Below are positions 1-64,000 of a stretch of 64,000 nucleotides of DNA, one piece after another (position 1 is the stretch's first letter; each line of letters opens with the position of its first letter). The stretch is from positions 1 through 64,000 of the forward strand of contig JAFNAR010000009.1 of the NCBI GenBank assembly GCA_017860255.1, given 5' to 3'. The notes under the pieces are model-generated. The model was given only the letters and a program-made list of their open reading frames with translations, was not told the origin of the DNA and did no database searches. This DNA is from Bacteroidota bacterium. GTDB lineage: Bacteria; Bacteroidota; Bacteroidia; Bacteroidales; P3. Position numbers and translations under genes: made by a program.

Positions 1-117
1 TTTTATCAATAAACTAGTTTTAGAAATAAAAAAATAAACTGTAAATTTGAATTAGTAATAACCTAAAAAGTGTAAACCTATTTCAGGAAACGACATAATC
101 AAAGTATAAATCTCATT

Positions 118-216
118 TAATGGCATTATAATCTCAGTATAATGCCATTAAACTTATGATATAATGGCATTATAGTTGTAGTATAATGCCATTAAACCGA
201 CAATATAATGCCATTA
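118..216. repeat. Phased palindrome array 1 (TAATGSCATTA x5)
   Basis: Five copies of the 11-bp palindrome TAATG(G/C)CATTA have centres at 123, 145, 167, 189 and 211, exactly 22 bp apart. The 11-bp linkers are unrelated in their middles but mostly end in TA. The right flank (TAAATTTAAAC then ACAAGGATTAG, 220-239) matches the flank of array 2 with an internal deletion. The left flank, read outward, resembles the ATGAAATTTTTACTTGAT-type flank of array 3. No gene is visible within 1-397 apart from this array and the terminator of the next gene. Confidence 0.9.
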
Positions 217-342
217 TACTAAATTTAAACAAGGATTAGTTAGATTAAAAGCTTATATAAAGAGATAATAATAAGATATATATCTACAAAAAAGAAGTAT
301 AATTTTATTGATAGCTTTTTAGATAAATTTTAGGCAATAAAA

Positions 343-379
343 AAACTCGTTGAATGAAATAAATCAGTTCAACGAGTTT
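343..379 (-). terminator. Rho-independent terminator of the exonuclease gene
   Basis: A perfect 12-bp stem (AAACTCGTTGAA at 343-354 with TTCAACGAGTTT at 368-379) lies just past the stop codon at 398. On the minus strand it is followed by a run of T. Confidence 0.85.
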
Positions 380-397
380 AGTTATTTTGGAGAAATT

Positions 398-1204
398 CTA
401 CTTGGAGAAACCTCTTAGTTTAATTTCTGTTATTACTTTCTTTGTTGAAAGAGGAAAATCAGCATTCATCATCCAGGAGAAATAAGAAGGATCGTTCTTG
501 AAGATATCTTCTACAATTCTTCCTTTGTATTTTCCAAAATTAATACATTCTTTTCCATTTGCATCATAAACCAAATGACCAACCATATCAACCCAATTGC
601 TATTTCGAGTAAATTCGTGTAATGCTTTAACATCATTTACAACAGGAGTTGAAACATTACCTTCATTGTCTACATACTCTACTCCATTATATCGGTCTAA
701 TTGAGCAAGAAGAATTTCATAGGTTGCTTTTGTATCTGCTTCTGCTGTGTGAGCATCAATTAATTCTTTTCCACAATAGAACTTGTAAGCAGCTTTAAGC
801 GTACGGGATTCCATTCTGTGAAATATATTCATAACATCAACAAATCTTCTGTTAGATATTTCAAAATCTACTCCTGATTTAAGAAATTCTTCAACCAAGA
901 TTGGAATATCAAATTTGTTAGAGTTATATCCTGCTAAATCGGAATTGCCAATAAAAGCATTTAACTCACCAGCAAGTTGTTTAAATGTTGGTTTGTCTTT
1001 AACATCTTCATCTGTAATTCCGTGAATTTTTGTTGCTTGTTCTGGAATATGACGTTCTGGATTTATCCTGTAGGTTTTAATTTCTTGTTTATCATCAGGA
1101 AAAATCTTAAAAAGACATATTTCAATAATTTTATCTTGACCTACACTTACTCCTGTGCTTTCAATATCAAAGAATATGATAGGTTTGGTTAGGTTTAGTT
1201 GCAT
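398..1204 (-). CDS. DnaQ-family 3'-5' exonuclease
   Basis: A DEDDh exonuclease expected to remove 3' nucleotides from DNA, related to the epsilon proofreading subunit of DNA polymerase III and to exodeoxyribonuclease X. Visible motifs are FFDIESTG (D13, E15; ExoI), NKFDIPIL (ExoII) and the H...D pair in DAHTAEADTKA (ExoIII). After the nuclease domain (about 1-185), the C-terminal 60 residues (NFGKYKGRIVEDI...YFSWMM) resemble the small DUF3820/ExoX-type tail, so a stand-alone repair exonuclease is likelier than the replisome subunit. The start is a clear ATG, 4 nt downstream of the FKBP gene stop, suggesting co-transcription with the isomerase genes. Confidence 0.88.
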   Translation of the reverse strand: MQLNLTKPIIFFDIESTGVSVGQDKIIEICLFKIFPDDKQEIKTYRINPERHIPEQATKIHGITDEDVKDKPTFKQLAGELNAFIGNSDLAGYNSNKFDIPILVEEFLKSGVDFEISNRRFVDVMNIFHRMESRTLKAAYKFYCGKELIDAHTAEADTKATYEILLAQLDRYNGVEYVDNEGNVSTPVVNDVKALHEFTRNSNWVDMVGHLVYDANGKECINFGKYKGRIVEDIFKNDPSYFSWMMNADFPLSTKKVITEIKLRGFSK

Positions 1205-1208
1205 TTTA

Positions 1209-2282
1209 TTATTTTTTAACTTGTTTTGGTTGTGCTTTTGGAGTTACCTTTATAGGTTGAGTTTGATTATTTGGTTGTGCTTTTGGAGTTACCTTAATTG
1301 GTTGAGCTTGATTATTTGGTTGCTTTGCAGGTTCTCCCTTTTCAATTTCTACTAATTCAAGTTCAAAAATAAGTGGAGTATGTGGAGCAATTGCAGCTTG
1401 TCCTCTTTCACCATAAGCTAATTTGGAAGGAAGTAAAATAATTGCTTTATCGCCTTTATTCATCATCTTCACTCCTTCTTCAAATCCCTTAATCATTTGT
1501 CCTTGAGCAATTGTAAAAGGAAGTGGTTCGTATTTTCTACCTTGATTGTACATGTTAGCTTCTTTTGCTGCTGATTCAACACTTGTGTCAAAAAGTTTTC
1601 CATCAGTAAATTTACCAACATAATGAACCTTTACTTTATCTCCTGCTTTTGGAGTTTCTTTTGAATTTGCAGCAAAAGTTTTCTTAAAGTAAATTCCATT
1701 TACCATTTTATTATCAAAACCATAATCCTTAATTGCTTTTTCAATTGTTGCTGGTTCTAATAAAGCCAAACTATCTGAAATTTGCTTTTGTCCTTTCATT
1801 TGTTCTTCTTGTTTCTTACGCATTTCAGCTTCTTCAACTTCTTGTTGAGCTTGAGTTTTTATATCATCAATTTGAAGAGTCCAATATGCATACATACCTG
1901 ATTGAAAATATGGAGGAAGATTTCCACCAAATAGTCTTTCAATTGAATCTTTTGCAAAAGCAAATGTGCAACTTTCTCCTTTACGCATCATTAATGCTCC
2001 ATCAACTAAATCTCCTTTAAAAATCTTTGAAGCATCTTCAATTTTAACCATTGGTTGTGATTGCATTTTTGTTCCATCGGCAACAAGCGAATCACCAAAC
2101 TTTATTGAGAACTTACCAATCAATAAGTCATTTTTTTGAACTTGTTGTCCTTGAGGGTTTCTTACCTCAAACTTGTAGATGACATTTTCTGGTGAAGTTG
2201 TAAATCCTTCTAAAGGATTCTTTTGGGCAAAAATAGTTGTTGCAAATAATATTGATGCAACTAATAAAAATGTTTTTTTCAT
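1209..2282 (-). CDS. Secreted FKBP-type peptidyl-prolyl isomerase with repeat tail
   Basis: A periplasmic FKBP-type prolyl cis-trans isomerase of 357 residues. Residues 1-19 form a signal peptide ending in FAQ. Residues 30-140 look like a degenerate FKBP-like N-terminal domain. Residues 145-170 are a charged helix rich in E, K and Q. The canonical FKBP domain spans about 212-314 (KVHYVGKFTDGKLFDTS, IKGFEEGVKMMNKGDK, PSKLAYGERG). The C-terminus carries two copies of a 15-residue repeat (QPNNQxQPIKVTPK core, residues 320-349). It is the first of three tandem FKBP genes on the minus strand, with 15 nt to its upstream neighbour. Confidence 0.92.
   Translation of the reverse strand: MKKTFLLVASILFATTIFAQKNPLEGFTTSPENVIYKFEVRNPQGQQVQKNDLLIGKFSIKFGDSLVADGTKMQSQPMVKIEDASKIFKGDLVDGALMMRKGESCTFAFAKDSIERLFGGNLPPYFQSGMYAYWTLQIDDIKTQAQQEVEEAEMRKKQEEQMKGQKQISDSLALLEPATIEKAIKDYGFDNKMVNGIYFKKTFAANSKETPKAGDKVKVHYVGKFTDGKLFDTSVESAAKEANMYNQGRKYEPLPFTIAQGQMIKGFEEGVKMMNKGDKAIILLPSKLAYGERGQAAIAPHTPLIFELELVEIEKGEPAKQPNNQAQPIKVTPKAQPNNQTQPIKVTPKAQPKQVKK
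1236..1325 (-). repeat. In-frame 45-bp tandem repeat in the FKBP tail
   Basis: Two nearly identical 45-bp units encode the 15-residue repeats (K/A)QPNNQ(A/T)QPIKVTPK, followed by a partial third (AQPKQ). Because the length is a multiple of three, copy number can change without breaking the frame. Confidence 0.85.
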
Positions 2283-2297
2283 ACTAAATTTCTACTA

Positions 2298-3191
2298 TTA
2301 GTTTCTTACTATGTTAATTAATGTTATATCGAAAATCAATACTGTATTAGGTTTTATTGGTCCATAAGATTTTTGACCATAACCCAATTTGGAAGGAATA
2401 ATTAGTTTTGCTTTACCTCCTTTTTTCATTAAAGTAATTCCTTGAGTCCATCCTGGAATTAGTCCTTCATCACCTATCAAAAAACTAAAAGGTTCATAGG
2501 TTCTATCCTTAGAATAAATACCTGAATTTTGAGCCAAAGTTTTTATATTTGTATCTATTACCTTTCCATCAAGAGTAGAAACAGAATAATTTACCAATAC
2601 TTCATCGCCATATTTTGCTACTTCTCCCTCTCCTTCAACTTGCTTTATAAAGTATAATCCACTTTCTTGTTTCTCTGCTTTAAGAGATTTATTTTGAATG
2701 TATTGTTCTATTGTGTCAAATTCTTTTTGTTGTTGTTCAATCATCAACTGATCTTCCTGACTTATCTCTTTTTGTGAAATTATTTGTTGAATTTTTAAAT
2801 AGAAATATACTTTATCAGTATGTCTTAAAACTAAGTTTGAAGCATATTGTGATGCACTATCTGCAGGAATGATAATAATGGCGCTATCGCCAACATGTAG
2901 GTTTAATAAGAATTCATCTACAGATCCTTTCTTAGAACTAAGAATTGAGAAAAGTCTTTCAGGTTTTCCATAATTGGAATATAGCTTTACTGAGTCATTA
3001 ACTCTTATCTCCATTTCACCATAAAGAATATCGCCTTCTTTTGCTTTGTAGTTATCTTTGTTTTCAACGCAATGCTTGAAAGAAAATCCAAGTTCTGTTG
3101 TTACAAATTCACTTGTTTTATCCTTTTTGCAGGAAATAAATGCACTACTTACTAATATAAATAGTATAAATAATGATATTTTTGACTTCAT
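2298..3191 (-). CDS. FKBP-type peptidyl-prolyl isomerase lipoprotein
   Basis: A 297-residue lipoprotein: hydrophobic leader then FISC with Cys21 as the likely lipidation site, followed by KKDK. It has the same two-part plan as the neighbouring 357-residue FKBP: a divergent N-terminal FKBP-like region (about 30-135), a charged linker (about 140-170) and a C-terminal FKBP domain (about 185-295; GDEVLVNYSVSTLDGK, PGWTQGITLMKKGGK, PSKLGYGQ). It is probably a prolyl isomerase or chaperone acting on outer-membrane or secreted proteins. It sits in the middle of the three-gene FKBP run, with 10 nt to the gene before it. Confidence 0.9.
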   Translation of the reverse strand: MKSKISLFILFILVSSAFISCKKDKTSEFVTTELGFSFKHCVENKDNYKAKEGDILYGEMEIRVNDSVKLYSNYGKPERLFSILSSKKGSVDEFLLNLHVGDSAIIIIPADSASQYASNLVLRHTDKVYFYLKIQQIISQKEISQEDQLMIEQQQKEFDTIEQYIQNKSLKAEKQESGLYFIKQVEGEGEVAKYGDEVLVNYSVSTLDGKVIDTNIKTLAQNSGIYSKDRTYEPFSFLIGDEGLIPGWTQGITLMKKGGKAKLIIPSKLGYGQKSYGPIKPNTVLIFDITLINIVRN

Positions 3192-3201
3192 CCCTATTTT
3201 C

Positions 3202-3762
3202 TTATTTTACTTCTTTAATTTCAATTTCATAAACTAAACTTGCACGCTTTGGAATTCTATCTCCATCTCCTTTTAGTCCATAAGCTAAAAAAGAAGGTAT
3301 AATTGCTCTAAGTTTTGATTTTTCTTTTAATCCATTCAAAACATAAACTAAACCAACAACATCTTGTTCAGATTTTAAATTTATTACCTTAGCTCCATCA
3401 ATTTTTGAATCAAAAACTTTAGTTCCATCAAGCAATTCAATCTTACAATCAATTTTAGCAATAGAGTTTGAAGTAATGGTTTTTCCTTTTCCTTCTGAAA
3501 GATTTTCAACAAAAGCTCCCTCATTCAAATGTTGCATTTCCCATTTTCTTCTCTGAATATAACCTTTAATCTGTTGAATTTCTTTTTCGTTTGCAACTTG
3601 ATTGACTTTTAAAAGAGTATTATCTTCCTTTTCTTCCTTTGATTCTTCTTTGGGGCTTTCTCTTTTTTCTCTTAATACAATTGCATAATGATTATTGTAT
3701 TTATCAGTGCAACCACTAAAAAGAATAATTAGTCCTATTATCAATAAGTATTGCCTTTTCAT
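3202..3762 (-). CDS. Small FKBP lipoprotein, GldI-like
   Basis: A 186-residue lipoprotein (FSGC, Cys18) with a charged E/K linker (about 33-55) and one C-terminal FKBP domain (about 85-185; IPSFLAYGLKGDGDRIP). Size, lipobox, single FKBP domain and position next to a DHH phosphoesterase all fit the GldI-type isomerase found with the gliding/T9SS machinery of Bacteroidota. That assignment rests on family knowledge and context. Several FKBP active-site aromatics look weak, so catalytic activity is uncertain. Confidence 0.82.
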   Translation of the reverse strand: MKRQYLLIIGLIILFSGCTDKYNNHYAIVLREKRESPKEESKEEKEDNTLLKVNQVANEKEIQQIKGYIQRRKWEMQHLNEGAFVENLSEGKGKTITSNSIAKIDCKIELLDGTKVFDSKIDGAKVINLKSEQDVVGLVYVLNGLKEKSKLRAIIPSFLAYGLKGDGDRIPKRASLVYEIEIKEVK

Positions 3763-3798
3763 TTATGTTTCTTCTTTTATAGTGTTAAAGTATTACTT

Positions 3799-4815
3799 TT
3801 ATTCCTTACAAGAGTTTTTAATTTGCTCAGTTAGTTTTTCCAAAACCCATTCTAAACTTTCAAAAGAATGTCCACCAGCTGCTTTTTGATGTCCTCCTCC
3901 ATTCCAATATTTTCTTGCAAATTGATTAACATCAAAATCTAATTTAGAACGTAATGAAATTCTAATCCTGTCAAATCTTTCGGTTACTAAAACTCCAAAT
4001 TCAATTCCTTTAATTGATAAACAAAAGTTCACAATTCCTTCGCAATCTCCAATTTGGTAATTAAAGCGTTTTAAATCTTCTTTTGATAGATAAATCATTG
4101 CAGCTTTCTGTTTATGAAAAACAGTCAATCTTTCTGAAAGACAAAAACCAAGAAGACGTAGACGATTTTCAGAATAAGTATTATAAACTTCCTGATGAAC
4201 ATATTCAACATCTACTCCATTATCAACCAATTCTGCAACAACTTCGTAAGTTCTTCTATGATTACAAGAAAAACTAAAGCTTCCTGTATCAGTACAAATA
4301 CCTACATAAATTCCTTGTGCAATATCTTTGGTTAAAAATGGCTTTTCTTCAATTAATGAAAGTACTTCATATAGCAATTCAGAAGTTGAAGATACATTAA
4401 TTTTAGAGAATACTAAATCAAAATTCTTTATCTCAGGTTCAAGATGGTGGTCAATCAAAACTTTAGGCTTTGAAGAAGAAAGTAAAATATCTTTAATGAA
4501 ATCACCTGCCCTATGAAATGCATTAAAATCTAAACAAATGATTAAATCTGCTTGATCAATTAGATTTCTTGCTTCATTATTGTTTTTAGATGCAATTATA
4601 TAAGAAACATCTGTCATAACGAAATCCAAAAAGTTTGGAAATTCATTAGGGATAATAACTTTTGAACTTTTGTTTTTTAATTTTAAGTAGTGGTATAGAG
4701 AACTGACAGCACCAATAGTATCTCCATCAGGATTAAAATGAGAAATTAAAACTATATTATTGGCAATCTCTATCTTGTCTTTGAGTTCCGAAATGTAAGT
4801 TTGAGGAAATAGCAT
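3799..4815 (-). CDS. DHH-family phosphoesterase (NrnA-like)
   Basis: A 338-residue DHH/DHHA1 protein of the NrnA type, which degrades short oligoribonucleotides and/or 3'-phosphoadenosine 5'-phosphate in the cytoplasm. Motifs are SHFNPDGDT (residues 25-33), LICLDFNAFHRAGD (about 92-105), IDHHLEP (DHH at 122-124) and the DHHA1 substrate motif GGGHQKAAGG (306-315). Length is normal for the family. The start is ATG at 4815, with a TATCTTTG -7 box about 40 nt upstream (minus strand, 4855-4862). It probably heads the transcript that continues into the FKBP genes. Confidence 0.92.
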   Translation of the reverse strand: MLFPQTYISELKDKIEIANNIVLISHFNPDGDTIGAVSSLYHYLKLKNKSSKVIIPNEFPNFLDFVMTDVSYIIASKNNNEARNLIDQADLIICLDFNAFHRAGDFIKDILLSSSKPKVLIDHHLEPEIKNFDLVFSKINVSSTSELLYEVLSLIEEKPFLTKDIAQGIYVGICTDTGSFSFSCNHRRTYEVVAELVDNGVDVEYVHQEVYNTYSENRLRLLGFCLSERLTVFHKQKAAMIYLSKEDLKRFNYQIGDCEGIVNFCLSIKGIEFGVLVTERFDRIRISLRSKLDFDVNQFARKYWNGGGHQKAAGGHSFESLEWVLEKLTEQIKNSCKE

Positions 4816-4854
4816 AATTATTTATCGTTATAAATTATCAAAAAATATAATCTG

Positions 4855-4862
4855 CAAAGATA
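4855..4862 (-). promoter_or_regulatory. -7 box TATCTTTG for the NrnA-like gene
   Basis: On the minus strand this reads TATCTTTG, matching the Bacteroidota TAnnTTTG consensus, 40 nt ahead of the ATG at 4815. Confidence 0.6.
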
Positions 4863-4894
4863 AATAATAATACTTAATACACCTAAAAGATATA

Positions 4895-5515
4895 TTAGTT
4901 TTTAGGCAATTCCTCAAAAGTATTATCTGAGTAGAATACAATCAATCTTTTAATATGCTTAGGTTTATTTTCAACAACTGGAGTTATTGTAGCATTTAAA
5001 GATTCTTTTGTATTATTTTCTTCAGTAACAATGACTTTTTCTTTAAAAATATCATTAAAACTTGGATCAATTGTTTTGATTTCTGGAAGCTTTTCATCAT
5101 CATTATTAATCAAAACATCCTTTTCTTTATATTTCTTCTCCAATAGTTCAATTTTTCTTTCTAAATCTCCAATCTTATTTAGGTCATGTTTTGAAGAAAT
5201 ATCTTCTTGAAAATCATCAAAAAGAGAATCAGAAAATCCCTTTTTATTGTTTTCTGGAAGCTCTGAGAATGCAAAATTTGCTTCTTTAGATATTTTTTCG
5301 TCAGATTTTGAAAAGAGAGAGCCTTTACCCAATATCAACCAATTTGAATCAACTTCTTTAAATCGATTTAAAATTTTTGTAACAATATCCAAGGATGGAT
5401 TATTCCTTCCTGATAGAATATGAGAAATAGAAGATCTTTGAACTCCGATTTCATCAGCAAATTGTGTAGGATTTAATCCTAAAGATTTCATCAATAAAAC
5501 TATTCTTTCTTGCAT
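4895..5515 (-). CDS. XRE-family transcriptional regulator
   Basis: An N-terminal helix-turn-helix of the Cro/CI type (LGLNPTQFADEIGVQRSSISHILSGRNNPS) occupies roughly the first 60 residues after the ATG at 5515. It is followed by SNWLILGKG, a motif common in Bacteroidota phage-repressor-like regulators, and then a long charged, low-complexity tail. An upstream in-frame GTG at 5545 would add ten residues but lies inside one of the operator-like dyads, so I prefer the ATG. Seven copies of a TTACAwTTGTAA dyad lie upstream, two within 40 bp of the start, which suggests autoregulation (inference). The regulated pathway is unknown. Confidence 0.85.
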   Translation of the reverse strand: MQERIVLLMKSLGLNPTQFADEIGVQRSSISHILSGRNNPSLDIVTKILNRFKEVDSNWLILGKGSLFSKSDEKISKEANFAFSELPENNKKGFSDSLFDDFQEDISSKHDLNKIGDLERKIELLEKKYKEKDVLINNDDEKLPEIKTIDPSFNDIFKEKVIVTEENNTKESLNATITPVVENKPKHIKRLIVFYSDNTFEELPKN

Positions 5516-5523
5516 CTTTACTT

Positions 5524-5601
5524 TTACATTTGTAATACAATTCACAATTGTAATATTAACTCAGTAATTAAATATGTAAATTAACATATTTACAATTGTA
5601 T
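5524..5601. promoter_or_regulatory. Proximal operator-like dyads TTACAwTTGTAA (three)
   Basis: Near-palindromes occur at 5524-5535 (TTACATTTGTAA), 5542-5553 (TCACAATTGTAA) and 5590-5601 (TTACAATTGTAT). They lie directly upstream of the XRE gene start and are good candidates for its operators. Confidence 0.65.
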
Positions 5602-5817
5602 AATCATAATACGTTTAACAAACAATAAAGTTACATTAGATATAAATATGTATTATATACATTACAATCAAGTAAATATATATCTATTATTATTTGATAA
5701 ATATATAGTTGAAATATATGCAAAACAATAACCTAATACTTTATATAAATAATGTAATATACTGGTTATGATACTTTATATACTACTATTACTTGCATTT
5801 ATTCTTTATTAACACTT
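5602..5817. other. AT-rich spacer, nothing recognised
   Basis: Very AT-rich sequence between the proximal and distal dyads. No ORF, RNA or repeat could be supported. Confidence 0.5.
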
Positions 5818-5917
5818 CTACAATTGTAACTCTTAAAAGTAATACAAATATTCAGTCTTTTTACTAATTACATTTGTAATATTGCACATATTCACATTTG
5901 TAAAATTACATTTGTGA
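5818..5917. promoter_or_regulatory. Distal operator-like dyads TTACAwTTGTAA (four)
   Basis: Copies lie at 5818-5829, 5868-5879, 5892-5903 and 5906-5917. On the plus strand several contain TACATTTG, which itself matches the TAnnTTTG -7 box, so a bound regulator would cover a promoter. The only plus-strand ORF immediately downstream is a doubtful 25-codon one (5928-6005). Confidence 0.6.
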
Positions 5918-6035
5918 TACTATTTTTATGGTTTTACCTCTCTCCTTTCCTACCACTGAAATCTCTGAGAAATTAATATTCTGTCCTAATGGTAATCTTG
6001 ATTGAATTTAATTCTTAATTTTAGTTAAACAAAAA

Positions 6036-6063
6036 AAGGCTTGGAATTTTTGTTCCAAGCCTT
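6036..6063 (-). terminator. Terminator of the small lipoprotein gene
   Basis: A perfect 11-bp stem (AAGGCTTGGAA with TTCCAAGCCTT) is followed on the minus strand by seven T. It sits 63 nt past the stop codon of the 41-residue lipoprotein gene. Confidence 0.85.
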
Positions 6064-6125
6064 CATACATTGATTAAAAAATGGGGAATCATTTCCCCTA
6101 CTCAATTTTTCTTTTAAATAAAGTA

Positions 6126-6251
6126 TTAACGAAGATTTTCTGCTCTATAACGATTTGTTGATTTATACGCATCACAACGTTTTTGTGCACAAGATTCAAA
6201 AAGAATTGCTATAGCGAAAACTCCTAATAATACTATTGCTGCTTTTTTCAT
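6126..6251 (-). CDS. Small lipoprotein, 41 residues
   Basis: ATG at 6251 to TAA at 6126 encodes 41 residues. A lysine-started hydrophobic stretch (MKKAAIVLLGVFAIAILF) leads to ESC at residues 19-21, with Cys21 the likely lipidated residue, then a short polar tail (AQKRCDAYKSTNRYRAENLR) with a second Cys at 25. Leader plus lipobox plus a strong terminator 63 nt downstream make it a real gene despite its size. Small lipoproteins with a CxxK-R-C-type start are common in Bacteroidota, but I know of no assigned function. It lies between the distal dyads and endonuclease III. Confidence 0.75.
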   Translation of the reverse strand: MKKAAIVLLGVFAIAILFESCAQKRCDAYKSTNRYRAENLR

Positions 6252-6402
6252 ATTTATATTTAATTTTTTCTCTGTGAGTATTACTTATTCATAAGTATAT
6301 ACATACTATTTATAATGCAAAAGTACATATATTTTAGTTACCATTGTATATAATATCTTCAAAAACGCAATTAAAAAATAATTTATTGCCTTTTTTATAT
6401 AT

Positions 6403-7080
6403 CTATTTATTGATTTTAGTTTTAATGTTTTTAGTCTCTTTTGGGGGAAGTAAATAATAATTGCATACTTCTTTTAATCCACAATCAACACATTTAGGTT
6501 TTTTTGCAACACAAACATATCTTCCATGAAGAATAAGCCAATGATGAGCAATAGGCATTAGTTCTTTGGGAAAGTTTTTAACTAATTGTTTTTCTGTTTC
6601 AAGAGGAGTTTTAGCATTTTTAGTTAAGCCAATTCTTGCAGATACTCTAAAAACATGAGTATCTACAGGCATATTTGGTTGATTATATATTACAGCTGTT
6701 ATTACATTTGCTGTTTTTCTACCCACTCCATCTAATTCTTGCAACTTATCAACATTATCTGGAACTTGATTATTAAATTTTTCAACTAACTTTTTAGCCA
6801 TAGAAACTAAATGTTTGGCTTTATTATTTGGGTAAGAAACAGATTTAATAATTTGATATACATCTTCAATTGATGCTTTTGAAAGTTCTATTGCAGATGG
6901 ATATAATTTAAATAAATTAGGAGTAACCATATTTACTCTAACATCTGTACATTGAGCTGAAAGAATAACAGCTACAAGAAGTTCAAATGGATTATTATAA
7001 TTTAGTTCACTTTTAGCTGTAGGTCGCTCTTTTTGAAAATATTCTATTACTGCTTTATATCTTTCCTTCTGAGTAATCAT
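6403..7080 (-). CDS. nth: Endonuclease III
   Basis: A bifunctional DNA glycosylase/AP lyase that removes oxidised pyrimidines in base excision repair. The helix-hairpin-helix LDGVGRKTANV (116-126) contains catalytic Lys122, and the catalytic aspartate is Asp140 in MPVDTHVFR. The [4Fe-4S] cluster ligands are Cys190, Cys197, Cys200 and Cys206 in the normal C-x6-C-x2-C-x5-C arrangement. At 225 residues the length is normal. The start ATG overlaps the stop of the upstream EEP gene by one base (TAATG), so the two are translationally coupled. Confidence 0.96.
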   Translation of the reverse strand: MITQKERYKAVIEYFQKERPTAKSELNYNNPFELLVAVILSAQCTDVRVNMVTPNLFKLYPSAIELSKASIEDVYQIIKSVSYPNNKAKHLVSMAKKLVEKFNNQVPDNVDKLQELDGVGRKTANVITAVIYNQPNMPVDTHVFRVSARIGLTKNAKTPLETEKQLVKNFPKELMPIAHHWLILHGRYVCVAKKPKCVDCGLKEVCNYYLLPPKETKNIKTKINK

Positions 7081-8180
7081 TAATTGTTATCTTTATTAAT
7101 ACTTAAAACAGCTGAAACTGGAAAATGATCAGAGTTTTGTAAAACTTCTCTTTCAAAACTCTTTGCAGTGAAATAATTCTTATCAAAGAATATATAATCT
7201 ATTCTATAAGCAGGTAAATCACCATTATAAGTAGTTCCAAATCCTTTTCCTTTTTCTACAAAAGCATCATTTAAATGCTTTTTAAATTCCCTATATGTAT
7301 AAGAAAAAGGTGTGTCGTTAAAGTCACCCATTAATATTGTTGGGATTTGTTTTTCTTCAAATATTTTAACTAATTCATCAACCTCATGACTTCTTTTTGT
7401 GTTTGCCCACACGAGCTTTTTAAGAAGAGGTTTTGCATCTTTTTCAATTATTGTTTTTACTCCATCTTCTTTAAGTTTAGAGAATACTTGTTTATCCTCT
7501 TCTTCAAGTTTGTATGATGCAAGATGAAGGTTAATAACTCTAACTTTATTTTTTTTGTTTATTTGAATGTCTGAATAAATATAAGAATTGCTCGAATTTT
7601 TTAAAGGGAATAATACTCCAGATTGAACAATTGGATATTTAGAATAAATTACATTACCATAAACTGTATGTTTATCATTAATTGGAGTATAATAATATTT
7701 GTATCCCAATTTTTTCAACAATCTATTATGAATTGAGTTTTTCTTTTTTGATGAAGAATAGTCTTGAAAAGCAATAATTGAAGGATTAAGCCTTTCAATA
7801 TAATTATAAACAGAGTCTATTCTTTTGTCCTTAGGTTCATTCCATTTAGTATCAAAATGAAATGAGCAAACATTATAACTAAGAATTTTAATGTCATCAC
7901 TTTGAATAGAAGTTCTATGTTCTTCCCCATTAATTTTATATAGATTAGGAATGTAATTTACCTTAATTAATATACAAGCTAAAGGTATAATTATGTATTT
8001 CCACTTGATAAATAACCAAATTATAATAAATATGATATTAATGAATAGTAAGTAAGGGTAAAAGAATGAAAATAGAGATAATTTTGGTAAAACATGTGGA
8101 GGGACATAAGCAGAAGAGTAAGATAGAAGAAGTAAAAAAGAACAAAACAAGTTTATTATATAGAATATTTTTCTTGCCAC
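7080..8180 (-). CDS. Membrane-anchored endonuclease/exonuclease/phosphatase family protein
   Basis: Two to three N-terminal membrane segments (residues 1-85) are followed by an EEP catalytic domain (about 93-360). Motifs include LSYNVCSF, AFQDYSS (metal-binding acidic position), GDFNDTPFSYTYR and the terminal NSDHFPVSAVL with its catalytic His. Family members cleave phosphodiesters in nucleic acids, lipids or phosphoinositides; the substrate here cannot be told. The start is GTG at 8180, since no ATG precedes the membrane segment. It is translationally coupled to nth. Confidence 0.8.
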   Translation of the reverse strand: MARKIFYIINLFCSFLLLLSYSSAYVPPHVLPKLSLFSFFYPYLLFINIIFIIIWLFIKWKYIIIPLACILIKVNYIPNLYKINGEEHRTSIQSDDIKILSYNVCSFHFDTKWNEPKDKRIDSVYNYIERLNPSIIAFQDYSSSKKKNSIHNRLLKKLGYKYYYTPINDKHTVYGNVIYSKYPIVQSGVLFPLKNSSNSYIYSDIQINKKNKVRVINLHLASYKLEEEDKQVFSKLKEDGVKTIIEKDAKPLLKKLVWANTKRSHEVDELVKIFEEKQIPTILMGDFNDTPFSYTYREFKKHLNDAFVEKGKGFGTTYNGDLPAYRIDYIFFDKNYFTAKSFEREVLQNSDHFPVSAVLSINKDNN

Positions 8181-8203
8181 TTTAAAGTAATTTTTATGAT
8201 TAT

Positions 8204-8698
8204 TTATTGCTTAAGATTACGTCGTTTTAAAGAGTCTTTTTTTAGTGAATCTCTTAACATTGCATTTCTAACGTGATCTATTTTAGAATACTTTATATCT
8301 TCATCTGTTAAAATATCATTTGTATCAACTCCCACCATATAATCAATTTTCCAAATATTTTTTTCTTTTTTCAAAATCCAGTCAACATAAGTAATATTGT
8401 TTAATGTATCTATAGTCTTAACATAAACATTAGCACTATCTTTAGAAATAGATGTATTAATAATATTAAATGTGTCTATTTTAATAATATCATTTCCTAT
8501 TGACTGAATAATCTCAACATACTTTTCCCCATTTTTAGTTGAAAGTATTCTCATATTTTTAAAATCTCTACTATTAAAATATGAATAATAATCTACTACT
8601 ACCTTGTTTATTTTTTCATTTTCATCCTCTTTAGAACAAGAAATAAAGAAAGGAGTAAATAGAATTAAAACTAATAAATATTTGATAATGCTCTTCAT
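8204..8698 (-). CDS. Lipoprotein of unknown function (NTF2-like fold possible)
   Basis: A leader ending in FISC is followed by SKEDENEK, indicating a lipoprotein. The body (VVVDYYSYFNSRDFKNM... then YVDWILKKEKNIWKIDYMVG) has the layout of small NTF2-like/DUF4878 domains, but this is a shape-level impression only. The tail is rich in D, S, K and L. I start it at ATG 8698; a TTG two codons upstream is the alternative. A TAAATTTG -7 box lies at 8727-8734. It probably heads the transcript into the EEP gene and nth. Confidence 0.7.
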   Translation of the reverse strand: MKSIIKYLLVLILFTPFFISCSKEDENEKINKVVVDYYSYFNSRDFKNMRILSTKNGEKYVEIIQSIGNDIIKIDTFNIINTSISKDSANVYVKTIDTLNNITYVDWILKKEKNIWKIDYMVGVDTNDILTDEDIKYSKIDHVRNAMLRDSLKKDSLKRRNLKQ

Positions 8699-8726
8699 TT
8701 GCAATTAATAAGTATTATTTGTTTTG

Positions 8727-8734
8727 CAAATTTA
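8727..8734 (-). promoter_or_regulatory. -7 box TAAATTTG for the lipoprotein-EEP-nth transcript
   Basis: Reads TAAATTTG on the minus strand, 29 nt upstream of the ATG at 8698. Confidence 0.5.
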
Positions 8735-8746
8735 ATATTTATTTTG

Positions 8747-11700
8747 TTATATCCATTTAACTAATGGAAAATCCATTCTATTTGGCATCAATGGATGAGT
8801 TGGATATATCCTTATTGAATAATCATAAACACCTGCAGAGAATGGCATAACATTAACTTCAAAACTAATTTTATTATGAGAATAATTTGTTGCTTTCATA
8901 GGTACAATTCTATAATAATCTTCAATCAAATCATTTTCTTTTTTTGCAATTATTATTTCTACTCCTAAATGCTCTGGATTAATATCATTAATATGTAAAG
9001 TAAGTTTAGCAGAAAAAATATCTTCCATCTTAAGTTTATAATTTTCGGAATCAGGAATTATTAATTCAGTAACTTCTATCTTATTCCATTGTCTTCGCAT
9101 CCTATGTTTCCAAGCAGCGTAATCCCTAGCTTTTTTAGCATTATTGTCAATCATCAAATGATATCTTTCAATTAGTTTATTATAGAATTTGTTATAATAA
9201 TCATCCAATTGACGCTTCATTGTAAAGTGAGGAGCAATTTTAGCAATTGTATTTTTCATTATTTCAACCCAATCATTGCTTACTCCATCCGATGTTTGAT
9301 TATAATATGCAGGAATTATCTTATCTTCAAATGTTTCATATATTATTTCAGCATCGTAGGCATTTTGATATTCATCAAGTTCATAAAGTTTTTCTTCAGA
9401 TAAAGCCCAACCAGCACCTTCCTTATATCCTTCAGCCCACCAACCATCTAAAACAGAAAAATTAACTACTCCATTCATAACAGCTTTCTCACCAGAGGTA
9501 CCAGAAGCTTCCAAAGGTCGTGTTGGAGTATTAAGCCAAACATCAACTCCTCTAACCAAATATTTGGCAACATACATATCATAGTTTTCTATGAAAATGA
9601 TTTTACCAATAAATTGTGGTATTTTAGAAACCTCTATGATATGCTTAATAAAATCTTGTCCTGCTTTATCTGCGGGATGAGCCTTTCCTGCAAAAATAAA
9701 TTGTACAGGTTTATTCTCATCATTTACTAATTTATCCAACCTTTCTAAGTTAGTAAACAAAAGGTGTGCTCTTTTGTATGTTGCAAAACGTCTTGCAAAA
9801 CCAATAGTTAGAGCCTTAGGATTGAATCTATCTTTAATTTGAATAAATAGCTTAGGATCTTCAGCACGTTGAACAAGTTCTTTACTCAATCTTTTCAACA
9901 TAAAATCAACTAAATCTTTTTTTGTTGATTGATGCAAGTCCCAAATTCTTTTATTCTCAACATCATAAATTCTCTCCCAATACTTAGGATTTGACTGGTC
10001 TTTAATATATTCTCGTGTAAAGACTTCATCGTAAAACTTACTCCATTTCCTATCTACCCAAGTTGGTTGATGAACACCATTTGTTATATAATCAATATGC
10101 AATTCCCTTGGGAAATAACCTTTGAATAAGTCAGCAAACATTTCTCTACTAACTCTTCCATGAATTTTACTTACACCATTAACTTCTTGAGAAAAGTTTA
10201 TAGCCAAAATACTCATAGAAAATTTTTCATCCTTATCTATATTATTAACTCTTCCTAAACCAATAAACTCTTCCCAAGATAAACCAATACATTCTGGATA
10301 ATGGGAAAGGTATACTCTAATCAATTCTTCACTAAAAGCATCATGTCCTGCGGGAACAGGGGTATGAGTAGTAAAAAGTGTTGAACTTCTAACAAGTTCT
10401 CTTGCTTGAGCATAAGATATTTTTTGATTAGAAATATAATCTCTAAGTCTTTCTAAAGAATTAAAAGCAGAATGTCCTTCGTTAGAATGGAAAATTACAG
10501 GTTCAAGTTCTAATTCTTTTAGCATTCTTACTCCTCCAATACCTAAGAGAATTTCTTGTTTTAATCTATTTTCCCAATTTCCTCCATAAAGTTGATGAGT
10601 AATTGTTCTATCTTCAGGTTGATTATCTTCAATATCTGTATCCAATAAATAAAGAGGTACTCTTCCTACGTCACATCTCCATATCTTAGCATGAACTTCT
10701 CTACCTGGAAGATTAATAATTACTTTCTTCCATTTACCATTTTTATTTTTTACAGGTTGAATTGGTAGATGAGAAAATTTTTGAGGAGATAACTGTGAAA
10801 TTTGATCTCCATTTTTAGTAATTTTTTGAGAAAAATATCCATAGCGATATAATAAACCAATACCTACAATATTTTTGTTACAATCAGAAGCTTCTTTTAG
10901 ATAATCTCCAGCAAGCATTCCTAAACCTCCTGAAAATATTTTCAATGTGTCATGAATGCCGAATTCCATTGAAAAATATGCTATTAAATCACCTTCTTTT
11001 TTATTTCCTTCTTCAATATAGTTATCAAATTCAGCAACAACTTCATCTAATTTTGAAAGAAAATCATTATCGTTAAGAAGTCTATTTATATCTCCCTTTG
11101 TCAAACTTTCAATTAAATGAATAGGACTTCTATCTAAAGCTTCAAATTTTTCAGAATTAATCATGTAAAAAATATCTCTCGCCAAAGGATTCCATGACCA
11201 CCATAAATTTTGACTAAGTTTTTCTAATCCTGATAATCTTTCTGGAAGAGATTGAGAAACTAATACTTTCTTCCAAATAGGTTTTTCTCCCCAAGAAGCA
11301 GAAACGGGTACTTTTTGATTAATAGGTTGTTTATGTATATATTGTTCTATTCTTTTTTCGCTCTTATCAAGAGCTAACTCGTATGCTTGATAATAATATT
11401 TAATCAAATTTTGCCAAAGAGTTGATTTAGAAATTTCAAAAGCCTTTTCTCTTAATTTTTCAATTTCTTCATCATTTAACTGCAAGGTATGTTCAATCCT
11501 TGATACAATTTCTTTAACAGTTTGTTCATTATCTCCATCACTTCTACTAACAACGCCAAGAGCTCCATTTAGTTCTAAAACATTATTTTGAATCCAAAGT
11601 CCAAAACCTGCAAGATTTGTTGTTATGGAAGGAATATGAAAAGCCATAGATTCCATTGGAGTATATCCCCATGGCTCATAATATGAAGGGAAAATAGAAA

Positions 11701-12973
11701 CGTCAAAACCTATTAAGAAATCAAAATAATTTAAGTTCACAATTCCATCATTTCCATCCAAATATGAAGGGATAAACATTATCTTAACATTATCTTCAGG
11801 AGAATTATTAAGTTTATTTTCTTTAATTGCTCTAAGAATAGGATCATTTTCAGGATCAAAAAGGTGATGAGTTAGATATTGATTTGAGGAAGGTTGATTA
11901 AAAGTATTATTTTCTATCTTATCTAAAAGAGATTTATAAATATCAACATTATGTGCAGGAACAGCTATAACAGCTATAATTTGACGTGAAAGTTTTTTAT
12001 CGTTCAACTCTCCCATTGCATTAATAAAAACGTCTATTCCCTTATTTTTAAATTCGTACCTACCACTATTTATAATTAAAAGAGCATCCTTATCAATTTT
12101 TTGATTTATTAAAGCTTCAGTAATTTTTATTACCCTATCTCTTGCAAATTGCCTTTTTGTTTTAAACTCATCTTCATTTGGAACAAAAGTAGGTTCAAAT
12201 CCATTTGGAGTAACAAAATCAACTTCTTTACCAAAGAAATGTTTACATTCATTATTTGTTAATTCACTAACAGTTGTAAAACTATCAGCATTTTCTGCAG
12301 ATATTTTTTCTAATGAAAACTTAGCTCTAACATTAAATTCATTTGCAACCTGATTTGCATCATAATGTTTAAGTTCAGAATAAAGAGGAAGATTATTGCC
12401 TGCAATACTTCTGCCAAGAACAGTTGCATGAGTTGTGAAAACAGTAGCAATTTGAGGACAAGCTTTCTTTAAATACAAAATACCTGAACCAGTCATCCAT
12501 TCATGCCATTGTGTTAAAATTTTATCTTGAGAACAAAGATAAAATTCATAGTAACTCTCAATAACTTTTGCAGCTGCATAACCAAACAAAAAAGGCTCAA
12601 CATAATCCCATCCTCCAGTTATGCTATCAAGACCATAATCTTTCCAAAACTCTTCAAATATCTTATCTTTCTGGGAAAAAAAATTAGTAAAATTAACTAA
12701 AATAACTAATGGTTCTCCTTGAATTTTCCATCTGCCTATTCTAATTCTTAAGCCCTTAGATTCTGTATATGCTTTCCAACTTCTTAAAATATAGTTATCT
12801 TCTTGAAATTCTACTATATTTTCATTGTTTCTTACAATATCTGGACCAATTAACATATAGTTATCTTGGTGCTTTTCAACTAAAGTCTTAGACTTAGTTG
12901 AAATAACAGTATGAATTCCACCAACCTTATTGCATACTTCCCAACTTGTTTCAAAAATAAAATCAGGCTGCAT
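8747..12973 (-). CDS. Glycogen synthase-like / alpha-glucan phosphorylase fusion
   Basis: One 1408-residue polypeptide joins two glycogen enzymes. Residues 1 to about 545 match eukaryotic-type glycogen synthase (GT3/GT-B; start ETSWEVCNKVGGIH, later SYYEPWGYTPMESMAF with the donor-binding glutamate). From about residue 573 a DUF3417 lead-in (LSGLEKLSQNLWWSWNP) begins a GT35 phosphorylase of the short bacterial AgpA/GlgP subfamily. The PLP-lysine motif is EASGTSGEKAVMNG (Lys near residue 1162). The last 120 residues form a beta-rich extension of unknown role. The first half would extend alpha-1,4-glucan and the second release glucose-1-phosphate. Separate genes are the more familiar arrangement. 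No frameshift or internal stop is seen. Confidence 0.87.
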   Translation of the reverse strand: MQPDFIFETSWEVCNKVGGIHTVISTKSKTLVEKHQDNYMLIGPDIVRNNENIVEFQEDNYILRSWKAYTESKGLRIRIGRWKIQGEPLVILVNFTNFFSQKDKIFEEFWKDYGLDSITGGWDYVEPFLFGYAAAKVIESYYEFYLCSQDKILTQWHEWMTGSGILYLKKACPQIATVFTTHATVLGRSIAGNNLPLYSELKHYDANQVANEFNVRAKFSLEKISAENADSFTTVSELTNNECKHFFGKEVDFVTPNGFEPTFVPNEDEFKTKRQFARDRVIKITEALINQKIDKDALLIINSGRYEFKNKGIDVFINAMGELNDKKLSRQIIAVIAVPAHNVDIYKSLLDKIENNTFNQPSSNQYLTHHLFDPENDPILRAIKENKLNNSPEDNVKIMFIPSYLDGNDGIVNLNYFDFLIGFDVSIFPSYYEPWGYTPMESMAFHIPSITTNLAGFGLWIQNNVLELNGALGVVSRSDGDNEQTVKEIVSRIEHTLQLNDEEIEKLREKAFEISKSTLWQNLIKYYYQAYELALDKSEKRIEQYIHKQPINQKVPVSASWGEKPIWKKVLVSQSLPERLSGLEKLSQNLWWSWNPLARDIFYMINSEKFEALDRSPIHLIESLTKGDINRLLNDNDFLSKLDEVVAEFDNYIEEGNKKEGDLIAYFSMEFGIHDTLKIFSGGLGMLAGDYLKEASDCNKNIVGIGLLYRYGYFSQKITKNGDQISQLSPQKFSHLPIQPVKNKNGKWKKVIINLPGREVHAKIWRCDVGRVPLYLLDTDIEDNQPEDRTITHQLYGGNWENRLKQEILLGIGGVRMLKELELEPVIFHSNEGHSAFNSLERLRDYISNQKISYAQARELVRSSTLFTTHTPVPAGHDAFSEELIRVYLSHYPECIGLSWEEFIGLGRVNNIDKDEKFSMSILAINFSQEVNGVSKIHGRVSREMFADLFKGYFPRELHIDYITNGVHQPTWVDRKWSKFYDEVFTREYIKDQSNPKYWERIYDVENKRIWDLHQSTKKDLVDFMLKRLSKELVQRAEDPKLFIQIKDRFNPKALTIGFARRFATYKRAHLLFTNLERLDKLVNDENKPVQFIFAGKAHPADKAGQDFIKHIIEVSKIPQFIGKIIFIENYDMYVAKYLVRGVDVWLNTPTRPLEASGTSGEKAVMNGVVNFSVLDGWWAEGYKEGAGWALSEEKLYELDEYQNAYDAEIIYETFEDKIIPAYYNQTSDGVSNDWVEIMKNTIAKIAPHFTMKRQLDDYYNKFYNKLIERYHLMIDNNAKKARDYAAWKHRMRRQWNKIEVTELIIPDSENYKLKMEDIFSAKLTLHINDINPEHLGVEIIIAKKENDLIEDYYRIVPMKATNYSHNKISFEVNVMPFSAGVYDYSIRIYPTHPLMPNRMDFPLVKWI

Positions 12974-12984
12974 ATACTTATGTA

Positions 12985-13938
12985 TTATAATGTCTTTATT
13001 AATTTATCTGTATTACTCAAAGCAGTTGAATATTCTTCTTTTAACTTTGAAAAAATATCCTTAACACTCAAAACATCTTTTATAATTGAACTCACTTGTC
13101 CAATTTCCAATTCTCCTTCTTCCAAATTACCTTCAAAAATTCCTTTTTTTGATTTTCCAACTCCTATTATCTCCAATAACTCTTCCTTAGTTGCTCCTCT
13201 ATCTTCAGCTTCTTTTATCTTATCATAGAAACCTCCTTTTAAAAGTCTTGTTGGAGAAAGTTTTCTTAGCAATAGTTGAGTATCTCCTTCTTTTGAATTA
13301 ATTATTGCATTTTTGAAATTTATATGAGCAGATGATTCATTACTTGAAGCAAATAAAGACCCTATTTGTACTCCTTCAGCTCCAAGAACCATCATTGCAA
13401 GAATTTGCTCACCAGTAGCAATTCCTCCTGCTGCAATAATTGGAATATCAATAATCTTCTTTAGTTGATTAATCAAAACTAATGTTGTAGTTTCTTCTTT
13501 TCCATTATGTCCTCCAGCTTCAAAACCTTCACCTACTATTGCATCAACTCCAGCTTCTTGAGCTTTTAATGCGAACTTTTCATTAGCAACAACATGAACA
13601 ACTTTTATTCCATTGTCTTTTAATTTTTGAGTATAAGTTGAAGGATTTCCTGCAGAAGTAAAAACAACAGGCACTTTTTCTTTAATAACAATTTCAATGT
13701 GAGAAGAAGATTTTGGATTCATTAAAGGAATATTTACTCCAAAAGTATTGTTAGTAGCTTTTTTACATTTGTTTATATGATCAAGTAGAACTTCCTCATT
13801 CATTGATCCTGCACCAATTAACCCAAGTCCCCCTTCATTACTAACAGAAGAAGCCAATTCCCAACCACTACACCAAACCATACCGCCAGATATAATTGGA
13901 GTTTTGATATTTAATATCTCACAAATTCTATTATTCAT
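12985..13938 (-). CDS. FabK-like enoyl-ACP reductase / nitronate monooxygenase family protein
   Basis: A TIM-barrel FMN flavoprotein of the 2-nitropropane dioxygenase/FabK family. Evidence is the opening RICEILNIKTPIISGGMVW, GEGFEAGGHNGKEETTTL (catalytic-histidine region), PIIAAGGIATGEQILAMMVLGAEGVQIG (phosphate-binding glycines) and SPTRLLKGGFYDKI. FabK reduces enoyl-ACP in fatty acid synthesis; related enzymes oxidise nitronates. The sequence alone does not decide, though the opening favours the FabK-like Bacteroidota group. An in-frame GTG at 13950 overlaps the -7 box TATCTTTG, so ATG 13938 is the start, giving a very short leader. Confidence 0.8.
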   Translation of the reverse strand: MNNRICEILNIKTPIISGGMVWCSGWELASSVSNEGGLGLIGAGSMNEEVLLDHINKCKKATNNTFGVNIPLMNPKSSSHIEIVIKEKVPVVFTSAGNPSTYTQKLKDNGIKVVHVVANEKFALKAQEAGVDAIVGEGFEAGGHNGKEETTTLVLINQLKKIIDIPIIAAGGIATGEQILAMMVLGAEGVQIGSLFASSNESSAHINFKNAIINSKEGDTQLLLRKLSPTRLLKGGFYDKIKEAEDRGATKEELLEIIGVGKSKKGIFEGNLEEGELEIGQVSSIIKDVLSVKDIFSKLKEEYSTALSNTDKLIKTL

Positions 13939-13949
13939 TTTTTTTGCCA

Positions 13950-13957
13950 CAAAGATA
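13950..13957 (-). promoter_or_regulatory. -7 box TATCTTTG for the FabK-like gene
   Basis: Minus-strand TATCTTTG ends 12 nt before the ATG at 13938, implying a leader of only a few nucleotides. It excludes the upstream GTG as the start codon. Confidence 0.65.
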
Positions 13958-13965
13958 AGAGAAAA

Positions 13966-13996
13966 TTTGTAATTTCAAATATTATTAGTAATTTTG
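13966..13996 (+). promoter_or_regulatory. Promoter TTTG-N19-TAATTTTG for the OMP-rsmE-DUF4159 operon
   Basis: TTTG (13966-13969) and TAATTTTG (13989-13996) are separated by 19 bp, the canonical Bacteroidota spacing, 43 nt upstream of ATG 14040. It is divergent from, and close to, the promoter of the FabK-like gene. Confidence 0.7.
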
Positions 13997-14039
13997 GCAC
14001 TTAAAATTAACATTAAATTAAAATCAAACTTTAAGTGTT

Positions 14040-14777
14040 ATGAAAAGAGCAATTACTTTCTTTATTCTAAGTCTTCTTGCTGTTAGTGTTTATTCTCAAG
14101 GTTGGAGAAGTGGTAAATATAAAACAACCCCTCCAGAATATTTAGTTATGTTAAATGCTGATACAAAACTAATGATGGGAGTTAATTCAGAATTAAACCC
14201 ATGGGCTTACGGTTTTACAGCGGGTTATCAATATATGACTGGCAAAAAGAAAGGATATATTACTTCTTCTCATGGATTTGGAGGATATTTGGGATTAATT
14301 CATTTTGTTAATTCTAAAACAGATGTTCTTCCAGTAGGAAGTCCTAATAATATTACTTTCTATGAATATAACAATTTCAGTTATGTTCCAATGATGCTAT
14401 CATATAATTATAATATAATTCGCAAAAAGAGTATTTATTTTGTTGGAGCAGACCTTGGAGTTCAAATGATGATAAAAGAAAGAGATTATAAAGATGAAAT
14501 AATTTCATATTACGACGGAGAAAATAAAATCAATATTACACGTTTTCTTCCAAGTGCAAAAGCATATATTGGATATATGTATCAAATAAGTACTGACTTC
14601 CGTTTAAGAGCACAAGTTGGTGCTGACTACATTATGGGATACACCTTTGATTCAAAAACTCCTTTTCTTTATAGAGATGATCAAGGAAACACACTTTATG
14701 GGGAATTAGTTGGGAAGAAAAAGACTCAAGGATTAATAAACATTTCTGCATCAATAGGAGTTGTTTATAGTTTGTAA
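14040..14777 (+). CDS. Outer-membrane beta-barrel-like protein
   Basis: A 245-residue protein with an N-terminal signal peptide (cleavage near YSQ, residue 19-20) and a body of alternating polar/aromatic strands, with glycine turns and many Tyr/Phe residues (FTAGYQYMTGKKKGYI, KAYIGYMYQISTDFRLRAQVGADY), ending in VVYSL as expected for a small outer-membrane barrel. The specific function is unknown. It is followed immediately by rsmE (stop at 14777, next ATG at 14778), so the three genes to 16129 form one operon. Confidence 0.72.
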   Translation: MKRAITFFILSLLAVSVYSQGWRSGKYKTTPPEYLVMLNADTKLMMGVNSELNPWAYGFTAGYQYMTGKKKGYITSSHGFGGYLGLIHFVNSKTDVLPVGSPNNITFYEYNNFSYVPMMLSYNYNIIRKKSIYFVGADLGVQMMIKERDYKDEIISYYDGENKINITRFLPSAKAYIGYMYQISTDFRLRAQVGADYIMGYTFDSKTPFLYRDDQGNTLYGELVGKKKTQGLINISASIGVVYSL

Positions 14778-15482
14778 ATGCATTTATTTTATTCTCCATC
14801 AATAAACCCTTCTCAAATATATTCTCTTGATAAGGAAGAGTCTTTACATTGTGTTAAAGTTCTTCGCTTAAAAGAAAAGGATATTATTTATATCACTGAT
14901 GGGAAGGGCAATCTTCATAAAACAGAAATTATTGAAGCCTCTCCTCGCTCATGTAGTGTTAGAGTAGTTGAAACTCAAGAAGAATTTGAAAAAAGAGATT
15001 ATTATTTACATATTGCCATAGCTCCAACCAAAAACACTTCACGTTTAGAATGGTTTTTAGAGAAAGCCACTGAAATAGGTATTGATGAAATAACACCTAT
15101 AATTTGCGAAAATTCCGAAAGAAGTATAATTAAATTGGAAAGATTGGAAAAGATAATTGTTTCTGCAATGAAACAATCATTAAAAGCTTACATGCCAACA
15201 ATCAACGCTCCTACTACTTTTTTAGAACTTCTTTCTAAAGCAGATCAAACAAATAAATTCTTAGCAACATGCAATGAAGAAGGGAGAAAACTTATTAAAG
15301 AAGTTTATAAACCAAAAGAATCTGTCTTTATTGCCATTGGACCTGAAGGAGACTTCTCTAAAAAAGAAATTGAAGTAGCAACAAATAATAATTTTCAGAA
15401 AATAACCTTTGGAAAGGAACGTTTAAGAACTGAAACAGCTGGAGTTTATGCCGCTACAAGCATACATTTACTTAATCAATGA
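14778..15482 (+). CDS. rsmE: 16S rRNA m3U1498 methyltransferase
   Basis: A SPOUT-class S-adenosylmethionine methyltransferase that methylates N3 of U1498 in 16S rRNA. At 234 residues the length is normal. It has an N-terminal PUA-like RNA-binding region (1-70) and the trefoil-knot domain with IAIAPTKNTSRLEWFLEKATEIGI, IIAIGPEGD-type motif AIGPEGDFSKKEIEVA and FGKERLRTETAGVYAATS near the end. The ATG directly follows the previous stop, and its own TGA overlaps the next ATG (ATGA at 15479-15482). Confidence 0.95.
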   Translation: MHLFYSPSINPSQIYSLDKEESLHCVKVLRLKEKDIIYITDGKGNLHKTEIIEASPRSCSVRVVETQEEFEKRDYYLHIAIAPTKNTSRLEWFLEKATEIGIDEITPIICENSERSIIKLERLEKIIVSAMKQSLKAYMPTINAPTTFLELLSKADQTNKFLATCNEEGRKLIKEVYKPKESVFIAIGPEGDFSKKEIEVATNNNFQKITFGKERLRTETAGVYAATSIHLLNQ

Positions 15483-16129
15483 AAAAGTCAAGCTTAATAA
15501 TATTATTCCTTACTCTAAGCCTATTCACATTAGCTCAAAAGAATACTATTGCCCTACTTAAATACAGCGGTGGAGGAGATTGGTATGCAAATCCAACCTC
15601 ACTAACTAATTTAATTAACTTCTCTAATAAAGAGTTAAACACCACTTTATCCTCAAACTATGCAACAATAGAAGTTGGAAGTTCTGAAATATTTCTTTAT
15701 CCTTTTGTACATCTAACAGGACACGGAAATGTTGTTTTCTCTGAACAAGAAATTGCTAACTTAAGGAACTATTTAATTGCTGGAGGATTTCTACATATTG
15801 ACGATAATTATGGATTAAGAAAATTCATTGAGCCACAAATGAAAAAAGTATTTCCAGAACTTGATTTTATTGAAGTGCCTTTCAATCATCCAATTTATAA
15901 TCAGAAATTCTCTTTCCCAAATGGATTACCTAAAATACACGAACACGATAATAAAGCACCAAAAGGATATGGACTGTTTTGGGAAGGAAGATTAGTTTGT
16001 TTCTTTTCCTATGAATCCGATTTAGGAGATGGTTGGGAAGATGAAGATGTTCACAACGACTCACAACAAATCCGCCTTAAAGCCCTACAAATGGGAGCCA
16101 ATCTAATACAATACTGCTTTATGCAGTAA
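15479..16129 (+). CDS. DUF4159 domain secreted protein
   Basis: A 216-residue protein with a signal peptide (about 1-19, LAQ) followed by a DUF4159 domain: ALLKYSGGGDWYANPTSL near the start, HLTGHGNVVFSEQEIANLRNYLIAGGFLHIDDNYG in the middle, and a C-terminal GDGWEDEDVHND. The family is widespread in Bacteroidota and has a class-I glutamine-amidotransferase-like fold by reputation; its biochemical role is not established. It is translationally coupled to rsmE by a 4-base overlap. Confidence 0.85.
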   Translation: MKKSSLIILFLTLSLFTLAQKNTIALLKYSGGGDWYANPTSLTNLINFSNKELNTTLSSNYATIEVGSSEIFLYPFVHLTGHGNVVFSEQEIANLRNYLIAGGFLHIDDNYGLRKFIEPQMKKVFPELDFIEVPFNHPIYNQKFSFPNGLPKIHEHDNKAPKGYGLFWEGRLVCFFSYESDLGDGWEDEDVHNDSQQIRLKALQMGANLIQYCFMQ

Positions 16130-16154
16130 TATATTTATTTTGAACAAATAAAAA

Positions 16155-16173
16155 AGGCGTATTAAATACGCCT
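16155..16173 (-). terminator. Terminator of the AraC-family gene
   Basis: A 9-bp stem (AGGCGTATT with AATACGCCT) is followed by T6 on the minus strand, 20 nt past the stop of the regulator gene. It may also serve the convergent DUF4159 operon. Confidence 0.8.
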
Positions 16174-16192
16174 CTGCAATAATAAACAACTT

Positions 16193-17053
16193 TTATTTGA
16201 TTGGAATATAAAGCAATGTTTCGTATTCTTCTTCTTTTCTTACACCTGGATCGTTTATATAACTTTCAAAACTTGGAGCTTCTCTTAATTGATATGGACT
16301 GTTTGGCAACCATTTACTAAAGATTGCATCGTAAATTAGTGGAAGTTTATTATATGCTCCTTTATGGAAAAAGACAGCATACTTCCCTCCTTCTATTGTT
16401 TTAAAACCAATCTCTCCTTCTGGTTTTACTTCTTTTTCAACAGTTATGCAAGCATCGTAACGACATTTTGCTGCTTCTGTAACGGAAGGATCATCGTGTC
16501 CAATTCCTAAAAATTCATTCTTTTGTCCAAAAAGATTGTTTCTTCCAACAAAACTGCATACTCTATCCCACACTCCATTATAATGTTCATTTCCATACTC
16601 TCCTATTATTTGTATGTAAACAGCTTTAGAATCGGGACGTTCTACAATTTGTGGTTCTTGAAGATTGTATTCTTCCTTTGAAATGTTTCTGTTCATAATT
16701 ACTATATTTTTATTTGTTCGGTATTCAGAGGGTGAAATATTATAGAATTGTTTAAATGCTTTTGAAAGAGATGAAGGCATATCATAACCTATTTTATAAG
16801 CAATATCTTGAATAGATAAATCAGTGCTTCTAAGTAATGATGCTGCTTTATGAACTCTTCTTCGAGTAATATAAACTCCTATTGGTTCTTTTAGAAAAGA
16901 GCGAACAATTCTATGAAGATGATAAGGAGAGAAAGAAGAAATTTCTGCTAAGGTTGCAAGTTTAATTTCTTTATCTAAATTTTTATCAATGTAATCAACA
17001 ACAAGGTTTACTCTTCTAATATAGTCTTGTTGAGTTGCTTCGTTATTAGTCAT
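16193..17053 (-). CDS. AraC-family regulator with GyrI-like effector domain
   Basis: Residues 10-110 are an AraC/XylS double helix-turn-helix (KLATLAEISSFSPYHLHRIVRSF; then DIAYKIGYDMPSSLSKAFKQFYNISPSEYR). Residues 130-286 are a GyrI-like/SOUL-type small-molecule binding domain (IVERPDSKAVYIQIIGEYG, CRYDACITVEKE, ETLLYIPIK). The Rob/MarA-with-GyrI layout usually senses hydrophobic or cationic compounds. A stand-alone relative of the effector domain lies at 59813-60313. The start is ATG 17053, with a minus-strand TATCTTTG box at 17085-17092. Confidence 0.93.
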   Translation of the reverse strand: MTNNEATQQDYIRRVNLVVDYIDKNLDKEIKLATLAEISSFSPYHLHRIVRSFLKEPIGVYITRRRVHKAASLLRSTDLSIQDIAYKIGYDMPSSLSKAFKQFYNISPSEYRTNKNIVIMNRNISKEEYNLQEPQIVERPDSKAVYIQIIGEYGNEHYNGVWDRVCSFVGRNNLFGQKNEFLGIGHDDPSVTEAAKCRYDACITVEKEVKPEGEIGFKTIEGGKYAVFFHKGAYNKLPLIYDAIFSKWLPNSPYQLREAPSFESYINDPGVRKEEEYETLLYIPIK

Positions 17054-17084
17054 AGTTTTGTATCTTTATTTTCTTTTTCAGTTG

Positions 17085-17092
17085 CAAAGATA
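17085..17092 (-). promoter_or_regulatory. -7 box TATCTTTG for the AraC-family gene
   Basis: Minus-strand TATCTTTGCAAC, 32 nt ahead of ATG 17053, matches TAnnTTTG. Confidence 0.6.
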
Positions 17093-17162
17093 CAATCATA
17101 AATCCCAAAGACACTTTCCCTATATTGCTAAATTGAATTTCATTCAGAAAAGAACAACCGTT

Positions 17163-17813
17163 TTAGTTTGATATTTTTCTTAATTTTAAAACAGAAGCAT
17201 TATTATAAACTTCATAGATAATGCTTCCATCTTTTTGCAAAAACTCTTTAAGTTCTATTTTAGTAATATCAATATCAGTTGATAATATTAATTCTTTTTC
17301 ATCTCCTCTTTCAATGTATATACAATAACAAGAACTAAATCCAAAATAACTATCTGCCTCATTAAAATTTAATCTCAATGAAAAGCATTCAAACGCAGCT
17401 TTCTTTTTATTGGATAAGATAATAAATCCTTTACCATTTGAATTAAATTTTAATTTGTAGCATTCATTACAATTAACACCCATTTTAGAATACAATTCCC
17501 ATTCCCCAACAAATATATCATTAGAAGGTTTTCCATAAATTGATAATATTAATTCCTCCTTGTGGGTAATTAAATAGGGATTTGGAATATACCAACCTGC
17601 ATTTAATAAACTATCAATTACTTCTTTTCTTGAGAGATCAAGATGCTTATAACTATTATCAGGAAACAATTCCATAAAAGACTTATAATGTATTTCTTCT
17701 TCTGTCAATCTTTTATTAATAGTATCATTTTGTCCAAAAATCTCAATTGAACAAAACATAACTAAAAATAGTAATATACCTCGACTAACTCTTATTGAAC
17801 TTAATATATTCAT
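17163..17813 (-). CDS. Secreted protein of unknown function
   Basis: A 216-residue protein with a signal peptide (about 1-28, IFGQ). The body has no family I recognise. It contains a CNEC motif (MGVNCNECYKLKF) and a later CYCIYIE, giving four cysteines that could bind metal or form disulfides in the envelope. Its ATG overlaps the TGA of the upstream HExxH gene by four bases (ATGA), so the two are co-translated and probably work together. Confidence 0.65.
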   Translation of the reverse strand: MNILSSIRVSRGILLFLVMFCSIEIFGQNDTINKRLTEEEIHYKSFMELFPDNSYKHLDLSRKEVIDSLLNAGWYIPNPYLITHKEELILSIYGKPSNDIFVGEWELYSKMGVNCNECYKLKFNSNGKGFIILSNKKKAAFECFSLRLNFNEADSYFGFSSCYCIYIERGDEKELILSTDIDITKIELKEFLQKDGSIIYEVYNNASVLKLRKISN

Positions 17814-19135
17814 TTTCTTTCTATGATATAGTAATTTTTATATTTCACTATTCTGTATTTCGCTTTTAGTTTTATACATATCTTCTCATCACAATAATTA
17901 TTATTCATTTCTTTAATTGATAAATTATCTGGAAGTAAAAAAATTATATCTTTTCCAATCATAAAACATTCGTTTTCGGAATAAATATACCCAAATTCAT
18001 CTTCAATACCTAATTTACTATAATAAATTATGCTGTCATTAAGCTTATATGGGCTTACTCTTAGATGAATAATATAGTTATCAAGATTTTGAATTTTCAA
18101 TTTGGAACTGTTTTTCAACCTATCTAAACGTGATTGATCTTGAATTAATAATTCTTTCTCTCTATTTTCTTCTTCTTTTAGGATTGTTGAATAATTATAT
18201 TTTTCATACAAATATTCTTCATCTCGATTTAATATTACAGAATCATTTATATTATAAATTCTTTTAGTTATTTCTGTTATATCTCCTATATGATAAATAT
18301 TATGATTCCATTTTAATGAATCTTTATTCAAAAAAGCATAAGCAGCTCCTGTAAAATATCCAAAAGTTCTCGATTCAAAATGACCTTCTTCTAATGATTG
18401 TAAATCTTTCAATAAAAGATTAATGGATTTTTCTTTATAAACAATAATCATTCCTGAAAATTTAGCCAATCCTTCGGTTAATTCAAATCTTGTTTCGTTT
18501 TGTTTTGAATTAGGATATAAAGATTGTCTTTTATTTCTAAAATACAAAGCATCTATCACATAACCACTATCATTTTTATTTGAATTAGATAAAGCCTTAC
18601 TTAAAGCACTTGCTTCCAAACGAACAAACACACGTCCCATCTTTTTATCAATATGGCTATTATTATATGTAAAAGTAAAATTGCTATCACGTTGAATTTT
18701 ATGAGTCATCTCATGAAAAGCAATTTCCAGTTGTTTTTCCTTATTATCAACTTCATCAAAATTAAGTATTGCAAAAACTTTTTTGCCAAAACTTTTTACT
18801 CCTGGAGAAAATGTCATTGTTTCTGGATAAAAATAGCAGTAAAGACCATTTTCAAAAACTCCTTTCCCTTCAATATCTATTGATTGCTTAGAAAATAATA
18901 TTCTATTCATATTATCATCTAAAATTAGATTATCACAATAACTTATTCCCCAAAGTTCAGCATTTTCTTTTTCGCATTCAAGATTATATGACTCAAAAAA
19001 CAAACTTGCCTTTCTTAGATTCTCCTTAAATGTTTGTGCATTAAGAAAATTTGAAATAAGTATAATAAGAATAAATACCCCTTTTGTATAAAAACCTTTT
19101 CCTAAAACTCTCCTATTATTCCAATATTGGTTCAT
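17810..19135 (-). CDS. Putative secreted zinc metallopeptidase (HExxH) of unknown family
   Basis: About 441 residues from ATG 19135 (a TTG ten codons upstream is the alternative). An N-terminal hydrophobic segment ends in FLNAQ, consistent with export. The one recognisable catalytic signature is IAFHEMTHKIQRD, a HExxH zinc-binding motif. A third ligand such as Glu is plausible in EGLAKFSGMI further on, as in gluzincins, but unproven. The rest is lineage-specific, and there is a long coiled, charged region near residues 300-350. I could not place it in a named peptidase family. The adjacent four-base overlap with the next gene indicates an operon. Confidence 0.65.
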   Translation of the reverse strand: MNQYWNNRRVLGKGFYTKGVFILIILISNFLNAQTFKENLRKASLFFESYNLECEKENAELWGISYCDNLILDDNMNRILFSKQSIDIEGKGVFENGLYCYFYPETMTFSPGVKSFGKKVFAILNFDEVDNKEKQLEIAFHEMTHKIQRDSNFTFTYNNSHIDKKMGRVFVRLEASALSKALSNSNKNDSGYVIDALYFRNKRQSLYPNSKQNETRFELTEGLAKFSGMIIVYKEKSINLLLKDLQSLEEGHFESRTFGYFTGAAYAFLNKDSLKWNHNIYHIGDITEITKRIYNINDSVILNRDEEYLYEKYNYSTILKEEENREKELLIQDQSRLDRLKNSSKLKIQNLDNYIIHLRVSPYKLNDSIIYYSKLGIEDEFGYIYSENECFMIGKDIIFLLPDNLSIKEMNNNYCDEKICIKLKAKYRIVKYKNYYIIERK

Positions 19136-19297
19136 AATTAATCTTTTTTTTATTTTAAAGTTCAAAGGTAGGAAATAAATTTATTCTATGGTTAAATAAT
19201 TAATTAATAGTCGTTGATTTGAGAGTTTTTGAATGGATTATTTTGTTCTACATAACTTATAAAAGATAAAGAAGAAGATAATCTTCTTTTAATTCTC

Positions 19298-19362
19298 GCT
19301 AATCCTTGTATAAATTTATTTTTATAGGGTTTTGCTTTGTTTAAATCAAGTTTAAATTTACT
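19298..19362 (+). repeat. Flank of palindrome array 2
   Basis: GCTAATCCTTGT (19298-19309), then TTTATTTTTATAGGGTTTT and TTTAAATCAAGTTT (19340-19353), lead into the array. The reverse complement recurs at 29744-29799 next to the HU remnant, and in shortened form at 220-239 beside array 1. I judge the 19298/29799 copies about four-fifths identical by eye. Confidence 0.75.
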
Positions 19363-19364
19363 AA

Positions 19365-19460
19365 GGTCGTACTTTAATAGTGGTAACGTACGACCTTAAT
19401 CAATTAAGGTACGACCATAACTATGGTAACGTACGACCTTATTGAAACTATGGTCGTACC
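19365..19460. repeat. Phased palindrome array 2 (GGTCGTACC x5)
   Basis: Five copies of GGTCGTACC or its reverse complement/variants (centres 19369, 19391, 19412, 19434, 19456; spacing 22, 21, 22, 22). Most are extended to AAGGTCGTACCTT-like or ATGGTCGTACCAT dyads. The array lies between divergent genes in a gap of almost 700 bp. The right flank begins ATATGAAATTTTTA, the same as beside array 3. Confidence 0.9.
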
Positions 19461-19462
19461 AT

Positions 19463-19792
19463 ATGAAATTTTTAAAAGGTTTAGACAAATTAAAACCTTG
19501 TTATTTTGAGTTTTAACCTTATATAATTTTTCTTTTCCTTCTTTAAATTAAATTTTATCGCTATTTCTATTCTTTTTTGATGTTGAATTTTAAATATTCT
19601 GTTCTTATTGTCCAAGATTTTCTTTTTAGGTCTTTTTTTTTAGTCAATAAATTATCTTTTTATGTTAATAAGTAGATTTTTTTACACTATTATTCTTCTC
19701 ACAAAAAAGCTTTATATCAATATTTTAAACTTTAATTGAGTTAAAAATAAATTAATTTGGAAATTATTTAGTGCGTAAAACATAAGTTTTTG
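19463..19792. other. AT-rich intergenic stretch, nothing recognised
   Basis: The stretch begins with the flank of array 2 (TATGAAATTTTTA). After that it is T-rich sequence with no ORF, RNA or repeat that I can support. Confidence 0.5.
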
Positions 19793-19800
19793 TATATTTG
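19793..19800 (+). promoter_or_regulatory. -7 box TATATTTG for the pirin locus
   Basis: TATATTTG lies 33 nt ahead of ATG 19834. A well-spaced -33 TTTG is not evident. Confidence 0.5.
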
Positions 19801-19833
19801 TGCGTCTATATATTATATTAAAGAAAAAATAAA

Positions 19834-20528
19834 ATGAAAAAAATAATAGATAGAGCGCAAACAAGAGGACATGCTAATCATGGTTGGCTCGATACCAATC
19901 ATACTTTCTCTTTTGCAAGTTATTATAATCCGCAAAGAATGCATTTTGGCGTTTTGAGGGTTTTGAATGATGATAAAATTATTCCTTCTAAAGGTTTTGA
20001 CCTTCATCCTCATGAAAATATGGAGATTATTTCAATTCCTTTAAAAGGAAGAATGCGTCATGGTGATTCATTAAATAACTAATTTCAAGAGGACAGATTC
20101 AGGTTATGAGTGCTGGAACAGGAATTATGCATATTGAATATAATGACAGTGATAAAGAAGACTTAAGTTTTCTTCAAATTTGGATTTTCCCTAAAACAAA
20201 AGGCACTGAACCTCGATATAATAACTACGATGTTTCTAATCTTTTAAAGAAAAACGATATTTCATTATTTCTTTCTCCAAACAACGAAGCTAATATAAAT
20301 CAAGATGCTTGGCTTTCATGGGCAAATTTGGATAAGGATAAAACTTTAAAGTATGATCTTTATGGCAAAAATACTGGAGTTTATGTTTTTGTTTTGGAAG
20401 GGGAATTGGAAATTGATGGAGTAAAGTTCTCCCAAAGAGATGGAGTTGGTATTACAGAAACAGATGGTTTTGAAATAAAGGCATTAGAAAACGCTGAAGC
20501 TATTTTCTTGGAAGTAGCAATGAACTAA
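19834..20528 (+). pseudogene. Pirin-family protein, frameshifted
   Basis: Residues 1-82 of the first frame (RAQTRGHANHGWLDTNHTF, RVLNDDKIIPSKGFDLHPHENMEI, GRMRHGDS) are the N-terminal half of a pirin (cupin, metal-binding His in HPHENME). They end at TAA 20080-20082. The pirin sequence resumes in another frame just after: ISRGQIQVMSAGTGIMHIEYN begins around 20086 and runs to 20528 with the second cupin. The two frames differ by one base, so a 1-nt deletion between about 20076 and 20086 splits a gene of otherwise normal size (about 230 residues). An assembly error is the main alternative to a true pseudogene. Confidence 0.85.
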
Positions 20529-20564
20529 ACAACAATTTAATAATTAATAAAAACATATTTTAAT

Positions 20565-21116
20565 ATGAAACAAATAGCTATCATTTCTCCAAGTGTGAGA
20601 GACGAAAGAGTTGGGCATAGAGTTGCTCTATATTTAAAAAAATATTTTGAAGAAAATTCAATTGCAAAGGTTGATTTATTGGATTTAAAGGAATTTGATT
20701 TTCCTTTATTTAATGAAAGATTAATGTATCAAAAGAATCCTTCAGCAAAACTTTTGGATTTTGCTGAAAGAGTGAATAAGGCAGATGGAATTATTATAGT
20801 TTCTTCGGTTTATAATTATAGTTTTCCTGCTTCATTGAAGAATGCAATTGACGTTCTTTATCCTGAATGGAATAGAAAAGTTGTTGCTCTTTCTTCTGCA
20901 ACAATGGGAATTGTGGAAGGCTTGCCTACAACTTTCCAACTTGAAAACATCCTTTCTCAGATGAAAGCAATTGTATCTCCAGTTAAATTCTTTGCTATAA
21001 ATATTGCAAATGAATATACAGAAGAAGGAGATGCAGTAAACAAGGAAAAGACAGATAAAAAAATTAAACCAATGGTTGATGAGTTTATGTTTTTGGTTGA
21101 TAAGTTCTCAAACTAA
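20565..21116 (+). CDS. NADPH-dependent FMN reductase
   Basis: A 183-residue flavodoxin-fold protein of the NADPH-dependent FMN reductase family. Evidence is the N-terminal AIISPSVRDERVGHRVALYL (FMN phosphate loop), IIVSSVYNYSFPASLKNAIDVLYPEW (the family's sP.Yn.s.pg.lKNaiD motif, here with V before Y) and a later ALSSATMGIVEG. It would reduce FMN, quinones or similar acceptors with NAD(P)H in the cytoplasm. It sits 36 nt after the broken pirin, and pirin/reductase pairs are common, so the two were probably one transcript. Confidence 0.87.
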   Translation: MKQIAIISPSVRDERVGHRVALYLKKYFEENSIAKVDLLDLKEFDFPLFNERLMYQKNPSAKLLDFAERVNKADGIIIVSSVYNYSFPASLKNAIDVLYPEWNRKVVALSSATMGIVEGLPTTFQLENILSQMKAIVSPVKFFAINIANEYTEEGDAVNKEKTDKKIKPMVDEFMFLVDKFSN

Positions 21117-21144
21117 AACATACAATTAATTTACCATAAAACAC

Positions 21145-21180
21145 AAATGGAGGTTAACATTAAGTTGTTAGCCTCCATTT
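21145..21180 (+). terminator. Terminator of the FMN reductase gene
   Basis: An AATGGAGG...CCTCCATT stem, extended by TTAAC/GTTGTTAG pairing, is followed by T5. Confidence 0.8.
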
Positions 21181-21215
21181 TTATTATTTTACTTTAAGTG
21201 TAATAAGGAACAAGT

Positions 21216-22073
21216 CTATTTATAATCTACTATATCGAAATTATCAAATGGCTCTGTATTGGATTGTATCTTTTTATCTTTTAAATCTATTCCATAAAAA
21301 TAAATATCAATTCCAGAAGATTTAATCCAAACGTATTTATTCATTAAGAAATTAAATAAATATTTAGATGAGTTTTGAGCATTGAGTTTTGCAATAGAAT
21401 AAGCATCTTCTTCTTTAATTTTTTCATAATCATAAGAAGCAATGTAATCCTTACCAACCAATCTAATTTCTCCTTCAAAGAAATCTTCAACAGATTCATC
21501 ATTAAAAAAAACTAAACGTGAATTGGTGTCAGCTTCATTATAAATAAGCCAAGTGTTAAATCTCACTCCATTAATCAGCTTATGGAAAACCTCTTTTTCA
21601 TTTTGATAATAAACTAAAGAGTCAGTATAAGAATACTCTTCAATTTCCATTTGAGCAATATTAAGAGTATGATGAGTTTCGTCAATATTCTTACTGTTGA
21701 GTTCATTAATATCTTTTACCTCAATTACCTTAAATCCCAAAGAAGATAAGATTAGAGAAAGATTTTGAGAGTATTCTCTTAATAGAGTAGTATCTTTTAT
21801 TTTGGAGTATAAAGGAGCATATTTTTCTAATAATTCTGCTTGAACATCTTGTTCCAAATCATAGAAATTAGGCATCTTTTCAATACTTTCATTTCTATAA
21901 GTTATTGATGGATTAATGAACAAATAAACAACATCTTGCCTTAAAGAATCCTTTTGTTTATAAAGAAAATCTTTTGCAAAGTTTTGAGAATTTGCATCCA
22001 TAAAGCAAAATAATGTAATTAAGCCCAAAAATGCTATTTTAAAATAGCTCTCCTTGAATAAAGTCTTCATCAT
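21216..22073 (-). CDS. Secreted protein of unknown function
   Basis: About 286 residues from ATG 22073 (22070 is also possible). A signal-type hydrophobic segment ends in NSQ. The remainder is acidic, with no motif I recognise. It contains repeated Asp/Glu-Ser-Tyr stretches and an internal segment suggestive of an envelope protein (SPSITYRNESIEKMPNFYDLE is similar in style only). The reading frame overlaps the 3' end of the topoisomerase gene by about 35 nt, so it is co-transcribed from upstream. Confidence 0.6.
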   Translation of the reverse strand: MMKTLFKESYFKIAFLGLITLFCFMDANSQNFAKDFLYKQKDSLRQDVVYLFINPSITYRNESIEKMPNFYDLEQDVQAELLEKYAPLYSKIKDTTLLREYSQNLSLILSSLGFKVIEVKDINELNSKNIDETHHTLNIAQMEIEEYSYTDSLVYYQNEKEVFHKLINGVRFNTWLIYNEADTNSRLVFFNDESVEDFFEGEIRLVGKDYIASYDYEKIKEEDAYSIAKLNAQNSSKYLFNFLMNKYVWIKSSGIDIYFYGIDLKDKKIQSNTEPFDNFDIVDYK

Positions 22074-24645
22074 TAATTTCTTTATTATTATCAAATACTA
22101 TATCATCAATATTTAAGTCATTCTGTTCTTCTTCAACTTCTTCAATAATCTCTTCCTCATAATATAAAGATTCCAGAACATTTACCTTCTTAACGTTAAA
22201 TCTGCTTAATTTCTTTCCTTTAGCCTTATATTTCATAAGTTCTGAAAACTCTGAAACATTAATAACTTCATTGTCTACCTTCTTCCCTTTCTTATCATCC
22301 TCCAATTCTATTTCAATCACAGGTAGCCAGTCATTAGTCAAATGAAGAATTTCAAAGGAAGAATTATCTTCTACAAAATAAACCTTCTTTTCCATTATTT
22401 CTTCAATCAAGAAACGTTTCAAAAAGCACTGGTTATTTTCTTTTTCCTTATAAATTACAGTAATTGGCTTTTGGCTTTTAAACTTTTCAACAATAAGCAA
22501 ATCATCAGCAAAATGAGTTTGAAGATCAAAATTAGTTAATCTATAATAACCTGACTTATAAATTGCAATTATCTTGTCATCACCACTAAATTCTCCCAAA
22601 TAATTTCCTCTTTCATCAGCATTTAATCTTTTAACCGATTCATCAAACCAAATTTTTCTTGCTGAAAGAGTTGAAATACCTTCCATCTTCTTAACAATCT
22701 TCCTTACCAAATAGCGAGTAAGAATATTTCCTTGAGCATTTCTTCCTTTAATTGTAAGTTCTGAAAAGTCATAATCAAAATTTATTTTCCTCAATCCAGA
22801 CTTAGGTTTAAGAGAAACATTTACAATTTCAGCCTCTCCATTAGGATTTGCAGAGAAGTAAATAACCTTAGAACCTTTTACTCCTTTTGTCAAAACGTAT
22901 TCCTTATCTCTAATAACATTAGTTATACTGAAACGTTTAACATAAGCTTTTCCAAAAGCGCCATCCTGATAAACTAAATTGTAAATAGTACGTTCATCAT
23001 TTCTTTTAAATACATTTATATATATAATGTCTGTTCCAAAGAAATCTTTCTCCTGTACCTTTTTCACAACCACTGTTCCATCACTTCTAAATGCAATAAC
23101 ATCATCAATATCGGAGCAATCACAGACGTACTCATCATTTTTCATCCTAAAGCCAGCAAAACCATCTTTATAGTTGCAATAAAGTTTTTCATTAGCAACA
23201 GCAACAGCTTGAGCTTCTATAGTATCAAAACTTCTAATTTCTGTTTTTCTTTCCTTGCCTTGACCATATTTTTTCAAAATTCTTTCAAAGTAAGCAATTG
23301 CATAATCAATTATATGTTCTAAATCATAATTAACCTGCTTAATGTCATCTTCAATTGCTAAAAGAATATCATTTGCTTTGTCTGAATTGAATTTTGAAAT
23401 CCTGTCAATAGGTATCTTTCTTAATTTGTGAATATCTTCAATATTAGGTTCACGCATTAAGTTTTTAATAAAAGGTTTTAGCCCTTCAATAATTGTATCA
23501 TCAATTTCTTGGTCAGTCGTACAAGGTTTAATCTTTTCATAAATTTCGTTTTCAATAAATATCTTTTCCAAAGAAATCCATTGCCAGCGTTCCTTAAGTT
23601 CATTTAGTTCAATTTCCAATTCCAGTTGAAGAAGGTCAACTGTGTTTTGAGTTGAACTTTCAAGAATTTCATTAACTGTAAGGAAATGAGGTTTATCTTT
23701 TTCAATTACACAAGAGTTGGGAGAAATAGAAACTTCACAATCAGTGAAAGCATAAAGAGCATCAATTGTTTGATCAATTGAAGTATCATTAGGTAATTGA
23801 ATAATTATTTCAACATTTAAAGCAGTGTTATCATCAATCTTTTTGATTTTGATTTTACCTTTTTCATTAGCTTTAATAATTGAATCAATTAGTTTTCCAG
23901 TTGTTGTAGCAAAAGGAATTTCAGAAATAACCAATGTTCTTTTATCTTGAACACTAATTTTAGCTCTAACTCTAACCTTCCCTCCTCTTAAACCTTGATT
24001 ATATTTTGAAACATCAATTGTTCCTCCTGTTAAAAAATCTGGAAATATTTCAAAAGGTTCATTTCTTAATATTTTAATTGAACTTTCAATTAGTTCAACA
24101 AAATTATGAGGTAAAATCTTACAAGCCAAACCTACTGCAATTCCTTCAACTCCTTGAGCCAAAAGCAAAGGAAATTTTATTGGAAGAGTTTCTGGTTCTT
24201 TATTTCTTCCATCGTATGAAGGACGCCATTTTGTTGTTTGAGGATTAAAAACAACATCTAAAGCAAATTTAGATAAACGAGCTTCAATATAACGTGAAGC
24301 AGCTGCACTGTCACCAGTTAAAATGTTTCCCCAATTACCTTGACAATCTATCAAAAGTTCTTTTTGACCAAGACCAACAAGTGCATCAGCAATTGAAGCA
24401 TCACCATGAGGGTGATATTTCATTGTATTACCAACAATGTTGGCAACCTTATTATATCTTCCATCATCCAATTCCTTCATTGAATGAAGTATTCTTCTTT
24501 GAACAGGTTTTAATCCGTCATTAAGATGAGGAACAGCTCTCTCTAAAATTACATAAGAAGCGTAGTCTAAAAACCAGTCTTCGTACATTCCCTTAACGGG
24601 AATAGTTTTGTGAGTTTGTTTTGTTTGAGTTGTGTTTTCTTCCAT
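22039..24645 (-). CDS. parC: DNA topoisomerase IV subunit A
   Basis: The type IIA topoisomerase DNA-cleavage subunit, 868 residues. Evidence is LNDGLKPVQRRILHSM, YHPHGDASIADALVGLGQ and SAAASRYIEARLS with catalytic Tyr119. The C-terminal half is the pinwheel DNA-wrapping domain, followed by an acidic tail (EEIIEEVEEEQNDLN). The AAASRY motif (in place of the AAPRY of GyrA) and the absence of the GyrA box favour ParC. A gyrB gene lies elsewhere in the window and no parE is adjacent. Start ATG 24645 is preceded by TAAATTTG at 24655-24662. Confidence 0.88.
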   Translation of the reverse strand: MEENTTQTKQTHKTIPVKGMYEDWFLDYASYVILERAVPHLNDGLKPVQRRILHSMKELDDGRYNKVANIVGNTMKYHPHGDASIADALVGLGQKELLIDCQGNWGNILTGDSAAASRYIEARLSKFALDVVFNPQTTKWRPSYDGRNKEPETLPIKFPLLLAQGVEGIAVGLACKILPHNFVELIESSIKILRNEPFEIFPDFLTGGTIDVSKYNQGLRGGKVRVRAKISVQDKRTLVISEIPFATTTGKLIDSIIKANEKGKIKIKKIDDNTALNVEIIIQLPNDTSIDQTIDALYAFTDCEVSISPNSCVIEKDKPHFLTVNEILESSTQNTVDLLQLELEIELNELKERWQWISLEKIFIENEIYEKIKPCTTDQEIDDTIIEGLKPFIKNLMREPNIEDIHKLRKIPIDRISKFNSDKANDILLAIEDDIKQVNYDLEHIIDYAIAYFERILKKYGQGKERKTEIRSFDTIEAQAVAVANEKLYCNYKDGFAGFRMKNDEYVCDCSDIDDVIAFRSDGTVVVKKVQEKDFFGTDIIYINVFKRNDERTIYNLVYQDGAFGKAYVKRFSITNVIRDKEYVLTKGVKGSKVIYFSANPNGEAEIVNVSLKPKSGLRKINFDYDFSELTIKGRNAQGNILTRYLVRKIVKKMEGISTLSARKIWFDESVKRLNADERGNYLGEFSGDDKIIAIYKSGYYRLTNFDLQTHFADDLLIVEKFKSQKPITVIYKEKENNQCFLKRFLIEEIMEKKVYFVEDNSSFEILHLTNDWLPVIEIELEDDKKGKKVDNEVINVSEFSELMKYKAKGKKLSRFNVKKVNVLESLYYEEEIIEEVEEEQNDLNIDDIVFDNNKEINDEDFIQGELF

Positions 24646-24654
24646 ATATTAAGC

Positions 24655-24662
24655 CAAATTTA
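24655..24662 (-). promoter_or_regulatory. -7 box TAAATTTG for parC
   Basis: Minus-strand TAAATTTGG ends 10 nt before ATG 24645, implying a nearly leaderless transcript. It lies inside the dyad GCCAAAtttaTTTTGGC (24653-24669), which could be an operator. Confidence 0.55.
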
Positions 24663-24687
24663 TTTTGGCAAATTCTGTTGTATTTTA

Positions 24688-25278
24688 TTAAAATTCTACC
24701 TTAGGAGCATTTTCTGCACCTTTATCTGCTGCAAAATAAGCTTTTCTTTCAAATCCAAACATTCCAGCAATTATATTAGTTGGGAAACGTCTTAGTTTTG
24801 AATTGAAAGCATTAATTATATCTGCAAATTTTTGTCTTTCAACAGCAATTCTGTTTTCTGTTCCTTCAAGTTGTGATTGAAGTTCCAAAAAGTTTTGATT
24901 TGCTTTTAAGTCAGGATAACGTTCCACAACAACCATTAATCTATCTAAAGATGACTTTAACGCTGCTTGACTTTGTTGAAATTTATCTAAACTTTCTTGA
25001 GTTAAATTATTAGGGTCAACCTTTGAAGTTGATGCAATATTTCTTGCATTAACAACATCAGTAAGAGTTTCTTTTTCGTGAGATGCATAACCCTTAACAG
25101 TGTTAACCAAGTTTGGAATTAAATCAAGACGTCTTTGATATTGACTTTCCACCTTTGACCATTGTTGTGAACATGCTTCATCTTTCTTTACTAAGCCATT
25201 ATATGCACTTATTACCCATATTGCGATTATAGCAATAATTCCAATTATAACTATAATATTGATTGGTTTTCTTCTCAT
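24688..25278 (-). CDS. LemA family protein
   Basis: A 196-residue protein with an N-terminal membrane helix (INIIVIIGIIAIIAIWVISAYNG) and the LemA core (KKDEACSQQWSKVESQYQRRLDLIPNLVN, then NFLELQSQLEGTENRIAVER). LemA proteins are small membrane-anchored helical-bundle proteins of uncertain biochemical role. It is encoded 61 nt downstream of the TPM-domain gene, the usual pairing in bacteria. Confidence 0.93.
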   Translation of the reverse strand: MRRKPINIIVIIGIIAIIAIWVISAYNGLVKKDEACSQQWSKVESQYQRRLDLIPNLVNTVKGYASHEKETLTDVVNARNIASTSKVDPNNLTQESLDKFQQSQAALKSSLDRLMVVVERYPDLKANQNFLELQSQLEGTENRIAVERQKFADIINAFNSKLRRFPTNIIAGMFGFERKAYFAADKGAENAPKVEF

Positions 25279-25339
25279 TGATTTTATTTTTAATTTGTTA
25301 TTATATTGTTGTACTATTATCTATATTAATTCTTTTTTA

Positions 25340-26593
25340 TTAGAAGCGACCGCCTCCACCTCCACCTCCAGAGAATCCACCGCCAAAACTTCCTCCAGAA
25401 AAGCCTCCTCCTCCTTTTCCAAATCCACTACCTCCAACAATGACAGCTGGAGTTTTTGGAATAACATAATCTTTAAAATTGGAGTTATGACAATTCTTAC
25501 ATGTGTAGGTTTTCCTTCCTAATCCATCACTAAATTGACTTGCATTCTTAACAATACCATCAGATTCCAAAAACATGGTTTTACCACCACAAAATGGACA
25601 AATAGAATATTGAGTTAAAGCATTATCAAAAGCAAATATATCAGTATTTCCACAATTATCGCATAACCAAACATCATAGTCCTTTGATTTTATTTCTTCT
25701 TCAATAATTTCTTTACTTGAAAGATATTTGTCATCATCTTTTTCATTTAATCTATGCATTGGATTATTACATTTATGACAAATCAAAATCTTATTTCTGA
25801 CTCTTGGTTTGAAATATAGCTTATACCAAAGAAATATTGTGATTAACATTACAGGGAAAAGAATTCCTAAAAGATACCATCCTTTTACAGCCTTATTAAA
25901 AGCTCTTATTTTATCTTCTTTTTGAGAAATGCTATATTTTGAATGAGCCTTTGTTGTGAAAATAAAAGCAAGAATAATAAGTGCTATTGAAAGAATTAAA
26001 TATCCACTGATAAATGGGAGAACATCTTCAAAGGTTACAGGTTCTTTTTTTGCGAATCCTTCAGTTGCATATTCTTCATTGATTAACAGACTAATTTCAT
26101 CAATAGCTGCAATCATTCCATTATCCCAATCTCCTTTTTTAAAATAAGGAGCCATAATTCTATTAACAATTTGAGTACTTTTTGCATCAGTAATAGCTCC
26201 TTCCAAACCATAACCAGTTCTTATAAACACTTCTCTTCTATCAACAACAAGCACAACAATTAATCCATTATTTGATTCCTTTTGTCCAACTTTCCATTTT
26301 TCGAAAAGCTCCATTGATACTTCTCTTGCATCCATTTCTCCTGAAGATTGAAGGGCTACAACAGCAACTTGAGCTGTGGTTGCTTTTTCCAAAGAGTCAA
26401 GTTTTTGATTCAATATATTATAAGCATTTTCAGAAAGAATGTTGTCTTGGTTAGACACATAGGAATTTGAAGTAGCGGTTTTGATTGGCTTTATATTGTC
26501 AATAGAAAAACTTTGAGCAATACTTTGGTTTAAAATTAGTACGAAGGAAAATAAAAGACTAAATTTTAAGGTTATATGAATCTGTTTAATCAT
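25340..26593 (-). CDS. TPM domain membrane protein with zinc-ribbon pairs and Gly-rich tail
   Basis: A 417-residue protein with a signal peptide (1-26, IAQ) and a TPM domain of the YgcG/TPM_phosphatase type (about 35-180; ENAYNILNQKLDSLEKATTA, GLIVVLVVDRREVFIRTGYGLEGAI). Two membrane segments follow (about 190-255). The cytoplasmic part has four CxxC knuckles (CHKC, CDNC, CPFC, CKNC), i.e. two zinc-ribbon-like modules. The tail is almost pure Gly/Ser/Phe. Family members usually occur with LemA, as here. The zinc ribbons between membrane segments and Gly tail are an extra not present in short YgcG proteins. Confidence 0.85.
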   Translation of the reverse strand: MIKQIHITLKFSLLFSFVLILNQSIAQSFSIDNIKPIKTATSNSYVSNQDNILSENAYNILNQKLDSLEKATTAQVAVVALQSSGEMDAREVSMELFEKWKVGQKESNNGLIVVLVVDRREVFIRTGYGLEGAITDAKSTQIVNRIMAPYFKKGDWDNGMIAAIDEISLLINEEYATEGFAKKEPVTFEDVLPFISGYLILSIALIILAFIFTTKAHSKYSISQKEDKIRAFNKAVKGWYLLGILFPVMLITIFLWYKLYFKPRVRNKILICHKCNNPMHRLNEKDDDKYLSSKEIIEEEIKSKDYDVWLCDNCGNTDIFAFDNALTQYSICPFCGGKTMFLESDGIVKNASQFSDGLGRKTYTCKNCHNSNFKDYVIPKTPAVIVGGSGFGKGGGGFSGGSFGGGFSGGGGGGGRF

Positions 26594-26622
26594 TTTAATT
26601 TAATATTAAGCAATTTGAAGAG

Positions 26623-26651
26623 CAAAGATATAAAGAAAATTCTTAGTTTTG
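26623..26651. promoter_or_regulatory. Divergent -7 boxes for the TPM gene (-) and trxB (+)
   Basis: Minus-strand TATCTTTG lies at 26623-26630 for the TPM gene and plus-strand TAGTTTTG at 26644-26651 for trxB, so the two promoters are nearly back to back. Confidence 0.55.
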
Positions 26652-26687
26652 CAGATTGTTAGAAAGAAAATTTTATTATATAATTGT

Positions 26688-27626
26688 ATGAATACGGAAA
26701 AAGTTAAATGTTTAATCATTGGCTCTGGTCCTGCTGGCTATACTGCAGCAATTTATGCTTCAAGAGCAAATCTTAACCCAATTGTTATTGACGGAATGCA
26801 ACCAGGAGGACAACTTACCATTACAACAGAAATTGATAATTTCCCTGGTTATCCTAATGGAACAAGTGGATTGGAAATGATGGAGGATTTAAAAAATCAA
26901 GCTCAGAGATTTGGCACCAAGGTTGTTAATGATGTTGTTAATAAAGTTGACTTTGGAAAATATCCATTAATTGTTGAAACTGATTCAGGATTAGCTTATG
27001 AAGCTCAAACTGTTATTATTGCAACTGGCGCTTCTGCAAAATGGATGGGCTTGGAATCTGAAGAAAAGTTCAGAGGAATGGGAGTTAGTGCCTGTGCAAC
27101 TTGTGATGGTTTCTTCTATCGTAATAAAGAAGTTGCTGTTGTTGGAGGAGGTGATACTGCTTGTGAAGAAGCTTCCTATTTGGCACAATCTTGTTCAAAG
27201 GTTTATATGATTGTTCGTAGAGATGTTTTAAGAGCATCAATTGCAATGCAAAAGAAAGTTATAAATAACCCTAAAATAGAAATTCTTTGGAATCATAAAC
27301 CAATTGAAATTATAGGAGATATGACTGGTGTAACTGGAGTTATGCTTGGAAACACAAAAGATGGAGGTTTAAAACAAATTGATCTTGCTGGAGTTTTTCT
27401 TGCAATTGGACATCATCCAAATTCCGATATTTTTGTTCCTCAAATTGAAGTTGATGAACAAGGATATATTATCACAAAAAATGGATCTACTCACACAAAC
27501 ATTGAAGGAGTTTTTGCAGCAGGTGATATTAGAGACACAATGTATCGTCAAGCAATTACTGCTGCTGCAAGTGGCTGTATGGCAGCAATTGATGCTGAAA
27601 GATTCTTAAGCGAAAAAAATATTTAA
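26688..27626 (+). CDS. trxB: Thioredoxin reductase
   Basis: An NADPH-dependent flavoenzyme that reduces thioredoxin. At 312 residues from ATG 26688 the length is normal; an upstream in-frame TTG overlaps the promoter and is rejected. It has the FAD-binding GSGPAG (12-17), the redox pair Cys136-Ala-Thr-Cys139 followed by DGFF, the NADPH-binding GGGDTACEEA and the terminal FAD motif GVFAAGDIRD. The stop is two bases ahead of the porin-like gene's start. Confidence 0.97.
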   Translation: MNTEKVKCLIIGSGPAGYTAAIYASRANLNPIVIDGMQPGGQLTITTEIDNFPGYPNGTSGLEMMEDLKNQAQRFGTKVVNDVVNKVDFGKYPLIVETDSGLAYEAQTVIIATGASAKWMGLESEEKFRGMGVSACATCDGFFYRNKEVAVVGGGDTACEEASYLAQSCSKVYMIVRRDVLRASIAMQKKVINNPKIEILWNHKPIEIIGDMTGVTGVMLGNTKDGGLKQIDLAGVFLAIGHHPNSDIFVPQIEVDEQGYIITKNGSTHTNIEGVFAAGDIRDTMYRQAITAAASGCMAAIDAERFLSEKNI

Positions 27627-27628
27627 AA

Positions 27629-29461
27629 TTGAAAATAAGGAAGTCCGTATTATTTCTTGCATTTGTTTTTCTTATTCCTTTTGTGAGCATTGCTCAAGAC
27701 AAAAAGGAGAAAGAAAAAACAATTGCTATTGATACCGCTCTTTCCTTTACTCGTTACACTACCCTTCCCTTAAAAAACCAACCTTTTCAATTTATTGACA
27801 AATCCATTGATGAAATAAGGCATGTAAATGCGGTTTATAGAATTGAGAATATGTTTTACCAACAACTCTCAACTGATGGTTCTCCACATAAACCGCTTTT
27901 ATTTCAATTGCCCGATTTACTTTCTTTTAATTATCAACCCAGCGTTTATGATGCAGTAAAGTTTACAAGAGAAAATATTAAGTTCTACAATGTCTTTAAG
28001 CCTTACTCCGAATTACGCTATTCCAATACTTTAAATACCTCTCGCTATTTCTCTGTAATTCATGCACAAAACATTTATAAAAACATTCATTTAGGTTTTC
28101 AATATGATGTTAACTACACAACTGGTTCTTTTGACAAGAGTCAAATTATGAATCAGTTTTTTAATGCCACCCTGCGCTTTAAAAACAAAAAAGAAACCTA
28201 TGAAGGATATTTAGGATTTATTAGAAACAGAGCAATGCAAAATGAAAGTGGAGGAATAAAATCAGACTCTTCTTTTGCTGCTCAGGAGTTCTCTTCCCTC
28301 AATGCTTATCCAGTAAACTTAAGCATGGCTTACTCTAAATGGAAATCTGTAGATGCTTTTTTAGTTCAAAAGTTTAATTTTGGTAAACTTATTAAGGACA
28401 GTTCTTTTATAAGTAACCTTTCTTTGGTTCACGAACTCTCCTATTTTTCTAATGCAAGACTGTATTTCGATGCAAATCCAATGGAAGGTTTCTATCAACA
28501 ATTCTATTTTGATACCTTATCAACAAAAGACTCTCTATCAACTCAAAGAATTCAAAACTCCATTTCCATTAGGAATGAAAAGACAATACCTTTTGAAATA
28601 GGAATTAAGCATGACTATATTCTTTTTGCAGACACTTTAAATAATGAAAGAAGTTCCAATTTCACTCCTTTCGTCAATTTGGGATTAGATATAAATAGCT
28701 TTAAATTAAACTTTAACACAGAATACATAATCTCCAACAACAGGTATAATGAAGACTTCCAGATTGGAGGAAACGTTGCTTATAAAAATCTTTATGCAAA
28801 TGTAAAGTTAATGAATAAGAGCGTGGATTATTTCTATAATAGATACTGGACAAATAACTTTAAGTGGGAGAATAATTTCTCTAAAACAAATATGTTTAAC
28901 ACCAATTTGGGCTACAACCACAAAGACAAGTTATCAATTAACGTAGGATATTTCCTATTAAACGATTTGGTTTATATAGATAATAACCTTTCTCCAAAAC
29001 AAACAGATAAATCAACTTCAATTATTCAAGCATCACTTCTTCATAATCTTAAACTTGGTATTTTTAACTTCAAAGGAGTAATGACACTTCAAAAACTTTC
29101 ATCTGAAGAAGCAATAAGAATACCCGTTTTTCAAGCAAAGCAGGGAATTTGCGTTAACTTTAAGATGTTTAAACAAAAACTGCAAACACAAATAGGATTC
29201 GATTTCAGATATAATACATCCTATTTTGCTGATAGTTTTATGCCAGCAATGGGAGCTTTTGTTCATCAGGATAATGTAAAGATTGGCAATTACCTGTTCA
29301 CAGATTTCTTTGTTCAAGCTCAACTTGACAGGGTGAAATTCTTTGTTGCTCTCACCCATCCTTATGCAGGAGCTTTTGAAAACAACTATTATCTAACACC
29401 ACACTACCCTTCCGAAAAACTAAATCTTCGTTATGGGGTAACTTGGATGTTTTTCGACTAA
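27629..29461 (+). CDS. Putative outer-membrane porin (Porin_10-like)
   Basis: A 610-residue protein with a signal peptide (MKIRKSVLFLAFVFLIP...IAQ) and a large beta-barrel-like body rich in aromatic alternation (FKPYSELRYSNTLNTSRYF, GFQYDVNYTTGSFDKSQIMNQFF), ending in RYGVTWMFFD with a C-terminal Phe-Phe-Asp. It resembles the Bacteroidota putative-porin family (Porin_10). The first codon of the signal peptide is TTG at 27629 and no ATG exists nearby, so I infer a TTG start, two bases after the trxB stop. The transported substrate is unknown. Confidence 0.75.
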   Translation: MKIRKSVLFLAFVFLIPFVSIAQDKKEKEKTIAIDTALSFTRYTTLPLKNQPFQFIDKSIDEIRHVNAVYRIENMFYQQLSTDGSPHKPLLFQLPDLLSFNYQPSVYDAVKFTRENIKFYNVFKPYSELRYSNTLNTSRYFSVIHAQNIYKNIHLGFQYDVNYTTGSFDKSQIMNQFFNATLRFKNKKETYEGYLGFIRNRAMQNESGGIKSDSSFAAQEFSSLNAYPVNLSMAYSKWKSVDAFLVQKFNFGKLIKDSSFISNLSLVHELSYFSNARLYFDANPMEGFYQQFYFDTLSTKDSLSTQRIQNSISIRNEKTIPFEIGIKHDYILFADTLNNERSSNFTPFVNLGLDINSFKLNFNTEYIISNNRYNEDFQIGGNVAYKNLYANVKLMNKSVDYFYNRYWTNNFKWENNFSKTNMFNTNLGYNHKDKLSINVGYFLLNDLVYIDNNLSPKQTDKSTSIIQASLLHNLKLGIFNFKGVMTLQKLSSEEAIRIPVFQAKQGICVNFKMFKQKLQTQIGFDFRYNTSYFADSFMPAMGAFVHQDNVKIGNYLFTDFFVQAQLDRVKFFVALTHPYAGAFENNYYLTPHYPSEKLNLRYGVTWMFFD

Positions 29462-29504
29462 TGGAATCTTATCTTAGAATAAATAAGTCTTAGAAAACTT
29501 AAGT

Positions 29505-29732
29505 TTAAGCCTTTTTCCCATATTTCTTTTCAGCCTTATAGAATTTAAGACCTATCAGTTCTTTTCTCAACTTCCTTTCTGATTTAAAAGCAATCTTTTT
29601 CACCTTTACCCTAGTTGGAATACATTCCTCTTCAGTATCAAATCCTTCTGAGGTTAACAAAAGACTGAATGTTCCAATCCCATCTAATTTGACATTATAG
29701 CCTAATTTCAACTTTGTTATAATAATATTACC
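29505..29732 (-). pseudogene. HU-family DNA-binding protein, 5'-truncated
   Basis: The readable part (LKLGYNVKLDGIGTFSLLLTSEGF, then ECIPTRVKVKKIAFKSERKLRKEL) is the C-terminal half of the Bacteroidota HU-like/histone-like family. The normal N-terminal 50-60 residues are missing. The frame is open only back to a TAA just upstream of 29732 and has no ATG (first candidate TTG 29711). Directly upstream lies a copy of the palindrome-array flank (29744-29799), which appears to have replaced the 5' end of the gene. I read it as a broken gene, possibly cut by that element. Confidence 0.7.
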
Positions 29733-29743
29733 TTATGAAAATT

Positions 29744-29799
29744 AAACTTGATTTAAATACGCTAAAACCCTTTAAAAATAAAGTGAAACAAGGATTAGC
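29744..29799 (-). repeat. Orphan copy of the palindrome-array flank
   Basis: AAACTTGATTTAAA (29744-29757), AAAACCCTTTAAAAATAAA (29764-29782) and ACAAGGATTAGC (29788-29799) match, in reverse orientation, the left flank of array 2 (19298-19362). No phased palindromes follow it; instead it abuts the HU remnant. Confidence 0.75.
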
Positions 29800-29874
29800 T
29801 AAATTTATACAAAGATAAAAATACTAAAAGATTAATTTTTTCACCCAAAATAGCCTTTATATGAAAAATTATAG

Positions 29875-29882
29875 TAATTTTG
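29875..29882 (+). promoter_or_regulatory. -7 box TAATTTTG ahead of cobalamin riboswitch 1
   Basis: TAATTTTGCC lies 10 nt upstream of the first conserved aptamer base, so transcription would begin at the aptamer. Confidence 0.6.
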
Positions 29883-29891
29883 CCTCGTTAT

Positions 29892-30041
29892 TGGTTCTTT
29901 TTGGATTAAAAGGGAATTAGGTGTGAATCCTAAACAGTCCCGCTGCTGTAAACTCTATGTTAAACAAGTGTTTCTTCTTTAGCCACTGAATTTTTAGATT
30001 TGGGAAGGCGAAATGCTTGGGAGTAAGTCAGAAGACCTGCC
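29892..30041 (+). ncRNA. Cobalamin riboswitch 1
   Basis: It carries the conserved adenosylcobalamin aptamer segments in order: GGTTC, AAAAGGGAATTAGGTG, AATCCTAAACAGTCCCGC, TGCTGTAA, the GCCACTG block, GGGAAGGC, and AGTCAGAAGACCTGCC. A hairpin with loop CGAGGA (about 30063-30078) follows and can pair with TCCT (29928-29931) as a kissing loop (inference). It controls the DUF4465/BtuH-like gene starting at 30208. Confidence 0.93.
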
Positions 30042-30207
30042 AATTATTTATTAAGTTTTTGAGCTTTCGAGGAAAAGGCTTAAGACAACTTTAAGATTTT
30101 ATTGGATTTATCCTCTTAATTTTATCTTTGATTTTGTCTTTATTTTAGTCTTGCTTGATGCTCTAATTTATTAGTTGTTTATTCACATAAATAAAATAAA
30201 AAAGAGT

Positions 30208-32115
30208 ATGAGAAAATTAATTTTATTACTTTCTATGGTAATTGCGTCAAATGTTACTTTTGCACAATTTGACGGAGCTGTTGGTACTCCAGGGTGTCAG
30301 GCTATTGGTATTTCTAATCCTAGTATTGTCTCTTGGGCAAAGGGAGTTGAAGTAAAAAGAGGATTCCAAGGAACTTCTTCAACAAATTATGCTGCTTATG
30401 GTAAAAGCTATATGGCTCAAGGTATCCCCGACAGCACAACAACAAGAGCTATTTCATTAGGTAGAAATGGCGAAGCTATCATTACTTTTGATAGACCTAT
30501 TATTAATGGAACAGGGTATGATTTCGCTGTATTTGAAAATGGTTTTAGTTCTACTTATTTAGAACTTGCTTTTGTTGAAGTTAGTAGTGATGGAATCCAT
30601 TATTTCCGATTCCCTTCAACTTCAAATTCAACTTCTGAGGGAAACATTAACCCTACTTTAATTAATAATCTTGCAGGGAAATATGAAGTAGGTTATGGAA
30701 CTCCTTTCAATTTAGATGATATTAGTGATGATGCTAACTTAGATAAGTCTAATATTAGATTTGTAAAACTTGTTGATGTAAATGGAGGGGTTGATATGGA
30801 TGCTCAAGGAAATATTATTTACGATGCGTCATCTGGTGGTCCTGCTACTGGTTTTGATTTAACAGGTGTTTGTGTATTAAATGGAGGAAGTCCTTATATT
30901 ATTTCTAACTTTGAAGGTATGCTTACTCAAACTAATACTTATGAAATTATTAATTCAACTAATGGAATTGTTGATAATGATGGAAATTATCACCGTTATT
31001 ATACAAATAATGGTGTTGTATTTGAAGCTTTAGGTCTTTATGGAGGTAGCTTTGCCTGTGGATTTGGTTTATCTAATTTAACTGGAAATTCTACCACTAC
31101 TAGCTTTTATGAATCTGCTGCAAATATGGGTTTAGAAGGCCCTGACTCTGTTTATCTTAATGCTTATTATAGTGATTATGCTGGAACAATTGAACATAAT
31201 ATTGTAAAAATGGCTGACAGTTCTTTATTTAAACCTATGGGAGTTTACGTAGACAATTCCCTAAGTACATATAATTACAATACAACAAATTCTCTTTCTA
31301 ATTATTGGTTAACAATAAATGCATACGGATATGATGCAAATGGAAATATAACAGATAGCTCTTCTGTATATTTGGCCGATAAAAGAAATGGTGCAAATAT
31401 AAATGTAAAAGATTGGACATGGTTAGATCTTTCAAATTTAGGTCAATGCTCTAAAGTTATCTTTAAGTTAGGAACTAATGATGATAGTGGATATGGAATG
31501 AATCCTCCAGCATATTTCTGTTTAGATAATTTTGTTATTGAATCAAATGTCGTAATTCCTGAAATACCTATGAATGTTACTACTTTGGCAGCTTCTAATA
31601 TAGGATTTGATTCTGCATCTCTTAATGGATCTATTGATTTAGGGAATCAAACTATTATTAATAAAGGTTTTCAATGGAGATTAAATACAGAAAGTACTTG
31701 GAATGATGTTATTGTTAGTGGAAATGACTTTTCTTATACTTTAACTAATTTAATTGCTGATACAACTTATATCTATCGTGCTTTTGCTACAAGTGCAAAT
31801 GATACTGTTTATGGTTCTGAAATCAATTTCACTACCTTAAATAATTCTGGTCTTGAAAATATTAATAGTAATAATATTTCTATGACTTTATATCCTAATC
31901 CAACATCTGGATTATTTAATATTAATATTGAAGGAATAAACTCTGATGTAATGATTTTTGTCTGTGATGCACAAGGAAGAATTGTTAATTCAAAATCATT
32001 CAATACTAATAATAATATAATAAACTTTGATTTGTCTTCTTATCCTAAGGGAGTTTACTTTATTAAGGTTATAACAAACAAATCAACATTAAGTCAAAAA
32101 CTCATCGTTTTTTAA
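30208..32115 (+). CDS. T9SS-secreted DUF4465 protein, BtuH-like cobalamin-binding candidate
   Basis: 635 residues from ATG 30208, because the upstream TTG precedes no better leader. Signal peptide (about 1-20, FAQ). N-terminal beta-rich domain (about 25-220). DUF4465 domain (about 235-450), with the typical VYLADKR, DWTWLDLSNLG and YGMNPPAYFCLDNF motifs. An FN3-like module follows (about 460-545). The C-terminal 80 residues are a type IX sorting domain (LYPNPTSGLFNI, YPKGVYFIKV, KLIVF). DUF4465 proteins behind B12 riboswitches include BtuH-type surface B12 binders (recalled, not searched). The sorting domain rather than a lipobox implies export by T9SS. Confidence 0.85.
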   Translation: MRKLILLLSMVIASNVTFAQFDGAVGTPGCQAIGISNPSIVSWAKGVEVKRGFQGTSSTNYAAYGKSYMAQGIPDSTTTRAISLGRNGEAIITFDRPIINGTGYDFAVFENGFSSTYLELAFVEVSSDGIHYFRFPSTSNSTSEGNINPTLINNLAGKYEVGYGTPFNLDDISDDANLDKSNIRFVKLVDVNGGVDMDAQGNIIYDASSGGPATGFDLTGVCVLNGGSPYIISNFEGMLTQTNTYEIINSTNGIVDNDGNYHRYYTNNGVVFEALGLYGGSFACGFGLSNLTGNSTTTSFYESAANMGLEGPDSVYLNAYYSDYAGTIEHNIVKMADSSLFKPMGVYVDNSLSTYNYNTTNSLSNYWLTINAYGYDANGNITDSSSVYLADKRNGANINVKDWTWLDLSNLGQCSKVIFKLGTNDDSGYGMNPPAYFCLDNFVIESNVVIPEIPMNVTTLAASNIGFDSASLNGSIDLGNQTIINKGFQWRLNTESTWNDVIVSGNDFSYTLTNLIADTTYIYRAFATSANDTVYGSEINFTTLNNSGLENINSNNISMTLYPNPTSGLFNINIEGINSDVMIFVCDAQGRIVNSKSFNTNNNIINFDLSSYPKGVYFIKVITNKSTLSQKLIVF

Positions 32116-32142
32116 TAAAAGGATAGTTTTAGTTAGGTCATG

Positions 32143-32169
32143 AGGGTGGAAGCTTTATGCTTCTGCCCT
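32143..32169 (+). terminator. Terminator of the DUF4465 gene
   Basis: AGGGTGGAAGC pairs with GCTTCTGCCCT (one mismatch) and is followed by T5. Confidence 0.8.
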
Positions 32170-32560
32170 TTTTTATTAAATAAAAATATGCTATTATTGT
32201 TATCTAATAAAAATATATAAGAACAAAATGTTTAACATTAAATTATTCAGTTTATTCTTAAAGGATTCATTAATACTTGAAAGAATAAATAAGCTCAATA
32301 CGAAATTTCGGTAGGATGAAAAAAGATTATCCTTTCTCTAAAATAAGAAAGAGGAAATGTATCAGATCTGGAGTTATTGAAATAACAATTTGAAATGCAA
32401 TAATTATTAGAATTAATTAAAAAAATAGAATGTTATTCTGTTTTTTGTTTTAATCTTCAAAAATAAACTGCAAAATGATAATAAATAAAATTTTTAATAT
32501 ATAATGTTTATTGGGAATTAAGGTTTTCTTTCAGAAAAAGCGTTAAAATCTACCTTAAGA
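32170..32560. other. Intergenic region, only a possible 28-codon ORF
   Basis: AT-rich. ATG 32228 opens 28 codons ending ERINKLNTKFR and a TAG; if the TAG were a sense codon, ten more would follow. Composition looks protein-like, but I cannot name it, so it may be a decayed gene remnant. The left flank of array 3 lies at the right end. Confidence 0.35.
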
Positions 32561-32567
32561 TCAAAAA

Positions 32568-32729
32568 GAGGCCGTGTTTTTGCCAAAAAGAGGCCGTCAG
32601 AACACTAAAAAGACGCCATGTTTGATGGTCGTAGACGGCCTCCACGTGCACTGTAGACGGCCTCTACAGAATTACAGAGGGCCTCTTTTTGCCAATTAGA
32701 CAGCCTACTTTTTGCAAAAACACAGCCTC
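32568..32729. repeat. Phased palindrome array 3 (GAGGCCGTC x8)
   Basis: Eight GC-rich near-palindromes of the GAGGCCGTC/GACGGCCTC type have centres at 32572, 32594, 32616, 32638, 32660, 32681, 32703 and 32725 (spacing 22 except one 21). The 12-13-bp linkers are partly repeated too: TTTTTGCCAAAAA, TTTTTGCCAATTA and CTTTTTGCAAAAA occur in the outer positions. It is far more GC-rich than its surroundings and lies between the DUF4465 gene and the btuB riboswitch. Confidence 0.9.
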
Positions 32730-33160
32730 TATTTTAGAAATATGCTTTTCCATAAGAAATATATTGATAATTAAAAATAAAATTCTAACCTTTAAAGCGT
32801 AAAACATAAAATATTACACACTTTAATATTAAATTCCTATTTACTAGTTGATTAAATCTATATTATAAAAAGATGCTGTGGTTACCACAATAGAATTAAG
32901 ATTTAATAATCAAGTCTAATGATAAAAAAATTACCTATAAAATATGCAAAAATCAGATATGAAGAGAAAAATATTGGAGAGAAAAGATGAAGTATTTATT
33001 TACATAATAAGTTTTTCTCAATGTAGAGTAAGATAAGAAAATTACATATAGCTATTTTATTATGAGGTAGTAAAAGTTTTATTGTACAATGATGATTTCT
33101 TTTATATAATTATCCAAATAAGTTTCATTTTACACTACAAGTATACCTTTATTAAAAAAA
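32730..33160. other. AT-rich spacer with one short palindrome
   Basis: No ORF or RNA can be supported. One perfect 13-bp dyad, TGTGGTTACCACA, occurs near 32877-32889 and could be a protein-binding site. Confidence 0.45.
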
Positions 33161-33165
33161 TATTG

Positions 33166-33173
33166 TATCTTTG
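33166..33173 (+). promoter_or_regulatory. -7 box TATCTTTG ahead of cobalamin riboswitch 2
   Basis: TATCTTTG lies 13 nt upstream of the first conserved aptamer bases. Confidence 0.6.
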
Positions 33174-33185
33174 TACCGTGTAATT

Positions 33186-33336
33186 GGTTCTTATTTTTAG
33201 ATTAAAAGGGAATTAGGTGTAAATCCTAAACAGTCCCGCTGCTGTAAACTCTATTGTTTAATAAGTGTTTTTTTCTTTTGCCACTGAATTTTATTTGGGA
33301 AGGCAAAACACTTAGGAGTAAGTCAGAAGACCTGCC
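33186..33336 (+). ncRNA. Cobalamin riboswitch 2
   Basis: Nearly the same aptamer as the copy at 29892: GGTTC, AAAAGGGAATTAGGTG, AATCCTAAACAGTCCCGC, TGCTGTAA, GCCACTGAATTT, GGGAAGGC, AGTCAGAAGACCTGCC. A small hairpin (CTCT, loop CGAGGAA, AGAG; 33363-33377) ends 11 nt before the btuB ATG. Its AGGA can pair with TCCT (33224-33227). This places the L13 kissing-loop hairpin at the initiation region, implying translational control of btuB. Confidence 0.94.
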
Positions 33337-33387
33337 AATAATTTTATTTACTTTTTAGAATGCTCTCGAGGAAAGAGTCTAAAAATT

Positions 33388-35397
33388 ATGATTAGAACAT
33401 TATTATCAGGTTTATTACTATTTGTATTTTCGTTGCCAATTGTTTCTTTGGCTCAAGAAAAGGATTCCATTAAAAGCATAATGCTTAATGAGATCGAGAT
33501 TATTGATTCCTTTGCAAAAGACTCTCTTTCCAAACAATCTTCCTCCTCTTTAGACTCAACAGTTATTAAGAAAATCCCTTTTATTTCTGTTGGCGAAATG
33601 GCAAAGTATATTGCTGGAGTCAATGTTAAGGATTATGGCGGTGTTGGAGGTTTAAAGACAATTTCTGTTAGAGGTTTGGGCTCAGGACACAGTGCTGTGG
33701 TTTATGACGGAGTAAGTGTTACTGATTTTCAAACAGGACAAGTTGATTTGGGTAAGTTTTCTTCTGGAAACATTAAAGCAATTAATCTTTTTAATGGTCA
33801 ATCCTTCTCAATGCTTCAAACTGCAAGATCCTTAGCATTTGCAAATGTTTTCTTAATTGAAACTCAAAAACCATTATTTGACAGCTTGCAAAGAATAAAA
33901 GCATCAATTAAAACTTCTTATGGCTCTTTTAATTATGGTAATTTGGGTTTGAATCTGGCTTATAAGGTAAATAATATATGGACTTCATGGGTTGATTTGG
34001 ATATTCAAAACACAAAGGGAAATTATCCTTATTTGCTTCGTTACGGATATAGCGAAAATGACTCTACATCAAAGGAAATTAGAGAAAATTCTGATTATTT
34101 TGGATTTAGAGGTGAATGGAATGCCTTTGGAAGCTTTAATTCTAAAACTGATTTAAAACTTAAAGCCTATTATTTCTATTCTGAAAGAGGTTTACCAATG
34201 AGTACTACTCTCTACTATTTGAATTCTTCACAAAGACTTTGGGATGAAAACTTCTTTTTGCAAAGTATATTCACTCATAACTTCAATAAACGACTTTCCT
34301 ATCGTAATCATGCAAAGGCACTCTACTCTTTCTCCCATTTTCTTGACCCAAAAACTTTAAATATTTCAGGTTACCAAAGCGATAAATATTATCAGAGAGA
34401 ATATTATCTGAATAATGTTGCTTCATATTTGCTTGTGAAAGATTTGACTTTAGCTCTTAGCAACGATATTTTTCTAAATAATCTAAATGCTCCTTCTTCT
34501 TTCTACTCAAAAGCAAACAGAACTTCTTCAATAACTGCTTTAAGTTTTTTGTTTGATAATTCAAAACTTCTAATCAATGGTAATATTTTACATAATTATG
34601 TTTTGGATTATGAAGATAAGGAAAAGACTCAAAAAACAAAAAGTCACTTCTCTCCTTTTCTTTCAATAGGTTACACATGGAAAGAATGCTTTACATTGAG
34701 TGCTTTTTATAAGGATGTATTTCGAATGCCTTCCTTCAATGATTTATATTTTAACAGGGTAAGCTTTTCTTCCCTTGAGCCAGAAAAGGCTAAGCAATGG
34801 AACATTCATACAGAATTTTCTAAGAATTTTGGTTCTTACAAATCAAGTTTTATTTCTATTTCTTTAGATGCCTATTATAATAATGTAGAAGATAAAATTA
34901 TTGCTGTTCCTCAACGAAATTTATTTGTTTGGTCAATAATAAATTATGGTAGAGTTGAAATAAAAGGATTGGATATTCAATCATCTTTTAGAACTTACCT
35001 TCCTTTTTCTTTGGATTTGAATATTAGAGCAACCTATTCTTATCAAAAAGCTACTGATGTTTCAGATTCAAAGGCAATAACCTATAATAATCAAATTCCT
35101 TATACTCCTATTCATTCTGGTTCATTGTTTTTGAATCTTACTCACCCTATAATGGACCTTGCATACACTATAAATTTTGTTGGTAAGCGATATGCTCTTG
35201 CTGAAAACATTGATAGAAATATGCTAAAGCCATATCAAGATCACTCAATAACACTTTCTAAGGATTTCTTTTTGAAAAAAAATAAGATAAATATAGGCCT
35301 ATCATGTCTTAATTTGTTTGGAGTGCAATATGAGGTAGTTCGCAACTATCCAATGCCCCAACGACAATTTCGTATTAATTTAAAAATGGATTTATAA
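33388..35397 (+). CDS. btuB: TonB-dependent cobalamin receptor
   Basis: A 669-residue outer-membrane receptor for energy-dependent B12 import. Signal peptide (about 1-22, LAQ). Plug domain (about 60-165; ISVGEMAKYIAGVNVKDYGG, ISVRGLGSGHSAVVYDGVS). Then a 22-strand-type barrel ending RQFRINLKMDL. No SusC-style carboxypeptidase-like N-terminal domain is present, which fits BtuB rather than a glycan receptor. Assignment as BtuB comes from the cobalamin riboswitch directly upstream and the BtuG-like gene directly downstream. Its TAA overlaps the next ATG by one base. Confidence 0.92.
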   Translation: MIRTLLSGLLLFVFSLPIVSLAQEKDSIKSIMLNEIEIIDSFAKDSLSKQSSSSLDSTVIKKIPFISVGEMAKYIAGVNVKDYGGVGGLKTISVRGLGSGHSAVVYDGVSVTDFQTGQVDLGKFSSGNIKAINLFNGQSFSMLQTARSLAFANVFLIETQKPLFDSLQRIKASIKTSYGSFNYGNLGLNLAYKVNNIWTSWVDLDIQNTKGNYPYLLRYGYSENDSTSKEIRENSDYFGFRGEWNAFGSFNSKTDLKLKAYYFYSERGLPMSTTLYYLNSSQRLWDENFFLQSIFTHNFNKRLSYRNHAKALYSFSHFLDPKTLNISGYQSDKYYQREYYLNNVASYLLVKDLTLALSNDIFLNNLNAPSSFYSKANRTSSITALSFLFDNSKLLINGNILHNYVLDYEDKEKTQKTKSHFSPFLSIGYTWKECFTLSAFYKDVFRMPSFNDLYFNRVSFSSLEPEKAKQWNIHTEFSKNFGSYKSSFISISLDAYYNNVEDKIIAVPQRNLFVWSIINYGRVEIKGLDIQSSFRTYLPFSLDLNIRATYSYQKATDVSDSKAITYNNQIPYTPIHSGSLFLNLTHPIMDLAYTINFVGKRYALAENIDRNMLKPYQDHSITLSKDFFLKKNKINIGLSCLNLFGVQYEVVRNYPMPQRQFRINLKMDL

Positions 35398-36497
35398 TGA
35401 AAAAAACAAAATGGATTTTAGCTTTAATCTTTTTGGGATTAAGCTTTGGTTTCACTTCCTGCAAGGATGACACAAATGAAAATCCGAATATAACTGAAGA
35501 AACTCTCCATAAAGGGCTTTTCATTCTTTGTGAGGGGAATTGGGGACATAATAATTCTGCTCTTGATTTTTATGATAAAGAAACACAAAAAATAACATTA
35601 GACTTATTTAATAATGTTAATGGTCAAGGTTTAGGTGATACTGGTAATGATATGATTCAATTTGGAGATTATATTTTTATTGCAGTTAAAGAATCAGCTT
35701 GTGTTAATGTTATTAATAAAAATACAGGTAAGTTAATAAAAAGAATATCTGTTATAGGCAATGATGGCAACAATCGTAAGCCTTCAAGATTTTGTGCAAC
35801 AAATTCTATGATTTACTTATGTACTGTTGATGGAAATGTTGTTGAAATAAATCCTAATTCTTTAAATCTTGGAAGAATTGCTAAAGTTGGACGTAACCCT
35901 GAAGATATTTGTATTTCTAATAACAAGCTTTATGTTACAAATTCTGGAGGATTAGATTTTAATACTCCTATTGGATATGATAAAACTGTTTCTGTTGTTG
36001 ATCCTTCCTCTATGACCGAAATAAAGAAGATTGAAGTTGGCCTTAATCCTGGTTTTATTAAACCTCTTAAAGATGGTTTAATCGGATTAATAGTAAGAGG
36101 AGATTATTCTGATATAAAATTTGTTACAATAAACACTAATACAGATGAATTAACTAAAACTTTTAATATCCCAATGTTAAACTTTGATGTTATAGACAAT
36201 AATAATATTGTTTATTTGAACTATGATTATTTTGGTTCTTCTGCTTCAGTAATAAAGAAATTTGATTACAACTCTAACTCTACTTTAAGTAATGATTTTA
36301 TTAATACTGGTGGAATTATTAGTCAAATAACTTTACCTTACGGAATTAATATTTCAAAATCTAATAATGAAGTCTATATTACAGATGCTGTAGATTATAT
36401 TACAAGTGGTAAAGTATTTGTATTTGATTTGTTGGGTAATTTTAAATATTCAATAAATGTAAGCAATACTCCTACAAAAGTAATTGCAAGAGATTAA
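35397..36497 (+). CDS. btuG: BtuG-like surface beta-propeller lipoprotein
   Basis: A 366-residue lipoprotein (GFTSC, Cys22) with a YncE/BtuG-type seven-bladed propeller: LFILCEGNWGHNNSALDFYD near the start, repeated blades such as NVINKNTGKLIKRISVIG, VSVVDPSSMTEIKKIEVG and a final VFDLLGNFKYSINV. In Bacteroides, BtuG forms a stable surface lid on BtuB and captures cobalamin with very high affinity. One-base overlap with btuB (TAATG) shows translational coupling, and both are under riboswitch 2. Confidence 0.92.
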   Translation: MKKTKWILALIFLGLSFGFTSCKDDTNENPNITEETLHKGLFILCEGNWGHNNSALDFYDKETQKITLDLFNNVNGQGLGDTGNDMIQFGDYIFIAVKESACVNVINKNTGKLIKRISVIGNDGNNRKPSRFCATNSMIYLCTVDGNVVEINPNSLNLGRIAKVGRNPEDICISNNKLYVTNSGGLDFNTPIGYDKTVSVVDPSSMTEIKKIEVGLNPGFIKPLKDGLIGLIVRGDYSDIKFVTINTNTDELTKTFNIPMLNFDVIDNNNIVYLNYDYFGSSASVIKKFDYNSNSTLSNDFINTGGIISQITLPYGINISKSNNEVYITDAVDYITSGKVFVFDLLGNFKYSINVSNTPTKVIARD

Positions 36498-36540
36498 TCA
36501 ATAAAACATTTAATAACTAATAAAATATTATAATACCATT

Positions 36541-36620
36541 TTGATTTAATTGTTAATTATTATTCTTACATTTGCCTTTTAAAATTGAGTTTAACAATTA
36601 ATAATTAACAATTAAATCAA
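36541..36620. repeat. Perfect 22-bp inverted repeat around the NSS-transporter promoter
   Basis: Left arm 36541-36562 begins TTGATTTAATTGTT; its exact reverse complement is 36599-36620 (ending AACAATTAAATCAA). The arms flank 36 bp that contain the -7 box TACATTTG (36567-36574). The right arm ends on the A of the start codon, so the 5' leader could fold with the left arm only if transcription began further upstream. Promoter switch, operator dyad or leader hairpin are all possible. Confidence 0.85.
36567..36574 (+). promoter_or_regulatory. -7 box TACATTTG for the NSS transporter
   Basis: TACATTTG is preceded by TTTG at 36540-36543 (23 bp, slightly long spacing). It lies inside the 22-bp inverted repeats. 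Confidence 0.55.
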
Positions 36621-37963
36621 TGGAAAACAAAGTTACTTTTGGCTCAAAATTTGGCACTCTTGCCGTAGTTGGTGGTTCAGTAATTGGACTTGGGAATATT
36701 TGGAGATTCCCCTATTTAGCAGGAAACAATGGAGGCTCAGCTTTTATTATTGTTTACATTCTCTGTAGCTTATCAATTGCCATTCCAATCATGATTAGTG
36801 AATTTGTAATTGGTCGTTCAACAGGCAAAAATGCTTATGGAGCTTTTAAAGAGATTTCTAAAAAGAAATTTTGGGGTTTAGTTGGATTGGCAGGAATAAT
36901 AACTGTTTTCTTTATTTATGGTTTCTATTCAGTAGTTGCTGGTTGGGCAATTTCTTTTATTCAAACCTCGCTTACAAGTGGCTTTGCAGGAAAATCTCCA
37001 GAACTAATACATAGCAATTTCATGAATTATATTAATTCTGGATGGAAACCTACCCTTGCTGCTTTAGTGTTTATAGTTTTAACTGCTGGGATTGTTATTG
37101 GAGGAATTCAAAAAGGTATTGAAAGAGTTAATAAAATTCTTATGCCTATGCTTTTCTTAATTATAATTCTTCTTTTCATTTACTCAACTTCTCTAACTGG
37201 ATTCTCCGATGCAATGGATTTCCTTTTAAAACCTGACTTTAGTAAATTGGGATTTAAAGCAGTTCTTGCTGCAATAGGACAATCGTTCTTTTCTATGAGT
37301 TTGGGAATGGGTTGTATGATTACTTATGGAGCTTATATTAAACAAAAGGCTTCTCTTACTGGAATTGCCTTAACGATTGGACTTGCTGACTTATCTGTTG
37401 CTCTTTTAGCTGGCTTTGCAATCTTCCCTGGAGTATTTACTTTTGGAATTGAACCAACCTCTGGTCCTACTCTAATTTTTGAAACTCTTCCTTTAGTTTT
37501 TTCTATGATGCCTTTTGGTAATATATTTGCAATATTCTTTTTCTTCTTAGTTTTTATTGCTGCAATTACTTCTTCTGTTTCCATGTTGGAACCTATTTGT
37601 TTGTTTGCTATTCAAGAGTTTAAATTTTCAAGAGTTAAGTCAACAATAATTATTTCATTAGTAGTTTTTATATTAGCTGTTCTTTGCGCATATTCACAAG
37701 TTGATGATTCTTCAATTAGATTATTTGGTAAAAATCTTTTCGATGCATTAAATGATATAACTGATAAATTCCTAATGCCAATTGGAGCTTTACTAATAAT
37801 TATTTTTGTTGGCTGGTTTGCAAACAAAGAATTGGTAAGAAATCAATTTACAAATAATGGGACAATATTAAACAAAGGATATAAGCTATATATTAATGTT
37901 GTAAGATTCTTTGTTCCTTTGGTTCTTTCATTATTTATCCTTAATTTAATGGGCTTATTATAA
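36620..37963 (+). CDS. Sodium-dependent amino-acid-type transporter (NSS/SNF family)
   Basis: A 447-residue inner-membrane symporter. The family signature GSVIGLGNIWRFPYLAGNNG occupies helix 1, with the unwound Na+/substrate-binding region. About 11 hydrophobic segments follow, e.g. IPIMISEFVIGRSTGKNAYG and SFFSMSLGMGCMITYGAY (helix 6 region). NSS members import amino acids or related amines with Na+. It lies between the B12-uptake genes and the lysine-fermentation genes, so lysine or another fermentable amino acid is a reasonable but untested guess. Confidence 0.92.
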   Translation: MENKVTFGSKFGTLAVVGGSVIGLGNIWRFPYLAGNNGGSAFIIVYILCSLSIAIPIMISEFVIGRSTGKNAYGAFKEISKKKFWGLVGLAGIITVFFIYGFYSVVAGWAISFIQTSLTSGFAGKSPELIHSNFMNYINSGWKPTLAALVFIVLTAGIVIGGIQKGIERVNKILMPMLFLIIILLFIYSTSLTGFSDAMDFLLKPDFSKLGFKAVLAAIGQSFFSMSLGMGCMITYGAYIKQKASLTGIALTIGLADLSVALLAGFAIFPGVFTFGIEPTSGPTLIFETLPLVFSMMPFGNIFAIFFFFLVFIAAITSSVSMLEPICLFAIQEFKFSRVKSTIIISLVVFILAVLCAYSQVDDSSIRLFGKNLFDALNDITDKFLMPIGALLIIIFVGWFANKELVRNQFTNNGTILNKGYKLYINVVRFFVPLVLSLFILNLMGLL

Positions 37964-38026
37964 TATTAACATTTTAATGTTAGTAAATAATTCGTCAAAC
38001 TATATCTTTAGGATAATTTTTGAATA

Positions 38027-38034
38027 TATATTTG
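38027..38034 (+). promoter_or_regulatory. -7 box TATATTTG for the OMP at 38119
   Basis: TATATTTGC lies 85 nt ahead of the ATG. The -33 element is not clear. Confidence 0.45.
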
Positions 38035-38118
38035 CAACATATTTCCCTTTTACGAGTAAAATATAAAAAAATAAAAATTAAATTTAACAACACGTTTATT
38101 AATTAAAAACAAAACATC

Positions 38119-38778
38119 ATGAAAAAGAATTTAATTATTTTAGTTGCTGTTCTATTAACATCAACTTTCGCATTTGCACAAAGTGGCAATATGTTTGTAA
38201 CTGGACATCTGGGATTTAATACTAATTCAAGCACCAATTCAGTTGGTTCTACAAGTGTTGATATTCCTGGAGGAAATACTTTTGATATTATGGCTGAATT
38301 TCACTACAAGATCACTAAGAATATTGCAGTTGGTCTTGGATTAGATTATGAAAGATATTCTTCTTTCGTTGGTACAACTCCTGGTGGAACAGATTATTTT
38401 AACTCTGAATCAATGTTTTCAATTGTTCCTTCTGCAATTTATGGAATTAAAATAACTGATAATTTTAAATATATTCCAAGATTATATCTTGCAATTGGAT
38501 TTGGAAGTATAGATGAAGAATCTCCAGCTGTTTTAGATCCTAATAAAATAGAAACATTTACAACTGATTTATCAAGTTTTACAATTGGTGTTAAACCTCT
38601 AAGCTTTGAATATGGAATTAATAATAGATTCGCAATTACTATGAGCTTTGGAGATTTATACTACAGAACTTATACTGAAAAAGCTACAATTGCAAATATT
38701 GAAAGTAAAGCTACTAACAAGGGATTCAATTTAGATGCTAACTATGGTGCATCATTTGGAATTCGTATTTATTTATAA
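38119..38778 (+). CDS. Outer-membrane beta-barrel protein
   Basis: A 219-residue protein with a signal peptide (about 1-20, FAQ) and an eight-strand-type barrel of the OmpX/OmpW-like outer_membrane_beta-barrel group. It has amphipathic strands (MFVTGHLGFNTNS, AVGLGLDYERYSSF, RLYLAIGFGSI) and a C-terminal GASFGIRIYL. The role is unknown. It is monocistronic by position, with its own promoter and a strong terminator. Confidence 0.75.
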   Translation: MKKNLIILVAVLLTSTFAFAQSGNMFVTGHLGFNTNSSTNSVGSTSVDIPGGNTFDIMAEFHYKITKNIAVGLGLDYERYSSFVGTTPGGTDYFNSESMFSIVPSAIYGIKITDNFKYIPRLYLAIGFGSIDEESPAVLDPNKIETFTTDLSSFTIGVKPLSFEYGINNRFAITMSFGDLYYRTYTEKATIANIESKATNKGFNLDANYGASFGIRIYL

Positions 38779-38800
38779 TTAAGTAGATATTAACTCTCTA

Positions 38801-38828
38801 AAAGAGTAAGCTAAATGGCTTACTCTTT
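38801..38828 (+). terminator. Terminator of the OMP gene
   Basis: A perfect 11-bp stem AAAGAGTAAGC/GCTTACTCTTT is followed by a T-run. Confidence 0.88.
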
Positions 38829-38896
38829 TTTTGTTTTATAAATTTGACATGTTAAAACATTGTTATTGTAAAATTTCCAATATTTTTATTAAGAAT

Positions 38897-38928
38897 TTTG
38901 TTTATTAAGTGGTAATTAACTAATTTTG
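38897..38928 (+). promoter_or_regulatory. Promoter TTTG-N20-TAATTTTG for kdd
   Basis: TTTG 38897-38900 and TAATTTTG 38921-38928 match the Bacteroidota consensus with 20-bp spacing. The leader of about 120 nt to ATG 39054 holds no recognised element. Confidence 0.65.
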
Positions 38929-39053
38929 CAGATTGAATTATGCCTTTTATTAAGGCATTAAAGTTTAAAGTATAGTAATAAAAGCATTCTCAAGGATTAA
39001 AGGAGTTCTGCCTTGAAATAAATGCAAAAATAGTGAACTCAATATATAAATAT

Positions 39054-40094
39054 ATGAAAAAAGGATGTAAATACGGTACTCACCGTGTATTGGAACCAAA
39101 AGGTGTATTGCCTCAACCAGCTAACAAAATTGATAACAATATGGATGAAATCTACGACAATGAAATCCTTATTGATGTTCAAACTCTAAATGTTGACAGT
39201 GCTTCTTTCACTCAAATTGAAGAACAAGCTGGTGGCGACAAAGCTAAAATTGCTGAAATAATGATGGGTATTGTTGCAAAACAAGGAAAACATAGAAACC
39301 CTGTAACTGGTTCTGGTGGTATGTTACTTGGAACAGTTGAAAAAATTGGTGATGCACTTATCGGAAAAACAGATCTTAAAGTTGGCGATAAAATTGCTAC
39401 ATTAGTTTCTCTTTCTCTTACTCCTTTACGTATTGATAAAATTAAAGATATCCGTCCAGATATCGACCAAGTTGATATTGATGGTAAAGCTATTTTATTT
39501 GAAAGTGGAATTTATGCAAAAATTCCTGCTGACCTTCCAGAAAACTTAGCTCTATCTGCATTAGACGTTGCTGGAGCTCCTGCTCAAACTGCAAAATTAG
39601 TTAAACCTGGTGATACAGTTTTAATTATTGGTGCTGGTGGAAAATCTGGTATGCTTTGCTGCTACGAAGCTAAAAAACGTGCTGGAGTAACTGGAAAAGT
39701 TATTGGACTTTGCCATAGCCAAAAATCAACAGAAAGATTACAAAAATTAGGTTTTTGTGATTATGTTTTCTCAGCTGACGCAACTCAACCTGTTCCTGTA
39801 ATGCAAAAAATTCAAGAACTAACAAATGGTGCAATGGCTGATATTACAATTAATAACGTAAATATCAATGACACTGAAATGACTTCTATCCTTTGTACAA
39901 AAAATGATGGTGTAGTTTATTTCTTCTCTATGGCTACAAGCTTCACAAAAGCTGCTTTAGGAGCAGAAGGTGTTGGTTCTGATGTTACAATGATTGTTGG
40001 AAATGGTTATACTAAAGGACATGCTGAAATAACTCTTCAACTTCTACGCGAATCTAAAGTACTTAGAGATATCTTTACTGAGCTTTACGCTTAA
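39054..40094 (+). CDS. kdd: L-erythro-3,5-diaminohexanoate dehydrogenase
   Basis: The lysine-fermentation enzyme that oxidatively deaminates 3,5-diaminohexanoate to 5-amino-3-oxohexanoate with NAD(P)+. 346 residues from ATG 39054; an in-frame GTG at 39033 is not needed. Recognised from the family opening (GCKYGTHRVLEPKGVLPQPA) and the Rossmann motif VLIIGAGGKSGMLCCYEA, with lysine-pathway neighbours confirming. It is the first gene of the catabolic set, with its own terminator at 40115-40145, so kamA and beyond may also be read from a second promoter. Confidence 0.93.
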   Translation: MKKGCKYGTHRVLEPKGVLPQPANKIDNNMDEIYDNEILIDVQTLNVDSASFTQIEEQAGGDKAKIAEIMMGIVAKQGKHRNPVTGSGGMLLGTVEKIGDALIGKTDLKVGDKIATLVSLSLTPLRIDKIKDIRPDIDQVDIDGKAILFESGIYAKIPADLPENLALSALDVAGAPAQTAKLVKPGDTVLIIGAGGKSGMLCCYEAKKRAGVTGKVIGLCHSQKSTERLQKLGFCDYVFSADATQPVPVMQKIQELTNGAMADITINNVNINDTEMTSILCTKNDGVVYFFSMATSFTKAALGAEGVGSDVTMIVGNGYTKGHAEITLQLLRESKVLRDIFTELYA

Positions 40095-40114
40095 TAAATA
40101 AATTTAAGATTTAA

Positions 40115-40145
40115 AACTGTGAGTAGAGTATTCTGCTTACAGTTT
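40115..40145 (+). terminator. Terminator after kdd
   Basis: AAACTGTGAGTAGA pairs with TCTGCTTACAGTTT (two mismatches) and is followed by T-rich sequence. Confidence 0.7.
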
Positions 40146-40167
40146 TTTATTATAACATTAAATCGTT

Positions 40168-40467
40168 ATGAATATAAGTGTTTGTGGTATAGATTGCGAA
40201 ATAGCTTGTGTTGAATGTAATAAATATTTAGATTCACCATGCAAAGGTTGCAATGAAGAAAAAGGAAGATTATATTGGACTAAGCATTTAGGATTAGATG
40301 TTTGTCCAATATTTAATTGTTGCGTTAACGAAAAACAATTAGAAAATTGTGGTAAATGCGATAAACTTCCTTGTGATAAATTCTTTTCTACAAAAGACCC
40401 ATCTATTTCTGATGAGTTATTCAAACAAAAAATTCAAGAACGAGTAGATTTACTAATGACTTTATAA
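40168..40467 (+). CDS. Cysteine-rich DUF3795-like protein
   Basis: A 99-residue cytoplasmic protein with about a dozen cysteines. Motifs are CGIDCEIACVEC, CKGCNEEKGR, CPIFNCCVNEK and ENCGKCDKLPCDKF. This is the DUF3795 pattern, presumed to bind zinc or an iron-sulfur cluster; no function is established. It starts 74 nt after kdd and ends 13 nt before kamA, within the lysine gene set, so a link to the radical SAM aminomutase or its cofactor supply is conceivable but not shown. Confidence 0.8.
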   Translation: MNISVCGIDCEIACVECNKYLDSPCKGCNEEKGRLYWTKHLGLDVCPIFNCCVNEKQLENCGKCDKLPCDKFFSTKDPSISDELFKQKIQERVDLLMTL

Positions 40468-40480
40468 AACAATTATATTT

Positions 40481-41734
40481 ATGCAAGTAAACAGAAGAAA
40501 AGAATTATTCCCTGAGGTTTCTAATAAAGACTGGAACAATTGGAAATGGCAAGTAAAGAATAGAATAGAAACACTTGAAGATTTAAAAAAATACATCTCT
40601 TTAACTCCACAAGAAGAAGAAGGTGTTAAGAAATCTCTTAAGACATTACGTATGGCAATAACTCCATACTATATTTCTTTAATTGACATTAATAATCCTA
40701 ATTGTCCAGTAAGAAGACAGGCTATTCCTACAGCTGCAGAAGTTTATCAATCACCTGCAGACTTATTAGATCCTCTTCATGAAGATGAAGACTCTCCAGT
40801 TGCTGGCTTAACACATCGTTATCCAGATAGAGTTTTATTCTTAATAACAGATATGTGCTCTATGTATTGCCGTCATTGTACAAGAAGAAGATTTGCAGGT
40901 CAAAACGATTGTGAAAGCCCTTCAGAAAGAATTCAAAAGGCAATTGATTATATAGCACGTACTCCACAAGTAAGAGATGTTCTTCTTTCTGGAGGTGATG
41001 CATTGATGGTAAACGATAAAATGTTGGAGTCAATCATTCAACGTCTTCGTGCAATTCCTCACGTAGAAATTATTAGAATTGGTTCACGTACTCCTGTTGT
41101 TTGCCCTCAAAGAATTACTGATGATTTGGTTAATATGTTAAAGAAGTATCACCCAATTTGGTTAAATACTCACTTTAATCACCCTAACGAATGTACTGAA
41201 GAAGCAAAAGAAGCTTGTGCAAAACTTGCTAATGCTGGTATTCCATTAGGGAATCAATCAGTTCTTTTAAGAGGAGTTAATGATGATGCAAGAGTAATGA
41301 AGAAATTAGTTCAAAAATTGGTTATGATGAGAGTTCGCCCTTATTATATTTACCAATGTGACCTTTCTATGGGATTAGAACATTTCCGTACTCCTGTTTC
41401 AAAAGGAATTGAAATAATAGAAAACCTTAGAGGACATACATCTGGTTATGCTGTACCTACATTTGTTGTGGATGCTCCTGGTGGTGGTGGAAAAACTCCA
41501 GTTATGCCTCAATATATTATTTCTCAAAGTCCAGGAAAAGTTGTTTTGAGAAACTTTGAAGGAGTTATCACAACATACACAGAACCTACTAACTATTCTA
41601 ACGAATGTGAATGTGATATTGACTTCTTAGAAGAAGAAATGAAAACTGATGGTGTTGCAGGCCTTCTTCATGGAGACAGACTTGCTCTTGAACCAAGCCA
41701 TTTGGCACGTCACGAACGTATAAAGAAGAAATAA
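40481..41734 (+). CDS. kamA: Lysine 2,3-aminomutase
   Basis: A radical SAM, PLP-dependent enzyme that converts L-lysine to L-beta-lysine, the first step of lysine fermentation. At 417 residues the length is normal. The [4Fe-4S] ligands are Cys126, Cys130 and Cys133 (MCSMYCRHCTRRR). PLP lysine Lys338 lies in DAPGGGGKTPVMP. Substrate-binding Asp294 and Asp331 match positions known in the clostridial enzyme. Beta-lysine would next go to the B12-dependent lysine 5,6-aminomutase, which is not in the window. Confidence 0.97.
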   Translation: MQVNRRKELFPEVSNKDWNNWKWQVKNRIETLEDLKKYISLTPQEEEGVKKSLKTLRMAITPYYISLIDINNPNCPVRRQAIPTAAEVYQSPADLLDPLHEDEDSPVAGLTHRYPDRVLFLITDMCSMYCRHCTRRRFAGQNDCESPSERIQKAIDYIARTPQVRDVLLSGGDALMVNDKMLESIIQRLRAIPHVEIIRIGSRTPVVCPQRITDDLVNMLKKYHPIWLNTHFNHPNECTEEAKEACAKLANAGIPLGNQSVLLRGVNDDARVMKKLVQKLVMMRVRPYYIYQCDLSMGLEHFRTPVSKGIEIIENLRGHTSGYAVPTFVVDAPGGGGKTPVMPQYIISQSPGKVVLRNFEGVITTYTEPTNYSNECECDIDFLEEEMKTDGVAGLLHGDRLALEPSHLARHERIKKK

Positions 41735-41739
41735 AAGAT

Positions 41740-42750
41740 TTGCCATTCATTGATGAAATATTAAAATACAAAAGTGTATCTTTTGTTGGAATGGAAAAGA
41801 ATACAGGCAAGACAGAGACATTAAATTATGTCCTATCTGGCTTGTGCTCTTATAATGGAGTTAGGGTTGGAATAACTTCAATTGGTATTGATGGCGAAAA
41901 AACTGACCAAGTTACAAAGACTCAAAAACCAGAAATAAATATTTCAAAAGATACTCTTTTCATTACATCGGAACATTTCTATAAACAGAAAGAAATTATT
42001 TCAAATATTCTTTCCATTTCAAAAAAAGGGACTTCCTTAGGAAGATTAATTACTGCAGAAGCTATAACTCAAGGAAAAGTTTTGTTAGCAGGAGCCTCCA
42101 ACACAATTTGGCTAAAAGAAACAATTAAAGAACTGCATAACTATAAAGCTGATGTGGTTTTGGTTGATGGTGCTTTGTCAAGAAAGAGTTTTGGCTCTCC
42201 ATCAATAACTGATGCAATGATATTATCTACTGGGGCTGCCCTTTCAATAAATCTCAACACCTTAGTACAAAAAACCAACTTTGTTTATAGGATGACTCAG
42301 TTAGAATCCATTGAGAAATCTTTAACTAAAAAGCTACAAGATATTGACTCAGGAATATATGCAATTGATTCAAATGGAAAGGTAATTGACTTGGACATTC
42401 CTTCAATATTGATGATTGAACAATTTAAGGATAGAATATTCAGTTATGGCAAGAGGATATTTGTTTCAGGTATAATTACTGATAGACTAATTGATTTCTT
42501 GAAAGTTCAAAAAAGCATCAATGAAATTGAAATAATAGTTAAGGATTTCACAAGAATATTTTGCAAACCTGAAAACATTGACTCCTATTTCAAAAAAGGA
42601 GGAAAACTTAAAGTTGTTCAACCAACAAACATAATTGCAATAACTGTTAACCCAACTTCTCCAAGTGGATATAATTTAAATTCAAAAACTCTAATTGATG
42701 AGCTAAAAAAGCATATTCCTATACCAATCTATAACATTAAAGAAATTTAG
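41740..42750 (+). CDS. kamB: KamB-like P-loop protein of the lysine cluster
   Basis: A 336-residue cytoplasmic protein with a Walker A loop GMEKNTGKTET (17-27; Lys24). It is the conserved companion found beside kamA and the MutS-like gene in lysine-fermentation clusters. With KamC it is thought to act as a reactivating factor for the B12-dependent lysine 5,6-aminomutase (recalled from family knowledge, moderate certainty). The start is TTG at 41740, five bases after the kamA stop; the first ATG (Met18) would cut into the P-loop strand. Next gene begins 4 nt after its stop. Confidence 0.8.
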   Translation: MPFIDEILKYKSVSFVGMEKNTGKTETLNYVLSGLCSYNGVRVGITSIGIDGEKTDQVTKTQKPEINISKDTLFITSEHFYKQKEIISNILSISKKGTSLGRLITAEAITQGKVLLAGASNTIWLKETIKELHNYKADVVLVDGALSRKSFGSPSITDAMILSTGAALSINLNTLVQKTNFVYRMTQLESIEKSLTKKLQDIDSGIYAIDSNGKVIDLDIPSILMIEQFKDRIFSYGKRIFVSGIITDRLIDFLKVQKSINEIEIIVKDFTRIFCKPENIDSYFKKGGKLKVVQPTNIIAITVNPTSPSGYNLNSKTLIDELKKHIPIPIYNIKEI

Positions 42751-42754
42751 CCTT

Positions 42755-44164
42755 ATGACATTAAAGCAAGCTATTGAAAAGCATAATGGATTAAAATTTA
42801 TTGTTGAGCAGTTTAATATCTACTCATCCATTGGACGTAAAGCTCTTTTAAGCACAAGTTATTTAAAAGACAAAGCTCTTCTAAGCTCCAAACATTTAAT
42901 TATTGAAGGTTGTCAAAACTATATTTCAGAACCAATAAATATTAAAACCTTAAGCAAGGTACGCAAGATATTAAGTTATTTGAATGATATTAGTGGAACA
43001 TTGAATATTCTTAAACAAAATCAAATACTTGATGATGTTTCTCTTTTTGAGATTAAACAATTTGCTATAGCATGTTCAAAAATAAAATCACTAATTTTTG
43101 ACATATCTAACTATTTACCAAAATCTAATAAAGAAGATTTGACTATTCCTGATTTAAGTAATGTTATTAAGATTTTAGATCCAGAAGGATTACTACTTAG
43201 TCAATTCTATATTTATAATGCTTATTCAAAAGAGCTAACTGAAAAAAGAAAACTTTGGGAAATTGCAAAGAAAGAAAACAACGAAGAAAAAGCTTTCAGC
43301 CTATATTTAGAAACTCAAGAATTAGAAGATAAAATAAGGGAAAGACTTTCCAATGAGCTTAATGAATATGTTGACTCTTTGAAAACAGCAATTAAGGTTG
43401 TTGGAGATATTGATATCTACTTTGCTTTGGCAGAATATTTTCAAAAGAACAATTATATTAAACCTGTTTTCTCAACAACCAATAAAATATCCTACAAACA
43501 ACTTACCTATCCGCCACTTTTACATCGTTTAGAAAAAGAAAACAAACACTATCAACCAATTGATATCACTCTTACAAACAAACCTTGTCTTGTAACTGGA
43601 GCAAATATGGCTGGGAAGACAATACTTTTAAAATCTCTTTGGCTTTGTCAATATTTAATTCAATTTGGATTCTTTATTCCTGCACAAAAAGCACAAGTAA
43701 TTTTGGTTGAAGATATTCTTACTTCAATTGGAGATCATCAAAACGAACACGAAGGTCTCTCCTCCTATGCTTCTGAAATTATTCTTTTGAATGAAATAAT
43801 TCAGAAAGTAAAACAAGGCAAAGAATATTTAGTTTTGATCGATGAATTGGCAAGGACAACCAATCCTACTGAAGGAGTTGCTCTTGTAGATAGTTTTCTA
43901 AATATAATGTCAAACAAAAGTTCTTATTCCATAACCACAACACACTATAGCGGAATTAAAACAGAATGTTATAGATTAAGAGTAAAAGGCTTTATTCCAA
44001 ATAAAACACAAACAAAACTCTCATTAAAAGATATTCCTAATCAAATAGATTATTCTTTAATTGAAGATAAAGAACAGAAAGTGCCTAATGAAGCATTAAA
44101 CTTAGCATCATTATTAGGCATTGATGAAGAATTTATTGAAAAAGCAAGGGAACTTATAAAATAA
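42755..44164 (+). CDS. kamC: KamC-like MutS-family ATPase of the lysine cluster
   Basis: A 469-residue protein with the C-terminal MutS ATPase (Walker A TGANMAGKT at 281-289; YLVLIDELARTTNPTEG Walker B/signature; TTTHYSG) preceded only by a MutS core-like helical region. It lacks the N-terminal mismatch-recognition and connector domains, so it is not a mismatch-repair MutS. Position after kamA-kamB identifies it as the MutS-like partner of lysine 5,6-aminomutase. It is the last gene of the plus-strand set; kamD/kamE do not follow. Confidence 0.85.
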   Translation: MTLKQAIEKHNGLKFIVEQFNIYSSIGRKALLSTSYLKDKALLSSKHLIIEGCQNYISEPINIKTLSKVRKILSYLNDISGTLNILKQNQILDDVSLFEIKQFAIACSKIKSLIFDISNYLPKSNKEDLTIPDLSNVIKILDPEGLLLSQFYIYNAYSKELTEKRKLWEIAKKENNEEKAFSLYLETQELEDKIRERLSNELNEYVDSLKTAIKVVGDIDIYFALAEYFQKNNYIKPVFSTTNKISYKQLTYPPLLHRLEKENKHYQPIDITLTNKPCLVTGANMAGKTILLKSLWLCQYLIQFGFFIPAQKAQVILVEDILTSIGDHQNEHEGLSSYASEIILLNEIIQKVKQGKEYLVLIDELARTTNPTEGVALVDSFLNIMSNKSSYSITTTHYSGIKTECYRLRVKGFIPNKTQTKLSLKDIPNQIDYSLIEDKEQKVPNEALNLASLLGIDEEFIEKARELIK

Positions 44165-44167
44165 AAA

Positions 44168-44240
44168 GAAAGAGTATTTAATCTCATTGCTTGCTATCAC
44201 ACAATTTCAGAATGGTTTGTGCTATGTTAAATACTCTTTC
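44168..44240. repeat. Long hairpin with perfect 14-bp arms
   Basis: GAAAGAGTATTTAA (44168-44181) is the exact reverse complement of 44227-44240. Inside, CACAA (44200-44204) can pair with TTGTG (44217-44221). No T-run follows on either strand, so it is not a typical terminator. A structured 3' end or small element is possible. It starts 4 nt after the kamC stop. Confidence 0.75.
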
Positions 44241-44337
44241 CTAAAGCAAATATACAATATATAAAAAGTTTTGTCAAGTCTTTTTATCAAAATAATTTAT
44301 TCAACCCATCTAAAACCCTTATAAATTATAAAAAGTG

Positions 44338-44370
44338 AACCTTCAATTATTCTAAAAATAATTGAAGGTT
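44338..44370. terminator. Bidirectional terminator between kamC and pyrG
   Basis: A perfect 14-bp stem AACCTTCAATTATT/AATAATTGAAGGTT with a 5-nt loop, T-rich on both exits, lies between convergent genes. Confidence 0.8.
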
Positions 44371-44407
44371 ATATTTAAATTTTATTTTTAATAGTAAAAC
44401 TAAATAC

Positions 44408-46036
<1,629 letters not shown>

Positions 46037-46055
46037 TTATCATCAAATAAAGATG

Positions 46056-46105
46056 CAAATATAATCATTTTTTGCTTTGCATTAAGCATATTTATATTAA
46101 TTTTG
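46056..46105. promoter_or_regulatory. Divergent promoters for pyrG (-) and the flippase (+)
   Basis: Minus-strand TATATTTG at 46056-46063 serves pyrG. Plus-strand TTTG 46076-46079, 18 bp, then TAATTTTG 46098-46105 serves the flippase, whose ATG is only 6 nt beyond the box, so its mRNA is probably leaderless. Confidence 0.65.
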
Positions 46106-46110
46106 CAACA

Positions 46111-47553
46111 ATGGATATAAAAGAAAAAACAATAAATGGAGTTATATGGAGTGCTATTGAACGTTTTTCGGTTCAAATAATTCAATTTATTGTACAAATA
46201 ATTATTGCTCGTCTTCTCTTCCCATCAGATTATGGACTTATTGGTATGCTTGCCATTTTCATGGCTCTGGCTCAAACTTTTACAGATGGAGGACTTTCCA
46301 ATGCTCTAATTCAAAAGAAAGATAGAAATGAAACAGATTATTCAACAGTTTTCTATTTTAATATTATAATAGGAATATTTCTTGCTCTTATTTTCTTCCT
46401 TTCTTCTGGAATAATTGCCAATTTCTATGCAATGCCAAAGCTTAAACTTGTTATTCAAGTTATGTCTGTGAATTTAATAATTTTGGCATTTCAAGTTATT
46501 CAAAAAACAATTCTTACTATAAAAATTGACTTTAAAACTCAGGCAAAAGCTTCCTTAATATCTGTTGCAATTGGAGGTGCAATTGGAATTGTGATGGCAT
46601 ACAAAGGATTTGGAGTTTGGGCTTTGGTTGCACAGTTTACTGCTATAAATTTATTTCAAACATCTCTTTTTTGGTATTTTGAAAAATGGAGACCTAAACT
46701 AATATTCTCAAAATCTTCATTTACTCGACTTTTTGGCTTTGGTTCAAAGATTTTATTAGCTAATCTTATTCATACCATTTACTTAAATCTCTACACATTG
46801 GTTATTGGGAAAAGATTTTCTGCCACAGATCTTGGTTACTACACTCGTGCAGACCAATTTGCTCAATTTCCTTCTTCCAACATTACAGGAATTCTCTGGA
46901 GGGTTACCTACCCTATTATGTCTTCTATTCAAGATGATAATGATAAACTTAAATTAGTATATCGTGAATATATACGTCTTTCAGCTTTTATAGTTTTTCC
47001 TTTAATGATAGGATTAGCTGCTGTAGCTGAACCTTTAATTGTTTTTATCCTTACTAAAAAATGGATAGGAATTGTACCTATTCTTCAAATTATTTCAATT
47101 TACTATATGTTCTACCCAATTAATGCCATTCATCAAAATCTTATGCAGGTTAAGGGAAGAAGTGATTTGTTTTTAAGATTAGAAATAGTTAAAAAGATTA
47201 TTGGTATTGCTCTTTTATTTATTTCTTTACCTTTTGGCATGTATGCTCTTTGTTTGAGCTTAATTGTTTATGCATTAATTAATCTTGCTCTTAATACTTA
47301 TTTTGCTTCAAAATTAGTTGAATTTAATATCCCTACTCAATTAAAAGATATTGGTAAAGTTCTTTTAGCTGCAGCTTTTATGGGAGGAGTTGTCTATTTG
47401 ATTAATTATATTGAAATATCCTATCTTCTAAAACTTATTTTAGGTATTATTATTGGTGGAATAAGCTACTATTTAATTGCAAAAATATTTAGAATGAAAG
47501 AATTGGAGCAATTGGTTTCACTCCTTAAAGGATATTTAAAGAAAAAGGCATAA
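46111..47553 (+). CDS. Polysaccharide flippase (MOP/Wzx family)
   Basis: 480 residues from ATG 46111; the upstream in-frame TTG overlaps the promoter. Multi-span inner-membrane protein of the lipopolysaccharide/O-antigen flippase type: GVIWSAIERFSVQIIQFIVQIIIARLL-style first helix, PSDYGLIGM, FTDGGLSNALIQKKD, GYYTRADQFAQFPSSNITGILWRVTYPIMS, and LMQVKGRSDLFLRLE. It would move lipid-linked saccharide units across the inner membrane. No glycosyltransferases lie beside it, so it is isolated from any surface-polysaccharide cluster in this window. Confidence 0.88.
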   Translation: MDIKEKTINGVIWSAIERFSVQIIQFIVQIIIARLLFPSDYGLIGMLAIFMALAQTFTDGGLSNALIQKKDRNETDYSTVFYFNIIIGIFLALIFFLSSGIIANFYAMPKLKLVIQVMSVNLIILAFQVIQKTILTIKIDFKTQAKASLISVAIGGAIGIVMAYKGFGVWALVAQFTAINLFQTSLFWYFEKWRPKLIFSKSSFTRLFGFGSKILLANLIHTIYLNLYTLVIGKRFSATDLGYYTRADQFAQFPSSNITGILWRVTYPIMSSIQDDNDKLKLVYREYIRLSAFIVFPLMIGLAAVAEPLIVFILTKKWIGIVPILQIISIYYMFYPINAIHQNLMQVKGRSDLFLRLEIVKKIIGIALLFISLPFGMYALCLSLIVYALINLALNTYFASKLVEFNIPTQLKDIGKVLLAAAFMGGVVYLINYIEISYLLKLILGIIIGGISYYLIAKIFRMKELEQLVSLLKGYLKKKA

Positions 47554-47558
47554 AAAAA

Positions 47559-47589
47559 GCTCCAAAACTTTTTCAGGAAGTATTGGAGC
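47559..47589 (-). terminator. Terminator of gyrB
   Basis: GCTCCAA pairs with TTGGAGC, with an internal loop, and is followed by T7 on the minus strand. Confidence 0.7.
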
Positions 47590-47625
47590 AATAATATTTA
47601 AAAAGTATATTCTCTTCTTGCCTAA

Positions 47626-49587
<1,962 letters not shown>

Positions 49588-49601
49588 TTAAAATCAATCT
49601 G

Positions 49602-49609
49602 CAAATATA
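49602..49609 (-). promoter_or_regulatory. -7 box TATATTTG for gyrB
   Basis: Minus-strand TATATTTGC, 30 nt ahead of ATG 49572. Confidence 0.6.
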
Positions 49610-49786
49610 CAAAAAAGATTTGACACTATTTATCATTTAAAACAGATATTCCTATTAGAAAACAAATCAAAGTTATAAGAAAAGAATTAATGAAGAAAAT
49701 TGTAGTATAGTAGATTTTTATTTTAAGGTCGAATATGATTATTTATATAAGATTCTTGGCAAAATAAACCTTATTTAAGTATAAAT

Positions 49787-49947
49787 ATATCAAGTAAAAT
49801 TCAGTAAGGTGGCACCATACTTATAGTAACATGACACCTTATTAAAGTATGGTGCCACCATACTATTGTTATGGTCGTACCATAATACCACTAAGGTACG
49901 ACCATAACTACATTAAGGTCGTATGTTATGAAATTTTTACTTGATAT
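49787..49947. repeat. Inverted flanks around palindrome array 4
   Basis: Left flank ATATCAAGTAAAATTCA (49787-49803) and right flank TGAAATTTTTACTTGATAT (49929-49947) are near-perfect inverted repeats that bracket the array. The right-flank start (TATGAAATTTTTA) is identical to that of array 2. Confidence 0.8.
49808..49925. repeat. Phased palindrome array 4 (mixed GGTGSCACC and GGTCGTACC, x6)
   Basis: Centres lie at 49812, 49834, 49855, 49877, 49899 and 49921 (spacing 22, 21, 22, 22, 22). The first three units are GGTGGCACC-type (the second degenerate, CATGACACC). The last three are GGTCGTACC-type, the same palindrome as array 2. The array lies in the gap between gyrB and the 7TM-HD gene. Other sequence in 49579-50062 shows nothing I recognise. 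Confidence 0.9.
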
Positions 49948-50062
49948 AAATAAAATAAATCCTGATTTACATACACTTAATCAAGGTAAAAATAAAAATA
50001 TAGCTTGATTAATTTATACTAATCAGCAAAATGGGGAAATAAACAATAAGAAAAGTAATTTT

Positions 50063-51898
50063 CTACTTTAAAACAGGATATTGGATTCTTGTATGATAAA
50101 TTGCTTGAAGCTTTTGCTTAAGAACTTGTTTGATTATAGTTAAATCTCTAAAGGTAATGTTAGAATTGGAGAATTGATCATTATTGATTTGGTCATCAAT
50201 TATTCCATCAACCAAATTACTTATTGCTTTTTCAGAATGGTCAGTCAAACTTCTTGAAGCAGCTTCAACACTATCAACCATCATAACAACAGCAGTTTCT
50301 CTTGAAAATGGCTTAGGTCCTTTGTAGGTGAACATATTTTCATCAATTGGAAGTTCTGGATGTTCTAACTTCTGCTTATTATAGAAATATTTAGTTTTGG
50401 TTGAACCATGATGTGTGCGAATAAAATCAATAATTGGTTCAGGAAGTTTATATTTGTGAGCAAGTTTAACCCCATCAACAACATGTGAAGTTATAATTTG
50501 AGCAGATTCTTCATTTGATGTTTCATTGTGAGGATTAAATCCAGTATGTTGATTTTCTATAAAGAAAAGAGGCTTAAATGTTTTACCTATATCGTGATGT
50601 AAAGCACCAACTCTAACTAAAAGAGCATTACCACCTATTTGATGAATTAAATCTTCTGCAAGATTAGCCACTTGAACAGAGTGTTGAAAAGTACCAGGAG
50701 CCTTTACAGACAATTCTCTTAAAATCTTATTATTAGTGTCAGAATATTCCAACAAAGACAATTCACTTACGTAACCAAATAATTTTTCAAATATAAAAAT
50801 TAAAGGAAATGCCAAAAGAGTCATACCTGCATTCATTGCAAAATAGGCAAAACGATAAGGATTTATTTTTGAAAGGTCAGCATCCTGAATAAGAGTTAGA
50901 GCCAAGTAAACTATAGTATATGTAAAAAAGACAAAAACGCTTGTTTTAATAAAGTCAGATCTTCTTTCAAGGTGTTCCATACTTATTATTACCATCATCC
51001 CAACCATAAGTTGATAGAAAACAAATTCAAAACTATTTGGAACAGAAAATCCAATTATTATTATATTTACCAAGAAAACATATAAAGATGAACGGGAGTC
51101 AAAAAAGGTTCTAATAAGAATCGGCGTTAAACAAAGAGGAGCAACATATATATAACGTAAATTGACATCAACAATAATTGCCGTTATGCCAACCATCATA
51201 ATAATTACAGTAAGAATTAATATTATTTTTCTGTTGTCTTCATAAAGTTCAGAAATAATATATTTGAAGAAAAATAGCATTGACAAGAGTGCTATAGCAA
51301 CCAAAATAAACTGTCCTAAAATTTGTTTGTAAATTATTCTATGAGCAGTATACTTTTCATCATAAGCCTTTCTATAGATTGAAAGTGCTTCATATTTAGT
51401 TTGACTTACCTCCTCTCCTTTGGCAATAATTTGGTCTCCTTTAGCTATAGATTCTTTAATGGTTGAAATATTATTTAATTTAATATCCAAAGCCTCTTGT
51501 GTTTTCTCTTTATTGAATTTTAAGGGGGCTGTTATTTCAGATAATCTAACATCAAAAGGAACAGAATCTTTAAGAACAACAATTGAATAACTTAAAGGCA
51601 AACCTTCAACTTCTTTAGGAATATAAATACTGTCGCCTTGAACAATATCAAAATAAAGTTTCTTATTATTAATTATTGCTGACTTTTCTTCCTTTAACTC
51701 TTCGTTAGACTTGTTAATAACAATATCAATTGGAGAAATTAAATTGTCATACTCCCAAAAAGAACCTTGCTGAAAATCATATTTAAAAGTCTGATTAGAA
51801 GGAAATATCCAAACAATTAAAGCACTTGCAATCAATGCCATCATTGATTTACCAATATTTGCTAAAATTTTCCTTTTTCTTGCTTTATTTGTTGCCAT
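50063..51898 (-). CDS. 7TM-HD family membrane phosphodiesterase (PgpH-like)
   Basis: A 611-residue protein with a first membrane helix (about 14-30), a periplasmic segment carrying FDVRLSEITAPLKFN and a KGDQIIAKGEEVS motif (7TMR-HDED-type extracellular domain), then about seven membrane helices (200-370) and a cytoplasmic HD domain (GTFQHSVQVANLAEDL; GALHHDIGKTFKPLFF; NTMVHSRE-like TSHVVDGVKLA; IRTHHGSTKTKYF). Homologues such as PgpH hydrolyse c-di-AMP. Length is slightly below typical. Its ATG lies inside the 3' end of the ABC ATPase gene (14-nt overlap), so it is co-transcribed. Confidence 0.88.
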   Translation of the reverse strand: MATNKARKRKILANIGKSMMALIASALIVWIFPSNQTFKYDFQQGSFWEYDNLISPIDIVINKSNEELKEEKSAIINNKKLYFDIVQGDSIYIPKEVEGLPLSYSIVVLKDSVPFDVRLSEITAPLKFNKEKTQEALDIKLNNISTIKESIAKGDQIIAKGEEVSQTKYEALSIYRKAYDEKYTAHRIIYKQILGQFILVAIALLSMLFFFKYIISELYEDNRKIILILTVIIMMVGITAIIVDVNLRYIYVAPLCLTPILIRTFFDSRSSLYVFLVNIIIIGFSVPNSFEFVFYQLMVGMMVIISMEHLERRSDFIKTSVFVFFTYTIVYLALTLIQDADLSKINPYRFAYFAMNAGMTLLAFPLIFIFEKLFGYVSELSLLEYSDTNNKILRELSVKAPGTFQHSVQVANLAEDLIHQIGGNALLVRVGALHHDIGKTFKPLFFIENQHTGFNPHNETSNEESAQIITSHVVDGVKLAHKYKLPEPIIDFIRTHHGSTKTKYFYNKQKLEHPELPIDENMFTYKGPKPFSRETAVVMMVDSVEAASRSLTDHSEKAISNLVDGIIDDQINNDQFSNSNITFRDLTIIKQVLKQKLQAIYHTRIQYPVLK

Positions 51899-52646
51899 TT
51901 TTTTCTTTTATCTTCTTGGTTAATGATGTACAAAAAATAAAATCATTAAGCTCCTTATTATCAGAATTCAAAACATTCTTATTATCTCCCTGCCACCACA
52001 ACTCACCATGATGCAAATAGTAAATCCTCTCACCAATTTCCACAACAGAATTCATATCATGAGTATTAATAATTGTTGTAATGTTATATTCATGAGTAAT
52101 ATCAGAAATCAATTCATCAATTAGGATTGAAGTTTGAGGGTCTAATCCCGAATTGGGTTCATCACAGAACAAATATTTAGGCTTTGCAGCAATAGCTCTT
52201 GCAATGGCAACTCTTTTTTTCATTCCTCCACTAAGTTCGGAAGGCATCATATTGTTTATTCCTTTCAAATTGACTCTTTCCAAACATACATTAACCTGAT
52301 CAAGCATCTTTGCACGAGAAGTTCTTTGGAACATTCTAATAGGGAACATTACATTTTCTTCAATATTCATAGAATCAAACAAAGCTCCAGCTTGAAAAAC
52401 CATTCCCATATCTTTTCTAACATCAATTTGTTGAGTGATTGTCATTTTATTAAACACTCTATTACTAAACATAACCTCTCCCTCATCAGGAGAATGCAAA
52501 CCAACAAGAGTTTTCATCAAAACAGTTTTTCCACTACCACTCTGTCCAATAATCAAATTACATTTTCCTTTTGCAAATTGAATATTAATATTCTTAAGCA
52601 CTTGCCTTCCCTCAAAGGATTTTGATATATTTTTAATTTCAATCAT
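51885..52646 (-). CDS. ABC transporter ATP-binding protein (MlaF-like)
   Basis: A 253-residue ATPase: Walker A IIGQSGSGKTVLMKTLVG, signature ELSGGMKKRVAIARAIA, Walker B YLFCDEPNSGLDP and H-loop NTHDMNSV. The LSGGM signature and the MlaE-type permease next to it place it in the MlaF/Mkl group, which drives phospholipid or lipid transport between membranes. Its ATG overlaps the permease stop by one base. No mlaD-type substrate-binding gene follows in this operon, unlike many Mla loci. Confidence 0.9.
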   Translation of the reverse strand: MIEIKNISKSFEGRQVLKNINIQFAKGKCNLIIGQSGSGKTVLMKTLVGLHSPDEGEVMFSNRVFNKMTITQQIDVRKDMGMVFQAGALFDSMNIEENVMFPIRMFQRTSRAKMLDQVNVCLERVNLKGINNMMPSELSGGMKKRVAIARAIAAKPKYLFCDEPNSGLDPQTSILIDELISDITHEYNITTIINTHDMNSVVEIGERIYYLHHGELWWQGDNKNVLNSDNKELNDFIFCTSLTKKIKEKNGNK

Positions 52647-53392
52647 TAGAAGAACAAATTAGTCATTAGCAAATTAAAAATCATTATCGCAACACTGCTT
52701 TGAACAACTGCTTTAGTACTTTGAATACCTACTTCAACAGAACCTCCAACCATAGTGTAACCCCTATATGATGCAATTGAAGATATAATTAAAGCATTTA
52801 CTGCTGTTTTAACCATAGCATAAATAACATCGTAAGTAGTGAACTCAAGTCTAATACCTTCAACGTAATGAAAAGCAGACAATCCATTAGCCATTCCTCC
52901 AAATCCTCCTCCAATTAATCCAATAAAAATACTAAGAATTATTAGCAAAGGGAAGAAGATAAAACAAGCAAAAATTTTAGGTAAAATAAGATAATTGGCA
53001 GTATTAACCCCCATTACCTCCATTGCATCTATTTGTTCGGATATTTTTTGAGAACCAATTTCAGAAGCAATCATAGAAGCACATTTTCCTGCTAAAATTA
53101 AAGAAATAACAGTTGGTGCAAATTCCAATATAAGAGCTTTTCTTGAAGCATATCCATAAATCCAAGAAGGATAGATCGGATTTTCCAAATTAAGTATCAT
53201 TTGAATTACAACTGCTGCTCCAACAAAAACAGAAATAACACAAACAATAGGGATTGAATTTACTCCCAATGCCTCCATCTCATGAAGAATTTGCCTGCGA
53301 AATATATGCATATTTTGAGGCTTCTTAAAGGCATCCTTCATTAATATAAGGTATGATCCAAATTCTAATAGGAAGTTTTTAATTAACGACAT
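52646..53392 (-). CDS. MlaE-family ABC permease
   Basis: A 248-residue permease of the MlaE/TTG2B family with five to six membrane spans. Conserved features are VFVGAAVVIQMILNL, EFAPTVISLILAGKCASMIASEIGSQKISEQIDAMEVMGVNTANYLILPKI and the terminal SIASYRGYTMVGGSVEVGIQSTKAVV. It works with the ATPase gene immediately downstream in lipid transport across the periplasm. One-base overlaps at both ends (clpC stop/ATG and ATG/stop) make a tightly coupled operon with clpC upstream. Confidence 0.92.
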   Translation of the reverse strand: MSLIKNFLLEFGSYLILMKDAFKKPQNMHIFRRQILHEMEALGVNSIPIVCVISVFVGAAVVIQMILNLENPIYPSWIYGYASRKALILEFAPTVISLILAGKCASMIASEIGSQKISEQIDAMEVMGVNTANYLILPKIFACFIFFPLLIILSIFIGLIGGGFGGMANGLSAFHYVEGIRLEFTTYDVIYAMVKTAVNALIISSIASYRGYTMVGGSVEVGIQSTKAVVQSSVAIMIFNLLMTNLFF

Positions 53393-55959
53393 TAACTTAT
53401 TTCAATTTTTGTTTTATCCTTCTTAATAGTTACTTTAATGTTTTTCTTATCCTTTCCTTGATTTTCAAGAATAGCTTCAGAAAGTGGATCTTCAACAGAT
53501 TTTTGGATTTCTCTTTTCAAAGGTCTTGCTCCAAATTGTTGGTCTATTCCATGCTCAATAATAAATTCTTTTAACTCTTGTGTAAATTTAATATTGTAAT
53601 CTAAACCACTCAATCGTTTTGATAATTTATCAAGTTCAATATCAATAATCTTAATAATATCTTCTTTCGATAAAGAACGGAAGAAAACTATATCATCAAT
53701 CCTATTTAGAAACTCAGGAGCAAAAGTTTTATTAATATCATTTTCTATTATGCTTTGCTCAATTTCTGCCGCTTTGTTTTCTCTCGCTGATGTTGAAAAA
53801 CCTACTCCAATACCAAAATCTTTAATCTTTCTGCTTCCAACGTTAGAGGTCATTATAATTATAGTATTCTTAAAGTCAATTTCTCTTCCAAGAGAATCTG
53901 TTAAACGACCATCATCCAAAATTTGAAGTAGAATATTAAATACATCGTGATGTGCTTTTTCAATTTCATCAAAAAGAACAATTGAATAAGGATGCTGCCT
54001 AACCTTTTCTGTTAATTGACCAGCCTCTTCATGTCCAACATAACCTGGAGGAGAACCTATAATTCTTGAAACAGAATGTTTTTCCATATATTCACTCATA
54101 TCCAATCGAATTAGGTTCTTTTCAGAATCAAATAAATACCTTGCTAATTCTTTAGCCAAAAGAGTTTTACCAACTCCAGTAGGACCAACAAAAATAAAAG
54201 AACCTATTGGACGATTTGGATCATTTATTCCAACTCTTGCTCTTCTAATTGCCTTTGAAATCTTAGTAACTGCATCATCTTGTCCAACAACAACTCCTTT
54301 AAGATTTTCCTCCATTTTAAGAAGCTTTTGTGTTTCGTCAGTACTAACCTTTTGGATCTTTACGCCACTCATCATTGAAATTATATGAGCAATGTCTTCT
54401 TGACCAATTGAAATATAATTACCCTCAATTTCCTTTTCCCAATTCTTATATTTAGAATTCAACTCTTCTTGTAGATTTTCGACCTCAATTTTCAAAAGCT
54501 TAGCGTTTTCAAATTCTCTATTGCTAACAGCTTCTTTTTTTGCAATTTCAGCATCAATTATCTTTTTCTCCAATTCAACCATCTCTGCTGGAACTCTCAA
54601 ATCCCTAACGTGAGCTCTTGCTCCTGCTTCATCAAGTGCATCAATAGCCTTATCAGGTAATTGTCTGTCATTGATATATCTATCTGAAAGTTTAACACAA
54701 GCTTCAAGAGCTTCATCAGAATATTTCACCTTATGGTGTTGTTCATATTTAAACTTTATGTTTTTTAGAATTGTTAAGGTTTCCTCTTGAGTAGTTGGTT
54801 CAATCATAACTTTCTGAAACCTTCTCTCCAAAGCACCATCAGATTCAATATTCTTTCTGTATTCATTAAGAGTAGTTGCTCCAATACATTGAATTTCTCC
54901 ACGAGCTAAAGCAGGTTTGAAAATATTACTTGCATCCAAAGAACCAGAAGCATTTCCAGCTCCAACGATAGTATGAATTTCATCAATAAAAAGAATAATA
55001 TCAGGATTTTTCTCCAATTCAGAAATTAAACCCTTTAGTCTTTCTTCAAACTGGCCTCTATATTTTGTTCCAGCAACAACAGAAGCTAAGTCTAAAGTAT
55101 ATATTTTCTTTTTAAATAATGTGTAAGGGACATCCTTTGTAGCAATTCTTAAAGCCAATCCTTCTGCAATTGCACTCTTACCCACTCCTGGTTCACCAAT
55201 CAAAATTGGATTATTTTTCTTCCTTCTTGATAAAATTTGAGCAATTCTTTCCATTTCCTTTTCTCTTCCAACAATTGGATCAATAAGTCCAAACTCTGCT
55301 TGTTGAGAAAGGTTCTTTCCAAAATTATCTAAAAACGGAGTAGGTTTCTTTTCATTCTTAAAATTAGAAACTTTATTTGATTGTTTTATTGGAATTTTCT
55401 TTTCAAAAATACTATCTTCTTCTTCATCCTCTTGTTCGAAAATTGAATCAGATTCATTAAATGGATTTGATTCAGACTTTTTATCATCAAACTCAAATTC
55501 ATCTTCCTCATCATTATTCTCAATAGAATTCTTTATCCATGAATGAATAATATCGTATGTAAGGCCATTTCCAAAAAGAATATTTGAAACCAAATTATTA
55601 CCTTCCTTCAAAATTGCTGCAAGAAAATGTTCAGTACCAATTTCCTCAACACCCAATTCTGTTGCTTCCAAAAAAGAAAGCTTTACAACCCTTTCAGTTT
55701 GTTTTAAAAGAGGTACATCTTTTTCCTGATTTATAGTGCGAAAAGCTTCTTGTTGTTGTATTGTTTGTTCAATTTCTTTTTTTATTGCTTGTGCATCTAT
55801 ATTAAACTCCGACAATATCTGCATTGCCTTACATTCTTTTTCTCGTACAATTCCTAAAAACAAGTGTTCAACTCCAAAAAAATCACTTCTAAGCCTCATT
55901 GCTTCATCACTACCTGCTTTTATTACGTTTTTAGCGTGTTGTGTTAGTTTAGCGTCCAT
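53392..55959 (-). CDS. clpC: ATP-dependent Clp protease ATPase ClpC
   Basis: An 855-residue class-I Clp/Hsp100 unfoldase. A duplicated Clp N-domain (1-150; [15 protein letters not shown] and [13 protein letters not shown]) is followed by an acidic linker (about 150-210; [12 protein letters not shown]). AAA1 has [13 protein letters not shown]. The middle helical segment has a UVR-like heptad stretch ([19 protein letters not shown]). AAA2 has [12 protein letters not shown] and [20 protein letters not shown]. An EEDSIF-type acidic insert sits near 170-180. It delivers substrates to ClpP. The minus-strand box TAATTTTG lies at 55980-55987. Confidence 0.94.
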
Positions 55960-55979
55960 AATTAATATAAAAATAATGT

Positions 55980-55987
55980 CAAAATTA
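55980..55987 (-). promoter_or_regulatory. -7 box TAATTTTG for clpC
   Basis: Minus-strand TAATTTTG, 21 nt ahead of ATG 55959. It would drive clpC, the MlaEF-like pair and the 7TM-HD gene. Confidence 0.6.
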
Positions 55988-56134
55988 CTAAGATTATCTC
56001 AATTATGACATCTTTAATTAATTATTCTTATTCATTTTAAGCCAAAGAATGATTTCAATAAGCTAATAATCATAAAAATAACATTAAATTTCAATTCAAC
56101 TTCTTTTTATTCTTCATATTTCAAAAGAAAAAAC

Positions 56135-56142
56135 TAATTTTG
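56135..56142 (+). promoter_or_regulatory. -7 box TAATTTTG for the DUF1015 gene
   Basis: TAATTTTGC, 48 nt ahead of ATG 56190. Confidence 0.6.
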
Positions 56143-56189
56143 CAAATTATACAGAATTTCACTTTATAAATAATTAATAAACAAAAAAA

Positions 56190-57443
56190 ATGGCAAGAGT
56201 TAAAGCTTTTAAGGGATTACGCCCACCTGTTGAGATTGCTTCAAGTTTAGCATCTCGTCCATACGATGTTATGAATTCTTCTGAAGCAAGAATTGAAGCT
56301 GCTGGAAATGAAGTTTCTTTACTTAGAGTTACTAAGGCTGAAATTGATCTTAATGAAGGAATTGACGAACATTCAAAAGAAGTATATGATAAAGTAGTTG
56401 AAAACTTCAACATGTTTAAAAATAAAGGTTGGTTAGTAAAAGAAAATGAACCAAAACTTTATATTTATGCTCAAACAATGGATGGAAGAACACAATATGG
56501 TATTGTTGGATGTACTCATATTGATGATTATTTCAACAACAATATCAAAAAACATGAACTTACTCGTAAAGATAAAGAAGATGATAGAATGATTCACGTT
56601 AATATTACTAATGCTAACGTTGAACCTGTTTTCTTTGCTTATCCTGCACATAAAGAAATTGATAAAATAGTTTCCGATGTTGTTACTAACGAAAAACCTA
56701 TTTATGATTTCGTTGCAAAAGAAGATGGTTTCGGACATAAATTTTGGGTAATTAACGATCAAGCAAAAATAAAGAGAATTGAAGAAATTTTCGAAAAAGA
56801 AATTCCTTCTCTTTATGTTGCTGATGGACATCACAGAACTGCTGCTGCTGCAAGAGTCGGACAAGAAAGAAAAGCAAATAATCCAAATCATACAGGAAAT
56901 GAAGAATACAACTATTTCATGGCTGTAATTTTTCCAGACAATCAATTAAAAATTATTGATTACAATCGTGTTGTTAAAGATTTGAATGATTTAAGTGAAG
57001 ATGAATTTATTGCTAAATTAAATAAATCATTCGTAGTTGAAAAAATGGGAACAGAAATCTTCACTCCTTCAAAACTACACGAATTTAGTATGTATATGAG
57101 CGGAAATTGGTATAAAATGACTGCAAAAGAAGGTACATATAACGATAGTGATCCAATTGGAGTTTTAGACGTTACTATTCTTTCAAATTTAGTTTTAGAT
57201 CAAATATTAGATATTAAAGACCTTAGAACTTCTAAGAGAATTGATTTCATTGGTGGAATTAGAGGCTTAGGAGAATTGAAAAGAAGAGTTGATAATGGTG
57301 AAATGAAAGCAGCCTTTGCTTTATATGCAGTTTCTATGCAACAACTAATTGATATTGCTGACAGTGGAAACATTATGCCACCTAAAACAACATGGTTTGA
57401 GCCTAAATTACGTTCAGGTTTAGTTATCCATGAATTAGAATAA
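56190..57443 (+). CDS. DUF1015 domain protein
   Basis: A 417-residue cytoplasmic protein of the DUF1015 family: VKAFKGLRPPVEIASSLASRPYDVM at the start, ADGHHRTAAAARV with the conserved GHHR (about 212-218), FMAVIFPD and a late FIGGIRGLGEL. Often annotated as a putative HTH or serine kinase relative (SerK-like); SerK of archaea is a DUF1015-related ParB fold, but no activity is shown for this group. It is monocistronic with its own promoter and terminator. Confidence 0.9.
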   Translation: MARVKAFKGLRPPVEIASSLASRPYDVMNSSEARIEAAGNEVSLLRVTKAEIDLNEGIDEHSKEVYDKVVENFNMFKNKGWLVKENEPKLYIYAQTMDGRTQYGIVGCTHIDDYFNNNIKKHELTRKDKEDDRMIHVNITNANVEPVFFAYPAHKEIDKIVSDVVTNEKPIYDFVAKEDGFGHKFWVINDQAKIKRIEEIFEKEIPSLYVADGHHRTAAAARVGQERKANNPNHTGNEEYNYFMAVIFPDNQLKIIDYNRVVKDLNDLSEDEFIAKLNKSFVVEKMGTEIFTPSKLHEFSMYMSGNWYKMTAKEGTYNDSDPIGVLDVTILSNLVLDQILDIKDLRTSKRIDFIGGIRGLGELKRRVDNGEMKAAFALYAVSMQQLIDIADSGNIMPPKTTWFEPKLRSGLVIHELE

Positions 57444-57472
57444 TCAAAATACTGATTATTAATATATAAAGA

Positions 57473-57495
57473 GCCGTTAGTTTTAACTAACGGTT
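57473..57495 (+). terminator. Terminator of the DUF1015 gene
   Basis: CCGTTAG...CTAACGG stem followed by T7. Confidence 0.85.
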
Positions 57496-57582
57496 TTTTT
57501 TATTATTTTAAATCCTTAAAACTTGCTTTTTCTGTTCTTTTTTATTTCCTTTGCAAAAGATTTTTCATAAATATTTTTAGAT

Positions 57583-58134
57583 ATGAGAAGATTAATTACA
57601 TATTCAATTCTTATTATATTTTTCATTCCTATTTTGTTTGGGGGATGTAAAGAAGAAAAAGAAGATATTAATTTTGAAGAAGGAATTCCTTCTTCAGGAG
57701 TCTTTTTCAAAGCACAATTTGATGATATTATATGGCAGAGTAACTATTTGCCAGAAATGATGGTAAAAACTGAGCCAATTGGAGCTCCAGAAAAAATGTA
57801 TGAGTTTATAGCTTGTAGCGAAGATCAGTCAAACGCAAGCATAATGAATATTCGATATAGAGTTTATCTGCGCGTTAAAGTTAATAGTGATGGAAGTTTT
57901 TCTGATTATAGGGTTCAATTTTTTAAAGATAAATCCACAACTGTTCCATCTCACTTTGAAGAATACATGGAATATAGTTCTGGAAACTTGCAGATAATTA
58001 AAAAGACAGAAAATACAATTACTGCAATATTTAAAGGAGTACTTAAAAGAGCCAATAACTACAATGAAGATAAAGAAGTTGATGCAACTATTTATTTTCA
58101 AGAGTTCCCTATTCACAAAATAACCGACAATTAA
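57583..58134 (+). CDS. Lipoprotein of unknown function
   Basis: A 183-residue protein with a leader ending in FGGC, then KEEKEDINFEEGIPS; Cys is the likely lipidation site. The body is beta-rich (FFKAQFDDIIWQSN, YRVYLRVKVNSDGSFSDYRVQFF) with no family I recognise. It is the first of three genes with 11-12 nt gaps (lipoprotein, SIMPL, radical SAM). Confidence 0.65.
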   Translation: MRRLITYSILIIFFIPILFGGCKEEKEDINFEEGIPSSGVFFKAQFDDIIWQSNYLPEMMVKTEPIGAPEKMYEFIACSEDQSNASIMNIRYRVYLRVKVNSDGSFSDYRVQFFKDKSTTVPSHFEEYMEYSSGNLQIIKKTENTITAIFKGVLKRANNYNEDKEVDATIYFQEFPIHKITDN

Positions 58135-58145
58135 TCATTTGAATT

Positions 58146-58868
58146 ATGGAAAAGAATAAACAATTATCAATTATCATTATAGGCATTTGCATCTCAATAA
58201 GCTTATTATTTGTTGGTTTTTTTATTTATAAAGGATTAAAAACATTTAGTGATAAAGAAAGAGTTGTTAGTGTAAGAGGTCTTTCGGAAAAGATTGTAGA
58301 TGCTGATTATGCCAATTTGGAAATAAAATACACCGAAGGAGACAATGATATGCAGTCTCTTTTGAAAAAGGTTGAAGATAACAATAATAAGATAGTTAGT
58401 TTTATTAAAGTCAACGGATTAACAGATAGCGAAATAAATCTTGGCGTTCCAATTATTAAAGACAAAAAAAATTCAGAATACAACGATAACTACACTTCAA
58501 ATTCTCTTAGATATTTTTGTGAAGTAACTATTACTCTTCTTTCCAATAAGGTTAAAAATGTTAGGAAAATTGAACTATCACAATTTGACTTATACAAGCA
58601 AGGGATAACTCTTTCTCAGAATAGATATGAGAATGAAGGTGATTCTAAATATACATTTACTAAGCTAAATGATATTAAGCCAAAAATGATTGAGGAATCA
58701 ACGAATAATGCAAGAATAGCAGGAGAACAATTTTCTAAAAATTCTAAATCCAAGTTAGGAGGAATAAAATCAGCATACCAAGGTCAGTTTGAAATTACAC
58801 CAACAGAAAATCCTTTAAAACTAAAAGTTAGAGTAGTTTCATCAATTAGTTTCTTCCTTAACGACTAA
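58146..58868 (+). CDS. SIMPL (DUF541) domain envelope protein
   Basis: A 240-residue protein with one N-terminal membrane helix (about 7-28) and a DUF541/SIMPL domain: VSVRGLSEKIVDADYANLEIKY, VEDNNNKIVSFIKVNGLTDSEI, SLRYFCEVTITLLSNKVKNV, and the C-terminal half ending SSISFFLND. SIMPL proteins are periplasmic and loosely tied to stress tolerance; the activity is not known. It sits in an operon with the lipoprotein upstream and the radical SAM gene downstream. Confidence 0.87.
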   Translation: MEKNKQLSIIIIGICISISLLFVGFFIYKGLKTFSDKERVVSVRGLSEKIVDADYANLEIKYTEGDNDMQSLLKKVEDNNNKIVSFIKVNGLTDSEINLGVPIIKDKKNSEYNDNYTSNSLRYFCEVTITLLSNKVKNVRKIELSQFDLYKQGITLSQNRYENEGDSKYTFTKLNDIKPKMIEESTNNARIAGEQFSKNSKSKLGGIKSAYQGQFEITPTENPLKLKVRVVSSISFFLND

Positions 58869-58880
58869 TTAAGCATATAT

Positions 58881-59768
58881 TTGGATAATAAAAATTTCAT
58901 AAAATATATTCAAGCAAAATCCATTCTATCAAAACTTACTCATACTGATTCATGGTTTGGGATAAGTTATAATATGAATCTTTATAGAGGATGTCAGCAT
59001 GGTTGTATTTATTGCGATACAAGAAGTGAGTGTTATGGAATAAACGATATTTCGCAGATTAGCATTAAAGAAAATGCAATTGAGCTTCTTCAAAAAGAAT
59101 TATCCTCCAAAAGAAAGCAAAAGGCAACAATAGGTACTGGTTCAATGAACGACCCTTATATGCCAATTGAAAAAGAAATCAGACTTACACGAAAAGCATT
59201 AGAATTAATAAATAAGTATAAATACCCCGTTCATATAATAACTAAAAGCAATTTAGTTGAAAGAGATATTGATTTGCTTGAAGAAATTTCAAAAACCTAT
59301 TCAGCCGTTAGTTTCACCATAACAACCTTTGATGATAAACTTTCTAATATAATTGAACCTTTTGCACCTTCAACATCTTTAAGGTTTAATGCAATTGAAA
59401 CTTTAGCAAAAAAAGGAATATATACAGGAATAACCCTAATGCCAATCCTTCCTTTTATAAATGACAATATTGAAAATATAAAATCAATAATACATAAAGC
59501 AAAAGACTCTGGAGCCTCATATATACTTCCAGCATTTGGGCTTACACTTAGAAAAGGTTCAAAGGATTATTTTTATACGGAGTTAGACCGGAGTTATATT
59601 GGACTTAGAGCGAAGTATGAGTCTTGTTTTCAAGAAAAATATATTTGTTCCTCCCCCAACTACCTAAAACTACAAGAAGTTTTTGAAAACGAAACTCAGA
59701 AGTTGAATATAAAATCTCAAATGGAATTTTATAAACCAAAAGAAGAAAATCAACTAAAAATGTTCTAA
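58881..59768 (+). CDS. Radical SAM protein (SPL/Rv2578c-like)
   Basis: A 295-residue radical SAM enzyme. The cluster motif is RGCQHGCIYCD (Cys38, Cys42, Cys45), and family motifs IGTGSMNDPYMPIEKEIRLTRKALELI and HIITKSNLVERDIDLLEEI follow, as in the spore-photoproduct-lyase-like SPL_rSAM group. The reaction is unknown; most members of this group are not true photolyases. The start is TTG 58881, 13 nt after the SIMPL stop; the next ATG (Met32) would leave only six residues before the first cluster cysteine. Confidence 0.82.
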   Translation: MDNKNFIKYIQAKSILSKLTHTDSWFGISYNMNLYRGCQHGCIYCDTRSECYGINDISQISIKENAIELLQKELSSKRKQKATIGTGSMNDPYMPIEKEIRLTRKALELINKYKYPVHIITKSNLVERDIDLLEEISKTYSAVSFTITTFDDKLSNIIEPFAPSTSLRFNAIETLAKKGIYTGITLMPILPFINDNIENIKSIIHKAKDSGASYILPAFGLTLRKGSKDYFYTELDRSYIGLRAKYESCFQEKYICSSPNYLKLQEVFENETQKLNIKSQMEFYKPKEENQLKMF

Positions 59769-59773
59769 AAAAT

Positions 59774-59806
59774 AATCCCTCAAAATAAATCTTATTTCAA
59801 GGGATT
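59774..59806. terminator. Bidirectional terminator
   Basis: AATCCC...GGGATT outer stem, with inner AAATAA/TTATTT pairing, lies between convergent genes. Confidence 0.65.
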
Positions 59807-59812
59807 AAATTT

Positions 59813-60313
59813 TTATTCTATTGGAATATATACTTCCGTTTTTAATTTATGCTCAGGAGTATTACTAGGATTGTTCAAATACTTTTCAAGCCAAGGGGCA
59901 TTTCTAAACTTATAACTCTTGTCTTTTAAATATTCATTATAAATTATATCATAGACCTTATTAAAATCATTATAAGAACCGATATAAAGAAACTTCAAAT
60001 ATCTACCCCCTTCAATTTCCTTAATCTTCACTTCATCAGTTTCAGGAGCATCACGTGTAATTGTAATACAAGCATCAAATAAGCATTCTTCCCTTGGAGT
60101 TGATGTTGGGTAAATACCTAAAAACTCCATTCTCATATTAAAAAGCTTATTTTCCTTAATAAACGGCCATAGTTTGCTCCATAAAGAAGAGTAATCAATC
60201 TTTGAATAATCTCCCATAGCACTTACAACCGCAGCTTTTCTATTTGTTCTTTCAATAAGCTTAGGTTCTCTTAAATTAATTTCACTACTTATTCTTTTTC
60301 CTTTTAACAACAT
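59813..60313 (-). CDS. Stand-alone GyrI-like effector-binding protein
   Basis: A 166-residue protein that is essentially only the GyrI-like/effector-binding domain (KLIERTNRKAAVVSAMGDYS, FDACITITRDAP, KIKEIEGGRYLKFLYIGSYND, TEVYIPIE). It is clearly related to the C-terminal domain of the AraC regulator at 16193-17053 (DACIT, IEGG+Y, YIPI at matching positions) but has no DNA-binding domain. It could bind small hydrophobic molecules or act as a GyrI/SbmC-like protein. It is seven bases downstream of the DUF1761 gene. Confidence 0.85.
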   Translation of the reverse strand: MLLKGKRISSEINLREPKLIERTNRKAAVVSAMGDYSKIDYSSLWSKLWPFIKENKLFNMRMEFLGIYPTSTPREECLFDACITITRDAPETDEVKIKEIEGGRYLKFLYIGSYNDFNKVYDIIYNEYLKDKSYKFRNAPWLEKYLNNPSNTPEHKLKTEVYIPIE

Positions 60314-60319
60314 AATATT

Positions 60320-60769
60320 CTAATATTTAATTAATGATAATAACACTGCAATAACAGAAACAATAAAGAAATAACCAACATCAATTGATGCCAAAGTAAT
60401 GTATCGTTTCCAATTACTTATTTGAAATTTTAGAGTTGATTTCATCCAAGCACTAACAGAAACTACAACAATAACTGATAACCAAATTGAAATTGAAGTT
60501 AAAATAAAATACATTAATACAACAAAAGCTGTAGAAATAAATTGAATTAACATTGTTGGGAAAACTGACTTTTTCTTACAAGTACATTTTTCTCCATTTA
60601 CAACATCAGCACCACAAGCACATTCATACCTTACGGCTTTCATCCATGTCTTTGGGAATAAAAACCCATACCATATAGCACCTACTAAAAAAGATACCAC
60701 TACAGCTATACAATACCAAAGCCATGATATTGCTTCAAAAGGACATTCATTTGTAATACATGTTTCCAT
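60320..60769 (-). CDS. DUF1761 membrane protein with extra cysteine cluster
   Basis: A 149-residue, four-helix membrane protein with the DUF1761 motif VGAIWYGFLFPKTWMKAV. After helix 1 it carries an insertion CACGADVVNGEKCTCKKK (C-x-C-x8-C-x-C) that could bind zinc. I do not recall this insertion in the family. The N-terminus also has two cysteines (METCITNEC). It is co-oriented with the GyrI-like gene and probably in one transcript. The function is not known. Confidence 0.8.
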   Translation of the reverse strand: METCITNECPFEAISWLWYCIAVVVSFLVGAIWYGFLFPKTWMKAVRYECACGADVVNGEKCTCKKKSVFPTMLIQFISTAFVVLMYFILTSISIWLSVIVVVSVSAWMKSTLKFQISNWKRYITLASIDVGYFFIVSVIAVLLSLIKY

Positions 60770-61005
60770 ATTAAATTGTATTTAAAATTATAACTGCAAA
60801 TATAGTTTATATTTAAAAGTATTCAATATTTTTTCAATATATTTTAAACACGATTATTAAAATTTATATCTTTGTAGGAAAACTTCAAACTTATGGAAGG
60901 TTCAGAAATTATTGAAATATTAATTTTTCTATTGCCTTCTTAATATGTATTATTTAAAAAAAATAAAATGTCCTATTTCTACAATTTTAAATCTCATTGA
61001 TATTC

Positions 61006-61013
61006 TATTTTTG
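61006..61013 (+). promoter_or_regulatory. -7 box TATTTTTG for the M28 peptidase
   Basis: TATTTTTGC, 29 nt ahead of ATG 61042. Confidence 0.5.
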
Positions 61014-61041
61014 CACTTTCATAAAAAAATATTCTAAAAAC

Positions 61042-62259
61042 ATGAACAAAAAAAATCTAACAGAAAAAGCAAAAAAACATCTGCAAGTATTATGCGATGA
61101 AATTGGTGAACGCAGAGTCGGTAGTGTACAAAACCGAAAGTCAACATCCTACACAAAGAGTGAATTAGAAAAAATTGGTTGGTTAACTGAATCAACAGAA
61201 CTAAATGTTATTGATTGGAAAACCAATGGAGCATCACTTACATGTAATGGAAAAGCATTTGAAGTCTTTTCTTCTCACTACTCATTAGGATGCTCAGCAA
61301 AAGGAGAATTGCTTGCTATTAATTCCATAACTCAATTAGAAAAAGAAAATTTAGAGAATAAAATTCTACTCCTTTACGGAGAAATTGCATCTCAACAAAT
61401 TGCACCTAAAAACTTTCCTTTTTGGAATCCTGAGGAGCACCAACATATAATATCTTTAATAGAAAAAGGTAATCCAAAAGCATTAATTAGTGCAACAGAG
61501 AGAAATTCAGCTACAGCTGGAGGTGTTTATCCTTTCCCTTTATTTGAAGATGGTGATTTCAATATTCCTTCTGTTTTTATGAAGGATACTGAAGGAGAAA
61601 AACTATTAGCTTGTGTTGGACAAGAAATAGAATTGATTTCTCAAGCTGAACGCATTTCGGAAACAGCATATAATGTAATTGCTAAAAATGAAAACAATAA
61701 CACTAAGAAACGTATAGTCATTACAGCCCATATCGACACAAAGATAGGAACTCCAGGAGCAATTGATAATGGTACAGGAGTTACAGTTTTATTACTTTTA
61801 GCAGAATTATTAAAAGACCATCACTCAAACTATTCCATTGAATTGGTAGTTTTCAATGGTGAAGACTATTATGGTGCACCAGGTCAAGTAAAGTTTATTG
61901 AGCAAAATGTGGATAAGTTTAGCAACATTTATTTTAATATAAATATTGATGGCGCAGGATATAATGAAGGCATTTCTTGTTTTTCTCAATTTGAGCTTCC
62001 TGAATTTGTTCAGAAGAAGCTTAATGATTTGATTAGTTCCACAGAAGAAATTACTGAAGGATTACCTTGGTATCAAGGAGACCATAGTCTTTTTATTCAA
62101 CAAGGAGTTCCAGCAATTGCAGTAAGTTCTCAGTTGTTTATTGAAAATATGGACTGTCAAGAAATAACTCACACTCCCAAAGATAACCTAAGTATAGTTA
62201 ACTATGATAGAGTAGCGGAATGTGCTATTAACATTGCAAAGCTTATAAATAAGCTATAA
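61042..62259 (+). CDS. M28-family zinc aminopeptidase-like protein
   Basis: 405 residues from ATG 61042; the upstream TTG overlaps the promoter. The di-zinc M28 core is visible: ITAHIDTK (His, Asp), GAIDNGTGV (bridging Asp), FNGEDYYGAPGQ (catalytic Glu, ligand Glu/Asp), INIDGAGY (Asp) and the terminal EITHTPKD (His). A PA-like insert (about 85-190) precedes it. No signal peptide, so the enzyme is probably cytoplasmic. It would release N-terminal amino acids from peptides, in keeping with an amino-acid-fermenting lifestyle. Confidence 0.88.
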   Translation: MNKKNLTEKAKKHLQVLCDEIGERRVGSVQNRKSTSYTKSELEKIGWLTESTELNVIDWKTNGASLTCNGKAFEVFSSHYSLGCSAKGELLAINSITQLEKENLENKILLLYGEIASQQIAPKNFPFWNPEEHQHIISLIEKGNPKALISATERNSATAGGVYPFPLFEDGDFNIPSVFMKDTEGEKLLACVGQEIELISQAERISETAYNVIAKNENNNTKKRIVITAHIDTKIGTPGAIDNGTGVTVLLLLAELLKDHHSNYSIELVVFNGEDYYGAPGQVKFIEQNVDKFSNIYFNINIDGAGYNEGISCFSQFELPEFVQKKLNDLISSTEEITEGLPWYQGDHSLFIQQGVPAIAVSSQLFIENMDCQEITHTPKDNLSIVNYDRVAECAINIAKLINKL

Positions 62260-62319
62260 TTTTTGTTATTTGTTTAACACGTCAGAATCTAACTAATCAG
62301 ACTTAGAATATAAAAAAAT

Positions 62320-62350
62320 AAGGAATTAAGTTTTTGTATCTTAATCCCTT
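62320..62350 (-). terminator. Terminator of tRNA-Ser
   Basis: An AAGGGATTAAG/CTTAATTCCTT stem is followed by T7 on the minus strand, just past the CCA end of the tRNA. Confidence 0.85.
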
Positions 62351-62359
62351 ATAAAGTTT

Positions 62360-62447
62360 TGGCGGAAAGTGAGGGATTCGAACCCCCGGACCTGTTACAG
62401 TCAACAGTTTTCAAGACTGCCGCAATCGACCACTCTGCCAACTTTCC
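62360..62447 (-). tRNA. tRNA-Ser(UGA)
   Basis: An 88-nt class II tRNA with a genomically encoded CCA. Acceptor GGAAAGT/ACTTTCC, discriminator G. Anticodon loop CTTGAAA gives anticodon TGA, which reads UCA serine codons. There is a long variable arm (TTGACTGTAACAGGTC), as in serine tRNAs, and T-loop TTCGAAT. Confidence 0.96.
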
Positions 62448-62554
62448 GAGTGCAAAGGTACTACTTTTTCTTTAACTGCAAAGTTTTTGCTCAATTTTTT
62501 TATAAGTTTTTTTTCTAAACGAAAAACAATAATATCTAATTCAAATAATTATCC

Positions 62555-62562
62555 TATCTTTG
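62555..62562 (+). promoter_or_regulatory. -7 box TATCTTTG for the DHS-family gene
   Basis: TATCTTTGC, 58 nt ahead of ATG 62620. Confidence 0.6.
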
Positions 62563-62619
62563 CAAACTAAATTTAAATAGAAACAAGTAATACAAACAAT
62601 ATTAAATTTAATTTAACCC

Positions 62620-63642
62620 ATGAAAAAGAAAGATTTACTTAAGGATATTGTTAAGCATGTAGATATTAAAAAAATCAATTCAACTGATTTGATTAATGCT
62701 ATGAGAGATATGTCCTTCTCTTCTCGTGATACTGCAACTGCAGCCGATATTTACGATAGAATGATTAATGATAAAGAATGTTCAATTATTCTTACCCTTG
62801 CAGGTAGTACTTCAGCTGGAGGTTGTATGCAAGTTTATGTTGATATGGTAAAAAATAAAATGATTGACTGCGTTGTTTCAACTGGAGCATCAATTATTGA
62901 TATGGATTTCTTTGAAGCATTAGGATTTAAACATTATAAAGGAACTCCATTTATTGATGATAAATATCTTCGTTCAAACTACATTGATAGAATTTATGAC
63001 ACATATATTGATGAAGAAGAACTTCAAAACTGTGATTCAACAATTAAACTTATTGCTGATAGATTAGAAAAGAGACCTTATTCATCAAGAGAATTTATTT
63101 GGGAAATAGGTAAATGGCTTTCTGAAGGAAATGCAAAGAAGACTGATTCATTAATTCAAGCTTGTTATGAAAACAATGTGCCTATCTTCTGTCCTGCTTT
63201 CACTGATTCTTCTGCTGGATTTGGTTTAGTTATGCATCAAGTTGAAAACCCAACTAATCATCTTAGCATAGACTCTGTTAAGGATTTCTTAGAACTTACT
63301 AACATTAAGATTGCAGCTAAAACCACTGGATTATTTATGGTAGGTGGTGGTGTTCCTAAGAACTTTACACAAGACACTGTTGTATGTGCTGAAGTTTTAG
63401 GACATGATGTTGAAATGCATAAATATGCAATTCAAATTACAGTTGCTGATGTTAGAGATGGAGCTTGCTCTTCTTCAACACTTAAAGAAGCATCATCATG
63501 GGGAAAAGTTGACACTACTTTCGAACAAATGGTTTATGCTGAAGCAACAACAGTTGTGCCTTTAATTGGTTCTTACCTTTACCATAAAGGTGATTGGAAA
63601 AACAGAACACCAAGAAACTTTGCTAAATTGTTTCAACAATAA
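62620..63642 (+). CDS. Deoxyhypusine synthase-family protein
   Basis: A 340-residue cytoplasmic NAD-dependent enzyme of the deoxyhypusine synthase fold. Features are LTLAGSTSAGGCMQVYVDM (NAD-binding), VVSTGASIIDMD, PAFTDSSAGFGL, VGGGVPKNFTQDTV and SSTLKEASSWGKV with the likely catalytic Lys296, then NRTPRNFAKLF. In bacteria, which lack eIF5A, relatives make homospermidine or agmatine-derived guanidino polyamines, so a polyamine-forming role is likelier than hypusine formation. The exact substrate cannot be read from sequence. Confidence 0.85.
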   Translation: MKKKDLLKDIVKHVDIKKINSTDLINAMRDMSFSSRDTATAADIYDRMINDKECSIILTLAGSTSAGGCMQVYVDMVKNKMIDCVVSTGASIIDMDFFEALGFKHYKGTPFIDDKYLRSNYIDRIYDTYIDEEELQNCDSTIKLIADRLEKRPYSSREFIWEIGKWLSEGNAKKTDSLIQACYENNVPIFCPAFTDSSAGFGLVMHQVENPTNHLSIDSVKDFLELTNIKIAAKTTGLFMVGGGVPKNFTQDTVVCAEVLGHDVEMHKYAIQITVADVRDGACSSSTLKEASSWGKVDTTFEQMVYAEATTVVPLIGSYLYHKGDWKNRTPRNFAKLFQQ

Positions 63643-63647
63643 GAGAA

Positions 63648-63713
63648 AAGGGAGCAAACATTGCTGGCTTTATCAAAGTTGCTGACTCTATAATTGAATT
63701 TGCAGTTTACTAA
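63648..63713 (+). pseudogene. 3' remnant of glutamate dehydrogenase
   Basis: From 63648 a reading frame gives KGANIAGFIKVADSIIEFAVY and TAA at 63711-63713. This is the conserved C-terminal end of NADP-type glutamate dehydrogenases (KGANIAGFxKVADAM). Only 21 codons remain; nothing upstream in this frame continues the enzyme, and the DHS-family gene occupies that place. I infer that an older gdhA was deleted or replaced with only its last codons and perhaps its terminator left. Confidence 0.75.
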
Positions 63714-63742
63714 GAAGATATAAATTCTAAATATTAATACTA

Positions 63743-63767
63743 AAGCGTCCCAAAATTGAGACGCTTT
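63743..63767 (+). terminator. Terminator after the DHS-family gene and gdhA remnant
   Basis: AAGCGTC...GACGCTT stem followed by T7. Confidence 0.85.
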
Positions 63768-63773
63768 TTTTGT

Positions 63774-64000
63774 TTATGCTTTGTTTATTATACGCTTTAT
63801 GTTTTGAATATGCTGGATTTGTATTTCTGGATTATTGCCGTTGACTACAGCTTCTTTTAAAATATTTACAACCTCTTTTTTATTTGTGTAACTAACTGGG
63901 GGATTATTTTCTAATATACTATTAATTATATCCGACACTTTATTTGGATATGATATAAATATTCCTTCAGGGATTGAACTCAAATTTTTTAAAGTACAAT
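63774..64000 (-). CDS. Unknown protein, 5' end beyond the window
   Basis: Open on the minus strand from the window edge to TAA at 63774, about 75 codons (IPEGIFISYPNKVSDIINSIL near the start, then KKEVVNILKEAVVNGNNPEIQIQHIQNIKRIINKA). The first possible start inside the window is TTG 63983, but the frame stays open to the edge, so the true start is probably outside. Helical and without motifs I recognise; it may be the end of a larger protein. Confidence 0.45.
   Translation of the reverse strand, partial: CTLKNLSSIPEGIFISYPNKVSDIINSILENNPPVSYTNKKEVVNILKEAVVNGNNPEIQIQHIQNIKRIINKA

Follow-up and report, generated by a model that had tools for sequence, protein, structure and literature searches.

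Array 4 of the window, by which we mean the whole 64,000-nt stretch of DNA that was analysed, passes from one kind of palindromic unit to another without losing its phase, and the same order of kinds stands at the same locus in two other species. Arrays of this family differ between orthologous loci by units and blocks in register, and exchange among arrays is well supported. We lean towards a reading in which the arrays are double-stranded binding platforms whose content turns over by exchange while the pitch is kept.

The window is contig C69 of the draft genome G000 (2.58 Mb, 72 contigs), and the relatives of its gyrB are Bacteroidales known from metagenome assemblies. Two types of unit are distinguished: S, with a GGTGSCACC core, and C, with a GGTCGTACC core or its reverse complement GGTACGACC. 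Array 4 spans 49805–49928 and holds six 15-bp dyad units, three of S type and then three of C type, capped by an exact 14-bp inverted pair. In window coordinates the features are:

116..218, no strand: array 1, five TATAATGSCATTATA-kind units at 22 bp
19362..19463, no strand: array 2 (locus B), five C-type units; S units are present in its G006 and G010 orthologues
47626..49578, minus strand: gyrB, its start facing array 4
49786..49799, minus strand: left arm core (TTTTACTTGATATA on the minus strand), identical to the right arm core but inverted
49805..49819, no strand: unit 1, S type (TAAGGTGGCACCATA), carrying GGTGGCACC
49827..49841, no strand: unit 2, degenerate S type (TAACATGACACCTTA), carrying CATGACACC
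49848..49862, no strand: unit 3, S type (TATGGTGCCACCATA), carrying GGTGCCACC
49863..49869, no strand: junction spacer ctattgt, separating the S block from the C block
49870..49884, no strand: unit 4, C type (TATGGTCGTACCATA)
49892..49906, no strand: unit 5, C type (TAAGGTACGACCATA)
49914..49928, no strand: unit 6, C type, one side degenerate (TAAGGTCGTATGTTA), carrying GGTCGTATG
49935..49948, plus strand: right arm core (TTTTACTTGATATA)
50063..51898, minus strand: gene with 7TM-7TMR_HD and HD domains, its end facing array 4

An earlier note on this DNA had described array 4 as a chimera of three S and three C units in unbroken 21–22 bp phase, with a C block identical to array 2. The phase is as described: units start at 49805, 49827, 49848, 49870, 49892 and 49914, at intervals of 22, 21, 22, 22 and 22 bp and with spacers of 7, 6, 7, 7 and 7 bp, and nothing interrupts it at the S/C junction. 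The order of types also stands, with four of the six units matching the two motifs exactly and units 2 and 6 degenerate. Unit 2 is classed as S by descent because its orthologue in the related draft genome G002 has a GCC centre (our counting script scores it as 'other'), and the G002 counterpart of unit 6 is intact. Identity with array 2 extends to units 4 and 5 (GGTCGTACC and GGTACGACC), which are present there letter for letter; unit 6 is degenerate on one side.

The window has 11 occurrences of the motif GGTNNNACC where 3.63 are expected, a count that none of 100 shuffles reached. When palindromes spaced at 21/22 bp were scored without regard to sequence, array 4 plus its arms reached 10.5, and the best of 20 second-order Markov copies of the window reached 5.5. 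A stricter palindrome scan of the window found array 1 alone and missed array 4; the S/C arrays escaped the stricter scans. Array 4 with its arms has no match in plasmid and phage records, and between gyrB and the 7TM-HD gene there is no match to a Bacteroidetes-type promoter pattern. Elsewhere in the window, two cobalamin riboswitches (Rfam RF00174) lie on the plus strand at 29875–30058 and 33168–33353, 3.3 kb apart.

The pitch is not peculiar to array 4. The loci and contigs examined contain 209 near-consensus units; of the 150 distances from one unit to the next that do not exceed 120 bp, 146 are 21 or 22 bp, the others being 43 bp twice and 16 bp twice. In the window and three whole contigs, all 31 next-site distances of ATGSCAT within the same range are 22 or 44 bp, and all 19 for GGTNNNACC are 21, 22, 43, 44 or 64 bp. 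These three counts have no spacing rule built in; the phased-palindrome scans and unit-pair patterns require a pitch of 21–22 bp, or near it, by design. Since the rule-free counts agree for several motifs, differing palindromes share one pitch. Junctions between S and C keep it as well, at 22 bp fifteen times and at 21 bp seven times. The 159 spacers are of 7 bp (116) or 6 bp (43), and their length tracks the unit ends that face them: 44 of 45 TAT/TAT pairs have 7 bp between them, and 25 of 39 TAA/TAA pairs have 6 bp.

To follow up chimerism beyond one array, the earlier note had proposed a catalogue of palindrome types and a search for mosaics, which we carried as far as our patterns reach. 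Mosaics are frequent: 19 of the 41 S/C arrays catalogued in four genomes of one genus are mixed, against 9 pure S and 13 pure C arrays. The genomes are all drafts, and each orthologue counts as a separate array unless we say otherwise. Arrays were located by way of intact GGTNNNACC pairs or near-consensus units, an approach that misses all-degenerate arrays; a first catalogue included chains of weak units, from which an intact-core rule retained 38, and three arrays on syntenic contigs were added by hand. One G002 array split by Ns makes up two rows, and three further arrays that surfaced through the arm pattern stand outside the 41. Adjacent intact S/C units occur in 4 of 61 genomes, all of one genus, and the reversed-pattern control gave no match.

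S and C units form strong blocks with few intermediates. The catalogue holds 107 C units, 79 S units and 14 with other centres, that is, intermediates, in a total of 200. With these 14 excluded and orthologues counted apart, type switches in 22 of 145 adjacent pairs against 41.6 expected, and none of 5000 within-array shuffles gave so few. The deficit persists with one array per locus (12 switches in 73 pairs, 20.4 expected, p = 0.0005) and in G000 alone (5 in 42, 10.8 expected, p = 0.0008). The point-mutation continuum without block structure, which the earlier note had named as the observation that would speak against exchange, is thus not what the catalogue contains. The base flanking a unit follows type too: inside blocks it is C beside S units in 82 of 92 cases and A beside C units in 91 of 140, and at S/C junctions it follows type more weakly (14 of 22 and 13 of 22). 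Facing the arms, the rule holds for S (24 of 33) and fails for C (11 of 42). Thirteen mixed arrays have arms that can be oriented, those with unclear arms being excluded, and in 11 of them the S units share one arm side; by locus, in our own grouping, seven of nine agree, one is split (G002:C34 for, G006:C30 against) and one is against (G010:C10).

Matching flanks on both sides identify orthologues of array 4 in G002 (C12:85826) and G006 (C42:16558). Their types read SSSSCCC and SSCCC, and that of the window reads S-degenerate-S-CCC; the S-then-C order is therefore common to three species. All five spacers of array 4 recur in the G002 array, which has one extra unit, and the change visible in array 4 itself is an in-register loss or gain of units. 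The gyrB gap of a further relative, G010, contains no S/C array, and weaker 21–22 bp repeats of another kind are found there. Because the order is present in two other species and S keeps to one arm side in most oriented arrays, array 4 may be not a fresh chimera but an old ground plan, inherited or copied whole.

At other loci the type itself differs between species. At locus H, the S arrays of G000 and G010 are the same apart from two differences in 79 bp (our count on the alignment), and the flank matches of the two genomes are 84.3 and 85.7% identical. A rough binomial calculation gives P = 0.0003 for at most two differences at 15% divergence, and this conservation of the array points to selection. 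Between the same, intact arms G002 carries CCCCC, and G002 is about 95% identical to G000 in long syntenic blocks. At locus N (G000:C63), G000 has CCCC where G002 and G006 have degenerate S arrays. These fall below the scan threshold and were assigned by visual inspection of their GGC/GCC centres. Of the two arms at this locus, the right one is conserved and the left one divergent. By parsimony over three species each, a C array took the place of an S array at locus H in the sister species, G002, and at locus N in G000. At locus B the arrays read SSSC plus one other in G010, SCCCC in G006, CCCCC in G000 and C with one other centre in G002, and at locus K three S units of G006 are absent from G002.

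A different pattern is seen at G006:C26, which has the flanks of G002:C25:40213 (SSSSS) and an array with a 162-bp exact match to G002:C25:51974; the next best match among 792 non-orthologous pairs is 53 bp. The two G002 arrays start 11.8 kb apart. This case (loci E and F) could be a misassembly, with the donor locus just off the G006 contig. Misassembly is also possible at G000:C67 and G000:C21, where one flank alone matches a G002 array with the same arms. Over six orthologous loci of G000 and G002, array identity is 52–96%, a measure that counts gap columns as differences and is lowered by unit number, and the pooled flanks are 87–92% identical.

At window positions 29729–29740, G000 lacks about 460 bp that G002, G006 and G010 have. 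The loss took part of a minus-strand gene and almost the whole of an S array, of which ACCTTATGAAAATTAAACTTGATTT remains. We rejected the apparent empty site at 29729/29730, which is a deletion in the window's genome that also cut the neighbouring gene.

The modular exchange between arrays suggested in the earlier note is thus supported for the family, by the blocks, the in-register differences and the two S-to-C replacements, and is not supported as a recent event in array 4. This comparison favours neither of the routes that the note named, recombination and template switching.

Further palindrome kinds share the pitch. A scan of syntenic contigs gave TATAATGSCATTATA, AATCATGSCATGATT and AACAATGCCATTGTT, the last mixed with AACAATGCGGTTGTT, and CGAAATGSCATTTCG appears among the matches to ATGSCATN{14,15}ATGSCAT. 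That pattern has 126 matches in G000 and is present in 10 of the 11 genomes of the genus, the reversed control giving none in all 11. A wider pattern, run on 190 genomes of the family, has 13–203 matches in 10 of the 11 genus members. Outside the genus it matches in most of g2 (1–41 in six genomes), in G207 (112) and in G184 (16), and elsewhere mostly near the control; genomes of other genera above their controls are G082 (28 against 1), G179 (20 against 3), G102 (18 against 2) and G200 (10 against 0). The 112 matches of G207, of genus g5, are TGSCA-centred unit pairs, and the other 13 surveyed members of that genus have 0–10, which suggests recent spread or acquisition.

Several observations concern these other kinds. 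Array 1 lies near the start of its contig, and at least several arrays of the TATAATGSCATTATA or CATGSCATG kind are no more than about 250 bases from a contig end, among the matches listed on C1, C2, C11, C16, C20, C21 and both ends of C22. In G006:C39, GCCGT repeats 21 bp apart (21738–21823) and GGTATATACC repeats on a 23-bp pitch (33907–33962) stand where G002 has another palindrome kind; both were seen by eye and are below threshold. In L084, a contig of a relative, the stretch 5055–5342 holds fourteen AACTCCCCGAGTTA-kind repeats of 21 bp; inspection by eye also shows CTTGATT repeats, similarly spaced, upstream of gyrB.

Array 4 belongs to a large set of intergenic arrays whose palindromic units keep a 21–22 bp pitch, with AT-rich arms in inverted orientation as caps. 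In the model that we favour, a dimeric DNA-binding protein would sit on each unit, along one face of the helix; no candidate for this protein was found. Units would be gained and lost in register within an array by homologous exchange, and blocks or whole arrays would be replaced through non-allelic conversion between loci that share arms. The pitch would be kept because exchange is in register and because the geometry is selected, although in-register slippage alone could keep it within an array. What we observe is the units, their pitch and blocks, the length changes in register, the change of type at fixed loci and the order that array 4 shares with two other species; the bound protein, the conversion route and the selection on pitch are inferred. 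Some of the material calls for caution: the genomes are drafts, arrays of the other kinds are often at contig ends, the G006 case at loci E and F is possibly misassembled, and the two full replacements depend on three species each, with degenerate, eye-classed S arrays at locus N.

A serious but rather unlikely alternative is that the arrays are non-autonomous, MITE-like mobile elements with an internal minisatellite, in which the chimera arose once and was copied along. Such elements would explain why the flanking arms are common to copies at different loci, why the strict arm pattern occurs in 4 of the genus's 11 genomes, namely those with S/C unit pairs, and why S tends to one arm side; the patchy spread, with G207 far above its congeners, also fits. 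The arms of a single element are less easily accommodated. They share a consensus, yet over 20 loci an element's own arms match at 14.45 of 21 positions and foreign arms at 14.89 of 21, so that the left and right arms of one element match no better than arms taken from different elements. The few syntenic regions that we compared contain no empty site, the absence at 29729/29730 being the gene-cutting deletion, and no Y1 transposase was found in any of the four genomes, in a search that covered the Y1 family alone. A foldback element was rejected on the same mismatch of arms within elements.

It is unlikely that the loci are fixed docking sites among which palindrome cassettes are exchanged, each kind read by its own DNA-binding paralogue and C spreading by biased conversion. 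The three replacements with an assignable direction all run from S to C, at H and N by parsimony and more weakly at B. If this were true, the arrays would amount to a recoding, chromatin-like system of marks in a bacterium.

We regard it as quite improbable that the units function as hairpins in single-stranded DNA or RNA, whether REP-like, as mRNA stabilisers or as terminators. The element folds much more strongly than its shuffles (z = −9.93 as DNA and −9.26 as RNA), but this follows from palindromy and does not decide between hairpin and binding. Arm position 3 of the units pairs above chance (130 against 98.3 expected), and identical arms are in excess (79 of 200 units against 63.0, with 3 of 2000 shuffles as high); hairpins predict this covariation, this excess and the folding as well. 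Positions 4 and 5, however, vary without compensation (131 paired against 135.3 expected, and 159 against 158.0). The one terminator-like match, where shuffles have a mean of 0.0, is at unit 3 on the plus strand, opposite to the two flanking genes, which are both on the minus strand. Over 51 scanned rows, which cover all palindrome kinds with orthologues counted apart, 11 are in convergent, 15 in divergent and 19 in tandem settings, with 5 of unknown setting and 1 inside an ORF; gaps of at least 200 bp on four contigs comprise 7 convergent, 19 divergent and 27 tandem. The convergent share is somewhat above this background, yet arrays occur in all gene orientations, and a terminator or promoter role argued from gene orientation was rejected, with no clear bias among the 51 rows. 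Rfam gave no match at the window arrays or at three array loci. The uncompensated positions 4 and 5 and the unmatched flanking arms make us favour a double-stranded protein-binding platform over a hairpin or foldback. Together with the spread over all gene settings they speak, on balance, for a protein that recognises double-stranded half-sites and for a function independent of promoters and terminators.

Mutational drift within a single array, with S and C as point-mutation neighbours, is very improbable and largely refuted: the two centres differ by two bases and the 14 intermediates do exist, but neither the block structure nor the substitution of C arrays for S arrays at orthologous loci is expected from it, nor a flanking base that follows type within blocks and more weakly at junctions. 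That the chimera is an assembly artefact is scarcely credible, since arrays of other kinds are often near contig ends but array 4 is well inside its contig and the S-then-C order recurs at the same locus in the drafts G002 and G006, with flanks matching on both sides.

If the arrays are indeed binding platforms with exchanged content, they would form a large layer of chromosome organisation in this Bacteroidales group, and a set of DNA-binding proteins with matching specificities is predicted. Orthologous loci that change their units or the kind of their array while pitch and position stay constant also offer a natural experiment on the way in which families of repeats convert each other.

In the literature, the best matches listed in open-access searches (20 of 270, 15 of 23 and 15 of 27, in part) include no recognised description of these arrays, their absence being unproven. 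Three known systems are comparable. The TAACTGA repeat sets of Beggiatoaceae, Cyanobacteria and some Bacteroidetes are likewise abundant, intergenic and patchy in distribution (PMC4679880). They are heptamer direct repeats, in the Orange Guaymas genome mostly just upstream of start codons, and not palindromes on a 22-bp pitch.

REP and BIME elements contain GTAG and CGTC palindromes (PMC3733652), for which RepRanger gives criteria (PMC12306157), and hybrid dimers of two GTAG families are described in S. maltophilia (PMC3733652, PMC12306157). Like these, our arrays are extragenic, palindromic, short and of high copy number, and comprise several sequence families; of the 51 rows, the one inside an ORF is weak and atypical of the family, and a few reach into the ends of mechanically called ORFs, by at most 58 bp. 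Unlike REP and BIME elements, the arrays have no regular tag: within 6 bp of a unit CGTC occurs in 0 of 200 cases and GTAG in 19 of 200, and the commonest tetranucleotide abutting units is ATAG (33 of 400 unit ends). They also differ in the strict 21–22 bp pitch in short arrays, in the capping arms, and in that no RAYT gene (Y1 transposase, PF01797) was found in the four genomes, with a control search positive in 5 of 14 named genomes; a RAYT/REP origin was rejected on this absence.

The BrickBuilt MITE of Porphyromonas gingivalis is described as an intergenic minisatellite with a 23-nt unit of about two helical turns between a leader and a tail, present in 19 copies in one strain, with whole units gained or lost at conserved loci between strains (PMC4596501). 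The S/C arrays resemble it in being intergenic and flanked, with a unit of about two turns, and in gaining and losing whole units at conserved loci. BrickBuilt units are described as spacerless direct repeats of one kind with IS-like terminal inverted repeats (PMC4596501), whereas here all 159 spacers separate palindromes of several kinds, arrays change kind at fixed loci, and the consensus arms do not match within the element (14.45 against 14.89 of 21), although array 4 has its exact 14-bp pair and element ends are undefined. Among the few orthologous loci compared there was no clean empty site. BrickBuilt is the nearest system in architecture and REP/BIME the nearest in unit type. Since the arrays share some features of each while some of the tested defining ones fail, we rate them as a variant of intergenic repeat arrays.
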